A stretch of DNA of 42,594 nucleotides from a virus, in IMG/VR virus record IMGVR_UViG_3300033145_000862, positions 1 to 42,594 of that record; one strand, written 5' to 3'. A program made the translations under genes and the position numbers. The notes under the pieces were generated by a model. That model was given only the letters and a program-made list of their open reading frames with translations. It searched no databases and was not told the origin of the DNA. This document shows, one piece after another, positions 1 to 42,594 of this stretch (position 1 is its first letter; each line of letters opens with the position of its first letter).

Positions 1-114
1 ATAGCTGCCTTTCCTGACTCAGCACCAGCCAAAGTTCTGCTCAATACCATACTGCCAGAACCCTACCGCAACTATATGACCATATTAGTAGCCAACGGTA
101 TCTGCCAAAGAGAG
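1..114. repeat. Terminal direct repeat, left copy
   Basis: These 114 bases are identical to the last 114 bases of the window. They lie inside an open frame that continues without a stop through the join, so a physical terminal repeat is less likely than an assembly overlap of a circular or circularly permuted genome. Unique length is therefore about 42,480 bases. Confidence 0.95.
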
Positions 115-1317
115 CAGAAAACCTTTAACGGCATGGAGATATGGGATAAGCTCCAGGAGAATGAGGAGCTAACTTCAGAGGAGCAGGATGTCTGGACCCG
201 TGCCACCCAGCAATATGGCTGGATGGGAACCGTAATGGAACAGGCTGGCATATTAAGGATTAGAACAGAGGAGCAATTAGCCGCCTGGGAAGCCTCAGCC
301 AAATTAATAGAGGAGAAAACCGGCTATGGCCCTGAGGAGCAACTATGGATACGCCGCCATGGTTTCCGTATAGGTGATTATGCCCAGCTAGATGCCCTTG
401 ACCAGGATGTCCTGGCTGAGATGGATGCAGTCAAATACCACAGCGGTGTGTTTAGCTCCCTAATGCCTACAGCCTGGCAGGAAGAGGATAAAAGGCGTAG
501 GGAGTTCTTCCGCCAAATCAGGGATTATGCTGATACCGTCAGGGCTGAGCAGGAGGAGTTAGACCGCCAGGTTAGAGCTGGTGAAATTAACATGGAACAG
601 TGGGCTAGAGGCCGTTCTGACCTTAGAAGCAGATATGCCAACTTTTTCACCGACCTATCTGAGACTGAAAGGTATAAGAATGTAGCCCTGGAATTGGAGG
701 ATGTGGTAAGGCCAGATGGCACTATTAGGGAAGGGCTGATTAGCAGGGCTGAAAAGAGAGGACAATTACCTCCAGTCCAGCATCCATCAGAGGAATTACT
801 TAACTACTATTACAGCATTAAATTGGAGAAGAAATTAGACCCAGCCAGCGGTAAAATGATTGATGATTGGGATGGCTATTTCCTCAAGATAGATGCCATT
901 GTAAATACCTTGCAGGGAGTCCAGCGTGAGGACTTTATCAGGATGATTACCAAGAACATGACTGACCTGGAGAAGCTCCGCTGGGAGGTTAGCCGTAAAT
1001 ACTTCCGAGGATATAACCGCCGCCAGGAGGCCATTATATCCACCCAGTTTAATGAGGAGGAGCAAGCCCTAATCAAACAGTGGATATTTGGCACCCCAGC
1101 AGAGAGGGATAAACTCCAGGAGATAACGATGCTTAGCGGTGAGAAGCTAATATCCCACTACCGCAGCCTTGTTAGGGATATGGGTATTAACCTCCGCAAA
1201 CTAAGCCCTGAGTTAGATGCCTGGCTCCAGTTCTTTGAAATTACCGATACTACCCAAACCGACCAGGCAGCAGAATTATACAACCAATACAGAGATAGAT
1301 GGGGAATACCAAGGTGA
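1..1317 (+). CDS. Giant polyvalent-type virion protein, C-terminal 438 residues
   Basis: This is the end of the 2,102-residue protein that begins at 37489. Position 1 is exactly a codon boundary of that frame, and the frame stays open through the duplicated 114 bases. The ATG at 76 is internal, not a start. The segment covers residues 1665-2102 and is mostly charged helix, with runs such as EQEELDRQVRAGEINMEQW, and no membrane span or catalytic motif that I recognise. It stops at 1315-1317, followed by an intergenic control region and the scaffold gene. Its role is described with the 37489 entry. That it is one gene is directly visible; that it is a virion or ejected protein is inferred from its place between portal and scaffold. 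Confidence 0.9.
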   Translation: MAAFPDSAPAKVLLNTILPEPYRNYMTILVANGICQREQKTFNGMEIWDKLQENEELTSEEQDVWTRATQQYGWMGTVMEQAGILRIRTEEQLAAWEASAKLIEEKTGYGPEEQLWIRRHGFRIGDYAQLDALDQDVLAEMDAVKYHSGVFSSLMPTAWQEEDKRRREFFRQIRDYADTVRAEQEELDRQVRAGEINMEQWARGRSDLRSRYANFFTDLSETERYKNVALELEDVVRPDGTIREGLISRAEKRGQLPPVQHPSEELLNYYYSIKLEKKLDPASGKMIDDWDGYFLKIDAIVNTLQGVQREDFIRMITKNMTDLEKLRWEVSRKYFRGYNRRQEAIISTQFNEEEQALIKQWIFGTPAERDKLQEITMLSGEKLISHYRSLVRDMGINLRKLSPELDAWLQFFEITDTTQTDQAAELYNQYRDRWGIPR

Positions 1318-1363
1318 TATATACATATTGCCGTTTAATACTATATTATAATAATTGTATATG
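1318..1363 (+). repeat. AT-rich intergenic element, copy A
   Basis: This is copy A of a 43-base element found three times, only between genes (others at 27321-27363 and 32361-32319 on the minus strand). The three align without gaps. The shared core is ATACWTATTGC, two or three variable bases, then a block containing TAATACTATAT. Copy A lies 25 bases upstream of the scaffold promoter and points the same way. A regulator binding site is the simplest reading; a replication element is possible. Confidence 0.75.
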
Positions 1364-1387
1364 TTTGAAGCTGACATAATACAGAGC

Positions 1388-1417
1388 TTGACAAGATTAT
1401 GTTAAGTATGTTATAAT
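1388..1417 (+). promoter_or_regulatory. Sigma-70 promoter for the head/tail operon
   Basis: A perfect TTGACA at 1388-1393, an 18-base spacer and a perfect TATAAT at 1412-1417 preceded by TG (extended -10). The spacer contains TTATGTTAAG (1397-1406), the same operator-like word found at the early promoters, so a bound regulator would block polymerase. Transcription should start near 1424, just before an AAGGAGGT ribosome site at 1433-1440. Confidence 0.85.
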
Positions 1418-1444
1418 AGAGGTAAGACTTAAAAGGAGGTCAAA

Positions 1445-2122
1445 ATGGCAGAAATAACTGGAACCTTTAATGTAGGTGAAGATGGCTCCGTAAAGCTGCC
1501 TATAAATGGTCAGGAGGTTACATATATCCCACTCCCAAAACAGAATGAGGATAAAACCATTGACCTGAATATAGGTGGCAAACCTGTTAGATACGCCTTG
1601 GAGTCAGATTTACTGGCAGTAAAGGGTGGAGCCGAGGCAAGAGCCACTGAGTGGGAAACTGAGAAAGCCAAATTCAACACCGACCTGGCAGAAGCTAACC
1701 GACTCCGGGAGGAGGCCCACCAAGCCTTGCTACAGACTCAGGCAGCAATGGAGCAGTTAAAGGAGCAGTACAAGGACTATGACACCCATAAGACCAGGGT
1801 GGGTGAGCTGGAAGCAGAATTAGGCTCCCACAAGGAGAGTATCAGTAAGTATGAAAGCGAGCTTGCTGATAGGATTAGGCAGAACCTTATTGGCAACGGT
1901 GCCACAGAGGATGCCCTCAAGGACAAGACATTAGACCAGCTCAGGAATTTAGAAGAAGCCGCCAAGATATTTAGAAGTAATGGCAATAAGGGTGGCAAAC
2001 CAGCCAATTACGATGGCGGTGCAGGCCCAGGTGCTGGTAGCACTCCAGAGTCCCCATTGGATAGAGCCAGGAGAATTCTGGAGGAGCATGAGGCCAAGGG
2101 CCACAAGATTGGAGCAAGATAA
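1445..2122 (+). CDS. Scaffolding protein (probable)
   Basis: The product is 225 residues. The N-terminal 50 residues are beta-rich; roughly residues 65-135 form a strongly heptad-like coiled coil rich in Glu, Lys, Gln and Ala; a Gly/Pro-rich linker near 180-200 leads to a short basic, charged C-terminal tail. A coiled coil with a basic C-terminal tail encoded directly before the major capsid gene is the usual arrangement of a phage assembly scaffold that binds the inner face of coat subunits. It is the first gene after the 1388 promoter and has a near-perfect ribosome site 4 bases from the ATG. No protease motif is visible. The assignment rests on position and architecture, not on a recognised sequence family. 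Confidence 0.7.
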   Translation: MAEITGTFNVGEDGSVKLPINGQEVTYIPLPKQNEDKTIDLNIGGKPVRYALESDLLAVKGGAEARATEWETEKAKFNTDLAEANRLREEAHQALLQTQAAMEQLKEQYKDYDTHKTRVGELEAELGSHKESISKYESELADRIRQNLIGNGATEDALKDKTLDQLRNLEEAAKIFRSNGNKGGKPANYDGGAGPGAGSTPESPLDRARRILEEHEAKGHKIGAR

Positions 2123-2135
2123 GGAGGAAACTTAA

Positions 2136-3212
2136 ATGGCATCTAGTGGAGGACATTGGAAAACACTTGCTGAGGCACAAAAGCTAACTCAAAGTACCAA
2201 AATTCCCGGTGTATTTGAGGAGGACATAAAGCGGAACAACCCTTTAGAAAGGTTTCCCGTAGCCCAAGCAGCCGGCACAGGCCTCAAAATAGAGTGGCTA
2301 AGAGAGTCAACTGGAACCGAGGACGCCGTTACCGAGGCTGATGTTGGTGACCAGTTGGTTTGGGGCGAGGATGTAGATTACACCGAGGTGGAGTCAACAC
2401 TGAGGTATATGTACATCCAGAGGAAACTTGACCGCTATGTCCAGAACATCTATGGCACCTACAACGACTACAAGGCTCAGGTACTGCTGGAGATGGAGAA
2501 AGGTCTCAAGAGGAAGATTGGCGACCGTATAATCTACGCTGATACTACCTATGGAGGCACTCCTACCCAGTTTGATGGGCTCCATGCCCTGGCCGCTGAG
2601 AGAGGTGCTCCGTGGACAACCTCCAGCAACACCAACAACAAGCAGAATATGGACATGGCCAGCGGTGCCCTCAGCCTGCTGTACCTCAGAACCCAGATAG
2701 ACAATATGAGGTACGGTGTATCCGAAATACTCATTCCAGCCCAGCTAGGCATCCGGTTTGATGCTGCCTACCAGGAACGTGGTTTCACCTACTCCGTTTC
2801 CAGTAACGAGACTAACCACTTCATGATGCTTACCCAAAGCGTCAATGAGTTGGGTAGGCCAATCCTATTCTTCATGGGTATCCCACTGGTTAGAACCGAT
2901 TACCTTGTCCGTGAGGAGGATGGAACCGGCACCGGCAGCACCAGCAACAAGAGAGCCAAGTATAGCTCCACCGAAGCCTTCTCCCTATTCTGTGTCAAGT
3001 ATGGTAATGTCCTGGCCAGAGAGCCCGGTATTACCTATGCCTATGGTGGCACAGAAGGTGAGGGCGACCTTTACGAGCTATGGACTTGGGAGCGCCTGGA
3101 GGACTACAATGCTGGTGGCATGAGGATGGACAGCTATGGTTCCGTGCTACTCGGTTCCACGCTGTGCCTCGGAAGAATTTTTGACATAACCGATGAGGCG
3201 CTAGTAGCATGA
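2136..3212 (+). CDS. Major capsid protein (HK97-fold type, probable)
   Basis: The product is 358 residues, a normal size for an HK97-fold coat protein without a large insertion. It follows the scaffold by 13 bases, with GGAGG before the ATG. The N-terminus (KIPGVFEEDIKRNNPLERFP) resembles the N-arm of coat subunits. The centre contains a long helix-rich region (YNDYKAQVLLEMEKGLKRKI) like the spine helix, followed by the segment FDGLHALAAERG common in phage coat proteins. The C-terminal half is mixed beta and ends in hydrophobic LGRIFDITDEALVA. I infer that it forms the icosahedral shell. Confidence comes from order (terminase, portal, scaffold, coat), length and general pattern. Confidence 0.82.
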   Translation: MASSGGHWKTLAEAQKLTQSTKIPGVFEEDIKRNNPLERFPVAQAAGTGLKIEWLRESTGTEDAVTEADVGDQLVWGEDVDYTEVESTLRYMYIQRKLDRYVQNIYGTYNDYKAQVLLEMEKGLKRKIGDRIIYADTTYGGTPTQFDGLHALAAERGAPWTTSSNTNNKQNMDMASGALSLLYLRTQIDNMRYGVSEILIPAQLGIRFDAAYQERGFTYSVSSNETNHFMMLTQSVNELGRPILFFMGIPLVRTDYLVREEDGTGTGSTSNKRAKYSSTEAFSLFCVKYGNVLAREPGITYAYGGTEGEGDLYELWTWERLEDYNAGGMRMDSYGSVLLGSTLCLGRIFDITDEALVA

Positions 3213-3274
3213 CCTGTTGGGTAGGTAAAAGGATGATGACCCATCATCCAAAAATAAAAGAGGAGTAAAGTAAA

Positions 3275-4090
3275 ATGAGTGCGTTTATCCACAAGTTAAT
3301 AAATACCAAAAATGGTGTGATGGTATTGCCCAGAGTTGATACCAATGACCTGGTTAAGTTGACCGAGCCGGATGTCAGGGCTGCGACCGCAGTCCAGATT
3401 TTCCCCATAGGCACAGCCCTAATCACCGATGATGGCGTATTCAGGTATGCCAAGAATGGTGGTTCTGCCATCACCATCGGTAAGCTGGCTGCCAGTCCTG
3501 CTACCCTTCATGCCGACTACGACAACGATGTAGCGGTGGCTGCTGCCGCCTCTGTAGGTGATACCTCAGTAACCATTACTGCATCTTCCAACCAAGCTAT
3601 CACAGCCAACTACTTCAAGGATGGCTGGCTGTCAATCAACGATGAGGCTGGAGAAGGCGCCTGTTACAAGATTAAAAGCCATCCTGCCGCAGCAAAGAGT
3701 GCCAGTTGTGTCCTGACACTGGTTGACCCATTGGAGGTAGCACTTACTACCAGTTCACAGGCTGCCCTACAGAAAAACATCTACGACTCCATCATAGTCA
3801 GTCCTACGACACCTACCGGAATTCCTGTAGGAGTTATCTGGGTCTCCAGCTTTACCGCCAGCTACTATGGCTGGATTAAGACCAAAGGCATAGCTCCAGT
3901 CCTGTGCCAAGGTACTGTATTAGTAGGCAAACACGTTGTGGTAGGTTTAACTGATGCAGGCTCGGTGGATGTCCAACCCTTAAACAGCGTAGATGCATCA
4001 GGGCAGGAGATTGTGGTTGGTACAGTTCTAAAGGCTGCCGCTGATACCGAGTATAGCTTGGTGAAGTTAGACCTTGACCCAAGTTGGTGA
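3275..4090 (+). CDS. Capsid decoration or head-fibre protein (probable)
   Basis: The product is 271 residues, rich in Ala, Thr, Val and Asp and predicted almost entirely beta, with repeated short strands (DVAVAAAASVGDTSVTITAS) typical of surface-exposed jelly-roll or Ig-like virion proteins. It follows the coat gene by 62 bases with an AGAGGAG ribosome site at a good distance. Genes here in phages commonly encode capsid cement or fibre proteins. The N-terminal words NGVMVLPR resemble NGVLIIPR in the product of 9373-9978, so the two may share a capsid- or tail-anchoring motif. No enzyme motif is seen. It could also be a head-completion protein. Confidence 0.55.
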   Translation: MSAFIHKLINTKNGVMVLPRVDTNDLVKLTEPDVRAATAVQIFPIGTALITDDGVFRYAKNGGSAITIGKLAASPATLHADYDNDVAVAAAASVGDTSVTITASSNQAITANYFKDGWLSINDEAGEGACYKIKSHPAAAKSASCVLTLVDPLEVALTTSSQAALQKNIYDSIIVSPTTPTGIPVGVIWVSSFTASYYGWIKTKGIAPVLCQGTVLVGKHVVVGLTDAGSVDVQPLNSVDASGQEIVVGTVLKAAADTEYSLVKLDLDPSW

Positions 4091-4093
4091 GCC

Positions 4094-4501
4094 ATGACTA
4101 CTGCAACTGAGGCTGTAATTTACATCAAACCTGGAACTGAGAGGTTCCGTGAGATGGTAAATAAATACCATCAAAGGTTCCGCTGTAGGTTGTGTGCCGG
4201 TTGTTGCAGCGGGCAGATAGGCACTACCAAAACCAAGATTGATGCTGAGGATGTGAAAATGTTAGGTAAAGTCCTTAGCGACCAGGAAATGCTGGAAATA
4301 AGGGCAGGGAGCGATGGTTTCTACCTACCCATTCCCTGCCCTTTCCTGGTAGCCAATAGATGCAGCATTTACCCATTCAGACCAAAAGCCTGCCGTTCAT
4401 TCCCTTGGGTAGGAGATACCATAGAGGATGGTCAGGTATTCCCAACTATCAACCTGGATTGCCCAGGAGCTAAGGAGGTATTTCGTGTCATTACCAGTTG
4501 A
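4094..4501 (+). CDS. YkgJ-family cysteine-cluster protein
   Basis: The product is 135 residues and resembles the YkgJ (UPF0153) family, whose cysteines are thought to hold zinc or an iron-sulfur cluster. The visible pattern is C31-x2-C34-x2-C37-C38, then C82 (CPFL), C90 (CSIYPFRPKAC), C100 followed by RSFP, and C123, matching the family core of C-x2-C-x2-CC followed by CPFL, C-x-IY-x-RP and AC-R-x-FP. It starts 3 bases after the preceding stop (4088-4090) and so is cotranscribed with the head genes. The family's biochemical role is not settled. Finding it inside a head morphogenesis operon is unusual; it may modify or metallate a virion protein, or be a structural metal-bound knot. Family call is strong, role unknown. 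Confidence 0.85.
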   Translation: MTTATEAVIYIKPGTERFREMVNKYHQRFRCRLCAGCCSGQIGTTKTKIDAEDVKMLGKVLSDQEMLEIRAGSDGFYLPIPCPFLVANRCSIYPFRPKACRSFPWVGDTIEDGQVFPTINLDCPGAKEVFRVITS

Positions 4502-4535
4502 GCCGGATGCAACGCCATGAAAGGAGGATTTTCTT

Positions 4536-4715
4536 ATGCCCCTTCCAGTTGAGCAAATAACACCAGATACCCCAATAGAAAGAGTAAGGGCTTTAATAGC
4601 CAGAACCATCCAGCAACTAATTGACCAGGAAGGTAAGGACCCCAAAGCCGCTGCCGGTCAGGCATATGCTATGGCAGAGGAACAATGGGGTAAGCCAATA
4701 CCAAAAACCAGATAA
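4536..4715 (+). CDS. Small helical protein of the head operon
   Basis: A 59-residue protein with an AAGGAGG ribosome site 10 bases before the ATG. One long helix (PIERVRALIARTIQQLIDQ) is followed by a second (DPKAAAGQAYAMAEEQW) and a basic tail. The wording of the second helix (QAYAMAEEQWG) resembles small phage proteins of unknown function found near head genes. No motif allows a functional call. Confidence 0.65.
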   Translation: MPLPVEQITPDTPIERVRALIARTIQQLIDQEGKDPKAAAGQAYAMAEEQWGKPIPKTR

Positions 4716-4746
4716 CAAATAATAGCCGTGTAAAAAGGAGGTTAAA

Positions 4747-5397
4747 ATGTCAGTCTTATCAATTCCAGCCAGAGTACCAAAATTTATTGGTGCATCCACA
4801 GATACTAAACCTACCAAAGCATCCCACGCAGGACAATCGGAGCCAGAAGTTGGTTCCACTTTCCTAGAGTACGATACAGGTAATATGTACATTACCTATG
4901 ATGGGACTAACTGGAAACTTAAAGATGCCGTTGGTGTAGTTCTGACCATAATCCGTCATCCATTTGCCAAAGGTAGTCTTACTACCAATGGAGTCCAATA
5001 TTCTACTGCTGTTTCGGGTATAGATAATGATGCCTATGATACAATAGAAACTATCACCTTTGAGCAACCCGCAGGCATGACACTAGAGGAGATTGAGTTT
5101 GGTCTTACTGGTAGGTTGGATGTTAGTGGGACTCCTACTGACAATGCTCTATGGAAGTGGCAGGCAAGTGATGATGGTTCAGACTGGGAGGACTTGATTG
5201 GAGAGCAAACCCTAACAACACCCTCTGCCGCAACGGATGTGAGTTGCTCAGGAAGGTTTGCTCCAACTGGAAACTTCCTTGGAACTGGTAGCAGTTTTCA
5301 GGTTAGAATGGTGGCTAAATGTTCTGGGGCTACTGATACGGTTACTGGTGAGACCAAGAACTCTAGCTACATAATTGCCAAGTATCGGAGGTCATAA
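4747..5397 (+). CDS. Beta-rich virion protein, unknown
   Basis: The product is 216 residues with AAAAAGGAGG shortly before the ATG. The first 60 residues end in a GSTFLEYDTGNMYITYDGTNW segment, the short beta-hairpin commonly found at the start of phage capsid-fibre or tail-fibre proteins. The rest is strand-rich with many Thr, Ser and Gly. A mid-protein stretch (LWKWQASDDGSDWEDLIG) resembles discoidin-like or carbohydrate-binding sandwich folds. Its stop overlaps the ATG of the LamG gene by one base (TAATG), so the two are coupled. It is probably an exposed structural protein acting with that gene. I cannot name a family. Confidence 0.6.
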   Translation: MSVLSIPARVPKFIGASTDTKPTKASHAGQSEPEVGSTFLEYDTGNMYITYDGTNWKLKDAVGVVLTIIRHPFAKGSLTTNGVQYSTAVSGIDNDAYDTIETITFEQPAGMTLEEIEFGLTGRLDVSGTPTDNALWKWQASDDGSDWEDLIGEQTLTTPSAATDVSCSGRFAPTGNFLGTGSSFQVRMVAKCSGATDTVTGETKNSSYIIAKYRRS

Positions 5398-6062
5398 TGC
5401 AGACCCAGTCTGAAGAATTGATGGCTGAGGAATATATCCTTGACCCAAGCCTAGTGCTGTATTTGCCACTCTATATGCTGGATGGTACTGCCATTATGTC
5501 CAGAGACGCATATGGACATTCCTGCACGGTTACTGGTGCTATCTGGACTCCACAGGGATATAGCTTTGATGGGGATGACCAAATAACAGTTCCCGCAACA
5601 TCAGCCCTTGATTTTACCACGGGTAATTTTACATTTATTTTTTGGATAAATCCTACTAACTTTGCTGCTAACAGGTTTATTTACAGCAGAGGGGTGTGGG
5701 ATGCTGATGGTTTTGACACCTTCATATATGACGAAACTGGTCTACCAGCACTTAGAATACATATACCAGGAGGAGGGACTAATAACTGTATAAGCGGATT
5801 AGCATTAACCGCTGGCGTATTTCAAATGCACACTATAGTCCGCTCAGGAACTCAAATTATCTTTTATAAAAATACAACTCAAAGTATCTCTGACACGTCT
5901 GCTATTGACGCAACTACAGCAAATCGGACTGCTTATATTGGCTCAAAAAATGGTGCTAGTAATTTCATAGGCTCAATCGGCGAAGTCCTCATCTACAACC
6001 GTGCCTTAACACCAGCAGAAATTCAGCGTAACTACCAGGCTACGAAATGGAGGTATTCATAA
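5397..6062 (+). CDS. LamG/concanavalin-like lectin domain protein
   Basis: The product is 221 residues, essentially one LamG-like jelly-roll. The hallmarks are visible in order: LVLYLPLYMLDG near residue 20, YSFDGDDQITVP near 58, FTFIFWINPTN near 80, and the closing strand GEVLIYNRALTPAEIQRNY near the C-terminus. Such domains bind glycans or proteins and in phages decorate capsids or tail fibres. The start at 5397 has GGAGG at a good distance and overlaps the upstream stop. The gene is visibly more AT-rich than its neighbours, which fits recent acquisition of an exchangeable host- or mucus-binding module. The target glycan cannot be inferred. Confidence 0.82.
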   Translation: MQTQSEELMAEEYILDPSLVLYLPLYMLDGTAIMSRDAYGHSCTVTGAIWTPQGYSFDGDDQITVPATSALDFTTGNFTFIFWINPTNFAANRFIYSRGVWDADGFDTFIYDETGLPALRIHIPGGGTNNCISGLALTAGVFQMHTIVRSGTQIIFYKNTTQSISDTSAIDATTANRTAYIGSKNGASNFIGSIGEVLIYNRALTPAEIQRNYQATKWRYS

Positions 6063-6325
6063 TGGCTTATTTGAGGTTTAACATCTCATTGGCTATTCCT
6101 CTTGGCAGTATTCAAGAAAACCCTACCATAGACCAGATAAAGAAGAAACTGCCACAAGAGGTAGCTGAACATCTGGTTGATTATGTCCGAGAGGTAAGGA
6201 GAGCCAAGAAGTATGCCGTCAGGATAAATGAGGGGCAGCCCAACGAGGAAATGACTGTAACTGCTAACTACCATATCTGCCGTCATGATGAAGGCAAGCC
6301 TTGTGAACCAGAGCATGAGATTTAA
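6062..6325 (+). CDS. Small conserved-looking phage protein, unknown
   Basis: An 87-residue protein. I use the ATG at 6062, which overlaps the LamG stop (TAATG) and has GGAGG about 8 bases upstream, rather than the in-frame ATG at 6047 that precedes that site. The middle (QEVAEHLVDYVREVRRAKKYAVRI) is amphipathic helix; the end (ANYHICRHDEGKPCEPEHEI) contains a Cys-His-rich tail (C-x-H-x5-C) that may bind a metal. It sits just before the tail-hub gene. No function can be assigned. Confidence 0.55.
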   Translation: MAYLRFNISLAIPLGSIQENPTIDQIKKKLPQEVAEHLVDYVREVRRAKKYAVRINEGQPNEEMTVTANYHICRHDEGKPCEPEHEI

Positions 6326-6335
6326 GGTGGATTAG

Positions 6336-7352
6336 ATGGCAAGGACTTTATCAGATACATTAACTGCCGCACAGCAAGGCACCAATAAAACTCCCTACAT
6401 CAGGATAGTCATAAATGGTGTGGATTATTCCAGCCGTGTCCTGTCAGTGGAGCACATTGAGGAAGCCTACAGGGACAGGGCCATTATAGTGCTAAGGAAT
6501 GATGACCGTGCCTTGGACCCAGGAACCGTTGACCTTAGAGGGTATAGATTTAGTCCTGGTTATGGATTTACCACCAGCGAAGGTAACGAATACTCTGGTG
6601 CTCCTGATTTATGGGTCAAGAGCCAACAGGTAGTGTCCAGAGAAGGCAGCGTGGTCTGCCAGCTTTATTGTGAAGGTATGTGGATGTATGCCAGGGAACA
6701 GCGGATTAGGGCTTATGGTTCCGCTCCTTACTATATAGGCGCCTATGATGGTACTACTGATACCGTGTATGACATCATAGAGGATATTATAGAAGGTGCA
6801 CTAGGTTGGACGTTACTGCCTGCTCCTAGTCCTGATGATGGTATATTAACCAGCTTCAAACCAGTATTTGATATTAACAAGGTGCCTTATGAAAGTGCAG
6901 CCTCCATATTGTATAGGTTAATAACCATGACCAAGTGCTATTACAGGCTGACGGCTGGCCTTACCTGGAAGATAGTTTATCCTCAGGAGTCAGATAGTGT
7001 GGATGAGATTTACTACTCATACCAACCACATTACTTCTACGAATACATGGAGAAGTACAATGAGGTAACTCCCAACAGGATAGTGGTTTATACCAACTTC
7101 AACCCTGATGATGAGACAACCTGGCCAAGCATCATAACTGGTGATACTGGAGCCTACAGTGGCAATTATGATGAGGTAATACAGCCCTATGTAGTAACCA
7201 GTATTGGCAACCAGTCTGATGCCAATGCCAGGGCAGCAGCCCTACTGACCAGGATTAAATCTGAGTCCCTAGCTGGTAGATTGATAGTACCACATGATTG
7301 TGGCGTGGAGCTATATGATAGAGTACATATCGTGGATGCGAGGGGAGTTTAA
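6336..7352 (+). CDS. Tail hub/baseplate-like protein, N-terminal part
   Basis: The product is 338 residues. It opens with a segment typical of tail-hub or gp27-like proteins, YIRIVINGVDYSSRVLSVE, followed by a mixed alpha/beta body including VYDIIEDIIEGALGWTL and YESAASILYRLITM. It ends with GVELYDRVHIVDARGV, which in hub proteins is normally followed by a last barrel containing an R-x-T-x-L-x-H-x-Y pattern. That piece appears instead near the end of the fibronectin-like domain of the next gene, so hub coding appears divided between two genes (see findings). The stop overlaps the next ATG by one base. Likely role: hub between tail and host-contact proteins. Hub family is a moderate call. Confidence 0.6.
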   Translation: MARTLSDTLTAAQQGTNKTPYIRIVINGVDYSSRVLSVEHIEEAYRDRAIIVLRNDDRALDPGTVDLRGYRFSPGYGFTTSEGNEYSGAPDLWVKSQQVVSREGSVVCQLYCEGMWMYAREQRIRAYGSAPYYIGAYDGTTDTVYDIIEDIIEGALGWTLLPAPSPDDGILTSFKPVFDINKVPYESAASILYRLITMTKCYYRLTAGLTWKIVYPQESDSVDEIYYSYQPHYFYEYMEKYNEVTPNRIVVYTNFNPDDETTWPSIITGDTGAYSGNYDEVIQPYVVTSIGNQSDANARAAALLTRIKSESLAGRLIVPHDCGVELYDRVHIVDARGV

Positions 7353-8776
7353 TGCCTACCAAGTATGAGTCCTTTGAAACCAGCGATGATGGAACCTTAG
7401 CTTTCTATGGTGATACCTGGAGAGGTCAGACATTCACTCCTCAGGAAGACCATATCTTAGGGTCTGTAATCCTCTACCTTGTTAGAACTGGTAACCCTAC
7501 AGGAGACTTTACCGTTGACATTTATGAGTGTGATGCCAGCCATCATCCTACAGGCGACCTGCTGGCAACAGGAAGCTATGACTCTGCCTCTGTAGGAGAA
7601 ACAAAGGACTGGCATGGCATAGCATTAACTGGTTCACCTGTCCTGACTGCCGACACCGAGTATGTTATTCTGCTCCACCAAGATAGTGGAGCAGATGTGA
7701 ATAGCCATATTGGGATAAGAGCCGATACCGATGATGAGAATGACTACTATACCAGAGGGAAAGTTATTGGCAGTAATGATGCTGGTTCTACCTGGTTGGA
7801 GTATTATGATGTAACTCATCCTCTTTGGGATGCCCTGTTCCAGGAGTGGAGTGGAGAACCCAAGCCAGTAGTAACTACCCAGGCCATGACCAATGTAGGA
7901 ACTACTACCGCTACTGGCAACGGCAACATCACCAATCTAGGTACACCAAATGCCACACAGCATGGACATTGTTGGAACACAACTGGCAACCCTGACATCA
8001 ATGACAGTAAAACTGAGAATGGAGCACCTGCCGAAACTGGAGCATTTACATCTGATTTAACCTCACTGGCACCCGGCACCCGTTATTACTGTAGGGCATA
8101 TGCTACCAACAGCTTGGGAACTTCCTATGGAAGCCAGGTCTCATTCGTGGCAGGACAGAAAACCTATCCTGTTGATGCCATTACCAGAGTTACCAACCTT
8201 ACCCATAGGTACAACCGTGCTACTGGTGAGTACAACCTCATAATAGCACTTGGTGAGGTTACCACCGATTTTGATATACCTACCGTAGATAGAACTCCTG
8301 TTTCCAGTTCAGTCCAAGACCAGCCAAAAGAGGAAGCCAAGGCAGTAGTGGAGCAGGCTCAGGATGAGGGGATATTACCTCCTCCAAAACCCAAGGCTGC
8401 ACCACCTGCACCTACTCCTACTATCCCATCATATACTGCTGGTACTCCTGTTGTAACGCCAGAGCCAACTCCAGAGCCAGTTACCCTAACAGAGTATGCT
8501 GAGGAGGTAATAAGAAAGCAACCATATAGGGCAGCAGCTATTACCCAGCAGGTTAAGAAAATACCCTCAAGACCTACAATCTATGCCTATGACATCCTGG
8601 CAGAGCAGGAACGTAGGGCTCAAGAACTGGAAGAACGCCAGGCAGCAGCCAGGTTAAGAACTGGCAGGATAGCAACTGAAAGAACCAAGGCAATAATCAC
8701 CAGCAGCCCTGAGGCACAGAAAAGGCTGAAAGAGATAGAGGAACAACGCAAGAACTGGTGGGAGTTCTGGAAATGA
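7352..8776 (+). CDS. Fibronectin-like host-contact protein with hub C-terminal segment
   Basis: The product is 474 residues in at least four parts. Residues 1-165 form a beta sandwich like choice-of-anchor/CBM-type domains (GQTFTPQEDHILGSVILYLV). About 170-270 form a fibronectin type III-like domain (TSLAPGTRYYCRAYATNSLG). About 273-312 give TRVTNLTHRYNRATGEYNLI, which looks like the terminal strand pair of a tail-hub protein. The rest is a Pro-rich linker and a charged coiled coil rich in Glu, Arg and Gln. It is translationally coupled to the hub gene upstream (TAATG) and overlaps the next start. I infer an exposed tail protein that contacts the host surface. The combination suggests a domain cassette inserted into an ancestral hub gene. 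Confidence 0.6.
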   Translation: MPTKYESFETSDDGTLAFYGDTWRGQTFTPQEDHILGSVILYLVRTGNPTGDFTVDIYECDASHHPTGDLLATGSYDSASVGETKDWHGIALTGSPVLTADTEYVILLHQDSGADVNSHIGIRADTDDENDYYTRGKVIGSNDAGSTWLEYYDVTHPLWDALFQEWSGEPKPVVTTQAMTNVGTTTATGNGNITNLGTPNATQHGHCWNTTGNPDINDSKTENGAPAETGAFTSDLTSLAPGTRYYCRAYATNSLGTSYGSQVSFVAGQKTYPVDAITRVTNLTHRYNRATGEYNLIIALGEVTTDFDIPTVDRTPVSSSVQDQPKEEAKAVVEQAQDEGILPPPKPKAAPPAPTPTIPSYTAGTPVVTPEPTPEPVTLTEYAEEVIRKQPYRAAAITQQVKKIPSRPTIYAYDILAEQERRAQELEERQAAARLRTGRIATERTKAIITSSPEAQKRLKEIEEQRKNWWEFWK

Positions 8777-8967
8777 CGATAAAGATACCAGAGTTCAGGG
8801 AGGAATTACAAGGCAGGCCCAAGATAATACCTGCTATTGACACCAGCACAGGCCAGGGTGTAGGCACCACTGCCAACTACCTGACAGCTACCAAGCTGGC
8901 TCAAATGGTGATTTGCTATGAGGATAATATAGTCTGCCACAATGACTCCATAGTGCTAAAAAGTTAG
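8773..8967 (+). CDS. Small protein of the tail operon, unknown
   Basis: A 64-residue protein. The ATG at 8773 overlaps the preceding stop (ATGA) and has GGGAG about 9 bases upstream; an in-frame ATG at 8758 lies on that ribosome site and is less likely. The sequence has no membrane span; it is mixed, with a C-terminal ICYEDNIVCHNDSIVLKS strand region. Two cysteines are 8 apart. No family recognised. Confidence 0.5.
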   Translation: MTIKIPEFREELQGRPKIIPAIDTSTGQGVGTTANYLTATKLAQMVICYEDNIVCHNDSIVLKS

Positions 8968-8976
8968 GAGGTTACC

Positions 8977-9360
8977 ATGGCCGCATTAAACGAATATGCA
9001 ATTACCAAAGTAGCTACCGTTACTGGTGTGGATATGAAAACAGCAGGCAAGACTGTGCTATATACTGTGCCTACTGGCAAAACCTTCTACCCAGTATTTG
9101 TAGTGGTTAGGGAACCCTCGGCATCAATGGCTGGTGGAACTGACTATGACTTTGGCACAGGAGCCAATGCTGATACCTGGAGACAGGCTGTTGACCTATC
9201 CAGCATGACTACACCAGGTACGGACTACATGGTAATAGCTGGTGCTGATATTACCAAATATACTGATTGTGCCGCTACCTCTGAGTTTGGCATCAAGGTA
9301 ATAACTGGCACCACAGCAGACTGCACCGCTACCATAGATGTATTTGGGTTCCTGGCATAA
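8977..9360 (+). CDS. Beta-rich virion protein, unknown
   Basis: A 127-residue protein with a TTAGGAGG ribosome site. It is almost all beta: KTVLYTVPTGKTFYPVFVVV is a pattern seen in small phage decoration or tail-tip proteins with a jelly-roll fold. No catalytic residues stand out. It lies among other strand-rich structural genes and is probably a virion protein; family not recognised. Confidence 0.55.
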   Translation: MAALNEYAITKVATVTGVDMKTAGKTVLYTVPTGKTFYPVFVVVREPSASMAGGTDYDFGTGANADTWRQAVDLSSMTTPGTDYMVIAGADITKYTDCAATSEFGIKVITGTTADCTATIDVFGFLA

Positions 9361-9372
9361 GGAGATTATAAA

Positions 9373-9978
9373 GTGGCATTGGATGTAATTAAAGGTATAA
9401 AGAATTTCTTCCTCTCACCCAATGGGGTGCTCATCATACCCAGAGCCCTCAGGTCTAATGAGGCTGTATGGTGGCATGAATATTTTATACCTGCTACCTC
9501 ATTCTCACCTGGTGCATCAGGAGCTACATGGACACCACCTGATGCCAATACTGTTGGTGGCTACCAATTAGATGCTGCTGGTGAGGTACTGTATTATGAG
9601 TCCCATGTTGAACCTGATTGGGATGGCGCCAGCGACCTTAAATTTGAGCTATACTTTGAGGTTAATGTGGATAACAGTGGTGGAAACGTTGAAGATACTG
9701 TTGATATTAAATTGGTTTGCTATTACAAAGGTAATGGTGAGACATCCTGTAAAACTCAGACAATTGAGGTTGCTACTACTGTGGGGCAATCACCACAATA
9801 CAAGCAGTTCAAGGCGGAGTTTGCCATAGATTGGGATGCTGTGGATAATGTAATTGAGGTTGCTGACATTTTTGGTTTTATCCTCAACCTTGAAACCGAT
9901 ACCAGCGAGGTAGATAACATCATTATTAACTATGGTGAGTTGAAGTACCATACCAAATATCCTGCTCCGGAGGTATAA
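9373..9978 (+). CDS. Beta-sandwich virion protein, unknown
   Basis: The product is 201 residues. The start is GTG at 9373, preceded by AAGGAG at the correct distance; no nearer ATG fits. The N-terminus carries FFLSPNGVLIIPR, similar in wording to the N-terminal part of the probable decoration protein at 3275-4090. The body is a predicted beta sandwich (DLKFELYFEVNVDN, VDIKLVCYYKGNG) with acidic loops, like carbohydrate-binding or fibre-tip domains. It probably forms part of the tail or of a capsid appendage. The function assignment is by context only. Confidence 0.5.
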   Translation: MALDVIKGIKNFFLSPNGVLIIPRALRSNEAVWWHEYFIPATSFSPGASGATWTPPDANTVGGYQLDAAGEVLYYESHVEPDWDGASDLKFELYFEVNVDNSGGNVEDTVDIKLVCYYKGNGETSCKTQTIEVATTVGQSPQYKQFKAEFAIDWDAVDNVIEVADIFGFILNLETDTSEVDNIIINYGELKYHTKYPAPEV

Positions 9979-9979
9979 T

Positions 9980-10231
9980 ATGTGCTGGAATAAACTAATA
10001 GCATTGTTTAGGAAGGATGACCCAGAGCCACTTTATCCCAATGAGCTGCCTAACCTATCCATAGATAAGGTGCTGGAGGAGCTGGAGTTTGACATTCTAA
10101 TACATGAGCATTGGGCTGCTTATGTTACCCAGCATCCTAGCTATGCCAGAACCATGGGTGATTATGACTGGCATATGAGGTGGATAGAAGTCTACAAAAA
10201 CGCCATTTACTATATAAGGAGGTCAATATAA
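9980..10231 (+). CDS. Small acidic tail-operon protein
   Basis: An 83-residue protein starting 1 base after the previous stop, with GGAGG upstream. It is mostly helical, aromatic and acidic (VLEELEFDILIHEHWAAY, DYDWHMRWIEVYKNAIYY). Its stop overlaps the ATG of the adaptor gene (TAATG), so translation is coupled. No family recognised; a chaperone or assembly accessory is possible but unproven. Confidence 0.5.
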   Translation: MCWNKLIALFRKDDPEPLYPNELPNLSIDKVLEELEFDILIHEHWAAYVTQHPSYARTMGDYDWHMRWIEVYKNAIYYIRRSI

Positions 10232-11961
10232 TGGGTTTAACACTACCAGAGTTCAGGTCTTTAATAGCCACTGATTTAAAGGTAACGGTGGGTACCGAAA
10301 TATCCCAGGCAGAGTTGAACCGTGCCGTGCAAAGGACTGTGGATGACCTCAGCCGCTATATGCCATTGGAGAAGGTCTATGAGGAAACCCTCAGCTTCAC
10401 GGTTACTGATGAGTCCTTTACCACACCAGATACCGCTGACCCTGATGCCATAGTGGACGCAGCCGACCTTAGCTCCACAACTGCTGGTGATACCTTGACC
10501 ATAACTGACCATACTCCTGATATGCCCAGGAGATTGACCGTAACCCTGACTGATGCCGATAGCTCTATTACCCAACTAACCGTTATCATTAAGGGTATTG
10601 ACCAGGATGGCAATTACATAGAGGAAAGCTGGTATCTCAGCGACCTTGTAAGTGGTACAGCCAAGCAAGGCAACCTCTACTTCAAGAGGGTTATAGAGGT
10701 AGAGGTAGATGCCATAGACGGTAACGGTGCATCAGATACATTGGATGTAGGTACAGGTAACGCCTATGACAGCTATGTGTTTCTGGATAACAAACCTATC
10801 AGGCCAGGAAGTGAGACTGTTACCAATGCTGCCGGCACCACTACCTACACCAGAGATACTGACTACCGAATGGATTACATAAATGGAGCCGTCAAGTTCA
10901 TTAATGGTGGTGATATGGCAGCAGGAACCAGCTACCTGATAGATTATACCAAGAGCCGCCTAGGATTGGATATTAGCTCCATCATACCAGTAGCAACCAG
11001 GATAGTAAGGGTGGAATATCCTACTAACCTTGTACCTCAGCAGTTTGTTAACTTTAATATCTACGGAGACTTCCTCTACATAGCCAGCAAGAAAACTGGC
11101 CAGTCCCAGGAGGAATTATCCACAAGTGCTGACCATATAGCCATCTACTATGAGAGGAAGCATATGCCACCCAGTGAGCATAGTCCTGGCAGCTACCCTG
11201 ATGTGCTGGATGAAGTAGTAGCCATAGGCGCTGCTGGTTATGCCTTACTTACTGAGGCACAGCAGCATGAGCAGCAGGCTGCCACAGACCTTAATAGTTT
11301 AAGGACAGAGTTAGGATTAACCACATCCATACATACTGATGTTGCATCTGCTCTGGATAAGGTAGCTACCTACCTGGAGGATAACACCAGCGAGGATGCC
11401 AAGTCCTGGCTGACCAAAATTACCACTGATGCTGCCGACCTTAGGACAGCCCTGGAAACTGCGGTGGATGCCGTAGCTACCAATTTAGGATTAGTATTTA
11501 CCACCTCGTTGGATAAGGCTGATACTGGTGCTGAGGCATACCTTGACGCTGGTGATGATAAGATTGATGCTGTTAATATAGGTAGCAGGGTAGCCGAAAG
11601 CTATGCGGATTATGCTAGAGCCAGGTCGGATATAGCCAGCATTAGGGTAAATTCCTGCCTAGCTTACATACAGGAAGCCAATACCAGGTTAGCCAATCTG
11701 AATAGCTACATCCAGCAGGCAGCAGGCTGGAGGGACATAGCCACTGGATTTATAGCCGAGGCAGTCCAAAGGATAGCGGAGATAAACAGCCACCTGGCTG
11801 AGGCAAGCCAATGGGCAGAGGCAGTTAATGGAGATATGGTATTAGCTGACCGTTTCAGGACAGAAGGCCTGGCCAGGCTTAACGAATTCCACAACATCCT
11901 TCGTAATAAGGCAGAATACCGTAAGCGTATAAGTTCTGTGCCGGTAAGGCAACCAGCATAA
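10231..11961 (+). CDS. Neck/head-tail adaptor-like protein with long helical C-terminus
   Basis: The product is 576 residues from the ATG at 10231, which follows AAGGAGG. An upstream in-frame ATG at 10180 lies inside the preceding gene and is rejected. Residues 1-55 (LTLPEFRSLIATDLKV, then ELNRAVQRTVDDLSRYMP) match the four-helix start of connector/neck adaptors that dock under the portal. About 55-270 hold Ig-like beta domains. Residues 330-576 are long helices with repeated Ala, Asp, Glu and Ile heptads. The helical half could be a trimeric stalk. It is the last late gene before the terminator. Adaptor identity is a moderate inference from the N-terminus; a tail-stalk role is equally compatible. 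Confidence 0.55.
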   Translation: MGLTLPEFRSLIATDLKVTVGTEISQAELNRAVQRTVDDLSRYMPLEKVYEETLSFTVTDESFTTPDTADPDAIVDAADLSSTTAGDTLTITDHTPDMPRRLTVTLTDADSSITQLTVIIKGIDQDGNYIEESWYLSDLVSGTAKQGNLYFKRVIEVEVDAIDGNGASDTLDVGTGNAYDSYVFLDNKPIRPGSETVTNAAGTTTYTRDTDYRMDYINGAVKFINGGDMAAGTSYLIDYTKSRLGLDISSIIPVATRIVRVEYPTNLVPQQFVNFNIYGDFLYIASKKTGQSQEELSTSADHIAIYYERKHMPPSEHSPGSYPDVLDEVVAIGAAGYALLTEAQQHEQQAATDLNSLRTELGLTTSIHTDVASALDKVATYLEDNTSEDAKSWLTKITTDAADLRTALETAVDAVATNLGLVFTTSLDKADTGAEAYLDAGDDKIDAVNIGSRVAESYADYARARSDIASIRVNSCLAYIQEANTRLANLNSYIQQAAGWRDIATGFIAEAVQRIAEINSHLAEASQWAEAVNGDMVLADRFRTEGLARLNEFHNILRNKAEYRKRISSVPVRQPA

Positions 11962-12018
11962 GGCAGTTAAGGGATACCGAGCAGATGGAATAGTTTGGCG
12001 GTTACAAACCCTGACTGT

Positions 12019-12058
12019 AAGGGCTAGGAAGGTGGCAACAGTCCTAGCCCTTTCTTAC
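12019..12058 (+). terminator. Rho-independent terminator of the late operon
   Basis: A perfect 11-base-pair stem (12019-12029 with 12042-12052) with a 12-base loop, followed by TCTT after the stem's own TT, gives a T-rich plus-strand tail. It lies between convergent late and early arms. The minus-strand copy has no T tract, so it mainly ends late transcription. A smaller hairpin (GTTTG 11993-11997 with CAAAC 12005-12009) precedes it. Confidence 0.88.
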
Positions 12059-12069
12059 TCCTTATGTCC

Positions 12070-12360
12070 CTAAAGTTCCTGCCTGGATGTCTCTAATCCA
12101 GCTATATAAACTTTCTTGTCTGGCAGTTGTTTGGCCAACATCTTCTCTAGGAACTCCATTAACATCCTTGTCCGTAATGGTTCTTTGGCCTTTACAAATA
12201 ACTCCCTAACCTCCAAAGGAGCTAAATCACCGCCACAACAGGAGAAATCAGGGCAACATTCCCCACTACTTTTATCCTTCCCATTATGTATTGGATTACC
12301 TTTAACCCATTCCTCCAGCTGCTTCTCCACAGGCATTATCCTGCCCATCTTGTCCGTCAT
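12070..12360 (-). CDS. Small cysteine-rich phage protein (ECCPDFSCC type)
   Basis: A 96-residue protein, the last gene of the early arm. A central GECCPDFSCCGG motif with four cysteines is a signature I associate with small phage proteins of unknown function; the surroundings (KGNPIHNGK before it, then a helical C-terminal part beginning about residue 46) fit that type. The cysteines may bind zinc. It is separated from the polymerase gene by 65 bases, with a GGAGG ribosome site of its own. Family by pattern, function unknown. Confidence 0.6.
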   Translation of the reverse strand: MTDKMGRIMPVEKQLEEWVKGNPIHNGKDKSSGECCPDFSCCGGDLAPLEVRELFVKAKEPLRTRMLMEFLEKMLAKQLPDKKVYIAGLETSRQEL

Positions 12361-12425
12361 TTTTGTCCCTCCATTTGTTTTATTCTTAGCTTCACACCAT
12401 AATTTCCTATCATACTAATGTTTGG

Positions 12426-14093
12426 TTACTCCCACCTCTCTAAGTACTTTACCTCCACTGGTGTATGAAAAGGAGCTATCTCCTCCAGTGGCTTAAATTT
12501 ATAATCAGGTACAAATCCATCACATAGCAACTCATCGTGTACCTGGAGGCTCAGTGGCAGGTCTTTGCATATAATCAACCCACGCTTTAATATTTCCGCA
12601 GCGCTACCTTGGATAGGATAATTAACAGCCTTGCGTTGGATGCCATCTATCCTTTCCTCCTCCTCAGTAGGCAACCTCAAGTTGCGACCAAAGAGTGTTC
12701 TAGCCCTATAGGTTCTCAGCGCTTCATGATGCTGGGCATCAATCCAATCACCTACACCAGTATATAATTGAAAGGTATTCTGCCTTAATTGCTTGGCCTT
12801 ATCCAGCGACCTGATATGGGCAGTCTCCATGAGGGTCTCATCAGTGGCACCATATACCAGAGCAAAATTCACATTCTTGGCTATTGACCTGGGTATACCC
12901 AAAAAGTCAGCGGTAGTTTGGTGAATATCCCCACCAGTCTCAAAGATGTGGAGCATTTCCCTATCCTGAGACAGGTATGCCAGTATCCTTAATTCCAGTT
13001 GGCTCCAATCCATGTCCGTGAATATACCACTATCAGGCAACAGAATATTCCTACAGTTAGGTACACCACGTTCAGCCTGGAGCTTTTTACCCGGTATGTT
13101 TTGCATATTCCTATCCGTGCTGCTGGGCCTACCTGTAGCAGCATCCATATGGAAGCGTGTATAGGTTCTATCTTCCTTAGCCCATGGCCTGATGTAGTGG
13201 CTAAGTAGATAGGTATAGTCCCTATAACGCAGCACTATGGAGGCAAGTACATCATCCATCCTTTCCAGCACTTCTCTGGCTGTGGATAAGCTACCTCTCC
13301 TGCCTTTGGTAAATGGCAGCCTGGTAAACACACTGTAGGCTCCTCTCTTGGCCAGCATATATGCTACCTGCTGATGACTGCCTGGATTAAATCCAACCTC
13401 CTCACATAGTTGCTGGTAAAACTCTGCCTGAGCATCCAGCTCATCCTCTATCTGTTGTCTCATTTCCTGGTCAACCTGCAATCCTTTATTGGACATCTCT
13501 ATCAGGATAGGCACTACCTGCATTTCAGTGGCAAGGTATTCCTTATTGGTATCTTCCCATAGGTTACAATAAAGCTGGAGAGTAGCACCACTATCCTGCA
13601 TACATTTCCTGGCCACAACATCAGATGGTAGCTCCATCGTAGTTTTGGCATTATGCTCTGCCAAAATATCCTTCATATCATGAACTTCCATTTGGTGTAT
13701 AAAGCAAAGGTCTAATAAGGAGTTATACTTATAGCATAGCAGCCTGGACATTATATTAGTATCCATTATGTTGGTGGTATCTACATCATATTCCCTAAGT
13801 GCTGAAAGGTCAAAGAGGCTGTTATGATATACCTTAGTAACTCTGGTATCCCTTAGCAAATGCCAAGGTACTGCTGGTGATACATTAGGGAATAGCTGGA
13901 AATAAAAGCTAAGGTTAGGTTTAATGCTGATACCAACACCAACTGCTATACGTTCCTTGAGGCTGATAGTTTCCACATCCACAGAAATTAACTGGTGGCT
14001 GGTCTCAAACAACAGCTTTCTGGCAAAGCCTGGTGTTGGCTCCATATCACCATAGTAGTAGGATAGGTTGTCAGGGTCATAGGCAAAGTGCAT
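12426..14093 (-). CDS. DNA polymerase, family A, with 3'-5' exonuclease
   Basis: A 555-residue PolI-type polymerase without a 5'-nuclease domain, as usual in phages. Exonuclease: D39 and E41 (VDVET), N91 and D95 (YHNSLFD), D167; the usual Tyr of the third exonuclease motif (Y-x3-D) is Lys163, so proofreading may be altered. Polymerase: motif A D362 (DWSQLELR), motif B R402, K406, F410 and YG at 414-415 (the usual Gly after Phe is Ala), motif C H519-D520-E521. The full polymerase triad is present. The residue matching E. coli Phe762 is Phe410. The gene overlaps the small membrane protein upstream by 17 bases. It surely copies the phage genome, with the ATPases and nucleases upstream in the same arm. 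Confidence 0.96.
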   Translation of the reverse strand: MHFAYDPDNLSYYYGDMEPTPGFARKLLFETSHQLISVDVETISLKERIAVGVGISIKPNLSFYFQLFPNVSPAVPWHLLRDTRVTKVYHNSLFDLSALREYDVDTTNIMDTNIMSRLLCYKYNSLLDLCFIHQMEVHDMKDILAEHNAKTTMELPSDVVARKCMQDSGATLQLYCNLWEDTNKEYLATEMQVVPILIEMSNKGLQVDQEMRQQIEDELDAQAEFYQQLCEEVGFNPGSHQQVAYMLAKRGAYSVFTRLPFTKGRRGSLSTAREVLERMDDVLASIVLRYRDYTYLLSHYIRPWAKEDRTYTRFHMDAATGRPSSTDRNMQNIPGKKLQAERGVPNCRNILLPDSGIFTDMDWSQLELRILAYLSQDREMLHIFETGGDIHQTTADFLGIPRSIAKNVNFALVYGATDETLMETAHIRSLDKAKQLRQNTFQLYTGVGDWIDAQHHEALRTYRARTLFGRNLRLPTEEEERIDGIQRKAVNYPIQGSAAEILKRGLIICKDLPLSLQVHDELLCDGFVPDYKFKPLEEIAPFHTPVEVKYLERWE

Positions 14094-14277
14094 TTAATCC
14101 ACCTGCTACCATTAGAAATATACCAATAGCACACCTGAGCAACCTGATGCTATGGTCCCTATACCAATCCTGCAATCTATTACCTGTCTCATCCTTGGCA
14201 TCAATATATAGCCTGATGCTGATAAGTCCATCACAGAGCAACCACATACCAGCTAAACCTACCAGGTAGTTAATCAT
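14077..14277 (-). CDS. Small two-span membrane protein
   Basis: A 66-residue protein with two hydrophobic helices (LVGLAGMWLLCDGLISI and LLRCAIGIFLMVAGGLNAL) joined by a charged loop containing DETGNRLQDWYRD. I use the ATG at 14277: it overlaps the methyltransferase stop (ATGA) and has GGAG 7 bases away. A TTG at 14289 would remove that ribosome site. It could be a holin-like or inner-membrane factor, but its place among replication genes does not favour lysis. Function unknown. Confidence 0.55.
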   Translation of the reverse strand: MINYLVGLAGMWLLCDGLISIRLYIDAKDETGNRLQDWYRDHSIRLLRCAIGIFLMVAGGLNALCL

Positions 14278-15065
14278 GACTTTCTCCAAATCATAATATC
14301 CTCATCATCCACCGTTTCCAGCCCTTGACTCCTTCTAATGTCCTGCCAAGGTCCACCCATCATCTGAACTTTATGCCAGCTATCAAGTCGGAAGCCTATT
14401 TGCTTGCATACCTTATCTATCCATTTGGTAAGATAAACCCTTTTACCACCTTCTATTATATCCTTAGTAACCACTGACATTGTACCACCAGGTATAATAC
14501 TTTGGTAGCATAGCCTATAAACTTTTTCCATCTCCTGATTATATATAAACGTATTCATCAGGCCTACATTACCAGTAGTCCTTGCATACTCAGTGTATTC
14601 ATGGTCATTAACCCGGTATTTCTCCTTGATAATCTTTGTTGACCTCTTTGATGGCTTGAATGCGGTTGCATAGGGTGGTGAGAACATAATGTGGTTACAT
14701 GGTATAGGTAATATTACCTTGCAATTACCATGTATTAGACTAACATTAGCCATATCATGGTAGTTTGTAAGATGTTCCAATACCTGCTTCTGTATTTGGT
14801 GATACATGGCCTCAATTTCTATGCAGATTACCGGTCTGCCCATAACAGCAGCAAGCATTACTGTGCCTGTACCACTCATAGGGTCAAGGATTATTTGTCC
14901 TGGCTCTGAAACATATTTAATTATTTCCCATTGTGTATATATGTGCATCTTTGCTAAATGCTTCATCACTATATCTGGGAATAATTCCTTCCTCCATTTA
15001 ACATCATCTGGAAATACAATCCAACCCTCGCTAGTCCTTTCATAGTCTGGTGCAAACTGCCTCAT
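14274..15065 (-). CDS. DNA methyltransferase, SPPY type (orphan)
   Basis: The product is 263 residues. The S-adenosylmethionine loop is DPMSGTGT (61-68) and the catalytic motif is SPPY (129-132, FSPPYA). The N-terminal portion (TQWEIIKYVSEPGQIILDP) is the usual approach to motif I in this fold. SPPY is most often an N4-cytosine mark, whereas N6-adenine enzymes usually have DPPY, so N4-cytosine is favoured but not certain. No restriction endonuclease lies nearby, so it probably protects phage DNA or mimics a host mark. It overlaps small genes on both sides (ATGA junctions). Target sequence unknown. Confidence 0.9.
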   Translation of the reverse strand: MRQFAPDYERTSEGWIVFPDDVKWRKELFPDIVMKHLAKMHIYTQWEIIKYVSEPGQIILDPMSGTGTVMLAAVMGRPVICIEIEAMYHQIQKQVLEHLTNYHDMANVSLIHGNCKVILPIPCNHIMFSPPYATAFKPSKRSTKIIKEKYRVNDHEYTEYARTTGNVGLMNTFIYNQEMEKVYRLCYQSIIPGGTMSVVTKDIIEGGKRVYLTKWIDKVCKQIGFRLDSWHKVQMMGGPWQDIRRSQGLETVDDEDIMIWRKS

Positions 15066-15217
15066 CTCCGTTTCTCCTTCCTGCCATGCTTATAGCCATG
15101 TATGAATTCATCCTTACCAATCCTCCTAATTATAGGTATCAGCAGGTTGATAAGCCACTCAACATGCTCATCAGCCAGTTCCTCCACTGTCTTTTTAGGC
15201 TTAGTCAATTTCTCCAT
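15062..15217 (-). CDS. Small basic helical protein
   Basis: A 51-residue protein with an AGGAGG ribosome site immediately upstream of two tandem ATGs (15220 and 15217). It is a single amphipathic unit: acidic helix (TVEELADEHVEWLINLL), then a strongly basic tail (YKHGRKEKRR). The stop overlaps the methyltransferase ATG. A nucleic-acid- or partner-binding role is possible; no family recognised. Confidence 0.6.
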   Translation of the reverse strand: MEKLTKPKKTVEELADEHVEWLINLLIPIIRRIGKDEFIHGYKHGRKEKRR

Positions 15218-15446
15218 CATCCTCCTGTCCAATTACTGTAGGGTTATGTTGCTCCATGAAAGCCCTGATAGCATCACACTGAGCATCCACATACGTCTGT
15301 CCTAGGTGTTTGGAATACTGATTTAGCGGTTGTTCAAATATCTGGCACATGCCTCTAGGAGATTTAATAGCCATCACCACCCTGACACTTGGCTCTCCTC
15401 TCAGGTCAGTCAGCTCCCGTATTTTTCCCACATCCTCTAACTCCAT
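15201..15446 (-). CDS. Small early protein, unknown
   Basis: An 81-residue protein from the ATG at 15446, chosen because GGAGG lies 6 bases upstream. A longer version starting at 15479 would lack that site. Mixed alpha/beta with LRGEPSVRVVMAIKSPRGMC and a helical, acidic C-terminus. It overlaps genes at both ends by 17 and 41 bases, as is common in this tightly packed arm. Function unknown. Confidence 0.5.
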   Translation of the reverse strand: MELEDVGKIRELTDLRGEPSVRVVMAIKSPRGMCQIFEQPLNQYSKHLGQTYVDAQCDAIRAFMEQHNPTVIGQEDDGEID

Positions 15447-15630
15447 GTTGTTCCTCCAGCATTTTACTTGCACTCGCAACCAGTGTAGCTGCCTCCAATA
15501 CCAGCCTAACCTCAGTCTCTTTGGGATAGGTTAAGTATCCTCTATGTTCAGCTATGGTTCTAACAGTATCAGCTACCAGCTTTACCTGCTTCTGGCTTAA
15601 TCGGCTGCTCAAATTCAATTTTGACTCCAT
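15406..15630 (-). CDS. Small early protein, unknown (start uncertain)
   Basis: The frame encodes up to 74 residues, mostly helix (LVLEAATLVASASKMLEEQ), which looks real rather than random. It overlaps the upstream gene by 62 bases and the downstream gene by 41. The ATG at 15630 has only a weak ribosome site, so the true start may be an internal TTG or CTG nearer 15580. No motif recognised. Confidence 0.4.
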   Translation of the reverse strand: MESKLNLSSRLSQKQVKLVADTVRTIAEHRGYLTYPKETEVRLVLEAATLVASASKMLEEQHGVRGCGKNTGAD

Positions 15631-15790
15631 CTACCTCAGCTATGTAAGGTATTACAATAGCTTTTGGATTTTGGTTTTTATTATGAAACCTGTAGCTCCT
15701 AATAGCAGGTCTCATCAAGCCAGCTAACTCATACTGGCCCAGGTAGAATTTACCATCCTTGATGGTGGAATGAGTTAAGTCCTTATCCAT
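15569..15790 (-). CDS. Small early protein, unknown
   Basis: A 73-residue protein with GGAGG well placed before the ATG. Strand-rich and basic in the middle (AIRSYRFHNKNQNPKAIVIP), it may bind nucleic acid. It follows the ERCC4-type nuclease gene and could be an accessory to it. No family recognised. Confidence 0.5.
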   Translation of the reverse strand: MDKDLTHSTIKDGKFYLGQYELAGLMRPAIRSYRFHNKNQNPKAIVIPYIAEVDGVKIEFEQPIKPEAGKAGS

Positions 15791-15808
15791 TTGTTGCCTC
15801 CTTATCTA

Positions 15809-16552
15809 CTATATGTTTCTCCCTATAGCTTTAAATAACCTCTGAACTGCCTTCATACCCAGCCGCTTCTCCTTACCCTCCTCACCAATCAGGGTATTAG
15901 CCAGTTCCTCAGGCTCCTGGTTAATTACATACCAGAAAGTCCCATAGCGCTCAATCAGCGCCTTTGCCTTTTCCTCTCCTATGCCACCTCCTTTCACGGA
16001 CATCAGTGTCAGGATGTGAGGGTTATAATCCTCCACATAAATATGCTCCTTGATATACCTCTTGAGGGTTTTATGTTCCTCCTTCTGTGAGTTCTGGTAG
16101 AGAGCTACCAACGTCATGGCAGTAGCACTATAATCAAAGGTCTCTACCACAGTTATCCCAGCCTTATCTAGCTGGTTTTGCCATGCCTTGTAGCCAGTAT
16201 AGCTACAGTTATAAACCCTACCAGGCACCAGTATGTTTTTATCCTTAGCCCTCCTCCAAGTCTGCGTGGCTATTTTTAATCCAAATACTGGCTCACATAC
16301 ACCCTCTATCAGCAGGATACTTTCCTCCACACCATTGGATAATTCCCGCCTTAGCTGCTCCTCTACTTTATCCATACCACCCAGCACTTCATCAGTCTGC
16401 TTCCTTTCTACCTGTATTCTGTGACCATCAAAGCCATACCACAGGTAGTCAGCAAATCCTTTGGAGTTTAATCCCAACCTGCTAACTGGGACTGATTGGG
16501 CTACCAGGTGTTCAATTTGTTCAGGTTCAAAAGTATCCAGCAATATTGTCAT
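15809..16552 (-). CDS. ERCC4/XPF-type structure-specific nuclease
   Basis: The product is 247 residues. The N-terminal half has the ERCC4 nuclease pattern: LLDTFEP (D6, E9), then ADYLW (D35), then the hallmark VERKQTDE (E49-R50-K51 with D54), the ERK-x2-D signature of XPF, Mus81 and Hef. Residues about 190-215 (SVKGGGIGEEKAKALIERYG) form a helix-hairpin-helix that grips DNA, again as in XPF. Such enzymes cut branched or flapped DNA, so this one probably resolves replication or recombination intermediates next to the polymerase and RecA-like ATPase. The domain order is that of archaeal/eukaryotic XPF; phages carry short versions like this. Confidence 0.88.
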   Translation of the reverse strand: MTILLDTFEPEQIEHLVAQSVPVSRLGLNSKGFADYLWYGFDGHRIQVERKQTDEVLGGMDKVEEQLRRELSNGVEESILLIEGVCEPVFGLKIATQTWRRAKDKNILVPGRVYNCSYTGYKAWQNQLDKAGITVVETFDYSATAMTLVALYQNSQKEEHKTLKRYIKEHIYVEDYNPHILTLMSVKGGGIGEEKAKALIERYGTFWYVINQEPEELANTLIGEEGKEKRLGMKAVQRLFKAIGRNI

Positions 16553-16590
16553 TACCTGTTACCTTTCTCTATTATTCTCATAAGTGTCTA

Positions 16591-17094
16591 CTATTCATTA
16601 ACATTCACAGACGCTTTATTTAGACGTTCAGACGTCTCTTGAATACGCTTATGACGTTTGCTATGACAGCTAGAGCATAGCAGAACGATATTTGCAGGCT
16701 CATCTTTACCACCCTGCAATAATGGAACTATATGATGTAAATAACCATGATTGTTCTTGTCCCTGTCTTTTGGTATAGTTGCACCACAATCTTGGCATTG
16801 GTAGTTATCCCTTTCCATTATGGCTTCCATAATAACTGGTCTTATTCTGCTTGGAAAGTACAATGCTGACCTGTGCCTGTTGTAACATTCCTTGGAGCAG
16901 TATATTTGCCTAGCATGGGTTTGTATAAATGTAGAATTGCATAATGGACAAACTTTTTCAGGATATGGCTTACTTTTGATATACTTAGCCAGGCGGCAAC
17001 TCTTGGAGCAATAAACCTGGTCTGGCCTGTTAGGTATAAACTCTTTACCACAATGTTTACATTCTATTGGTACGGCTGTATTCCTATAACTCAT
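16591..17094 (-). CDS. HNH homing-type endonuclease with two zinc fingers
   Basis: The product is 167 residues. Two tandem zinc modules come first: C12-x2-C15 with C29 and C33 (CKHCGKEF and YCSKSC), then C49-x2-C52 with C66 and C70. The HNH nuclease follows: C100-x2-C103, H120-H121 (HHIVPL), N135 and C140-x2-C143-H144 (LLCSSCHSKRH), complete with the metal site. It is free-standing; its start overlaps the end of the RecA-like ATPase gene by 4 bases. It probably spreads as a homing nuclease, cutting phages that lack the insertion. The zinc modules resemble the one in the LAGLIDADG protein at 23909. Confidence 0.92.
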   Translation of the reverse strand: MSYRNTAVPIECKHCGKEFIPNRPDQVYCSKSCRLAKYIKSKPYPEKVCPLCNSTFIQTHARQIYCSKECYNRHRSALYFPSRIRPVIMEAIMERDNYQCQDCGATIPKDRDKNNHGYLHHIVPLLQGGKDEPANIVLLCSSCHSKRHKRIQETSERLNKASVNVNE

Positions 17095-17891
17095 TGTACT
17101 CCTTTAATCATCTTAATAGCCTTATCAATCTTCTCAAAGGTAGGCTCCTCAAACACCATGCCTTCTAACTGTTTGACCTCGGCCAATTCCACTTTACAGA
17201 ATGGCTTGGCTTTGGCACTATCCCAGTAGGTATGCACCATCACATCAGCACTATCACCGAGTTGGGACCAACCGTGCCTTACCCTTTTACCAGTCCTGAC
17301 CTCTGCTATGGTTCCGTCCCGCTGTGGTTGAGGAGCATATTCATCTGTAGCATGGTGGGTTAATACCAAATGCTTACCTCTAGCCTTGGCATTATAAATA
17401 AAGCCTCTCATGCGGGTGTAAGGCTCCCTGTATTCCAATGGAGTTAGTGATGACCTGAGGGATTTCTCACCTGGTTTCAGGTTACCATTAGCATCCAGTT
17501 GTGCCTCCTGCTTTTCTTGCAGGTAGCCCTGGCATGTAAGCTCATATAGCAGGGTACCTGTATCCACTACTATGGTAGCTACATCCTCATCCAAATGCTT
17601 AATGAACTTACCAGCAAATTGGTAGAATAGCTCCTTCATACCTACAATGATTTTGCTAGGTCTAATGGTGTTGTTAATGGCATCCAATTGGCCTATTTGG
17701 AAGGGTATGATATACTGCTCCAGCTTTATCAAACCTTGCTCTGTCCAGTCAGCTATTGGCAGGTGCGGTAGGTTCCTATTAGCTCTGGCAAAGCCACCAA
17801 TATCTAATTCCATGTAGGCCAGTGGTTTGGGAAAACTGAGTGCTAAGGTACTCTTTGCTGTTTTATCCTCTCCATATGCTGAAAAAATCAT
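17091..17891 (-). CDS. Sak4-like RecA-fold ATPase (recombination)
   Basis: The product is 266 residues from the ATG at 17891, preceded by AGGAGGT; a longer frame reaches back into the nuclease gene upstream and is rejected. The N-terminus is an immediate Walker A loop, G7EDKTAKST (K13, S14). Walker B is ATIVVD110. A downstream sensor-like stretch is LVLTHHATDEY. This compact RecA core with no extra domains is typical of phage Sak4/UvsX-like or AAA_24 nucleotide-binding proteins used with a single-strand-binding partner for recombination. It is flanked by the LAGLIDADG nuclease upstream and the HNH nuclease downstream. Family moderately sure; strand annealing activity is inferred. Confidence 0.85.
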   Translation of the reverse strand: MIFSAYGEDKTAKSTLALSFPKPLAYMELDIGGFARANRNLPHLPIADWTEQGLIKLEQYIIPFQIGQLDAINNTIRPSKIIVGMKELFYQFAGKFIKHLDEDVATIVVDTGTLLYELTCQGYLQEKQEAQLDANGNLKPGEKSLRSSLTPLEYREPYTRMRGFIYNAKARGKHLVLTHHATDEYAPQPQRDGTIAEVRTGKRVRHGWSQLGDSADVMVHTYWDSAKAKPFCKVELAEVKQLEGMVFEEPTFEKIDKAIKMIKGVQ

Positions 17892-18382
17892 GACTGACCT
17901 CCTGCTGAGATTTTGTCCCAATGGTAGCTTCCTTTATTACCACCGCTTGAGTTACAATCATGGATTGCTAACCTTACCTTCTCTCTTAATAATTCCTCTT
18001 CCTCCGTATATGTTGAGTACCACCTGGAGGCTCCTCCATATGGATTGAAATTCATTAATAAGGCCAACTCTGCCTGTGGTTTCTTAACCTTTAGATATGG
18101 TAATACCATTTTGAGTAGTTGCTGGCATCTGTTTCCCGATGCTGTCCAATGTAGCATGGTAGACCTGTTAGATGACCTAGGATTTGTTGACCATACAAAC
18201 CCACCAAATGTGGTCTCTAACCAATCCTTCAGTATTTCGCTAGTTGAGGTAATGGATAGCTGTAGCCTGTATTGCCACCTATTATTCCTCCATTGCTTTG
18301 ACACTGCAATACATCCCTCACCATCTATAATACCAGCCAGGTAAGCTAAGTCCTCAATAGTAAAATACCTCTCCTCAGTCAT
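17888..18382 (-). CDS. LAGLIDADG homing endonuclease 1
   Basis: The product is 164 residues with a single LAGLIDADG helix, LAYLAGIIDGEGCIA at about 12-26 (catalytic acid in DGEG), so it should act as a homodimer. The second half (FGGFVWSTNPRSSNRSTMLHW, then WTASGNRCQQLLKMVLPYL) matches the DNA-binding saddle of single-motif members. It is free-standing, not in an intron, and its last codons overlap the ATG of the RecA-like ATPase. It presumably cuts within or near that gene in phages lacking it. Confidence 0.9.
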   Translation of the reverse strand: MTEERYFTIEDLAYLAGIIDGEGCIAVSKQWRNNRWQYRLQLSITSTSEILKDWLETTFGGFVWSTNPRSSNRSTMLHWTASGNRCQQLLKMVLPYLKVKKPQAELALLMNFNPYGGASRWYSTYTEEEELLREKVRLAIHDCNSSGGNKGSYHWDKISAGGQS

Positions 18383-18588
18383 GGTATTAACCTTCCTCTC
18401 CTTCTATCTTGGACTCTGACCTGGGCTTCATGGCTGACAGCCTCTAGTTCCTTGGTGGATAATGTAGCTGGGTCACGGTTGCCATAGCGGTACTCATAAA
18501 CCCTTTTGGTCTCTTCCTCTATCTCCCTCATTAGCTTGCCCTTCCAATCCTGCGATTGGATGAATTCACCATCCCTAATGTAACCCAT
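18379..18588 (-). CDS. Small charged protein, unknown
   Basis: A 69-residue protein, very rich in Glu and Arg (MREIEEETKRVYEYRYGN, then a KELEAVSHEAQVRVQDRRRG helix). It overlaps the homing nuclease start by 4 bases and has GGAG upstream. It may be a helical DNA- or protein-binding accessory. No family recognised. Confidence 0.55.
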   Translation of the reverse strand: MGYIRDGEFIQSQDWKGKLMREIEEETKRVYEYRYGNRDPATLSTKELEAVSHEAQVRVQDRRRGRLIP

Positions 18589-18598
18589 TAGCTACTCC

Positions 18599-18748
18599 TT
18601 ATCTGGTAACAGTCTGTTCACGAGACCAAATCATTAACCCATATACAGTAGTTTTGCCAGATAGTTTACCTGTACGAGCTATAAAGTCAGCCACTAACTT
18701 GTCTGGATGCAGCAGCTCATGCCTTTTCCTATGCATATCTGATTTCAT
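18599..18748 (-). CDS. Small basic protein, unknown
   Basis: A 49-residue protein rich in Lys, Arg and His near the start (MKSDMHRKRHELLHPDKL). Its ATG overlaps the preceding stop (TAATG) and has GGAGG nearby. No domain recognised. The spacing (10 bases to the next gene) and codon use match neighbours, so I treat it as a real gene. Confidence 0.55.
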   Translation of the reverse strand: MKSDMHRKRHELLHPDKLVADFIARTGKLSGKTTVYGLMIWSREQTVTR

Positions 18749-19632
18749 TAGCTATCCTCCTGCTGGTATAGAATACCTTTGGGACAGTTCCTGGCCACTT
18801 CACAGTCTCTGCATCTAGCTCCATCCCAACATTCCTTCTCATTACAGGGTTCATCCCAGCTACCCCGCTCCAGAGCAGTTAGTAAGGCTTTTTCCTTACG
18901 AGCAAAATATTCCTCAATCATACCCCTATCCAACCTTGGTATAGGAATACGGCAAATGTTTTTCATTATGCCTCTACTGTATGCTATGGATGTTCCACCA
19001 TCTCTGACTGTAACTTGAAGCTGCATCCTTTTTAGTTTAACGCCAACATCTTCTAGCTTATTACAGTAATTGTTTTGTTGGTACTCAGCTTCCCAGTTAT
19101 CAGCCTTTTGTGGCATAGCTTGGAACACTGAAACCATTTTAGGACTACCAGCCTTACCCCACTTGCCTGAGGTCTTATAAACCGCTCCAGATGGGTCTGG
19201 CTGTTTTCCTACCTCAACTATGCCTAGGGCTTTGGCAACCTTAAAGCTGCCCCAAAGTTTATAATCACTGAGGACAAGTCCTCCGTCCTCCTCCTCAAGC
19301 AGGTCAAATATATCCCTATCAATGTTAAGGGCTACCTCTGCCGGCAATCCTAGCTTATTGGCAAATTCCTCCAGCCCAGCATGGTGCTTGGTTCCCGCCA
19401 GCATAAATGCACGCTTGTCAGGGTCTACCACGTAGGGCTGGGTCAGTTTGAGAAATTCATACATAGTACCATTGAGGAGTTGCGTGGTGGAGGCTACTCC
19501 ATTCCACTCCCGTTCCTCAGAGATGAGCAGGAGTGTAGGCAACGTCAAACAGCGTTCTTCCATCCTACACTCCTGGAGGCAATCTTTAACTGGAACTATT
19601 TTACCGTCTGGGCATTTAAACCATTCAAGCAT
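18748..19632 (-). CDS. Cas4-like PD-(D/E)XK exonuclease with Fe-S cysteines
   Basis: The product is 294 residues from the ATG at 19632, chosen for its AGGAGGAG ribosome site and overlap with the upstream stop. Visible features: H83-H84 (motif I region), the acidic LVLSDYK (D123, K125) expected for motifs II-III, a Q/N/Y motif (QQNNYC, 185-190) and cysteines at 18, 22 and 28 with 263, 268, 274, 277 and 283, arranged like the split 4Fe-4S site of Cas4/AddB enzymes. It should be a 5'-3' or both-direction ssDNA exonuclease supplying ends for the Sak4-like ATPase. The cysteine pattern makes the family call fairly firm, but individual motif assignments are approximate. Confidence 0.75.
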   Translation of the reverse strand: MLEWFKCPDGKIVPVKDCLQECRMEERCLTLPTLLLISEEREWNGVASTTQLLNGTMYEFLKLTQPYVVDPDKRAFMLAGTKHHAGLEEFANKLGLPAEVALNIDRDIFDLLEEEDGGLVLSDYKLWGSFKVAKALGIVEVGKQPDPSGAVYKTSGKWGKAGSPKMVSVFQAMPQKADNWEAEYQQNNYCNKLEDVGVKLKRMQLQVTVRDGGTSIAYSRGIMKNICRIPIPRLDRGMIEEYFARKEKALLTALERGSWDEPCNEKECWDGARCRDCEVARNCPKGILYQQEDS

Positions 19633-20240
19633 TAACCTCTCCTCCTGTATAACTGCCCCTTCTGGTTCTTGGCGATGGTGGCTTGGGAAATGCCTTTGTT
19701 GATTGTATAATCCCATTCTGGTTCGAGATACTTCACTGGTTTGCCTTGAGCTATGGCATATTTAATTTCGCTAGTGGTTGAATTCCCGATATAACCACCA
19801 ATGTTAATAATAAAAACCTCATCGCAAAGGTCAATCTTCCTTTTATGAACCTCGTCAACTACTTCCTTAACACCTTCCCTGTCACCAATGTGTGCCTTAT
19901 CCTCGCCAAGAACATAATTATCTGGTAAAGCACACCAAGATAAAACAATATGTCCTTGTTTGGTTAAGTTCCATTGTATTACTAACATTTCAGGAGTAAA
20001 GCGAGTGGAACCACAAAGGCAAATTATTTTGCTGGGCTTACCTAATACCTCAAGCTCCACTGGCTCATACTCCTGCTCTATGAGGGCAAGGATTATGGGG
20101 ATGGCTTTGCGGAGTTGGGCTTCGGCTACATACTTAAACCACGTCATCGGGAGCCTAGGCCTAGGGATGCCCCTGAAAATTTCTCCCTCTATTTCCCCCT
20201 CCGTCAGCCTGCACTTCTCAATTAGTTCGTCTTGGTTCAT
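19632..20240 (-). CDS. Nucleoside 2-deoxyribosyltransferase-like protein
   Basis: The product is 202 residues. The C-terminal two-thirds carry the fold's marks: KIICLCGSTRF (CGSTRF at 76-81), ALPDNYVLGEDKAHIGD, then DLCDEVFIINIGGYIGNST and the helix TSEIKYAIAQGKPVKYL. This is the DUF4406/2-deoxyribosyltransferase branch of the Rossmann-like superfamily that also contains TIR- and SLOG-type NAD-binding domains. It may salvage or hydrolyse nucleosides; a signalling or anti-defence role is a possibility, not shown. The first 60 residues are a separate helical domain (KAIPIILALIEQEYEPVELE). It is coupled to the tiny membrane protein gene upstream by TAATG. Confidence 0.75.
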   Translation of the reverse strand: MNQDELIEKCRLTEGEIEGEIFRGIPRPRLPMTWFKYVAEAQLRKAIPIILALIEQEYEPVELEVLGKPSKIICLCGSTRFTPEMLVIQWNLTKQGHIVLSWCALPDNYVLGEDKAHIGDREGVKEVVDEVHKRKIDLCDEVFIINIGGYIGNSTTSEIKYAIAQGKPVKYLEPEWDYTINKGISQATIAKNQKGQLYRRRG

Positions 20241-20347
20241 TATTTATCCTCCCTAGTCAAGTAGGCATGTAAATAGAAACCTATCCACCAGCCGACTGTA
20301 ATAGATATGATTACTACGGCCACTAAATCACCAGTGGAGATGTTCAT
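20240..20347 (-). CDS. Tiny single-span membrane protein
   Basis: A 35-residue protein whose whole core is one hydrophobic span (LVAVVIISITVGWWIGFYL) ending in a charged tail (LTREDK). The ATG overlaps the upstream stop (ATGA) and its own stop overlaps the next ATG (TAATG), so the gene is bracketed by real neighbours. Possible small membrane effector; function unknown. Confidence 0.6.
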   Translation of the reverse strand: MNISTGDLVAVVIISITVGWWIGFYLHAYLTREDK

Positions 20348-20667
20348 AACTCTACCCTCCTGAAGCCTGCTTTGAGCATAGCATCCTCCGCCATGTGAAA
20401 CTTCATCCAGTCTGGATTTGTGAAAGTCTGGATAGCACCATCTTCATCGGCACATTGAGACATTCTGGGATAGGGATTATCAGGCAAGCTCTGATTATCT
20501 GCTAGCTTGACGTAGCCCGCTTCTTTGATGAGGGCAAGGATTTTGTCGGCAATAACCTGAGACTTCTGTATTAGTTCCACTGTTTGCTCGTATTCCCCCC
20601 TGCGATAATAGGCGTGGTCATGAAGTATGTCCCCCACCTTGTTGACTATCTTCTCCCTCAGTTCCAT
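20344..20667 (-). CDS. Small early protein, unknown
   Basis: A 107-residue protein with AAAGGAGG correctly placed before the ATG. Helices (VADKILALIKEAGYVKLAD) are followed by a conserved-looking Pro-rich loop (SLPDNPYPRMSQ). It lies directly downstream (in the direction of transcription) of the large structured RNA, about 30 bases from its 3' side. No function recognised. Confidence 0.6.
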   Translation of the reverse strand: MELREKIVNKVGDILHDHAYYRRGEYEQTVELIQKSQVIADKILALIKEAGYVKLADNQSLPDNPYPRMSQCADEDGAIQTFTNPDWMKFHMAEDAMLKAGFRRVEL

Positions 20668-20699
20668 CAGTTACCTCCTTTGCCTCATCAGTCAGATTT

Positions 20700-21232
20700 T
20701 CTCAGGGACTGGGGCAGGTTCAACTCCTGCCTGATAGCCAATCGTTTACTTCATACCCCAGCCCCTTGCCTGAGCCTCCTTTCACGCTGGACTTACTGGG
20801 CGGACATCTCTAAGTTGGCTTTAAGTCCGCAATTAACTCCAATATCCCCCAGTTTTACCAGAAGGTAGCCAACCACCATTTACCCATTCGGCTCAGGCTC
20901 CTACCAGCCATGCTAGGAACGCTTGCACTAATCTCGTTTACCATCGGCACGTGCAATCCCTTTGAGGCTTTCGCCACACCGACTTGACGCCTAGCACTAT
21001 GCCATTATTGGTGGCTGGCAGGTTTGCTGGCTCGGTCAAACTAGGTAGGTTTCCCCGATGGTGTTGAGGTTTTCAACCTAAAATCGCCACGTGGGCTTTC
21101 AGCAGTAGACTCTCGACAAATGCAACCTACATACACACCAGCAGGCTTGCTGGCCCGGGAACTCCACAAGAGACCTACGATTGCTCCTGCTCGCCTTCTG
21201 CCTCCCGATAGTTACGGCCACCAGCAAGCCTA
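20700..21232 (-). ncRNA. Large ornate structured RNA (ROOL/GOLLD-like or new class)
   Basis: About 535 bases with no credible gene on either strand, read here in the minus direction (5' side at 21232). Perfect helices, by plus-strand position: 21143-21153 with 21221-21231 (11 bp); 21124-21130 with 21045-21051 (7); 20990-20996 with 20911-20917 (7), enclosing 20951-20956 with 20923-20928 (6); 20890-20898 with 20768-20776 (9), enclosing 20849-20853 with 20795-20799 (5) and 20825-20830 with 20800-20805 (6). The loop of the last pairs 20814-20820 with 20867-20873 (7), a pseudoknot. A GNRA tetraloop (GAAA in GGC/GCC, 20966-20975) is present only when read on the minus strand. A 3' hairpin is at 20713-20731. 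Class not assignable without a covariance model. Its exact ends are not defined. Confidence 0.75.
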
Positions 21233-21240
21233 TTCAACTG

Positions 21241-21984
21241 TTAATGTGCTTTATGGTACACACCATTCTCATCTTTGGTAACTGTACCAGCAGCCTCCAG
21301 AGGTGGCAGGAATGTACCCTGAATTATGGACTGGGTTAGCTCCGCATCACTCTTTACCAACGGGTCTTGGAAAACAATATTATTCCACTGTTGCTGGGTT
21401 TTACCATCCAGTAGATTGATGGCCTGTTGGATAGGAGTTACACTTGCTGGTGCGGCTGGTGCTGGTTGTCCAGCAGTTGCAGGTGTGGCAGCTACTCCAC
21501 TATGCGGAGTTCCACCTACACCCTCTACATAGACAACCTCCCAACATTCCCTTGGTACTTCCTGACCGGCATTACCATCCCACATCATGTGCCCTGGTGT
21601 TACCCTCCATTCCTGAACCTTGCCAATAAGAGCATCCTGGTTCTTGGCCTGTTCCTGTGGTGCGTTCTCATCCAAACCAGCGTTCAGGATTTTATCCATG
21701 CTGGCTCCAAGGACACCCATAGCGCTCTTGACCCGGTTGGAGTGCATGATGGCTATTTGCGCCACTGGGAATAGATACGGCTCAGTGGACTCAAAAACCT
21801 CCACCTCGGAGAAGTTGTAGAGAACCTCCAGCCGAGGCTGAGGCATAGCTCCTCTCTGAACCATACTGCCGGTGATGGAGTCCAGTTTACCTCTGAAATA
21901 CCTTAACGGGCTGCGAAAACCTCCAGTCTCAAATCCTCTAGTTCTTAGTTGTTCCATTACCTGTTCAGGTGTTAAATCAGCCAT
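21241..21984 (-). CDS. Early protein of unknown function
   Basis: The product is 247 residues. The N-terminal 120 residues are mixed (RLEVLYNFSEVEVFESTEPY, then a helix AIMHSNRVKSAMGVLGASM), with a disordered Ala/Pro/Thr-rich linker about 158-182 and a helical tail. A compact N-domain plus flexible linker resembles some phage single-strand-binding or annealing partners, but no motif proves that. The stop lies just before the structured RNA. The ATG has GGAGG upstream and adjoins the previous stop. I do not assign a function. Confidence 0.6.
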   Translation of the reverse strand: MADLTPEQVMEQLRTRGFETGGFRSPLRYFRGKLDSITGSMVQRGAMPQPRLEVLYNFSEVEVFESTEPYLFPVAQIAIMHSNRVKSAMGVLGASMDKILNAGLDENAPQEQAKNQDALIGKVQEWRVTPGHMMWDGNAGQEVPRECWEVVYVEGVGGTPHSGVAATPATAGQPAPAAPASVTPIQQAINLLDGKTQQQWNNIVFQDPLVKSDAELTQSIIQGTFLPPLEAAGTVTKDENGVYHKAH

Positions 21985-22164
21985 TTATTTACCTCCTTCT
22001 ATGAATTGGTGTGCATCCCTAATTGATGCCTCCAAATCTTCCTTATATTTTTGGAGTTCAGCAATTTTTGCTCTTAGTCCATCCACAACCTTTTTACACT
22101 CCTCCAATTGGACAAATGGGTCAGGTCTGGTTGCACTAGTATCTGGCCTTGGGTCGTATGCCAT
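21985..22164 (-). CDS. Small coiled-coil protein
   Basis: A 59-residue protein. After a short polar start, residues 18-54 form one heptad-like helix (EECKKVVDGLRAKIAELQKY). AAAGGAGG precedes the ATG. It is encoded between the ribbon-helix-helix gene and the 247-residue protein. It may dimerise with a partner encoded next to it; unknown function. Confidence 0.6.
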   Translation of the reverse strand: MAYDPRPDTSATRPDPFVQLEECKKVVDGLRAKIAELQKYKEDLEASIRDAHQFIEGGK

Positions 22165-22165
22165 T

Positions 22166-22321
22166 TTATTCCTCCTTTATTATTGTGTTGACCTGTGCTA
22201 AATATCTGCTAATGGCATCCTCAATTACTTCATTAGTCCTGCGCTCCTCCTTTATAGCCTGTATTCTGAGTGCCTTAACAAGGTCTGGTGGTAATCTTAC
22301 TGTAAATGCCTTCTTGCTCAT
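22166..22321 (-). CDS. Ribbon-helix-helix transcription regulator
   Basis: A 51-residue protein matching the CopG/Arc-type ribbon-helix-helix fold: strand KKAFTVRLPPDL, helix VKALRIQAIKEER, turn, helix TNEVIEDAISRYLAQV. These dimers bind inverted repeats with the antiparallel strand. It is the first gene after promoter 22352-22381, with GAGG before the ATG. Upstream of that promoter lie two copies of a short palindrome (ACTTTA-x2-TAAAGT type), so autoregulation is plausible. It could also control the other promoters that carry the same words. Fold call strong, target inferred. Confidence 0.85.
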   Translation of the reverse strand: MSKKAFTVRLPPDLVKALRIQAIKEERRTNEVIEDAISRYLAQVNTIIKEE

Positions 22322-22351
22322 TATTTAACCTCTGGTTCACTCAACAACTTA

Positions 22352-22381
22352 ATTGTATCACAAAGGCACCAGCTTTGTCAA
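22352..22381 (-). promoter_or_regulatory. Early promoter 1 (ribbon-helix-helix operon)
   Basis: TTGACA (22381-22376), 18-base spacer, extended -10 TGA-TACAAT (22357-22352). The spacer carries CCTTTGTGA, close to the CCTTGTGA of the other early promoters. It directs transcription toward 12.1 kb, including recombination genes, the structured RNA and the polymerase. Confidence 0.85.
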
Positions 22382-22383
22382 GC

Positions 22384-22411
22384 ACTTTACATAATGTACT
22401 TTACATAAAGT
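22384..22411. promoter_or_regulatory. Operator pair upstream of early promoter 1
   Basis: Two CTTTACATAA words (22385-22394 and 22399-22408) 14 bases apart. The second sits in an exact palindrome, ACTTTA-CA-TAAAGT (22398-22411); the first is the same with one arm imperfect. They lie just upstream of the -35. Likely binding sites for a dimeric regulator; the ribbon-helix-helix protein encoded downstream is the obvious candidate. Confidence 0.65.
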
Positions 22412-22764
22412 TATGATGCTTGTGGATTATTAAATGGCAAATTACCAAATCCATCAGGCCTAGGTTTGGGTAAAGGTGCAGGCATGGTTTTTCCCTCCAA
22501 CCGGGCTATGAATGTGGCATAGATAGTACCACAGTCCATGCAGATGTCGGTATGGATTATGAAACCTGGCAGAGTGGAACCAATTAATAGCTTGGATTGT
22601 TTAGCTTTATCTATCACCACTCCCTGCCTTGTATCATAGCGGAAGAACCACTCCTCCCTTGCCATTCCTGCTTCCTTTAGCTCCTCACCTAATTGCTCAC
22701 AGAAACGCTGGGTGGAGCCGCAATTAGGACAGCTATCAAACTCTCTGTGGAAGTTTTTGTCCAT
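22411..22764 (-). CDS. Zinc-ribbon early protein
   Basis: A 117-residue protein from the ATG at 22764 (AAAGGAGGAG before it). Cysteine pairs CPNC (near 12) and CMDC (near 76) can form a zinc ribbon; the Pro-rich tail (MPAPLPKPRPDGFG) is likely flexible. It may bind DNA, RNA or a host protein. Exact role unknown. It is the last gene before the operator region of promoter 1. Confidence 0.6.
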   Translation of the reverse strand: MDKNFHREFDSCPNCGSTQRFCEQLGEELKEAGMAREEWFFRYDTRQGVVIDKAKQSKLLIGSTLPGFIIHTDICMDCGTIYATFIARLEGKTMPAPLPKPRPDGFGNLPFNNPQAS

Positions 22765-22765
22765 A

Positions 22766-22990
22766 CTACTCCTCCTTTGGTATAAATACCAGCCAACCAT
22801 CATTATTATGGTAGCCCCACTCAGGAGTAATCCTGCGTGTTCCCGGCCGGCTTATTAGGGCATCTAATATGGCATCAGCACCACCCTCAAAAGCCTCATG
22901 CATATCACTATCCAAATAATCTGGTGAGTCAACCAACATCTCCTTTGGGCAATACTTATATGGGTTCTGCCAATTATCTGGTCTCCACAT
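22766..22990 (-). CDS. Small early protein, unknown
   Basis: A 74-residue protein with AAGGAGG before the ATG. It has acidic helices (SDMHEAFEGGADAILDALIS) and a strand-rich end (DGWLVFIPKEE). The EGGADAILDAL helix wording occurs in small phage proteins of unknown role. No function assigned. Confidence 0.55.
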   Translation of the reverse strand: MWRPDNWQNPYKYCPKEMLVDSPDYLDSDMHEAFEGGADAILDALISRPGTRRITPEWGYHNNDGWLVFIPKEE

Positions 22991-22991
22991 T

Positions 22992-23153
22992 TTACTCCTC
23001 CTTCCTTAATTCCTCCAAATACTCCTCATAATACGGACACTTCTCACCACTCTCCAGCAAACACAGTTTATCATTCAGGCTGCATATCCACATACCATTA
23101 TACCAGCTAACTCTGGCATCCGGGCACTTGGGCTTTTCCTCTAAGTTGTCCAT
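22992..23153 (-). CDS. Small four-cysteine protein
   Basis: A 53-residue protein with cysteines at CP, ICS, CLL and CPYY positions, enough for one zinc site, followed by an acidic helix (YEEYLEELRKEE). Its ATG overlaps the ATPase stop. It may be an adaptor of the adjacent ATPase; no family recognised. Confidence 0.55.
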   Translation of the reverse strand: MDNLEEKPKCPDARVSWYNGMWICSLNDKLCLLESGEKCPYYEEYLEELRKEE

Positions 23154-23921
23154 CTAAATACCTCCTTGAGTAAATATTAAATCGTTCCTCCTAACAGTTA
23201 TATGGAGTGGCCTTAGTTTCTCCTCAGAATGGCGGGTTTTCTCAAATGTTAAATTGAGTGTTACCAGTCCTGTGCTTTCATTGTCCTCTACTTTGTCCAC
23301 GAATATTATGGTATCCAGCCAGCGTGGAAACCTGCTGGAGCCAAAGGCCTCATCTGTGCCGTAGTGGAATGTTTCTCCTTCACTATGCTCGGCTATCCTG
23401 GTATGGTGTATCAATATAACAGCCAGCTTGTACTTGGAGCGCAGTAAATCCATGCGGTCAAGGAACAAACCAACATCATAATCATCGGTTAGCTTACCTG
23501 ACATGGAGCTAAACACAGGGTCAATGACCAATACTTTTGGCATGGTTCTGGCTATCTCCTTCTCCAATTCAGAATAACCCCATCCTTTGTCTACCTTCAT
23601 ATATAGCTCACTGGAGTACCATAGCTGGTTGGTAGTTACCTTATTGCCAGTCATGTACTTAATCATCCGCTTCCTGAGTGGCCCTTGTGGTATCTCAGTT
23701 TGGAAGATATAAACAGGACTGGCAACGGTTTTATAGCCAAACCAGGGCTGGCCAGTGGCTATTTTGAAGGACATATCCAGCCCTACCAGCATTGATTTCC
23801 ATGTCTCCTCCTTACCATAGACCATCATGGTGCCTTGAGCTATCAGGATGTCATGGTCAATGATGTAGGGCTGGATAGGTGGAGTCCATTGTATCAGTTC
23901 AGATGGGGTTAATCCACGCAC
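23154..23921 (-). CDS. RepA/DnaB-like hexameric ATPase (replication)
   Basis: The product is 255 residues from the GTG at 23921, which has AGAGGA 6 bases upstream. The open frame extends to a TTG at 23978, where translation would read through the upstream homing nuclease end, so the exact start is uncertain. Walker A is G36KEETWKS (K42, S43). Walker B is MPKVLVIDPV. A sensor stretch is ILIHHTRIAEHS, and an arginine-rich end (VRRNDLIF) closes the core. This compact RecA-type core is typical of AAA_25/RepA-like phage proteins that load or act as the replicative helicase. The upstream LAGLIDADG gene overlaps its start. Helicase role is inferred; no primase domain is present. Confidence 0.8.
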   Translation of the reverse strand: MRGLTPSELIQWTPPIQPYIIDHDILIAQGTMMVYGKEETWKSMLVGLDMSFKIATGQPWFGYKTVASPVYIFQTEIPQGPLRKRMIKYMTGNKVTTNQLWYSSELYMKVDKGWGYSELEKEIARTMPKVLVIDPVFSSMSGKLTDDYDVGLFLDRMDLLRSKYKLAVILIHHTRIAEHSEGETFHYGTDEAFGSSRFPRWLDTIIFVDKVEDNESTGLVTLNLTFEKTRHSEEKLRPLHITVRRNDLIFTQGGI

Positions 23922-24484
23922 AGGATGTCCTCTATTCTGAATAAAGTCTCCATCAATAACTCCTCCTTGACAATACAATAGTCTGCCACATATTCTATAA
24001 ATTCCTTGATACAGTATATGTTGGAGATAAATAGGTCTTTGGGTGACTCAGTGCCTCTCGTACCTAAACCTGACTTTATCCTGTATGACAATAGGAATTT
24101 TTGAATTTCCCTTAGCACAGATGGTTCATACTGGGTGAGTTTCACTTGGAAGGATTTACCCCCTGGATGCCAAACTAGACTGCCCTCCCCGTCAAAGAAC
24201 CCAGCCACATATTGCCAAGTCATCTTGCCTTGGTATGGCACTGGTATGATGCCATCAAAAGCCTCCTTGCTTCTGTGTGCCATTATACACTTCTGTGAAC
24301 AGTGTTGTCCTTCACCTTTCTTATATTGTAGGTAGAAAAAATCTTTGCCACACCATATACACTTCCTTATTTCACCATAATGCCTTTGAAGCCTTTGTGA
24401 TGATGGAACCCACCGCTCTATATATGGTCTACCATTCTTATTATATAGAACCTCATCTATTGAAATGACCTGTCCTTGACCCAT
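23909..24484 (-). CDS. LAGLIDADG homing endonuclease 2 with zinc finger
   Basis: The product is 191 residues. A zinc module leads (C42-x2-C45, C62, C66 and H70: CIWCGKDFF then HCSQKC), followed by one LAGLIDADG helix, VAGFFDGEG at 93-101. The rest has a DNA-binding saddle (VKLTQYEPSVLREIQKFL). As at 17888, the gene is free-standing, has a single motif, and overlaps the start of a RecA-type ATPase gene. Its zinc module resembles those in the HNH protein at 16591, suggesting shared ancestry of the leading domain. Preceded by GGAGG. Confidence 0.9.
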   Translation of the reverse strand: MGQGQVISIDEVLYNKNGRPYIERWVPSSQRLQRHYGEIRKCIWCGKDFFYLQYKKGEGQHCSQKCIMAHRSKEAFDGIIPVPYQGKMTWQYVAGFFDGEGSLVWHPGGKSFQVKLTQYEPSVLREIQKFLLSYRIKSGLGTRGTESPKDLFISNIYCIKEFIEYVADYCIVKEELLMETLFRIEDILCVD

Positions 24485-24541
24485 AATTCACCCTCCATAA
24501 ATTACTATGTCACGATATAACTATTTATCAAGTCAGTCCTT

Positions 24542-24721
24542 TCAATCTATGATAACCTTTCCGTCATTTGCTCCTGTTTTAATGAAACCCTGTTGCTTAC
24601 CATCCTTATCAACAATAATGAGTCCATCCTCCGAGTCCAAACTGTACTTCATTTCTGGACAGACAAACAGGTTGCTGGGGTAATTCCTTAACTGTTGCAT
24701 TAGGACTTTAATCTCCTTCAT
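24542..24721 (-). CDS. Small early protein, unknown
   Basis: A 59-residue protein whose ATG overlaps the upstream stop (ATGA). Beta-rich with a charged C-terminus (DGLIIVDKDGKQQGFI). It has one cysteine in VCPEM. No family recognised. The 57 bases between this gene and the homing nuclease gene contain only that gene's ribosome site and no convincing promoter. Confidence 0.6.
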   Translation of the reverse strand: MKEIKVLMQQLRNYPSNLFVCPEMKYSLDSEDGLIIVDKDGKQQGFIKTGANDGKVIID

Positions 24722-25074
24722 TTCCCACCTCTGTCAATTAGTTTTTCAATTGCTAGGCATAGGGCTAAAGCTGGACATTCAGCTTCCTCTATGCATAGAA
24801 GTTGCCAACCTGAACCATCCCACTTCTTTAGTCTGCAAGTCTCCTTCTGAGCAAACATATTATCGTAAAATAAGGTAACAGATAGGTTAGGATATTCCTC
24901 TCTAGCCTTTGGCACTAGCCACTTAAAGCAGGCATCAAGGGACTGGGTAAAGAGAGGTATATGGCTATCATACTGGGCGACTGGAGTATAGCCCACAAAG
25001 CCATCATTGTAAACCTCAATACTTGTAAACCCTGCCCATTCTGCCAGCTTTCTGTTCAATTCCTGTTTATACAT
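24718..25074 (-). CDS. Phage ABA-sandwich-type protein
   Basis: The product is 118 residues. The pattern LNRKLAEWAGF at the start, FTQSLDACFKWLVPK in the middle and the closing helix PALALCLAIEKLID are the words I associate with the small phage ABA sandwich domain, often encoded in early regions. Its biochemical role is not known to me. The stop overlaps the next ATG. Confidence 0.7.
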   Translation of the reverse strand: MYKQELNRKLAEWAGFTSIEVYNDGFVGYTPVAQYDSHIPLFTQSLDACFKWLVPKAREEYPNLSVTLFYDNMFAQKETCRLKKWDGSGWQLLCIEEAECPALALCLAIEKLIDRGGK

Positions 25075-25249
25075 TGGTTACCTCCTTAATTATTATGGTT
25101 ACCACATTCCATCCACCTCGGAACTCTTTTGACTCCTTAGATACCCAATCTATGGCATCAGCAAGGTTTTGGAAATCTCCATATATCCTATCCTCATTGT
25201 AAAATTGTTCCTTCCATTTCCCAAACCTGATTATGCAGGCCCTAAACAT
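25067..25249 (-). CDS. Small early protein, unknown
   Basis: A 60-residue protein. One domain of alternating strand and helix (FRACIIRFGKWKEQFYNED, then LADAIDWVSKESKEF). It overlaps both neighbours by 8 bases. No motif recognised. Confidence 0.5.
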   Translation of the reverse strand: MFRACIIRFGKWKEQFYNEDRIYGDFQNLADAIDWVSKESKEFRGGWNVVTIIIKEVTNV

Positions 25250-25661
25250 TGGTTACATCCTTCTTCTTTAATGGCACCAATTCATACAATCCTAAATTCA
25301 GTAGTACATAGCAAATTCCAGCCTCACAAGCTGGCCCATAATGCTTACAACCACGACAGTCAGGCAGGTTATCAGCACTATACCTTAGCTTGAACCTTTT
25401 AATCCACCTGCTGATGGTGGTCTCATCTACCTCATTACCTAAGCGTTTAGCTACTACTGATAGGCTACCACTGACCAGCACTTCCTCAATAGCTACTCCA
25501 TATTTCTGCTCCAGGTATTTCATTAAGGCAGTTTTGGGTTTATCCGGGTGGGTAGCTCTTATTGCTGGAGCCAGCCGCTTCCTGCCTTTCCTGTTAGGCT
25601 TAACCAGGATTAGACCTCTCTCTTGGAGTATCTTATCCTTTGGTGTTAGACGCTTGGTCAT
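25242..25661 (-). CDS. Helix-turn-helix early protein
   Basis: The product is 139 residues. The N-terminus is very basic (KGRKRLAPAIRATHPDK), the middle contains a helix-turn-helix (SLSVVAKRLGNEVDETTISRWIKRFKL), and the C-terminal third has a four-cysteine cluster (DCRGCKHYGPACEAGICY) likely holding zinc. It could regulate a minus-strand promoter or act in replication initiation. The target is unknown. Confidence 0.65.
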   Translation of the reverse strand: MTKRLTPKDKILQERGLILVKPNRKGRKRLAPAIRATHPDKPKTALMKYLEQKYGVAIEEVLVSGSLSVVAKRLGNEVDETTISRWIKRFKLRYSADNLPDCRGCKHYGPACEAGICYVLLNLGLYELVPLKKKDVTNV

Positions 25662-25806
25662 TATCCTCCTCTATGGATTGGTTGCCACATACTGGACATA
25701 CTGCTTCTGGTATCACATCACCTGGCTCATGAGGGTTAGGAAAGTATTTGGTAACTAGCTCTGTCTCATCTCCTTGCCAACCACAGGCAGTACATTTGAA
25801 TTTCAT
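25633..25806 (-). CDS. Small zinc-ribbon protein
   Basis: A 57-residue classical ribbon: CTACGWQGDE at the start and CPVCGNQS near the end give four cysteines in two C-x2-C pairs. GGAGG precedes the ATG. It ends 29 bases inside the downstream HTH gene. Nucleic-acid or protein binding is likely; no specific role. Confidence 0.65.
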   Translation of the reverse strand: MKFKCTACGWQGDETELVTKYFPNPHEPGDVIPEAVCPVCGNQSIEEDNDQASNTKG

Positions 25807-25883
25807 TATGCTCCTCCATTCAGCTTATATAGCAGGTAGAGTATTAACCAGGACAATGCTAATAGTATTACCCATTTACTCAC
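25806..25883 (-). CDS. Tiny membrane peptide (candidate)
   Basis: A 25-residue frame starting with GTG, almost entirely hydrophobic after the first residues (VILLLALSWLILYLLYKL). Its stop overlaps the next ATG (TAATG) and its start overlaps the preceding stop region, as in the rest of this arm. Length and weak ribosome site keep confidence low. Confidence 0.4.
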   Translation of the reverse strand: MSKWVILLALSWLILYLLYKLNGGA

Positions 25884-26085
25884 CTTCCTTCTGGCCAACC
25901 TTTCTTACAAGTTTTGGTGTTATGACTTTTGGAGTACCTTTAACCAAGCCAATTCTAGCTAATCGCCTGGCCTCCTCTACCTCATTCAACTCCTGCTGGT
26001 ACTTGTCCCATTCATGTCTAGGTATGCGCCTACCATTTCGGTAGATAAATTGTTCAGCCCGTTTCCTGTTCTTCCTTTTGCTCAT
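25876..26085 (-). CDS. Small basic helical protein
   Basis: A 69-residue protein rich in Lys and Arg at both ends (MSKRKNRKRAEQF, then KVITPKLVRKVGQKEGE), with a central helix (EWDKYQQELNEVEEARRLA). AAGGAG precedes the ATG. Probably nucleic-acid-binding; no family recognised. Confidence 0.55.
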   Translation of the reverse strand: MSKRKNRKRAEQFIYRNGRRIPRHEWDKYQQELNEVEEARRLARIGLVKGTPKVITPKLVRKVGQKEGE

Positions 26086-26233
26086 TGCTCTCCTTAATCA
26101 GGTGGCTAATATTAGGGAAGTATTTCTCCAGGCACTTATTACATATACCATCCGAGATGTCCTGGCTGGATACTCCATCATAGGGTGGCTTGTTGCCGGT
26201 TATCCTTTTACACCATGCACAGCGGACTATCAT
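26054..26233 (-). CDS. Small zinc-ribbon protein
   Basis: A 59-residue protein with CAWCKRITG and ICNKCLEKY, two C-x2-C pairs about 30 residues apart, the arrangement of short phage zinc ribbons whose middle reads ISDGICNKC. The acidic tail overlaps the downstream basic protein. Role unknown. Confidence 0.65.
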   Translation of the reverse strand: MIVRCAWCKRITGNKPPYDGVSSQDISDGICNKCLEKYFPNISHLIKESNEQKEEQETG

Positions 26234-26579
26234 TGTGGGCTCCTATATTAATGGTAAATCTCTTTTGGTATATCAGCTCCATAGCCTTGTCATGATTTAT
26301 ACCTAGCTCCTCCAGTATCTTACGGGTTCCATTTGGGCCTTCACCACCATACCCACAGTTACAGCCTGATAGGAATATAACTCCATTGGTGCCTACTATT
26401 TTAAGGGTATATTCCAGAGGACTGATGATGCTATCCTTTGTTATCTCCGTATCCACAAGTAGAGGATTAAATGAGCATGCCAGGTACTTAACATCACCAA
26501 TTAGGTGCTTGTTTTCATGCCAGTAATCCAGGCTGTTTTGGGTAATGCCATAGCCATTATCTTTATATTCCATATTCAT
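26208..26579 (-). CDS. Early protein, unknown
   Basis: A 123-residue protein of mixed alpha/beta type. A central glycine- and cysteine-rich loop (FLSGCNCGYGGEGPNGT) followed by a helix (RKILEELGI) might bind a nucleotide, but it does not match a P-loop. No family recognised. It overlaps neighbours by 26 and 17 bases. Confidence 0.5.
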   Translation of the reverse strand: MNMEYKDNGYGITQNSLDYWHENKHLIGDVKYLACSFNPLLVDTEITKDSIISPLEYTLKIVGTNGVIFLSGCNCGYGGEGPNGTRKILEELGINHDKAMELIYQKRFTINIGAHNDSPLCMV

Positions 26580-27297
26580 CTACCTCCTCTAAGATTTCCT
26601 GCTCTATTCTTACATCTTGTTGGTAGGCCTCCACATCATAATAGCCAATACTGTCCTGCAATGTAAAGGCTATCATGCAATTATAGCAGATATACCATTC
26701 ATTCCTAACCCACTCGGTATCGTCAGGACTTTCACACATAGGACAGGCCTTGGTTATTCTAAGGTGGTTATCCTTGTAACCGTTGGGTGACCAAGATTGC
26801 CAGAATTCCAAACGCTGTTGGATTTCCTCCTCAGTTGGCTCTCCGGTATGCCCATATAACTCCATATCCATTCTCCTTATAAATGACTTGAGTACCTTCT
26901 CATACTGCCAATGGTCTCTGATGCTTTGGGCTATATTACGCCAAAATGGTTTGGCATTTAATATATCCAACATTACGGCTTGGGCCTCCAGATAGCGTAT
27001 ATCCACTTCCATATAACCTACCTCCTCCAAGTTGAATTGTAATTGTCTAGGTGATTTCCCACAAAAGCAATTTCTGTCCATAGACATTGCCTGGGCTATG
27101 CCAAGGGTTAGCATTAAAGTCGGAGCCTCCAACAGTAAACGGTTATATATTTCCTGAGCTGGTTCATGGTGATGCCACATTGATAATCCCTTGGCCTTCC
27201 GTATGGCATCACCAAAATACTTACGGCAGGATTGGCACATGCCACTATTTCTGATGCCAGGCTCATACTCTATACCACATCTGATACAATGCTCCAT
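26563..27297 (-). CDS. Multi-zinc-ribbon early protein
   Basis: The product is 244 residues with three zinc-ribbon-like modules: CIRCGIEYEPG with CQSC at the N-terminus, a CFCGK loop in the middle, and CPMCESPDD with CYNC near residue 200. The centre is helical with many aromatic residues. It is the gene just downstream of intergenic element copy B and has AAAGGA before its ATG, so it may head a sub-operon. Nothing identifies a catalytic site. Confidence 0.6.
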   Translation of the reverse strand: MEHCIRCGIEYEPGIRNSGMCQSCRKYFGDAIRKAKGLSMWHHHEPAQEIYNRLLLEAPTLMLTLGIAQAMSMDRNCFCGKSPRQLQFNLEEVGYMEVDIRYLEAQAVMLDILNAKPFWRNIAQSIRDHWQYEKVLKSFIRRMDMELYGHTGEPTEEEIQQRLEFWQSWSPNGYKDNHLRITKACPMCESPDDTEWVRNEWYICYNCMIAFTLQDSIGYYDVEAYQQDVRIEQEILEEVDEYGI

Positions 27298-27320
27298 TCA
27301 GTTTGTCCTTTTGGTAGTAT

Positions 27321-27363
27321 ATACTTATTGCAGTATAATACTATATATTAGTATAGTATATAC
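27321..27363 (+). repeat. AT-rich intergenic element, copy B
   Basis: Aligns without gaps with copy A (1321-1363) and copy C (32361-32319). It fills the gap between 27366-27557 and 26563-27297, oriented against local transcription. It also contains two direct TAGTATATAC words at its edges. On the minus strand, TTGTAT followed by TATA-like words could serve as a weak promoter, but no consensus -35 is present. Confidence 0.75.
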
Positions 27364-27365
27364 AA

Positions 27366-27557
27366 CTATTCCTGGCAATACTCAAGCCACGACATCCCAC
27401 AGGCCTCAACAAACCTCTGTGGGTCAAACTTGGAGTTGTCAGACTCAAATAGTTCCACCAGCATAGTTACCAGGTCTATGGGTTGAATTGGGTCTGGACT
27501 GGATAGGAATTCTCTGGTCTTGTCGGCTATAGCTTCATAATGTTGTTTGGTAAACAT
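27366..27557 (-). CDS. Small early protein (KQHYEAIAD type)
   Basis: A 63-residue protein from the ATG at 27557, preceded by GGAGG; a longer start at 27620 lacks this. It opens FTKQHYEAIADKTREFLSS and ends SFGM-like CGMSWLEYCQE, a helix pair arrangement known from many small phage proteins with KxHYxxIAxxI wording. The role of that group is not known to me. Confidence 0.6.
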   Translation of the reverse strand: MFTKQHYEAIADKTREFLSSPDPIQPIDLVTMLVELFESDNSKFDPQRFVEACGMSWLEYCQE

Positions 27558-27576
27558 GGTTATACCTCCAATAACT

Positions 27577-27810
27577 TTATTTCCACCACCAACCATCCCT
27601 TCTGGCTTGCCCTGCTCCATCTATGCGGACTAACATACCTCTAACAGTGGAGCCAGTTACAACCTGACCCTCATGTTGCTTGGCTATGAGTCTCATCCTG
27701 GAGCCACCTTTGGCAGGGACATAGAAGCCTTTGGAGCCAATCCTACCTTTGAGGTAGCCCCTTCTGTCCTCGTAGGTGATGGTAAGTTTGCCACCTACCT
27801 CACACATCAT
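27577..27810 (-). CDS. Small basic beta protein, unknown
   Basis: A 77-residue protein, strongly basic and Gly-rich (RRGYLKGRIGSKGFYVPAKG), possibly a small SH3-like or OB-like nucleic-acid binder. It overlaps the next gene's stop by 4 bases. No motif beyond composition. Confidence 0.5.
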   Translation of the reverse strand: MMCEVGGKLTITYEDRRGYLKGRIGSKGFYVPAKGGSRMRLIAKQHEGQVVTGSTVRGMLVRIDGAGQARRDGWWWK

Positions 27811-28115
27811 AATACCACCACAGGCGCATGGTAATAGACAAACCTCTCAACAGGTTCTATCTGGAAGCCCACAGTCATCCAGTTATCACATTCATCAATG
27901 CCAGGACAATCTGGGTCTCCTTCTTCACAGGCATGGAATGTGGTTGATATAATAGATATGAACCCATCTCCATCCTTATCAATCACTACCTCATCGACAA
28001 ACTTTGTCCTTACCCAAGCCTCCACCTCCTCTAGGCTCCCAGCTTCTACTTGTGCATAGGAATTACGGTTACCACCATCATTGTCTGAATAGAACTCCCA
28101 AACATGGAACTTCAT
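27807..28115 (-). CDS. Early acidic protein, unknown
   Basis: A 102-residue acidic alpha/beta protein (KFHVWEFYSDNDGGNRNSY, then a helix SLEEVEAWVRTKF). A loop CEEGDPDCPGIDEC has three cysteines. GAGG precedes the ATG. An acidic surface may mimic DNA, but that is speculation. Confidence 0.5.
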   Translation of the reverse strand: MKFHVWEFYSDNDGGNRNSYAQVEAGSLEEVEAWVRTKFVDEVVIDKDGDGFISIISTTFHACEEGDPDCPGIDECDNWMTVGFQIEPVERFVYYHAPVVVL

Positions 28116-28117
28116 AA

Positions 28118-28312
28118 TTAACCTCCTCTGGATTGCCTCCTTTTCCTTTCCTCCCTTAATCCAGCTAACAGGTTCCTAGCCTCCCATCTGGTTCTAACCT
28201 TCTCCTCGTGGGGTTGCTGGTAACCTAGCTGGGCACAGAGTTTGGCTATAGCCCTTACCTGTTTAGGTGTGGGTGGTAGGTTCCAACTAGAAATTTTGGG
28301 TATTCTCTCCAT
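28118..28312 (-). CDS. Small basic helical protein
   Basis: A 64-residue protein with the wording PPTPKQVRAIAKLCAQLGY followed by RTRWEARNLLAGLREERKRR. This PTPKQ-x2-AI opening and the R-W-EAR-NL motif occur in small phage proteins whose function is not known to me. The basic C-terminal helix suggests nucleic-acid contact. Confidence 0.6.
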   Translation of the reverse strand: MERIPKISSWNLPPTPKQVRAIAKLCAQLGYQQPHEEKVRTRWEARNLLAGLREERKRRQSRGG

Positions 28313-28544
28313 TCCCCTTCCTCATTGGAGCCTTTACTACCCTTATACAATGCTCACCTCTCTCATAACCATCTTCTGGGATGAGTGAGAAGATTTCCCC
28401 GCTGGGAAGTTTGATATTGAAGGACTCAAAGACATTGTAATTGGCCCCACTAATGTCAATTCCTGCCTCGTATGCGTCCATGCCAATGTTTACAATGCCT
28501 AATGACTGTAGCTTTTCCGATAGTTCCTTGTAATCACTGTGCAT
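28287..28544 (-). CDS. Small early protein, unknown
   Basis: An 85-residue protein from the ATG at 28544, which has GAGGTG 4 bases upstream; an in-frame ATG at 28556 overlaps the preceding stop and is a real alternative. Strand-helix-strand architecture (FNIKLPSGEIFSLIPEDG). Overlaps the next gene by 26 bases. No function assigned. Confidence 0.5.
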   Translation of the reverse strand: MHSDYKELSEKLQSLGIVNIGMDAYEAGIDISGANYNVFESFNIKLPSGEIFSLIPEDGYERGEHCIRVVKAPMRKGNGENTQNF

Positions 28545-28555
28545 TTTGCACCTCA

Positions 28556-28870
28556 TTAGTATCCAAAGTCTTCCAGCAGGGCTGCGGCTCCATCTATGTC
28601 ATCACCCAGCAGGTCTAACATGACGGCGGATACCTCAGCCCGCTCCGGTACTTTGAAGCAATTGGCCCGGCACCTACCAGTATATGACAATCCATCCAAC
28701 TGGTATAATGGGCAAACATCACAGGTTTCTTCACGTTGGCATGCTTCTCTACCAATGCAACAGGGACAACCTCTACCAGCCTTGAGGTCTCTGGCTTCCT
28801 CAGGAGTCATATCATCTGTAAGGCTGTAGATGTCCCAAGGTTCACCACAGCGTGGGCAATAAATATCCAT
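28556..28870 (-). CDS. Zinc-ribbon early protein (CPRCGEPWD type)
   Basis: The product is 104 residues, beginning MDIYCPRCGEPWDIYSL followed by a TPEEARDLKAGRGCPCC loop and further cysteines (CDVCPLY, CRANC). The opening CPRCGEPWD and the F/L-x-AGRGCPxC loop are a recurring pattern in phage small proteins. Up to two zinc sites are possible. The role is unknown. Confidence 0.7.
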   Translation of the reverse strand: MDIYCPRCGEPWDIYSLTDDMTPEEARDLKAGRGCPCCIGREACQREETCDVCPLYQLDGLSYTGRCRANCFKVPERAEVSAVMLDLLGDDIDGAAALLEDFGY

Positions 28871-28882
28871 GGCTAATCCTCC

Positions 28883-29056
28883 TTACTTGGAATTTGGCTT
28901 ACTGCCAACCTTGACAGCTATGACCTGGACTTGGTACTTGACCCCATCCTCAATGACCTTGCCCTGGCCACGATAGCCGGTGGAGCCGGTCTTGAATGTG
29001 GTAGGGGTCATCTCAATGGTGGCAGCGGCTTTGGCTAGGATGTTTTGTCCTGACAT
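28883..29056 (-). CDS. Small beta-rich protein
   Basis: A 57-residue protein with TAAGGAGG-like spacing at both ends and GGAGG before its ATG. A strand-rich body (TFKTGSTGYRGQGKVIEDG, YQVQVIAVKVGSKP) resembles a small phage barrel. Its GC content and Gly/Lys content differ from neighbours. Unknown role. Confidence 0.6.
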   Translation of the reverse strand: MSGQNILAKAAATIEMTPTTFKTGSTGYRGQGKVIEDGVKYQVQVIAVKVGSKPNSK

Positions 29057-29072
29057 GGTTTACCTCCTTTCC

Positions 29073-29255
29073 TCAATTACTGTAAAGTGGGTTTTTATCC
29101 CTAATTTCCTTATATTGTGGCTCATGCATAAACTTATAAAGGCAGTCAAACATCCCACAAGTCTCAGGTTTTAAGTCTCCCTCAATCTCCCCATATTCAT
29201 AAGTCTTCCCGCATACTGGACATACTGCTTCTTTCCATACCATAGGTTTCACCAT
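29073..29255 (-). CDS. Small zinc-ribbon protein
   Basis: A 60-residue protein from the ATG at 29255 (AAAGGAGG upstream; an earlier ATG at 29306 overlaps the preceding gene). CPVCGKTYEYGE and CGMFDC give four cysteines for one zinc. The C-terminal helix is aromatic (LYKFMHEPQYKEI). No specific role. Confidence 0.6.
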   Translation of the reverse strand: MVKPMVWKEAVCPVCGKTYEYGEIEGDLKPETCGMFDCLYKFMHEPQYKEIRDKNPLYSN

Positions 29256-29269
29256 GACTACCTCCTTTC

Positions 29270-29419
29270 CTAATTTATTCTGGTTAATAACCTTAATGTC
29301 CACCAATCCTCATCCTGCTCGTAGTAACAGAACTCTATACCTTCCTCACCTATGAGCATGCAGAGGGTAGTGAATATCAGGTCTTCCAGGTTAGGCTCAA
29401 TTTCGCTTGGTAGTTTCAT
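29270..29419 (-). CDS. Small acidic protein
   Basis: A 49-residue acidic protein (PSEIEPNLEDLIFTTLCML, then EFCYYEQDEDWWTLRLL) whose ATG lies inside the end of the upstream gene. The sequence is compact and well composed for a small fold. No motif recognised. Confidence 0.5.
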   Translation of the reverse strand: MKLPSEIEPNLEDLIFTTLCMLIGEEGIEFCYYEQDEDWWTLRLLTRIN

Positions 29420-29564
29420 GCTTTACTCCAGGCTTAATAATCTTAACTGGATGCCTTATACCATCAGTCAGTCTCCAAGGGCGTTTGGTGCTACCATGTG
29501 CTGGTACAATCCTTATGCTGAACTTGGGTTGCTGGACATATAGGATGGTATCCTTAACGTTCAT
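29397..29564 (-). CDS. Small basic protein
   Basis: A 55-residue basic protein (SIRIVPAHGSTKRPWRL) overlapping the GIY-YIG gene's end by 11 bases. Strand-rich; may be a small nucleic-acid-binding domain. GGAGG lies upstream of its ATG. Not recognised. Confidence 0.5.
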   Translation of the reverse strand: MNVKDTILYVQQPKFSIRIVPAHGSTKRPWRLTDGIRHPVKIIKPGVKHETTKRN

Positions 29565-29883
29565 GTTCCACCTCCACAGCTATAATATCCTTGAAGTCCA
29601 GTCCTGGATGTTGGCATATAGGGCATAGCTTACCACCTCTACCATGCCTCTTAATTTGTACATCTCTACGCCTTGCCTCGGATTGGCTGGAGTAATGCTC
29701 CACATGAACCAGGCTGAATTGGATACCTTTGCTAATTGCAAATCTACATAGCTTGCTGCCGTTACCAGCCCTATGCTTGGCTAACCTTGACTCTAAATCC
29801 TTTGTGTAACCTACATAGTGCTGGCAATTACGCCAGTAGGGCCGGTCAAAGTGCAGGATATAAACTGTATGTTGGTCATTCAT
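29554..29883 (-). CDS. GIY-YIG endonuclease
   Basis: A 109-residue minimal GIY-YIG nuclease. The signature strands are VYIL (7-10) and HYVGYT (22-27), the catalytic Arg is R33 within SRLAKHRAGNG, and the metal-binding Glu is in SQSEARRRDVQIKRH (E69). A cysteine pair (CPICQ) near the end may add a small zinc knuckle. It is the first gene after early promoter 2. In phages such free-standing enzymes usually act as homing nucleases or exclude competing phages. Start ATG 29883 has only a weak ribosome site. Confidence 0.92.
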   Translation of the reverse strand: MNDQHTVYILHFDRPYWRNCQHYVGYTKDLESRLAKHRAGNGSKLCRFAISKGIQFSLVHVEHYSSQSEARRRDVQIKRHGRGGKLCPICQHPGLDFKDIIAVEVEHER

Positions 29884-29913
29884 TACGTCAATACCATACT
29901 CAATCCTACCTAC

Positions 29914-29942
29914 AGTATATCACAAGGTGTTGCAATTGTCAA
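29914..29942 (-). promoter_or_regulatory. Early promoter 2
   Basis: TTGACA (29942-29937), 17-base spacer with CCTTGTGA, extended -10 TGA-TATACT (29919-29914). It drives the GIY-YIG gene and the long run of small genes toward 22.4 kb. Operator words lie directly upstream. Confidence 0.85.
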
Positions 29943-29950
29943 TAGCTACA

Positions 29951-29991
29951 TTATGTCAATCAGCTTATGTAAAGCTAACATTATGTAAAGT
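29951..29991. promoter_or_regulatory. Operator array at early promoter 2
   Basis: TTATGTAAAG at 29965-29974 and 29981-29990, plus a degenerate TTATGTCAAT at 29951-29960; spacings 14 and 16 bases. The 29978-29991 copy is the ACWTTA-TG-TAAAGT near-palindrome seen at promoter 1. Placed just upstream of the -35. Confidence 0.6.
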
Positions 29992-30076
29992 AGCAACCTT
30001 TTGTCCTCTACCTGTACCACCAAAGTCCAGGTAATGTCCATCTATCCACCATAGAAGTGTACCTGGCTGGAGCCAT

Positions 30077-30116
30077 AAAAATAAGAGGTAGGACGGCAAC
30101 TAATCCTACCTCTTAT
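30077..30116 (-). terminator. Rho-independent terminator of the 201-residue gene
   Basis: A perfect 13-base-pair stem (30104-30116 with 30081-30093) and 10-base loop, followed on the minus strand by a run of five T. It lies 7 bases after the stop of the gene at 30124 and closes that single-gene unit. Confidence 0.9.
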
Positions 30117-30123
30117 CTTGTGG

Positions 30124-30729
30124 CTATTTGGCCGGGGCAAGTAGTCCTGCAGCTATGGCGGCCTTTTTAACAGCCTGTTTGACGTTATAGGCATTAACAC
30201 TGTTAGACTTGCCAGTCTTGGCCTTGATTTCGGCGTCCTTGGCCTCTGCCTCGGCCAGCTTTGCCCTGTCCTCACTGGTAGCGAACTTCTCAAATACCTC
30301 AGATAAGCTCATACCGAACTCATCCTTGGTTTTGCCACCACCTCCGCCGCCGTTAGCTTTCCGGGCCTTGATAGCTGGTATCAGCAGTCCTACGCCGCCG
30401 GTAACCTTGACGCTGCCGTTAGGGTCAATACGTCCCTTCTCATCCTCGTTATGGTCAATGGTGTACGTAAAACCCTTGGCCTTGACTTCTGCCAGTCTCT
30501 TGTCAAGGTTAGCTGGCACCGTACCAGCTTTGACGCTGGAGAGTATCTCCTTTGTCAATGCTTCACGTTTGCCGGCTAATGCTTCCTGCTCTTTGCGCTC
30601 CTTCTCTATCTCTGCCTTGTGGCGCTCTGTCTTTGACTTCACTACCTCAGCACTCAAGGTTTCAATAGCAGCTACGTCGTTATTGGCAATAGCTTCCGCC
30701 AGCTTTGCTGATAGCTCCTTGATGTCTGT
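30124..30729 (-). CDS. Abundant-type early protein, coiled coil plus helical tail
   Basis: The product is 201 residues from the ATG at 30729 (AAGGAG upstream; longer starts lack a ribosome site). Residues 1-70 form an acidic/basic coiled coil (KTERHKAEIEKERKEQEAL). The middle is strand-rich with a Gly run (KANGGGGGGKTKDEFGM). A Lys/Ala-rich helical end follows (VNAYNVKQAVKKAAIAAGLL). Coiled coil plus basic tail is the H-NS-like plan of nucleoid-associated proteins, but no known DNA-binding motif is present. The gene stands alone between strong promoter 3 and a strong terminator, so high expression is expected. Function unknown. Confidence 0.75.
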   Translation of the reverse strand, partial: TDIKELSAKLAEAIANNDVAAIETLSAEVVKSKTERHKAEIEKERKEQEALAGKREALTKEILSSVKAGTVPANLDKRLAEVKAKGFTYTIDHNEDEKGRIDPNGSVKVTGGVGLLIPAIKARKANGGGGGGKTKDEFGMSLSEVFEKFATSEDRAKLAEAEAKDAEIKAKTGKSNSVNAYNVKQAVKKAAIAAGLLAPAK

Positions 30730-30840
30730 CATAACACTACTCCTTACCATAGATTTTATCAATAGTGCTATGACGTTGCCACTTCACAGCTTCACATATT
30801 CAGTTTTTAAGGTACGATTAGCTTATATAGCTACATTATC

Positions 30841-30869
30841 AGCATAACACAAGGCACACTGTTTGTCAA
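30841..30869 (-). promoter_or_regulatory. Early promoter 3
   Basis: TTGACA (30869-30864), 17-base spacer carrying CCTTGTGT, extended -10 TGT-TATGCT (30846-30841). About 105 bases of leader separate the expected start from the ATG of the 201-residue gene. Upstream are several operator words. Confidence 0.8.
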
Positions 30870-30877
30870 GTACCTAG

Positions 30878-30983
30878 CTTAACATAACACCATTATTTTT
30901 TAACTAATCACTGGAGCTACTCAACATCACGTAACTGCTGGAGCTACTTAACATAATACCAGCCAGCCCTTAACTTTACATAA
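30878..30983. promoter_or_regulatory. Operator region and short tandem repeat at promoter 3
   Basis: CTTAACATAA at 30878-30887 and 30947-30956, CTTTACATAA at 30974-30983 and a degenerate CTCAACATCA at 30920-30929. Two of these are embedded in an imperfect direct repeat with a 27-base period (30911-30930 and 30938-30957, CTGGAGCTACT core). No gene fits this stretch with confidence. Confidence 0.55.
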
Positions 30984-31068
30984 TATTGCTCCAGTGATAG
31001 GTACGGGTCAGTGGATTTTCAGATAGGTATTGTGTTACCCATATCCACTCGCAAATTTCCAACTCCAT
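30976..31068 (-). CDS. Tiny peptide (candidate)
   Basis: A 30-residue frame with ATG at 31068 and only a weak GGAAG upstream. The sequence (EICEWIWVTQYLSENPLT) looks like a real amphipathic peptide and its codon use matches the phage, but its end overlaps an operator word and it overlaps the better-supported peptide at 31035. Low confidence. Confidence 0.25.
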   Translation of the reverse strand: MELEICEWIWVTQYLSENPLTRTYHWSNIM

Positions 31069-31139
31069 TGATTTTCCAGCTTCCTATATCCTCCACAACC
31101 TCCCGATTTTGCGGATGTATTATTACTCCACTTAGGCAT
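31035..31139 (-). CDS. Tiny Gly/Ser/Lys-rich peptide
   Basis: A 34-residue frame whose ATG lies inside the last codons of the upstream gene, with GGAGG 6 bases before it. Composition is polar and basic with aromatic residues (SGGCGGYRKLENQWSWKF). The ribosome site is as good as those of accepted neighbours. Function unknown. Confidence 0.45.
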   Translation of the reverse strand: MPKWSNNTSAKSGGCGGYRKLENQWSWKFASGYG

Positions 31140-31383
31140 TGGGTTCCTCCACTATGCCTTTGTAAATATCATACCAATCGCTTTTGAACTTCCTAACATC
31201 AAAGCAGTAAATGCAGTAGAAGTAACCATGCAGACTTTTGGAATGGTTCAACTCCTTCCAATGATGTGCTCCACAGTTATGCTTAACCTGCAACGGTACA
31301 TTAGGATTTATCGGAGCAGCAGGACATTTCCAACTACCTGACTCCACATACCTATCACTGGCTAGCTGAGCTTTTTTACCCAT
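31132..31383 (-). CDS. Cys/His-rich early protein
   Basis: An 83-residue protein with a likely zinc site formed by KCP, NCGAHHW and YCIYC. The C-terminus is aromatic and basic (FDVRKFKSDWYDIYKG). It is in the promoter 4 operon. A DNA- or protein-binding role is likely, not specific. Confidence 0.6.
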   Translation of the reverse strand: MGKKAQLASDRYVESGSWKCPAAPINPNVPLQVKHNCGAHHWKELNHSKSLHGYFYCIYCFDVRKFKSDWYDIYKGIVEEPNA

Positions 31384-31805
31384 GATTTAGGTACTCCTCC
31401 TAACCTGGCTACATCCAGCATTATCTCAGCCATTTGCTTGGTAAGCATACTCTCAACCAGCAGACTTTCAGGAAATTCAGCCCTTATATTTTTCCGCCTT
31501 TGCTCCAAAGCATGAAATTTCCTAACCAGCAGAAAGCGTTTTCTTTTATCCTCCACCGACAACTCAGTGTAACCCTTTCTGCCCTGCCTGTATGGTACAT
31601 AAGGATTGCGTTTAAGGTAATCCAGACCTTGCTCTATCCAGCATTGAGGATGGTAACACTGTTGGGTGTTCCAACGCCTTCCATCACTACCCCTATTCCA
31701 GAATAAAACAGCCACTAGAGGCTGTCCTGGTTCTATATATTGCTGGCACCATTTACACTCAGCCCTGTTTTGGCACCAACGCATAGTTACATTGGGAATT
31801 GTCAA
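31362..31805 (-). CDS. Zinc-finger early protein
   Basis: The product is 147 residues. The N-terminal half has C-H finger residues (WCQNRAECKWCQQYIEPG, then QCYHPQCWIEQGL) of the sort found in phage zinc-finger proteins, followed by NPYVPYRQGRKG and a basic helical region (KRKRFLLVRKFHALEQRRKN) likely to contact nucleic acid. It overlaps the downstream gene by 22 bases. Family not named. Confidence 0.65.
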   Translation of the reverse strand: MTIPNVTMRWCQNRAECKWCQQYIEPGQPLVAVLFWNRGSDGRRWNTQQCYHPQCWIEQGLDYLKRNPYVPYRQGRKGYTELSVEDKRKRFLLVRKFHALEQRRKNIRAEFPESLLVESMLTKQMAEIMLDVARLGGVPKSWVKKLS

Positions 31806-32029
31806 ACCAGTAGGTACTTCCTTTCCTCAGTATGTTTTTTCTTCATCAGTTCCCAGTTCCTACTAGACACTATATAAACTGGAAATACCACTCCACACTG
31901 ACACTCAAATAGCCGTTTACCAAATGCCGGATAATGCACCGGACAGTGAATAGCCTTGGATAACTCCGACCCAAGCTCATCTATTTCCTGGTCGCAACCC
32001 TGCATGAAATATCCCCAATTGCCATTCAT
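31802..32029 (-). CDS. Small early protein, unknown
   Basis: A 75-residue protein with CPVHYPAFG and FECQCGVVF, three or four cysteines that may form a small zinc ribbon. The tail is basic (MKKKHTEERKYLLV). Second gene after promoter 4; unknown role. Confidence 0.55.
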   Translation of the reverse strand: MNGNWGYFMQGCDQEIDELGSELSKAIHCPVHYPAFGKRLFECQCGVVFPVYIVSSRNWELMKKKHTEERKYLLV

Positions 32030-32283
32030 CTTAAATACCTCTGTACCGTCCTGGCACTAATACCAAGCAGTTTAGCAATTTCCCTTACATTCACTCCTTC
32101 ACGGTATAATTGCCTTGTTTGCCTTTCCCTATTATATATAACCCCACCAGGTAATTTCCTGCTATCTATATGTAACTCCAACTCACAATTGTTCAACCGG
32201 CAATTTAAACAGCAATCAATCCCTTCCTGTGAGTCAGGGTCAGTAATACCTCTCTTTCTCATCTCCATACACAGTTTTTTCAT
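32026..32283 (-). CDS. HTH protein, first gene of the early arm
   Basis: An 85-residue protein. A four-cysteine cluster (GIDCCLNCRLNNCELE) is followed by a helix-turn-helix at the C-terminus (LYREGVNVREIAKLLGISARTVQRYLR) of the sigma-region-4/transposase-type fold. Promoter 4 ends so close to the ATG (about 3 bases of leader) that the mRNA may be leaderless, unless a later ATG (32268 or 32262) is used. Being first in the early arm and beside the divergent control region, it is a good candidate for the switch regulator. DNA-binding call good, role inferred. Confidence 0.75.
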   Translation of the reverse strand: MKKLCMEMRKRGITDPDSQEGIDCCLNCRLNNCELELHIDSRKLPGGVIYNRERQTRQLYREGVNVREIAKLLGISARTVQRYLR

Positions 32284-32292
32284 CTCACCTGC

Positions 32293-32321
32293 ATTGTAGC
32301 ATAAGGTAGCCAGTTTGTCAA
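32293..32321 (-). promoter_or_regulatory. Early promoter 4 (start of early arm)
   Basis: TTGACA (32321-32316), 17-base spacer with CCTTATGC, extended -10 TGC-TACAAT (32298-32293). The -35 overlaps the end of intergenic element copy C, so a protein bound there would compete with or recruit polymerase. Confidence 0.85.
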
Positions 32322-32361
32322 TATACTTTAATATAATATAGTATTAAATCGCAATAAGTAT
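32319..32361 (-). repeat. AT-rich intergenic element, copy C
   Basis: Minus-strand reading aligns without gaps with copies A and B, sharing the ATACTTATTGC and TAATACTATAT cores. It lies between the divergent early and late promoters, an ideal place for a switch site. It overlaps the -35 of promoter 4. Confidence 0.75.
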
Positions 32362-32382
32362 ATATTAGCTCAAATGTTCTAT

Positions 32383-32411
32383 TTGACATAAGATAGCGAC
32401 TGTGCTATAAT
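32383..32411 (+). promoter_or_regulatory. Late promoter for terminase/portal operon
   Basis: A perfect TTGACA (32383-32388), a 17-base spacer and a perfect extended TGC-TATAAT (32406-32411). It starts the late arm toward the terminase genes about 20 bases before the small terminase ATG. It is divergent from promoter 4 across element C, giving one compact control region of about 120 bases. Confidence 0.88.
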
Positions 32412-32430
32412 AGACAATAAGAGGACAATT

Positions 32431-32973
32431 ATGCCAGAGGAATTAACAGCAACCGAGTCCATAGCACATTCTTTAATACCCTATTACAGCGATGGCAGTA
32501 AGAAAGCCCGCTACCTTAGCTACATTATAGCTGGCTTTTCCACAATGGAAGCCATCAAACTCTCCAAGATACATCTTAAATCCGTACACCGCTGGCGTGA
32601 AAGCGACCCAGTATTTGTAGAGTTGGAAGCCAAAGCCTCCACCAGTCTGCGCAGGGAGTTGGCTGACCACCTGATTGACATTGAATTTACCCGCAACTTC
32701 CGCCTGGTGCTGGCTAAGGATTTTGAAATCCTATTTAAGGATGCCTCAGGTGAACAGCTAACCGATAAGGAAGAAGATTACCTTAAACTCATCAGGAAGT
32801 TCTACACTCCTCAACAGTTTGCCATGATAAGACAGATAATAGGTGGTAACGGAGAAGCCAAGGCAGAGGCTTTTGACTTTACCCGCACAGTATTGACCAT
32901 AAGACTGGAAAAGGAGCAAGGTAGTGCCAGAGGAAATCAACTGTCCGAATTGTCAAACACCCATGAGAGTTAG
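32431..32973 (+). CDS. terS: Small terminase subunit (probable)
   Basis: The product is 180 residues. An N-terminal helix-turn-helix region (ARYLSYIIAGFSTMEAIKLSKIHLKSVHRWRE) should bind packaging DNA, a central helical part drives oligomerisation, and the C-terminal portion is charged. This is the normal plan of small terminases, and the large terminase lies downstream in the same operon, although seven small genes separate them. GAGGA lies before the ATG. No close family match by eye, so call rests on fold, order and size. Confidence 0.7.
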   Translation: MPEELTATESIAHSLIPYYSDGSKKARYLSYIIAGFSTMEAIKLSKIHLKSVHRWRESDPVFVELEAKASTSLRRELADHLIDIEFTRNFRLVLAKDFEILFKDASGEQLTDKEEDYLKLIRKFYTPQQFAMIRQIIGGNGEAKAEAFDFTRTVLTIRLEKEQGSARGNQLSELSNTHES

Positions 32974-33088
32974 CCATAGCGAGGATAAACTCCAGCTATA
33001 TAAATGCCCTAAATGTGGCCATGTAAGGTTAATACAAAACTGGGAGAAGGATGATGTCAGAATTGGAAATACTAAAAAGCCTGGCTAG
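32924..33088 (+). CDS. Small zinc-ribbon protein
   Basis: A 54-residue protein starting with GTG at 32924 with AAGGAG 6 bases before. Two C-x2-C pairs (CPNCQTP and CPKCGHV) make one zinc ribbon. It overlaps both the terminase small subunit gene (by 50 bases) and the holin-like gene (by 38), so it is easily missed. The ribosome site and motif support it. Confidence 0.65.
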   Translation: MPEEINCPNCQTPMRVSHSEDKLQLYKCPKCGHVRLIQNWEKDDVRIGNTKKPG

Positions 33089-33305
33089 CTTGGGTGTGGG
33101 TGGAGTCCTTGGCATAGTCATATTCCTAATGTACCGTAGAGACAGGAAGGACACTGAAAAACGGTGGGAGGATATGACCAGAGACCTGATTGAGTCCAGG
33201 GATAAGGAAACAGAGTCCAGAGACAATAACACGGCAGCTACCACAGAATTAGCTGTCCTTATGAAAAAGTTAAACGGTAAAGTTAGCAGGATTTTGGAGC
33301 ATTAA
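33051..33305 (+). CDS. Small one-span membrane protein (holin-like)
   Basis: An 84-residue protein with a single hydrophobic span (LASLGVGGVLGIVIFLMY) near the N-terminus and a long charged, helical tail (RRDRKDTEKRWEDM). This resembles BhlA/holin-like phage proteins, but a lysis role is not certain and no endolysin is nearby. Two tandem ATGs (33051, 33054) follow a GAAGG site. It could also be a membrane-bound assembly factor. Confidence 0.55.
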   Translation: MMSELEILKSLASLGVGGVLGIVIFLMYRRDRKDTEKRWEDMTRDLIESRDKETESRDNNTAATTELAVLMKKLNGKVSRILEH

Positions 33306-33428
33306 ATGGCAAAAGGAATAAAAGCTACACCAAGACAGGCAGCAGCGGGCAGGAAAAATGCCCTCAAAGCCCAGGTAAGCAGGATAGGCTTACGTGGCCA
33401 GAGATATAGGAGGAAACTCCGTGCCTAA
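33306..33428 (+). CDS. Tiny basic protein 1 (40 residues)
   Basis: A 40-residue protein directly after the previous stop. It has 12 Lys or Arg (MAKGIKATPRQAAAGRKNAL then RGQRYRRKLRA) and no acidic residues. First of four very basic small genes between the terminase subunits. It may bind DNA or the capsid. Not recognised. Confidence 0.6.
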   Translation: MAKGIKATPRQAAAGRKNALKAQVSRIGLRGQRYRRKLRA

Positions 33429-33591
33429 TGGTATAAAGCTAACCGGGAGAGCCTTTAGGGCATTAAGAAAGGGTGGCTACAGGTATAAAATAACACGTGG
33501 TCATAGGGTTACCATTACCGGCAGAGGTAGACCACCAAAGAGTGTATTTCCAAGGGCCAGATTTAGTTGGTTGAGGAAAATAACATATTAG
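33421..33591 (+). CDS. Tiny basic protein 2 (56 residues)
   Basis: A 56-residue protein starting at the GTG at 33421, because AGGAGG lies at the ideal distance; a GTG at 33394 precedes that site. It has no acidic residues and repeated basic motifs (YRYKITRGHRVTITGRGRPP). Probably DNA-binding. Confidence 0.6.
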   Translation: MPNGIKLTGRAFRALRKGGYRYKITRGHRVTITGRGRPPKSVFPRARFSWLRKITY

Positions 33592-33601
33592 TGAGGTAGC
33601 T

Positions 33602-33757
33602 ATGAAAGTCAGACCACAAATTCTAGCAGCCATGTTGATTATAGGATTACTGGCAACATTGGTAATAATCCTGGCTCCAGAATACATTGATAAAATAGTA
33701 GCTGGAGCAATAACTGGCTTAGGTATGTTAGGTATGAAACTATTAGAAGGTGAGTAA
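33602..33757 (+). CDS. Tiny membrane protein (51 residues)
   Basis: A 51-residue protein with two hydrophobic stretches (ILAAMLIIGLLATLVIILA and a GAITGLGMLGMKLL helix). Its stop overlaps the next ATG (TAATGA), so the genes are coupled. The double span and size match small holins of type II/III, but the location in a packaging operon leaves this open. Confidence 0.6.
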   Translation: MKVRPQILAAMLIIGLLATLVIILAPEYIDKIVAGAITGLGMLGMKLLEGE

Positions 33758-33954
33758 TGAAATCCTGTACCCGCTGTGGCTTTGTTAATGATGATAAGGA
33801 GGAGAGTTGCCTTAACTGTGGTGGTAACTCATTTAACCACATTACGTTTCCATTCTATGATAACATAGAGCCTTACAAGGAGGTGGAAAATGGCAAGGAG
33901 ATGGATACAGAGAGCCATAAAGAGACCAGGAAGTCTGAGGAGGGCAGCAGCTAG
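33757..33954 (+). CDS. Small zinc-ribbon protein
   Basis: A 65-residue protein with CTRCGFVNDD and SCLNCGGNS as a zinc ribbon, followed by an acidic tail. Its 3' end overlaps the next gene by 65 bases. Both reading frames have sensible codon use and starts, so both are kept. Confidence 0.6.
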   Translation: MKSCTRCGFVNDDKEESCLNCGGNSFNHITFPFYDNIEPYKEVENGKEMDTESHKETRKSEEGSS

Positions 33955-34078
33955 GGCTGGAGCATTAAGAGATGGTATCAGCCACTCCTGGTTACGTAGG
34001 CAAGCTAAGGCTCCAGGTAGGAGAGGCAGGCAAGCAAGGCTGGCATTAACCCTGAAAAAGCTATCAAGGAGACGTTAA
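33890..34078 (+). CDS. Tiny very basic protein 3 (62 residues)
   Basis: A 62-residue protein with AAGGAGG 7 bases before the ATG. About 20 residues are Arg or Lys with very few acids (MARRWIQRAIKRPGSLRRAA, RRQAKAPGRRGRQARLAL). It resembles a protamine-like or nucleic-acid-condensing peptide. No known family is recognised. Confidence 0.6.
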   Translation: MARRWIQRAIKRPGSLRRAAARAGALRDGISHSWLRRQAKAPGRRGRQARLALTLKKLSRRR

Positions 34079-34188
34079 TGAGAGCTAGACCGTGTCCAGG
34101 CAGCAAAATCAGGAGCAAGGGTGCTGGCAGAGGATTAGGTAGAGGTAAAGGCAAAGGCCCAATAGGTAGACCATTCGGGAGAAAGTAA
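34078..34188 (+). CDS. Tiny very basic protein 4 (36 residues)
   Basis: A 36-residue protein whose ATG overlaps the previous stop. It is Gly/Arg/Lys-rich with repeats (GRGLGRGKGKGPIGRPFGRK) and no acidic residue, one Cys. Similar composition to the adjacent basic genes. Plausibly a DNA- or RNA-binding peptide. Confidence 0.55.
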   Translation: MRARPCPGSKIRSKGAGRGLGRGKGKGPIGRPFGRK

Positions 34189-34189
34189 C

Positions 34190-35785
34190 TTGGCTGTAGA
34201 TGTGGAACAAACCTTCCGTGAGCTAATTGCGGATAAGAGGCGGTTCAATGAAACCTTAATGGTAGTTGAAAACAAGCAACGCCAGATAGTTCCTTTTGTC
34301 TATAATCCTATCCAGGCTGATGTGGCTGCCACTGAGACTGGCATGGATATATGGGTTAAGCCTAGCTCAGTAGGCTTCAGCACCGAAAGGATAGCTACCA
34401 GGCTGGTTGATACCCTAACAGCACCAGGGACCAACACTGTGCTGGTAGCTTATGAGGATTTTATCACCCAGCGCCTATTGAGCAAGGTAACATTTTTCTA
34501 CAACCACCTCAGCAATCTCAATATTCCTGGTTTCCCTGTTATCCACCACGACAGTGATTTCCAAAAGACTTTCAGGTTTTATTTGGATAAAGGTAAAGCC
34601 AGCGAGAAGCTGATAGGTACTAGCTCCATTTATATAGCCAGCGCCAGGAGCAAAACAGCAGGTAGAGCTGAGGTAATCCACCACCTATTGCTGGATGAAC
34701 ACGCCTTCTATGCTCCAGAGGCCACTGAGAGGATTATAGCTCCAGCCATGGCAAGAGTTCCTCCAGGAGGCACAGTAGATAGCTTCTCCACTCCCAACGG
34801 TGAGGAAAATGATTTCCACGACTGGTACGTAGATGCCAAGCAAGGCAAATCAATATTTACCGCCCATTTCTATCCATGGTTCATGCACCCTGAATATGCT
34901 ATCCAGCTAGGTGATGCTCGCATTAGAGAAATACCTGAAACTGATAAACCTGAATTCTCCCTTGACACAGAGGAAGAGTCCCTGGTATTTAACCAGGGTT
35001 TAACCTTTGACCAAATACGCTGGAGACGCTGGATGAACAAAGTAATGGAGAGCCTCAGGAGAAAAGGGGAGACCCGTACCCTATTCAAGCAGGAATTTCC
35101 TGAGGACGACTCCAGTTGCTTCCTTGCCACTGGTGATATGTACTTTGACATAGCTGCTATGGATAGAATAGCCAGTGAATGTTACCCAGCACCTCACAGC
35201 AAGGATAACCTTCACATCTGGTATCAGCCAGAACCAGGCAGGAAATACTTTATAGCCATTGACCCTGGACAGGCAAAGGTAACCCAATCAGCCATTACTG
35301 TGTTGACATTTACTCAGGATAAGGAAGGTAACTATAAACCTCGCTACTGTGCCAGGGATGCTGGCCTTTACAGCCCTGAGGTTACCGTACATAAGGCTGT
35401 AGCAACCAGCGATTATTACAACCGTGCTGAAATAGGTTGGGAAGCCAACGCCCATGGACTGGCCATAACCGAGCTATTGAAAAATCGCCGTCCCATCTAT
35501 ATGAGAAAGGACATTATCAGCGGCAGGGAAAGTATAGAACCTGGTTGGCAGACCACTCCCAGAACCAAGGAATATATGCTCCAAACAGTCAATAAGTACC
35601 TATATGACCTGGAGTGCCATGACATTGAATTTGTCAAACAATGCAGGAACCATAGACTGGTAGGAGATAAGGTAGATGTAGTCGGACCCAATGATATATT
35701 CATGTCATTTGCCATAGCACTTTGTTGCATGGAACCCAAGCCCGTTAAAAGAGGTTTTATTGGCAGGACTGGCTGGCGTTGGTAG
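34190..35785 (+). CDS. terL: Terminase large subunit (gpA-like P-loop)
   Basis: The product is 531 residues. It starts at a TTG (34190), 1 base after the last basic gene stop, with GGGAG upstream. The ATPase P-loop is K57-PSSVGFST, matching the lambda gpA form (KSARVGYSK) in which the Lys precedes the loop rather than the usual GK[ST]. Walker B is HHLLLDE (D169, E170). The nuclease centre has D358 (IAIDPG), E418 (GWEANAHG) and D502 (VGPNDIF). It cuts and pumps DNA into the capsid with the portal and small subunit. Sequence length and motifs are complete. Confidence 0.93.
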   Translation: MAVDVEQTFRELIADKRRFNETLMVVENKQRQIVPFVYNPIQADVAATETGMDIWVKPSSVGFSTERIATRLVDTLTAPGTNTVLVAYEDFITQRLLSKVTFFYNHLSNLNIPGFPVIHHDSDFQKTFRFYLDKGKASEKLIGTSSIYIASARSKTAGRAEVIHHLLLDEHAFYAPEATERIIAPAMARVPPGGTVDSFSTPNGEENDFHDWYVDAKQGKSIFTAHFYPWFMHPEYAIQLGDARIREIPETDKPEFSLDTEEESLVFNQGLTFDQIRWRRWMNKVMESLRRKGETRTLFKQEFPEDDSSCFLATGDMYFDIAAMDRIASECYPAPHSKDNLHIWYQPEPGRKYFIAIDPGQAKVTQSAITVLTFTQDKEGNYKPRYCARDAGLYSPEVTVHKAVATSDYYNRAEIGWEANAHGLAITELLKNRRPIYMRKDIISGRESIEPGWQTTPRTKEYMLQTVNKYLYDLECHDIEFVKQCRNHRLVGDKVDVVGPNDIFMSFAIALCCMEPKPVKRGFIGRTGWRW

Positions 35786-35800
35786 CTAAGGAGGTTAGAT

Positions 35801-37489
35801 ATGGCATTAACAGCTAAGGATTTAATCAGCAAATGTGGTAAGCTCAAATCCAACTGGTCAGTCCGTGACCAAAAGATTAGGGACTGGTATGACCTTATTT
35901 ACCAGAAGGACAAGCTAAAGCAGGAAGGCATGGAGTCGGTAGTCTCCAATGACCCAAGGACTGGGTATAACTTGGGAAAGCATTTGCTAACCAGCAGCAT
36001 AGTATCCCACAAGATACCCAGTGATGAGCTAACTCCTGAGCAGGTAGCAGCCACCAGCTATTTGGAAGGCTACGTCATTAAGCGTTGGACTGCTGAGGAG
36101 AAACGCCATAGAAGGATAGGTAAGCAGGGCTTTGTTTCCAAGCTAATTGGCTATATGTTAGCCACAGGCTGGTATGCTGTATTTAGCATGGTAACCAATG
36201 ACAGCATTTGGTCGGAAATATGGAACCCTATGGAAACCTATCCAGAATTTGGTAGTGAAGGTATGATAGAGGTAGCCAGGATTTACACACTTAATCCCAG
36301 CCAAGCCAACCGCAAAGTTAAGCTAATGGGCTGGGAAGTTAGGCGTCCATTTACCCATAATGTTAACCTCTACAACTATTGGGGTTATGATGATGATGGT
36401 GATGCAGTTAATGCCATAGTGCTAGGTACTGATTATGTTAAGGAGCCAGAAAAGGATATAGCCGTCAACCGGCTCATCCAGAAGCTAGGAGAGCCTATGT
36501 TGCCCGTATTTATGTCTCCAGTAGGTGGTCTCCCTGATGAAGGCTCCATCATGAAGAACAAGGACTGGCAGAAAAACTTCGGAGAAGCCATAGTAGCTAC
36601 CAATGAGCAGATGACCGACAACTATAACAGGATGCTTACCTTCATCCAGCAAGCATCCCGCAACGCAGCCCAAGCCAGGATAAAGGAACGCTCCAGTAGT
36701 GAAACTCCCATAGTAACCGAGGAAAACGCCGACAAATGGGGAGCCATATTCCGCCTTGGTCCCAACGATGACGTGGAGTTCATGCAGCCGCCAGCCATAC
36801 CAGTAGAGCTAAGAACTGCCATGTTTGAATACTCCAACATGATACAAAGAGGATTATTCCCATGGGTATTGCATGGTAACCTCCAGCAGCAGCTAAGCTA
36901 CCTGGCTATGGCTAATGTAGCTTCCTCAGCCCTCCAGGTACTGACTCCCTATAAAGATGGCTTTGAAGGATTATTAACCGACATTGATAACTACTGGTAT
37001 CACATGATGGATGCTAATGGGTTCAAACCTTATAAATTCCAAAAGCCTGAAAACCTACCAGAGGAATTTGAATTTAATGTAGAGGCTGAAATCCAGATAC
37101 CAGGCTACATGGTGCAAAGAGCCACCATAGCCAGAATGTTAAATCCCAACTTCCGCCTACCAGAGCGTTGGATAATGGACAGAATGTTCCCTGAAATCAG
37201 GGATGCCATTAGAGCCCAAGCCCAGGTCAGGGAAGAGGATGCCTTTATGCATCCAAAGGCTGTAATAGCTGACTCCATAATAGCCTACAAGGAACATGCC
37301 AGGAGACTCAGGGATGCCAATAATGTAGATGCAGCCAGGATTTATGAGAAGCTGGCTGCTTCTATGGAGGCTGAGTTAGGAATTCCTACACAAGGCAGGA
37401 CCCAGCCTCCTGCCGGTACAACTGCAATACCCAGAGAAGTATTACCAGGAGAGGCTGCCGAGCCTGCAACTGGGTTAGGAGAACTTTAA
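35801..37489 (+). CDS. Portal protein
   Basis: The product is 562 residues, directly after the large terminase with AAGGAGG before the ATG. The opening (ISKCGKLKSNWSVRDQKIRDW) and a SNDPRTGYNLGKHLLTSS segment fit a portal of the podovirus-like type, as do a long helical centre and a C-terminal tail that is Pro/Ala-rich. The dodecameric ring forms the packaging and ejection channel. Its stop overlaps the start of the giant gene (TAATG). No membrane or enzyme motif. High confidence from order plus sequence pattern; the exact family is not named. Confidence 0.85.
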   Translation: MALTAKDLISKCGKLKSNWSVRDQKIRDWYDLIYQKDKLKQEGMESVVSNDPRTGYNLGKHLLTSSIVSHKIPSDELTPEQVAATSYLEGYVIKRWTAEEKRHRRIGKQGFVSKLIGYMLATGWYAVFSMVTNDSIWSEIWNPMETYPEFGSEGMIEVARIYTLNPSQANRKVKLMGWEVRRPFTHNVNLYNYWGYDDDGDAVNAIVLGTDYVKEPEKDIAVNRLIQKLGEPMLPVFMSPVGGLPDEGSIMKNKDWQKNFGEAIVATNEQMTDNYNRMLTFIQQASRNAAQARIKERSSSETPIVTEENADKWGAIFRLGPNDDVEFMQPPAIPVELRTAMFEYSNMIQRGLFPWVLHGNLQQQLSYLAMANVASSALQVLTPYKDGFEGLLTDIDNYWYHMMDANGFKPYKFQKPENLPEEFEFNVEAEIQIPGYMVQRATIARMLNPNFRLPERWIMDRMFPEIRDAIRAQAQVREEDAFMHPKAVIADSIIAYKEHARRLRDANNVDAARIYEKLAASMEAELGIPTQGRTQPPAGTTAIPREVLPGEAAEPATGLGEL

Positions 37490-40400
37490 TGCCAGATGGT
37501 AAGGAGTTTGTGTCACCTACACAGGAATTGCAGGATGAATTTAACCGCCAGCTAGAGGCTGCCAACAAGCGGATAGAGCAACAATACCAAGCTATACCAT
37601 TAGGTGAAAGGGAGAAAACTCCTGCTACCAGCCTTAACCTGATGAAGCTAAGGGCTAAGCAGGAATTGGTTGGCAAATTCCAACGTTTAGCTAGTACAGA
37701 GGAGCTAAGGCAGTCCATAGAAGCTGGAGAGATACCAGAAGCCAGGTTAGGTCAGGCCAGGGATTACCTGAGTTGGAAGGAGCAGGAGTCAGCCCTTATC
37801 CGTGAGGAGATGCAGTTAGAGGCTGCCATCCGTGCCAGACAGGAATTCATGCATAGTATAGGCGCTCCTACCATCCTAACAAAGGCAGCGGATTTCTTCT
37901 ATAAAATAGCGGGTAGGCCAGATATTCCTGGTTTTGGTCAGGATTACAGAGCCTCAGGATTATATGAAAAAGCATTGGAGCAATATAACTCCTATGTGGA
38001 GAGGCTCCAGGAAATAACCAAGGAGAAAGCCAGGGTCCTTACCTATCAATCCCTATATGAAGGCCTAGCCAGCTACATACAGAGTGGTAAAGTAACCTCC
38101 TATGAAGATTTATTTACCCTCACCAACGATGAAGGTGAGCCAATAACCAGATTTCAGGAGATAGGCAAGGATGACCCTGACCTACAGCAGGTATTTGATG
38201 ATGTTTCCTCTGCTGTGCTAGGGCTACCTCCAGATACCGATATTAAGGGTAAGGATTACACCGAGATAATTGCTGAGTTAGCCAAGCAACCTGAACCACT
38301 ACCACCAGCAGGTCTATCCCGCCTCACCGTTGAAGGTATACTCAAGGACTTAACTGCTACTGCTCCTCCACCTCAACTACCAAGCGATGTATCCACAGCG
38401 GAGGAAGCCCTTAACATACTGCAAGAGGCTGGTGTCCCAGAGGAAATGGCAGCCGAGCTAGAGGATGTAGAAGCCTACACCAAAGAGTTAGAGGGCTACT
38501 GGGAAGCCATATCAGCCAACCAAACAGCAGTAGTGCAGGGATTAGAAGAAGCCAAGTTACCAGAGATGGGTATCGGTGATTACCTGCTACAAACTATAGC
38601 TCAGCCAGCCCTCACAGCTTTGGATGTATTTGGCCAGCTATACCACCAATGGATAGCTCCTTGGGGAGGATTTCTGTACCGCCTGCGTGCTGAGGCTTGG
38701 GAGAAATGGAAACCACAATATCTGACCAGGCATGAGAGGGAATTCCTGGCCAACTACAGGGAAGCCAGAGCCACCGATGATTGGTGGCACGCTGGTGGGG
38801 AAGCCCTGGCCAATACCGAGCTAGGATTTGCCGACAGATTTATATATGAGTGGGTAGCAGACCCACTTACCTGGCTAGGAACTGGACTTATCCCCAAAGT
38901 AGCTGCCAGGATACCTATGGTAGGTAAATTCCTCAGCCCTACAATAGGGTTATTTGAAAGAGGCTGGCTCAAATCCTGGGATGTCCTTATATTTGATAGG
39001 ATTAAAAATGCAGGCAAGCTGATAGATAAAACTCCATTCCAGGCTGCCAAGAATTTTGCCTATGCCGATATGATGGCTGTGAACAGGTTCCTCCATGCAG
39101 CTACCAATGGCAGGCTGTATAGAAACATACCATTAGACCAGGCCAAGAACCTGCTGCTCAAAGCCAGGGCTGCTGTGGTGAGATACCCAGCCCTCAAGGG
39201 TCCAATGGGTGATGCAGGCAGAGCCTTGTTGCGTACCAACACCATAGATGAGACTATGGTTAAGAACTTAGGCAAGAAGCTAGGTACAGAGCTAGAGGTT
39301 ACCAAGGAAATGGTACTCAATGTCAGTTCTGTGGTTAATGGTCAAATCTCAGGAGTTGGTGGTCAGATATTAACCAGGAAAGCTGCTGCTCCATTCCTAC
39401 TCAGAGTGTTAGGTGTGCCTGAAACCAAAGCATCATTGAGGTTGGCAAGCAAGGAGCTTAACCGCCTATTCAGGGCAGGTATCTCCACCTCAGACGATAT
39501 ACTGGCTAGTGCCAAAAACACCGCTGACCTGCTGGCTCAGGTATTCAAACACAGCCAGGATGTTTATATGGACACATTGGAGTCAGTAGCAACCCACAAC
39601 CTTGAAATGTCAGGCAGGATAGCAGCCACCTGGTCTAGAATAGAATGGACTACCATGAATGTCTGGAGGAATACCATTGACCGTTGGATGGTTACTCCCC
39701 AAGCCCGAATGTACCTGGCGTTCGTTGCCTACGGGCCTGGCAATATACTAGAAGGTATGATAAAACCACTATTAGCCAGGCAGTTAGCCTGGAACCCATT
39801 GACACTATTAAAAAGTGGCAAGCCTACCTCAGTAATAAATCCTACTGCCCGTGTCCAACGGCTAACTGCTGGCTTATCCATACCTCCAGAGATAATGACT
39901 GGAGTTCCCAGGATGCCAATGGCTGGTGAAACTCCAGGCTATCTGGGTATGGAAAGGATGTCCAGGAACCTGAAACGGTGGCGTTACATCCTCAGTGGTG
40001 GCCCCATTGGCCGTTTCCTTATTGACTGGCCAGGTAGAATAGGTCTCCACCAGCGTTCAGAGTATTTCCGTAAAATGTTTATCTCCTTCCTAGGTGATGA
40101 GGAAGCCACCGCAGTAATGCAAGGACTGACCAAATCCATTGATGATGCAGTTAGAGGTGTACCCGATGACTGGCTCAGGGCATTAAACCTATCCAAGTAT
40201 GAATTGAAGGAGGAACTACTGGAACGAGCTATAACCGGCCCAGCTACCACCAGGAGCCTGCTGGATGATATAGTAGCCGATAGGTTAGCCATGGAAAAAG
40301 GTGTCAGCAAGGATGTAGCTATGGCCGACCGAATAGCAGGCGGTAGGGTAGCAGAAGCATTAGGTAAATACCCACTGGTAGACGAACCCTTTGGCGATAC

Positions 40401-42594
40401 CTTGATACAGGCTGCCAGTGATGGCTCCCTATGGAAAAATGCTGGTAGAGGTATAGATGAAGCCATTGAGTCCATAAAGGCTACCAAATATGATGCCATG
40501 ACCCATAGCCCAGAGTTCTATAAAACCAGAATACAGGAAAGAGTTAATGAAATATTGGGTATGGAAGCCCGCACCAAAGAGGAATTTACCGCTATGGTGA
40601 AGGAGCTACAGGAGCTACAAGGGTTTTACATTGAGTCCACTGATGATGTTATCAGGGCTATGAATGAGCTGGAAACCTTGGCACAGCAAAGGATGAAATG
40701 GCGGGATTGGAATGAATGGAGAGGTAAATACATCAAAGAGGTTTATGATGGATTAGCTGATTATGGTAATGATGCTCTAAGGCAGTTTGATAAGTTAGCC
40801 AAAAAACTACAAAAGGATTTAGGGAAGCATCTCACCAAGGCAGAACAGGAGTCTGTCTCCAAACTATTCACCACCTGGGCAGATGAGCAACGCTTCCTCA
40901 CCAAATGGTGGGCAAAGCAGCGCCAGGAAGAGTTGGATATGATAGCTACCAAACCAAAAGGCAGAGAAGCTGTAGCCCAGTTCTGGCAGGATTTCCGAGC
41001 CATGCAGACCGCAGCCCATAACCAGAGAAGGTTAGACCAAGCTGCGTTCAGGTATAATGCCATTACTCAGGAGAACCTTACCTCCAAAGCCCTAGGCATA
41101 TCTGGCCCTGAACCTCCACTAATAGATGCCTCCAACAGGAAGTTAACCAAGTTTGACCTTGCCAATATATTCAACAGCAATCCTGCCCAAACACCTAGCT
41201 CCGTATTGAGGATAGAAACCATGACCCTCAAACCCAAGGATGAGTTCATTATAGGCATTAAAGCCCAAGCTGACCGTATGGCACAGCAGGTAGGTAAAAC
41301 TGGTGCCGAGTTAGGTTGGACTGATGAAGCCATTGGTGAGGTATATGACTACATCCTGCGTGATATGAGGATGAGTCCAGAGGCAGCCAGTGTTATGGAG
41401 CCACATCTGATGGAGTTAAAGAACCTCCAGGATGAGCTATGGAGTATTTACAGGACTAAGGCTCTGCCAGAAGGTATGGCTGATGACTTCACCAGATGGG
41501 TGGATGACCTGGCTGATGAATTGGAAAATGTGCCAGGCTATGCTAAAAAAGTTGGGGCAAAGCCACCCCGCAAGGGACTTGTAAATGTAGGAAAACTTAG
41601 GGAAGTAGATTTACCTAATGTCAGGTTGACCGGAAGCTACGCAACTGGTAAGGCTACACCAAAAAGTGATGTGGATATACTCATAGGTTTAACTGATGCT
41701 GAATGGGCTAAAGTAACTCCTAGAGAACCGCCAGATGTGCTACAGAGGATATTTGATATTCTGCCAGAGGATAGGCTGGATGTTAAGCTCTATAGGTTAT
41801 CTGATGTTAAGGATGTGTGGTATTTCCAGAGGGCTAGAGATTTGCCAAGAGGTCGCCATGCTGTTGGTGTATTTACCCCTGTTCGTGATACGGAGCTTGT
41901 GCAGGGATTGTGGAATAGCTCTATAGCATTAAGGGAAATTCCTCCGACAGCACCACCAAGGACAGTGGTTGGTCTGTCCGATGAGTTCTCCTCTGCCAAG
42001 CAGCGTGCTGCTGATAAAGCCTCCAAAGAATACTACAAGGATTGGGCTGATTATACCAATGAAAATGCCACCACAGCAGCTATGCGTACCATATATCCCT
42101 TCTGGACATACGAACTGCATAGGTTATTCTGGTTGCCCAGAGCTTCCATCCGTACACCCGGAGTATTTAAGGGTTGGGGCACCTACCTGGATTACACTGA
42201 GGATGGTTATGTCCATATACCAGGAACCAGCCTGGAATTTAACCCACTCCGAGGAACCATATTCATGGGTGGTTTGTTAAGGCTCATTAGGAAGGACTAC
42301 CCAGAATACTATGATATGTTTCCACAAATATCCGAGTTCTTTGACTGGTATAGCCGCTTTGGTTTCTACCCAGCCTTCTACCTCAATTTCCTTAAACAGT
42401 TTGGAGGTACATCAGCCAATGGTAAGGCTCAGTGGGGAGAACTACTTCCAGCCTGGATTAAGACTCCACTCAATGCCTACATAGCTGCCTTTCCTGACTC
42501 AGCACCAGCCAAAGTTCTGCTCAATACCATACTGCCAGAACCCTACCGCAACTATATGACCATATTAGTAGCCAACGGTATCTGCCAAAGAGAG
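37489..42594 (+). CDS. Giant (2,102 aa) virion protein with embedded nucleotidyltransferase, N-terminal part
   Basis: The frame starts with an ATG overlapping the portal stop, runs open to the window end and continues at position 1 to 1317: 2,102 residues in all. Residues 1-350 are charged helix; about 440-480 contain an aromatic/hydrophobic segment (EWVADPLTWLGTGLIPKVA) that could touch membrane. Residues 1370-1470 contain a minimal nucleotidyltransferase signature: G1382-S1383, then D1394-V-D1396 (SDVDILIG) and probable third acid D1431 (RLDVKLYR). The next 150 residues carry an aromatic segment (TIYPFWTYELHRLFW). Such large multi-domain proteins between portal and coat genes are often packaged and ejected. 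This part is thus a polyvalent effector or internal core protein by inference. Confidence 0.88.
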   Translation, partial: MPDGKEFVSPTQELQDEFNRQLEAANKRIEQQYQAIPLGEREKTPATSLNLMKLRAKQELVGKFQRLASTEELRQSIEAGEIPEARLGQARDYLSWKEQESALIREEMQLEAAIRARQEFMHSIGAPTILTKAADFFYKIAGRPDIPGFGQDYRASGLYEKALEQYNSYVERLQEITKEKARVLTYQSLYEGLASYIQSGKVTSYEDLFTLTNDEGEPITRFQEIGKDDPDLQQVFDDVSSAVLGLPPDTDIKGKDYTEIIAELAKQPEPLPPAGLSRLTVEGILKDLTATAPPPQLPSDVSTAEEALNILQEAGVPEEMAAELEDVEAYTKELEGYWEAISANQTAVVQGLEEAKLPEMGIGDYLLQTIAQPALTALDVFGQLYHQWIAPWGGFLYRLRAEAWEKWKPQYLTRHEREFLANYREARATDDWWHAGGEALANTELGFADRFIYEWVADPLTWLGTGLIPKVAARIPMVGKFLSPTIGLFERGWLKSWDVLIFDRIKNAGKLIDKTPFQAAKNFAYADMMAVNRFLHAATNGRLYRNIPLDQAKNLLLKARAAVVRYPALKGPMGDAGRALLRTNTIDETMVKNLGKKLGTELEVTKEMVLNVSSVVNGQISGVGGQILTRKAAAPFLLRVLGVPETKASLRLASKELNRLFRAGISTSDDILASAKNTADLLAQVFKHSQDVYMDTLESVATHNLEMSGRIAATWSRIEWTTMNVWRNTIDRWMVTPQARMYLAFVAYGPGNILEGMIKPLLARQLAWNPLTLLKSGKPTSVINPTARVQRLTAGLSIPPEIMTGVPRMPMAGETPGYLGMERMSRNLKRWRYILSGGPIGRFLIDWPGRIGLHQRSEYFRKMFISFLGDEEATAVMQGLTKSIDDAVRGVPDDWLRALNLSKYELKEELLERAITGPATTRSLLDDIVADRLAMEKGVSKDVAMADRIAGGRVAEALGKYPLVDEPFGDTLIQAASDGSLWKNAGRGIDEAIESIKATKYDAMTHSPEFYKTRIQERVNEILGMEARTKEEFTAMVKELQELQGFYIESTDDVIRAMNELETLAQQRMKWRDWNEWRGKYIKEVYDGLADYGNDALRQFDKLAKKLQKDLGKHLTKAEQESVSKLFTTWADEQRFLTKWWAKQRQEELDMIATKPKGREAVAQFWQDFRAMQTAAHNQRRLDQAAFRYNAITQENLTSKALGISGPEPPLIDASNRKLTKFDLANIFNSNPAQTPSSVLRIETMTLKPKDEFIIGIKAQADRMAQQVGKTGAELGWTDEAIGEVYDYILRDMRMSPEAASVMEPHLMELKNLQDELWSIYRTKALPEGMADDFTRWVDDLADELENVPGYAKKVGAKPPRKGLVNVGKLREVDLPNVRLTGSYATGKATPKSDVDILIGLTDAEWAKVTPREPPDVLQRIFDILPEDRLDVKLYRLSDVKDVWYFQRARDLPRGRHAVGVFTPVRDTELVQGLWNSSIALREIPPTAPPRTVVGLSDEFSSAKQRAADKASKEYYKDWADYTNENATTAAMRTIYPFWTYELHRLFWLPRASIRTPGVFKGWGTYLDYTEDGYVHIPGTSLEFNPLRGTIFMGGLLRLIRKDYPEYYDMFPQISEFFDWYSRFGFYPAFYLNFLKQFGGTSANGKAQWGELLPAWIKTPLNAYIAAFPDSAPAKVLLNTILPEPYRNYMTILVANGICQRE
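42481..42594. repeat. Terminal direct repeat, right copy
   Basis: Exact copy of bases 1-114 inside the giant gene. See the left copy. It marks where the circular or permuted sequence was opened. Confidence 0.95.

Follow-up and report, generated by a model that had tools for sequence, protein, structure and literature searches.

The tRNA cluster of phage T4 encodes two small non-tRNA RNAs of unknown function, the stable RNAs C and D (species 1 and 2). In the nut sites of lambda and the put RNA of HK022, a boxA-like motif and structured RNA are located in an early phage operon, and the ToxI RNA of type III toxin-antitoxin systems is formed by near-identical short tandem pseudoknot RNA repeats beside the toxin gene. 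ROOL and GOLLD are phage-encoded structured non-coding RNAs whose function is unknown and which are often found near tRNA islands; ROOL contains pseudoknots (PMC12286853). In Escherichia coli, insertion of BoxA relieves the Rho-dependent repression exerted by a long non-coding leader, and this relief is NusB-dependent (reviewed in PMC4807359).

Here, we analyzed a DNA stretch of 42,594 nt of an uncultured phage from IMG/VR (record IMGVR_UViG_3300033145_000862, hereafter the window), in which the minus strand of positions 20705-21231 carries about five small structured RNA modules arranged in tandem inside the early operon. This array and the family of its first module, M1, look like a new class of phage RNA. 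Judged against Rfam 15 and the open-access literature searched, both the RNA family and the array architecture appear to be new.

A tandem array of RNA modules in an early operon

The array occupies the gap between two minus-strand genes, a conserved gene for a 247-aa protein upstream (21241-21984) and a gene for a 107-aa protein downstream (20344-20667). The original prediction had described this gap as gene-free and non-coding, and indeed no open frame runs across it, each frame being interrupted by 3 to 14 stops. The helices and other features named in that prediction are all present in the sequence. Comparison of the flanking genes with Pfam, PHROG and NCBIfam gave no informative match, and the structure modeled for the 247-aa protein is weakly OB-fold/SSB-like. 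The early operon also contains, on the minus strand, a free-standing HNH homing-endonuclease gene (16591-17094, above the Pfam cut-off) and a LAGLIDADG-like homing-endonuclease gene (17888-18382, E = 2.5e-4, just below the trusted score). An AAA_24-like protein is encoded at 17091-17921 on the minus strand (below the Pfam cut-off); an AAA_24 family member of phage phi14:2 is annotated as a Sak4-like ssDNA-annealing protein. In one relative (L004, approximately 3075-3604), the homologue of the window gene at 18748-19716 is split, and the insert may encode a homing endonuclease, as judged by eye.

The modules, all on the minus strand, are 61-133 nt in size and follow one another head to tail in the order M1, M1', M3, M4 and M5, each closed by its own terminal helix. 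A boxA-like motif, ATTAACAGTTGAATAG (21230-21245, minus strand), adjoins M1 and overlaps the stop codon of the upstream gene. In M1 (21143-21231), the terminal helix (21221-21231/21143-21153) surrounds a pseudoknot core with UAACUAUCGG and AAGGCGA. The M1-like module M1' (21025-21143), which was read from the sequence, has a stem (21138-21143/21025-21030), a pseudoknot between GUAGGUU (21124-21130) and AACCUAC (21045-21051), and a further pairing of UCGG (21055-21058) with CCGA (21032-21035); scanning of M1' with the covariance models R1 and R3 (see below) gave no match above threshold. M3 (20900-21022) combines a stem (21013-21021/20901-20909) with a hairpin, CCAATAATGG (21002-21011), and the minus-strand GNRA hairpin of the original prediction, found as GGCGAAAGCC at 20966-20975. 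The stem of M4 (20767-20899), formed by 20890-20899/20768-20776, is conserved across 17 distinct M4 copies. M4 also contains a candidate 7-bp pseudoknot (20814-20820/20867-20873), whose 7-nt complement had been pointed out before and is present in a letter-for-letter check; the insert bearing it was seen in none of the relatives found. M5 (20705-20765) has a 10-bp stem (20756-20765/20705-20714), and its slot is tRNA-Leu-like in some relatives.

At the 5' side, the original prediction had proposed a switch between the 11-bp helix 21143-21153/21221-21231 and a competing 6-bp pairing, 21138-21143/21148-21153. Both pairings exist letter for letter, and the supposed two-state behavior is most simply explained by the identical stem sequence (TGCTGG/CCAGCA) of the adjoining modules M1 and M1'.

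Folding of this one sequence of the gap beats chance only moderately, with z = -2.1 for the minus strand, where 4 of 100 shuffles did equally well, and z = -1.8 for the plus strand. In 86 of 101 modules, it was the RNA strand that had the lower raw folding energy; since the z-scores showed no consistent difference, this bias is largely one of composition and was left out as evidence. It is the comparative data that provide the decisive evidence for the predicted structured RNA. Scanning the stretch with Rfam covariance models, including those of ROOL, GOLLD, OLE, HEARO, group I/II introns and tmRNA, yielded no match at the gathering threshold, nor at E up to 5, in agreement with the earlier suggestion that this may be a new class. 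No tRNA was detected in a search of the window, and no DNA similar to the stretch was found in cultured phages.

Modular variation among relatives

Seven IMG/VR contigs were reached through a search with the 247-aa protein, and many more through its alignment and three DNA patterns. In most of these relatives, a structured stretch of separable modules lies directly downstream of the 247-aa homologue on the same strand, and the homologue stands directly upstream of modules in 19 places, with identity down to ~28%. The modules of relatives have the patterns GCUUGCUGG-UGUC..CCGAG-CCAGCAAGC (M1), UGCCAGCUA-CCCGAAAGGG..-UAGCUGGCA (M3), CCUGAGCC-GA..-GGCUCAGG (M4) and GUGGGG..CCCCAC (M5). From one to six modules are present per syntenic site in IMG/VR relatives: M1 alone in L062, a short two-module form in L005 and L006, M1+M3+M4+M5 in L003, L004 and L008, M1+M3+M3+M4+M5 in L036, and several M1 with two M4 in L013. 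Modules also occur singly elsewhere, M3 before a scaffold-like gene (L041 and L043) and M1 in other gaps (L054, L058 and L069). It follows that the array belongs to the site and that its units are small and separable. Moreover, near-identical modules are shared by phages with unrelated or far-diverged proteins on either side, and thus modules move independently of their neighbors. At the same syntenic site, L023 (4713-4838) and L031 (4710-4831) have one short hairpin only, of unrelated sequence.

These observations bear on the main claim of the original prediction, according to which the stretch is a large and ornate RNA in the style of ROOL or GOLLD. Such an RNA would fold as one particle and would fit the dense structure over ~530 nt of a phage genome, and ROOL and GOLLD are themselves phage RNAs often near tRNA islands (PMC12286853). 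Nevertheless, an Rfam match is absent, and the module number at the shared site, which ranges from one to six, together with the solitary modules elsewhere, leaves this reading strongly disfavored and highly improbable.

Several candidates were rejected during the searches. The pattern match in L071, a Burkholderiales MAG, was judged coincidental and falls within a gene resembling that of a TonB-dependent receptor; those in L053, L056, L057, L059, L060, L064, L065, L068 and L070 are without the core and resemble coding sequence; and a blastn hit of L013 to Klebsiella phages (E about 0.2-0.6) was taken as chance. The bacterial and cultured-phage sets searched for modules contained no match. Nothing was found in 299 genomes from the phylum of L071's genome, in a scan run without a positive control, and R3 had no match in Cellulophaga phage phi14:2, a relative of L163.

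Covariation in M1, M3 and a wider pseudoknot family

With an M1 covariance model from whose training the window was left out (R1), the window M1 is recovered with E = 1.2e-8, and M1 is detected in 35 of 48 records, nearly always as a single copy. The M3 model (R2), in whose training set the window M3 was included, detects M3 in 34 of the 48 records (E = 2.7e-8 for the window M3 as a training member). Paired positions amount to 96.7% in M1 and 90.5% in M3, with 5 and 6 pairs, respectively, changed on both sides, and neither result was reached by any of 500 shuffles; both clade alignments were fitted to the structure, so that these pair counts lean towards it. The M1b copies of L002, L013 and L016 have near-identical loops and three different 5-bp helices (UCCUU/AAGGA, GCACU/AGUGC and CUGCU/AGCAG), the stem of the second M1 of L063 is UAGCCAG/CUGGCUA, and an M1 of L134 is closed by CGCUCUC/GAGAGCG. 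Restricted to the window's clade, the permutation test for the pseudoknot is weak (p = 0.011).

M1 is a member of a widespread phage RNA family made up of a terminal helix and an H-type pseudoknot, with a conserved core and a free closing-stem sequence ([stem]-GUGUCC..AACUAUCGG..GGCGAAA..CCGAG-[stem]). By both R1 and R3 the window M1 falls within this family; besides UAACUAUCGG and AAGGCGA, it has GUGGCC replacing GUGUCC. A core-only scan of IMG/VR in which the stem was left free returned at least 120 stretches. Among the matches listed, the flanks are strongly bimodal, with mostly either 0-2 or 4-11 further pairs, and there are stems of wholly different sequence that are nevertheless complementary, such as AAAUAUUAACAG/CUGUUAAUAUUU, GCCGCAGGG/CCCUGCGGC and UUGUGGCAG/CUGCCACAA. 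Also among the matches listed, the combination of AACUAUCGG and GG[CTG]GA, which the core search did not impose in full, tracks the paired stem (25/34 vs 3/49, Fisher p = 1e-10).

Alignment of 26 members gave pairing in 95.9% of cells and a change on both sides in 92, compared with 29.8 +/- 4 expected (0/500 shuffles), and in 49 members 123 cells have a compensatory change, compared with 29.3 +/- 4.2 expected (0/500 shuffles), members having been kept if at least 3 stem pairs formed beside the imposed G-C. The three outer stem pairs, which lie outside this selection, are paired in 25, 21 and 21 of the 26 members. The family alignment (A9) leaves out L212, whose copy is at a contig end. The pseudoknot helix CCnn/n'n'GG forms 1.44 pairs within its own sequence, as opposed to 0.62 +/- 0.14 across sequences (0 of 20,000 permutations); in the window M1 copy, this pairing is limited to GGCC/GGUC or a 2-bp CC/GG. 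The PKb helix (UCGG/CCGA) formed part of the search pattern and is uninformative alone, and the pair next to it covaries. R3, a covariance model built from contigs of the core-only scan with the window's clade excluded, finds the window M1 with 27.9 bits and E = 4.9e-6 (701 nt, filters off); in loci belonging to the wider group of the window, it detects 17 copies. When the entire window was scanned with default filters, R3 missed the window M1, probably due to a long insert in this copy. Rfam had no match at the module in any of 13 core-scan loci. One locus, L222, has two M1-family copies ~180 nt apart (10655-10712 and 10895-10949) with the same stem arms and different interiors. Covariation in homologues, to which the original prediction had looked for confirmation, is seen in relatives by pair counts, shuffles and permutations.

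The form of the core is also relevant to the idea that the locus acts as DNA, that is, as a replication origin, a site of recombination or a series of inverted repeats to which proteins bind close to replication genes. Serial inverted repeats that adjoin recombination and replication genes would suit such an element, but the core forms a pseudoknot on one strand specifically, with loops of the GNRA-like and GGCGAAA types, its orientation follows transcription, and modules are also present in other operons and in tRNA arrays. We regard this explanation as extremely improbable.

Genomic context of the modules

Only a minority of members are close to tRNAs: among the matches listed, tRNAs are present in 4 of 34 core-scan loci, and most members are away from tRNAs. 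The module starts directly after the CCA of tRNA-Gly in L142, ends 8 nt before tRNA-Thr in L210, and follows a four-tRNA island in L153. Degenerate tRNA-Leu-like modules were recognized by eye in L037 (M5), L006, and the first module of L133 and L137. They occupy the M1, M3 or M5 slot of the array. Their D-arm is GUGGCGGAA..GACGC or a near variant, and a T-arm GGGUGYAARUCCC is present in L037 and L133 (by eye); no tRNA was called by ARAGORN or Rfam in those of L006 and L037. Modules of this kind, with altered T-loops and without a tRNA call, and the fast turnover of modules could suggest that a tRNA array is decaying here and that what is left of it has little function today. Against such decay, the stem and pseudoknot covary over very diverged phages, which implies selection on structure; this argument holds for M1, and decay appears improbable.

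In 16 of 41 arrays, a count inflated by related contigs, the first module is preceded by a boxA-like TTAACA at no more than 31 nt, in comparison with 0 of 22 inner modules and a background of ~1%; many standalone module copies are without it. We take the motif to be boxA from its resemblance to the E. coli rrn sequence. A probable early promoter region was noted at 30760-31160 (minus strand), with a sigma-70-like TTGACA-17-TATGCT at 30841-30869 and repeated operator-like motifs of the TTATGTTAAGTAGCTCCAG type upstream of it. Another boxA-like sequence, CTTAAAAACTGAATA (30797-30811), comes after this promoter in the apparent early-operon leader.

The main rival explanation, and a serious one, is a cis role, in which boxA and the modules would be a nut/put-like antitermination signal, or the modules would block ribonucleases and so set the stability of a segment of the early mRNA; in either case, the RNA would stay in the mRNA. 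In 43 of 47 places of the first set, modules have the direction of the upstream gene, and such a sense-strand position in operon gaps would be equally expected of a cis element. The boxA-like motif, which is found directly 5' of the modules and recurs where the early operon begins, also agrees with a cis role, as does the sufficiency of a single module at some sites (L062 and L054). Less easily reconciled with it are the position of the array mid-operon, ~10 kb from the probable promoter, the several unrelated module classes in tandem, the members within tRNA arrays, where neighboring RNAs are excised, and the absence of boxA from many standalone copies. Taken together, a cis element is a real possibility, to which we assign less probability than to the explanation given below.

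Proposed function and significance

We tentatively favor, at slightly less than even probability, the explanation that the array encodes early-transcribed small trans-acting RNAs released by processing. The array would be transcribed together with the early operon, the boxA-like sequence would keep RNA polymerase running through the untranslated RNA, and the transcript would be cut at the terminal stems in the fashion of tRNAs, giving rise to small stable RNAs. In the infected cell, these might serve in trans as decoys or effectors directed at a host target, most likely a defense system, and phages may gain, lose and swap the modules in the manner of tRNAs. We infer processing and trans action solely from the resemblance to tRNA arrays, though most members are not near tRNAs. 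It is conceivable, although rather unlikely, that the array represents an undescribed system of interchangeable small structured RNA cartridges (the widespread pseudoknot type plus others, some of them tRNA-derived) that are expressed early, swapped among phages, and act in trans against host functions such as tRNA-targeting or nucleotide-signaling immunity.

The M1 core is a compact, strongly covarying pseudoknot RNA that is present in many diverged uncultured phages, sometimes in tRNA arrays, and absent from Rfam 15. As phage genomes are gene-dense, an untranslated RNA kept over wide divergence should be useful in infection. The modular arrays offer natural variants with which phage small RNAs could be tested as decoys, regulators or antitermination elements alongside tRNAs.

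Comparison with known systems

Like ROOL and GOLLD, the array is phage-encoded structured non-coding RNA. Unlike them, it consists of a variable number of 61-133 nt units rather than a single conserved fold with a length of about 580 nt or of more than 800 nt, and it has no covariance-model match to either RNA. As regards tRNA islands, the window contains no tRNA, and the M1-family members of L142, L153 and L210 are located in tRNA arrays, most others being outside them. With nut and put sites, the window array shares the position of structured RNA right after a boxA-like motif in an early operon; it differs in lying mid-operon and in having several module classes and pseudoknots, and an antiterminator protein was not identified. 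As in phage tRNAs, the terminal stem of the modules joins the 5' and 3' ends, and some modules retain a tRNA-Leu-like D-arm and some a T-arm with an altered loop, whereas the modules tested have no ARAGORN or Rfam tRNA match. ToxI similarly comprises tandem small pseudoknot RNAs, but the window modules differ among themselves. Finally, set side by side by description, T4 RNAs C and D are likewise small RNAs co-encoded with phage tRNAs, while the M1 family has a defined pseudoknot core, is found widely outside tRNA clusters, and forms tandem arrays.
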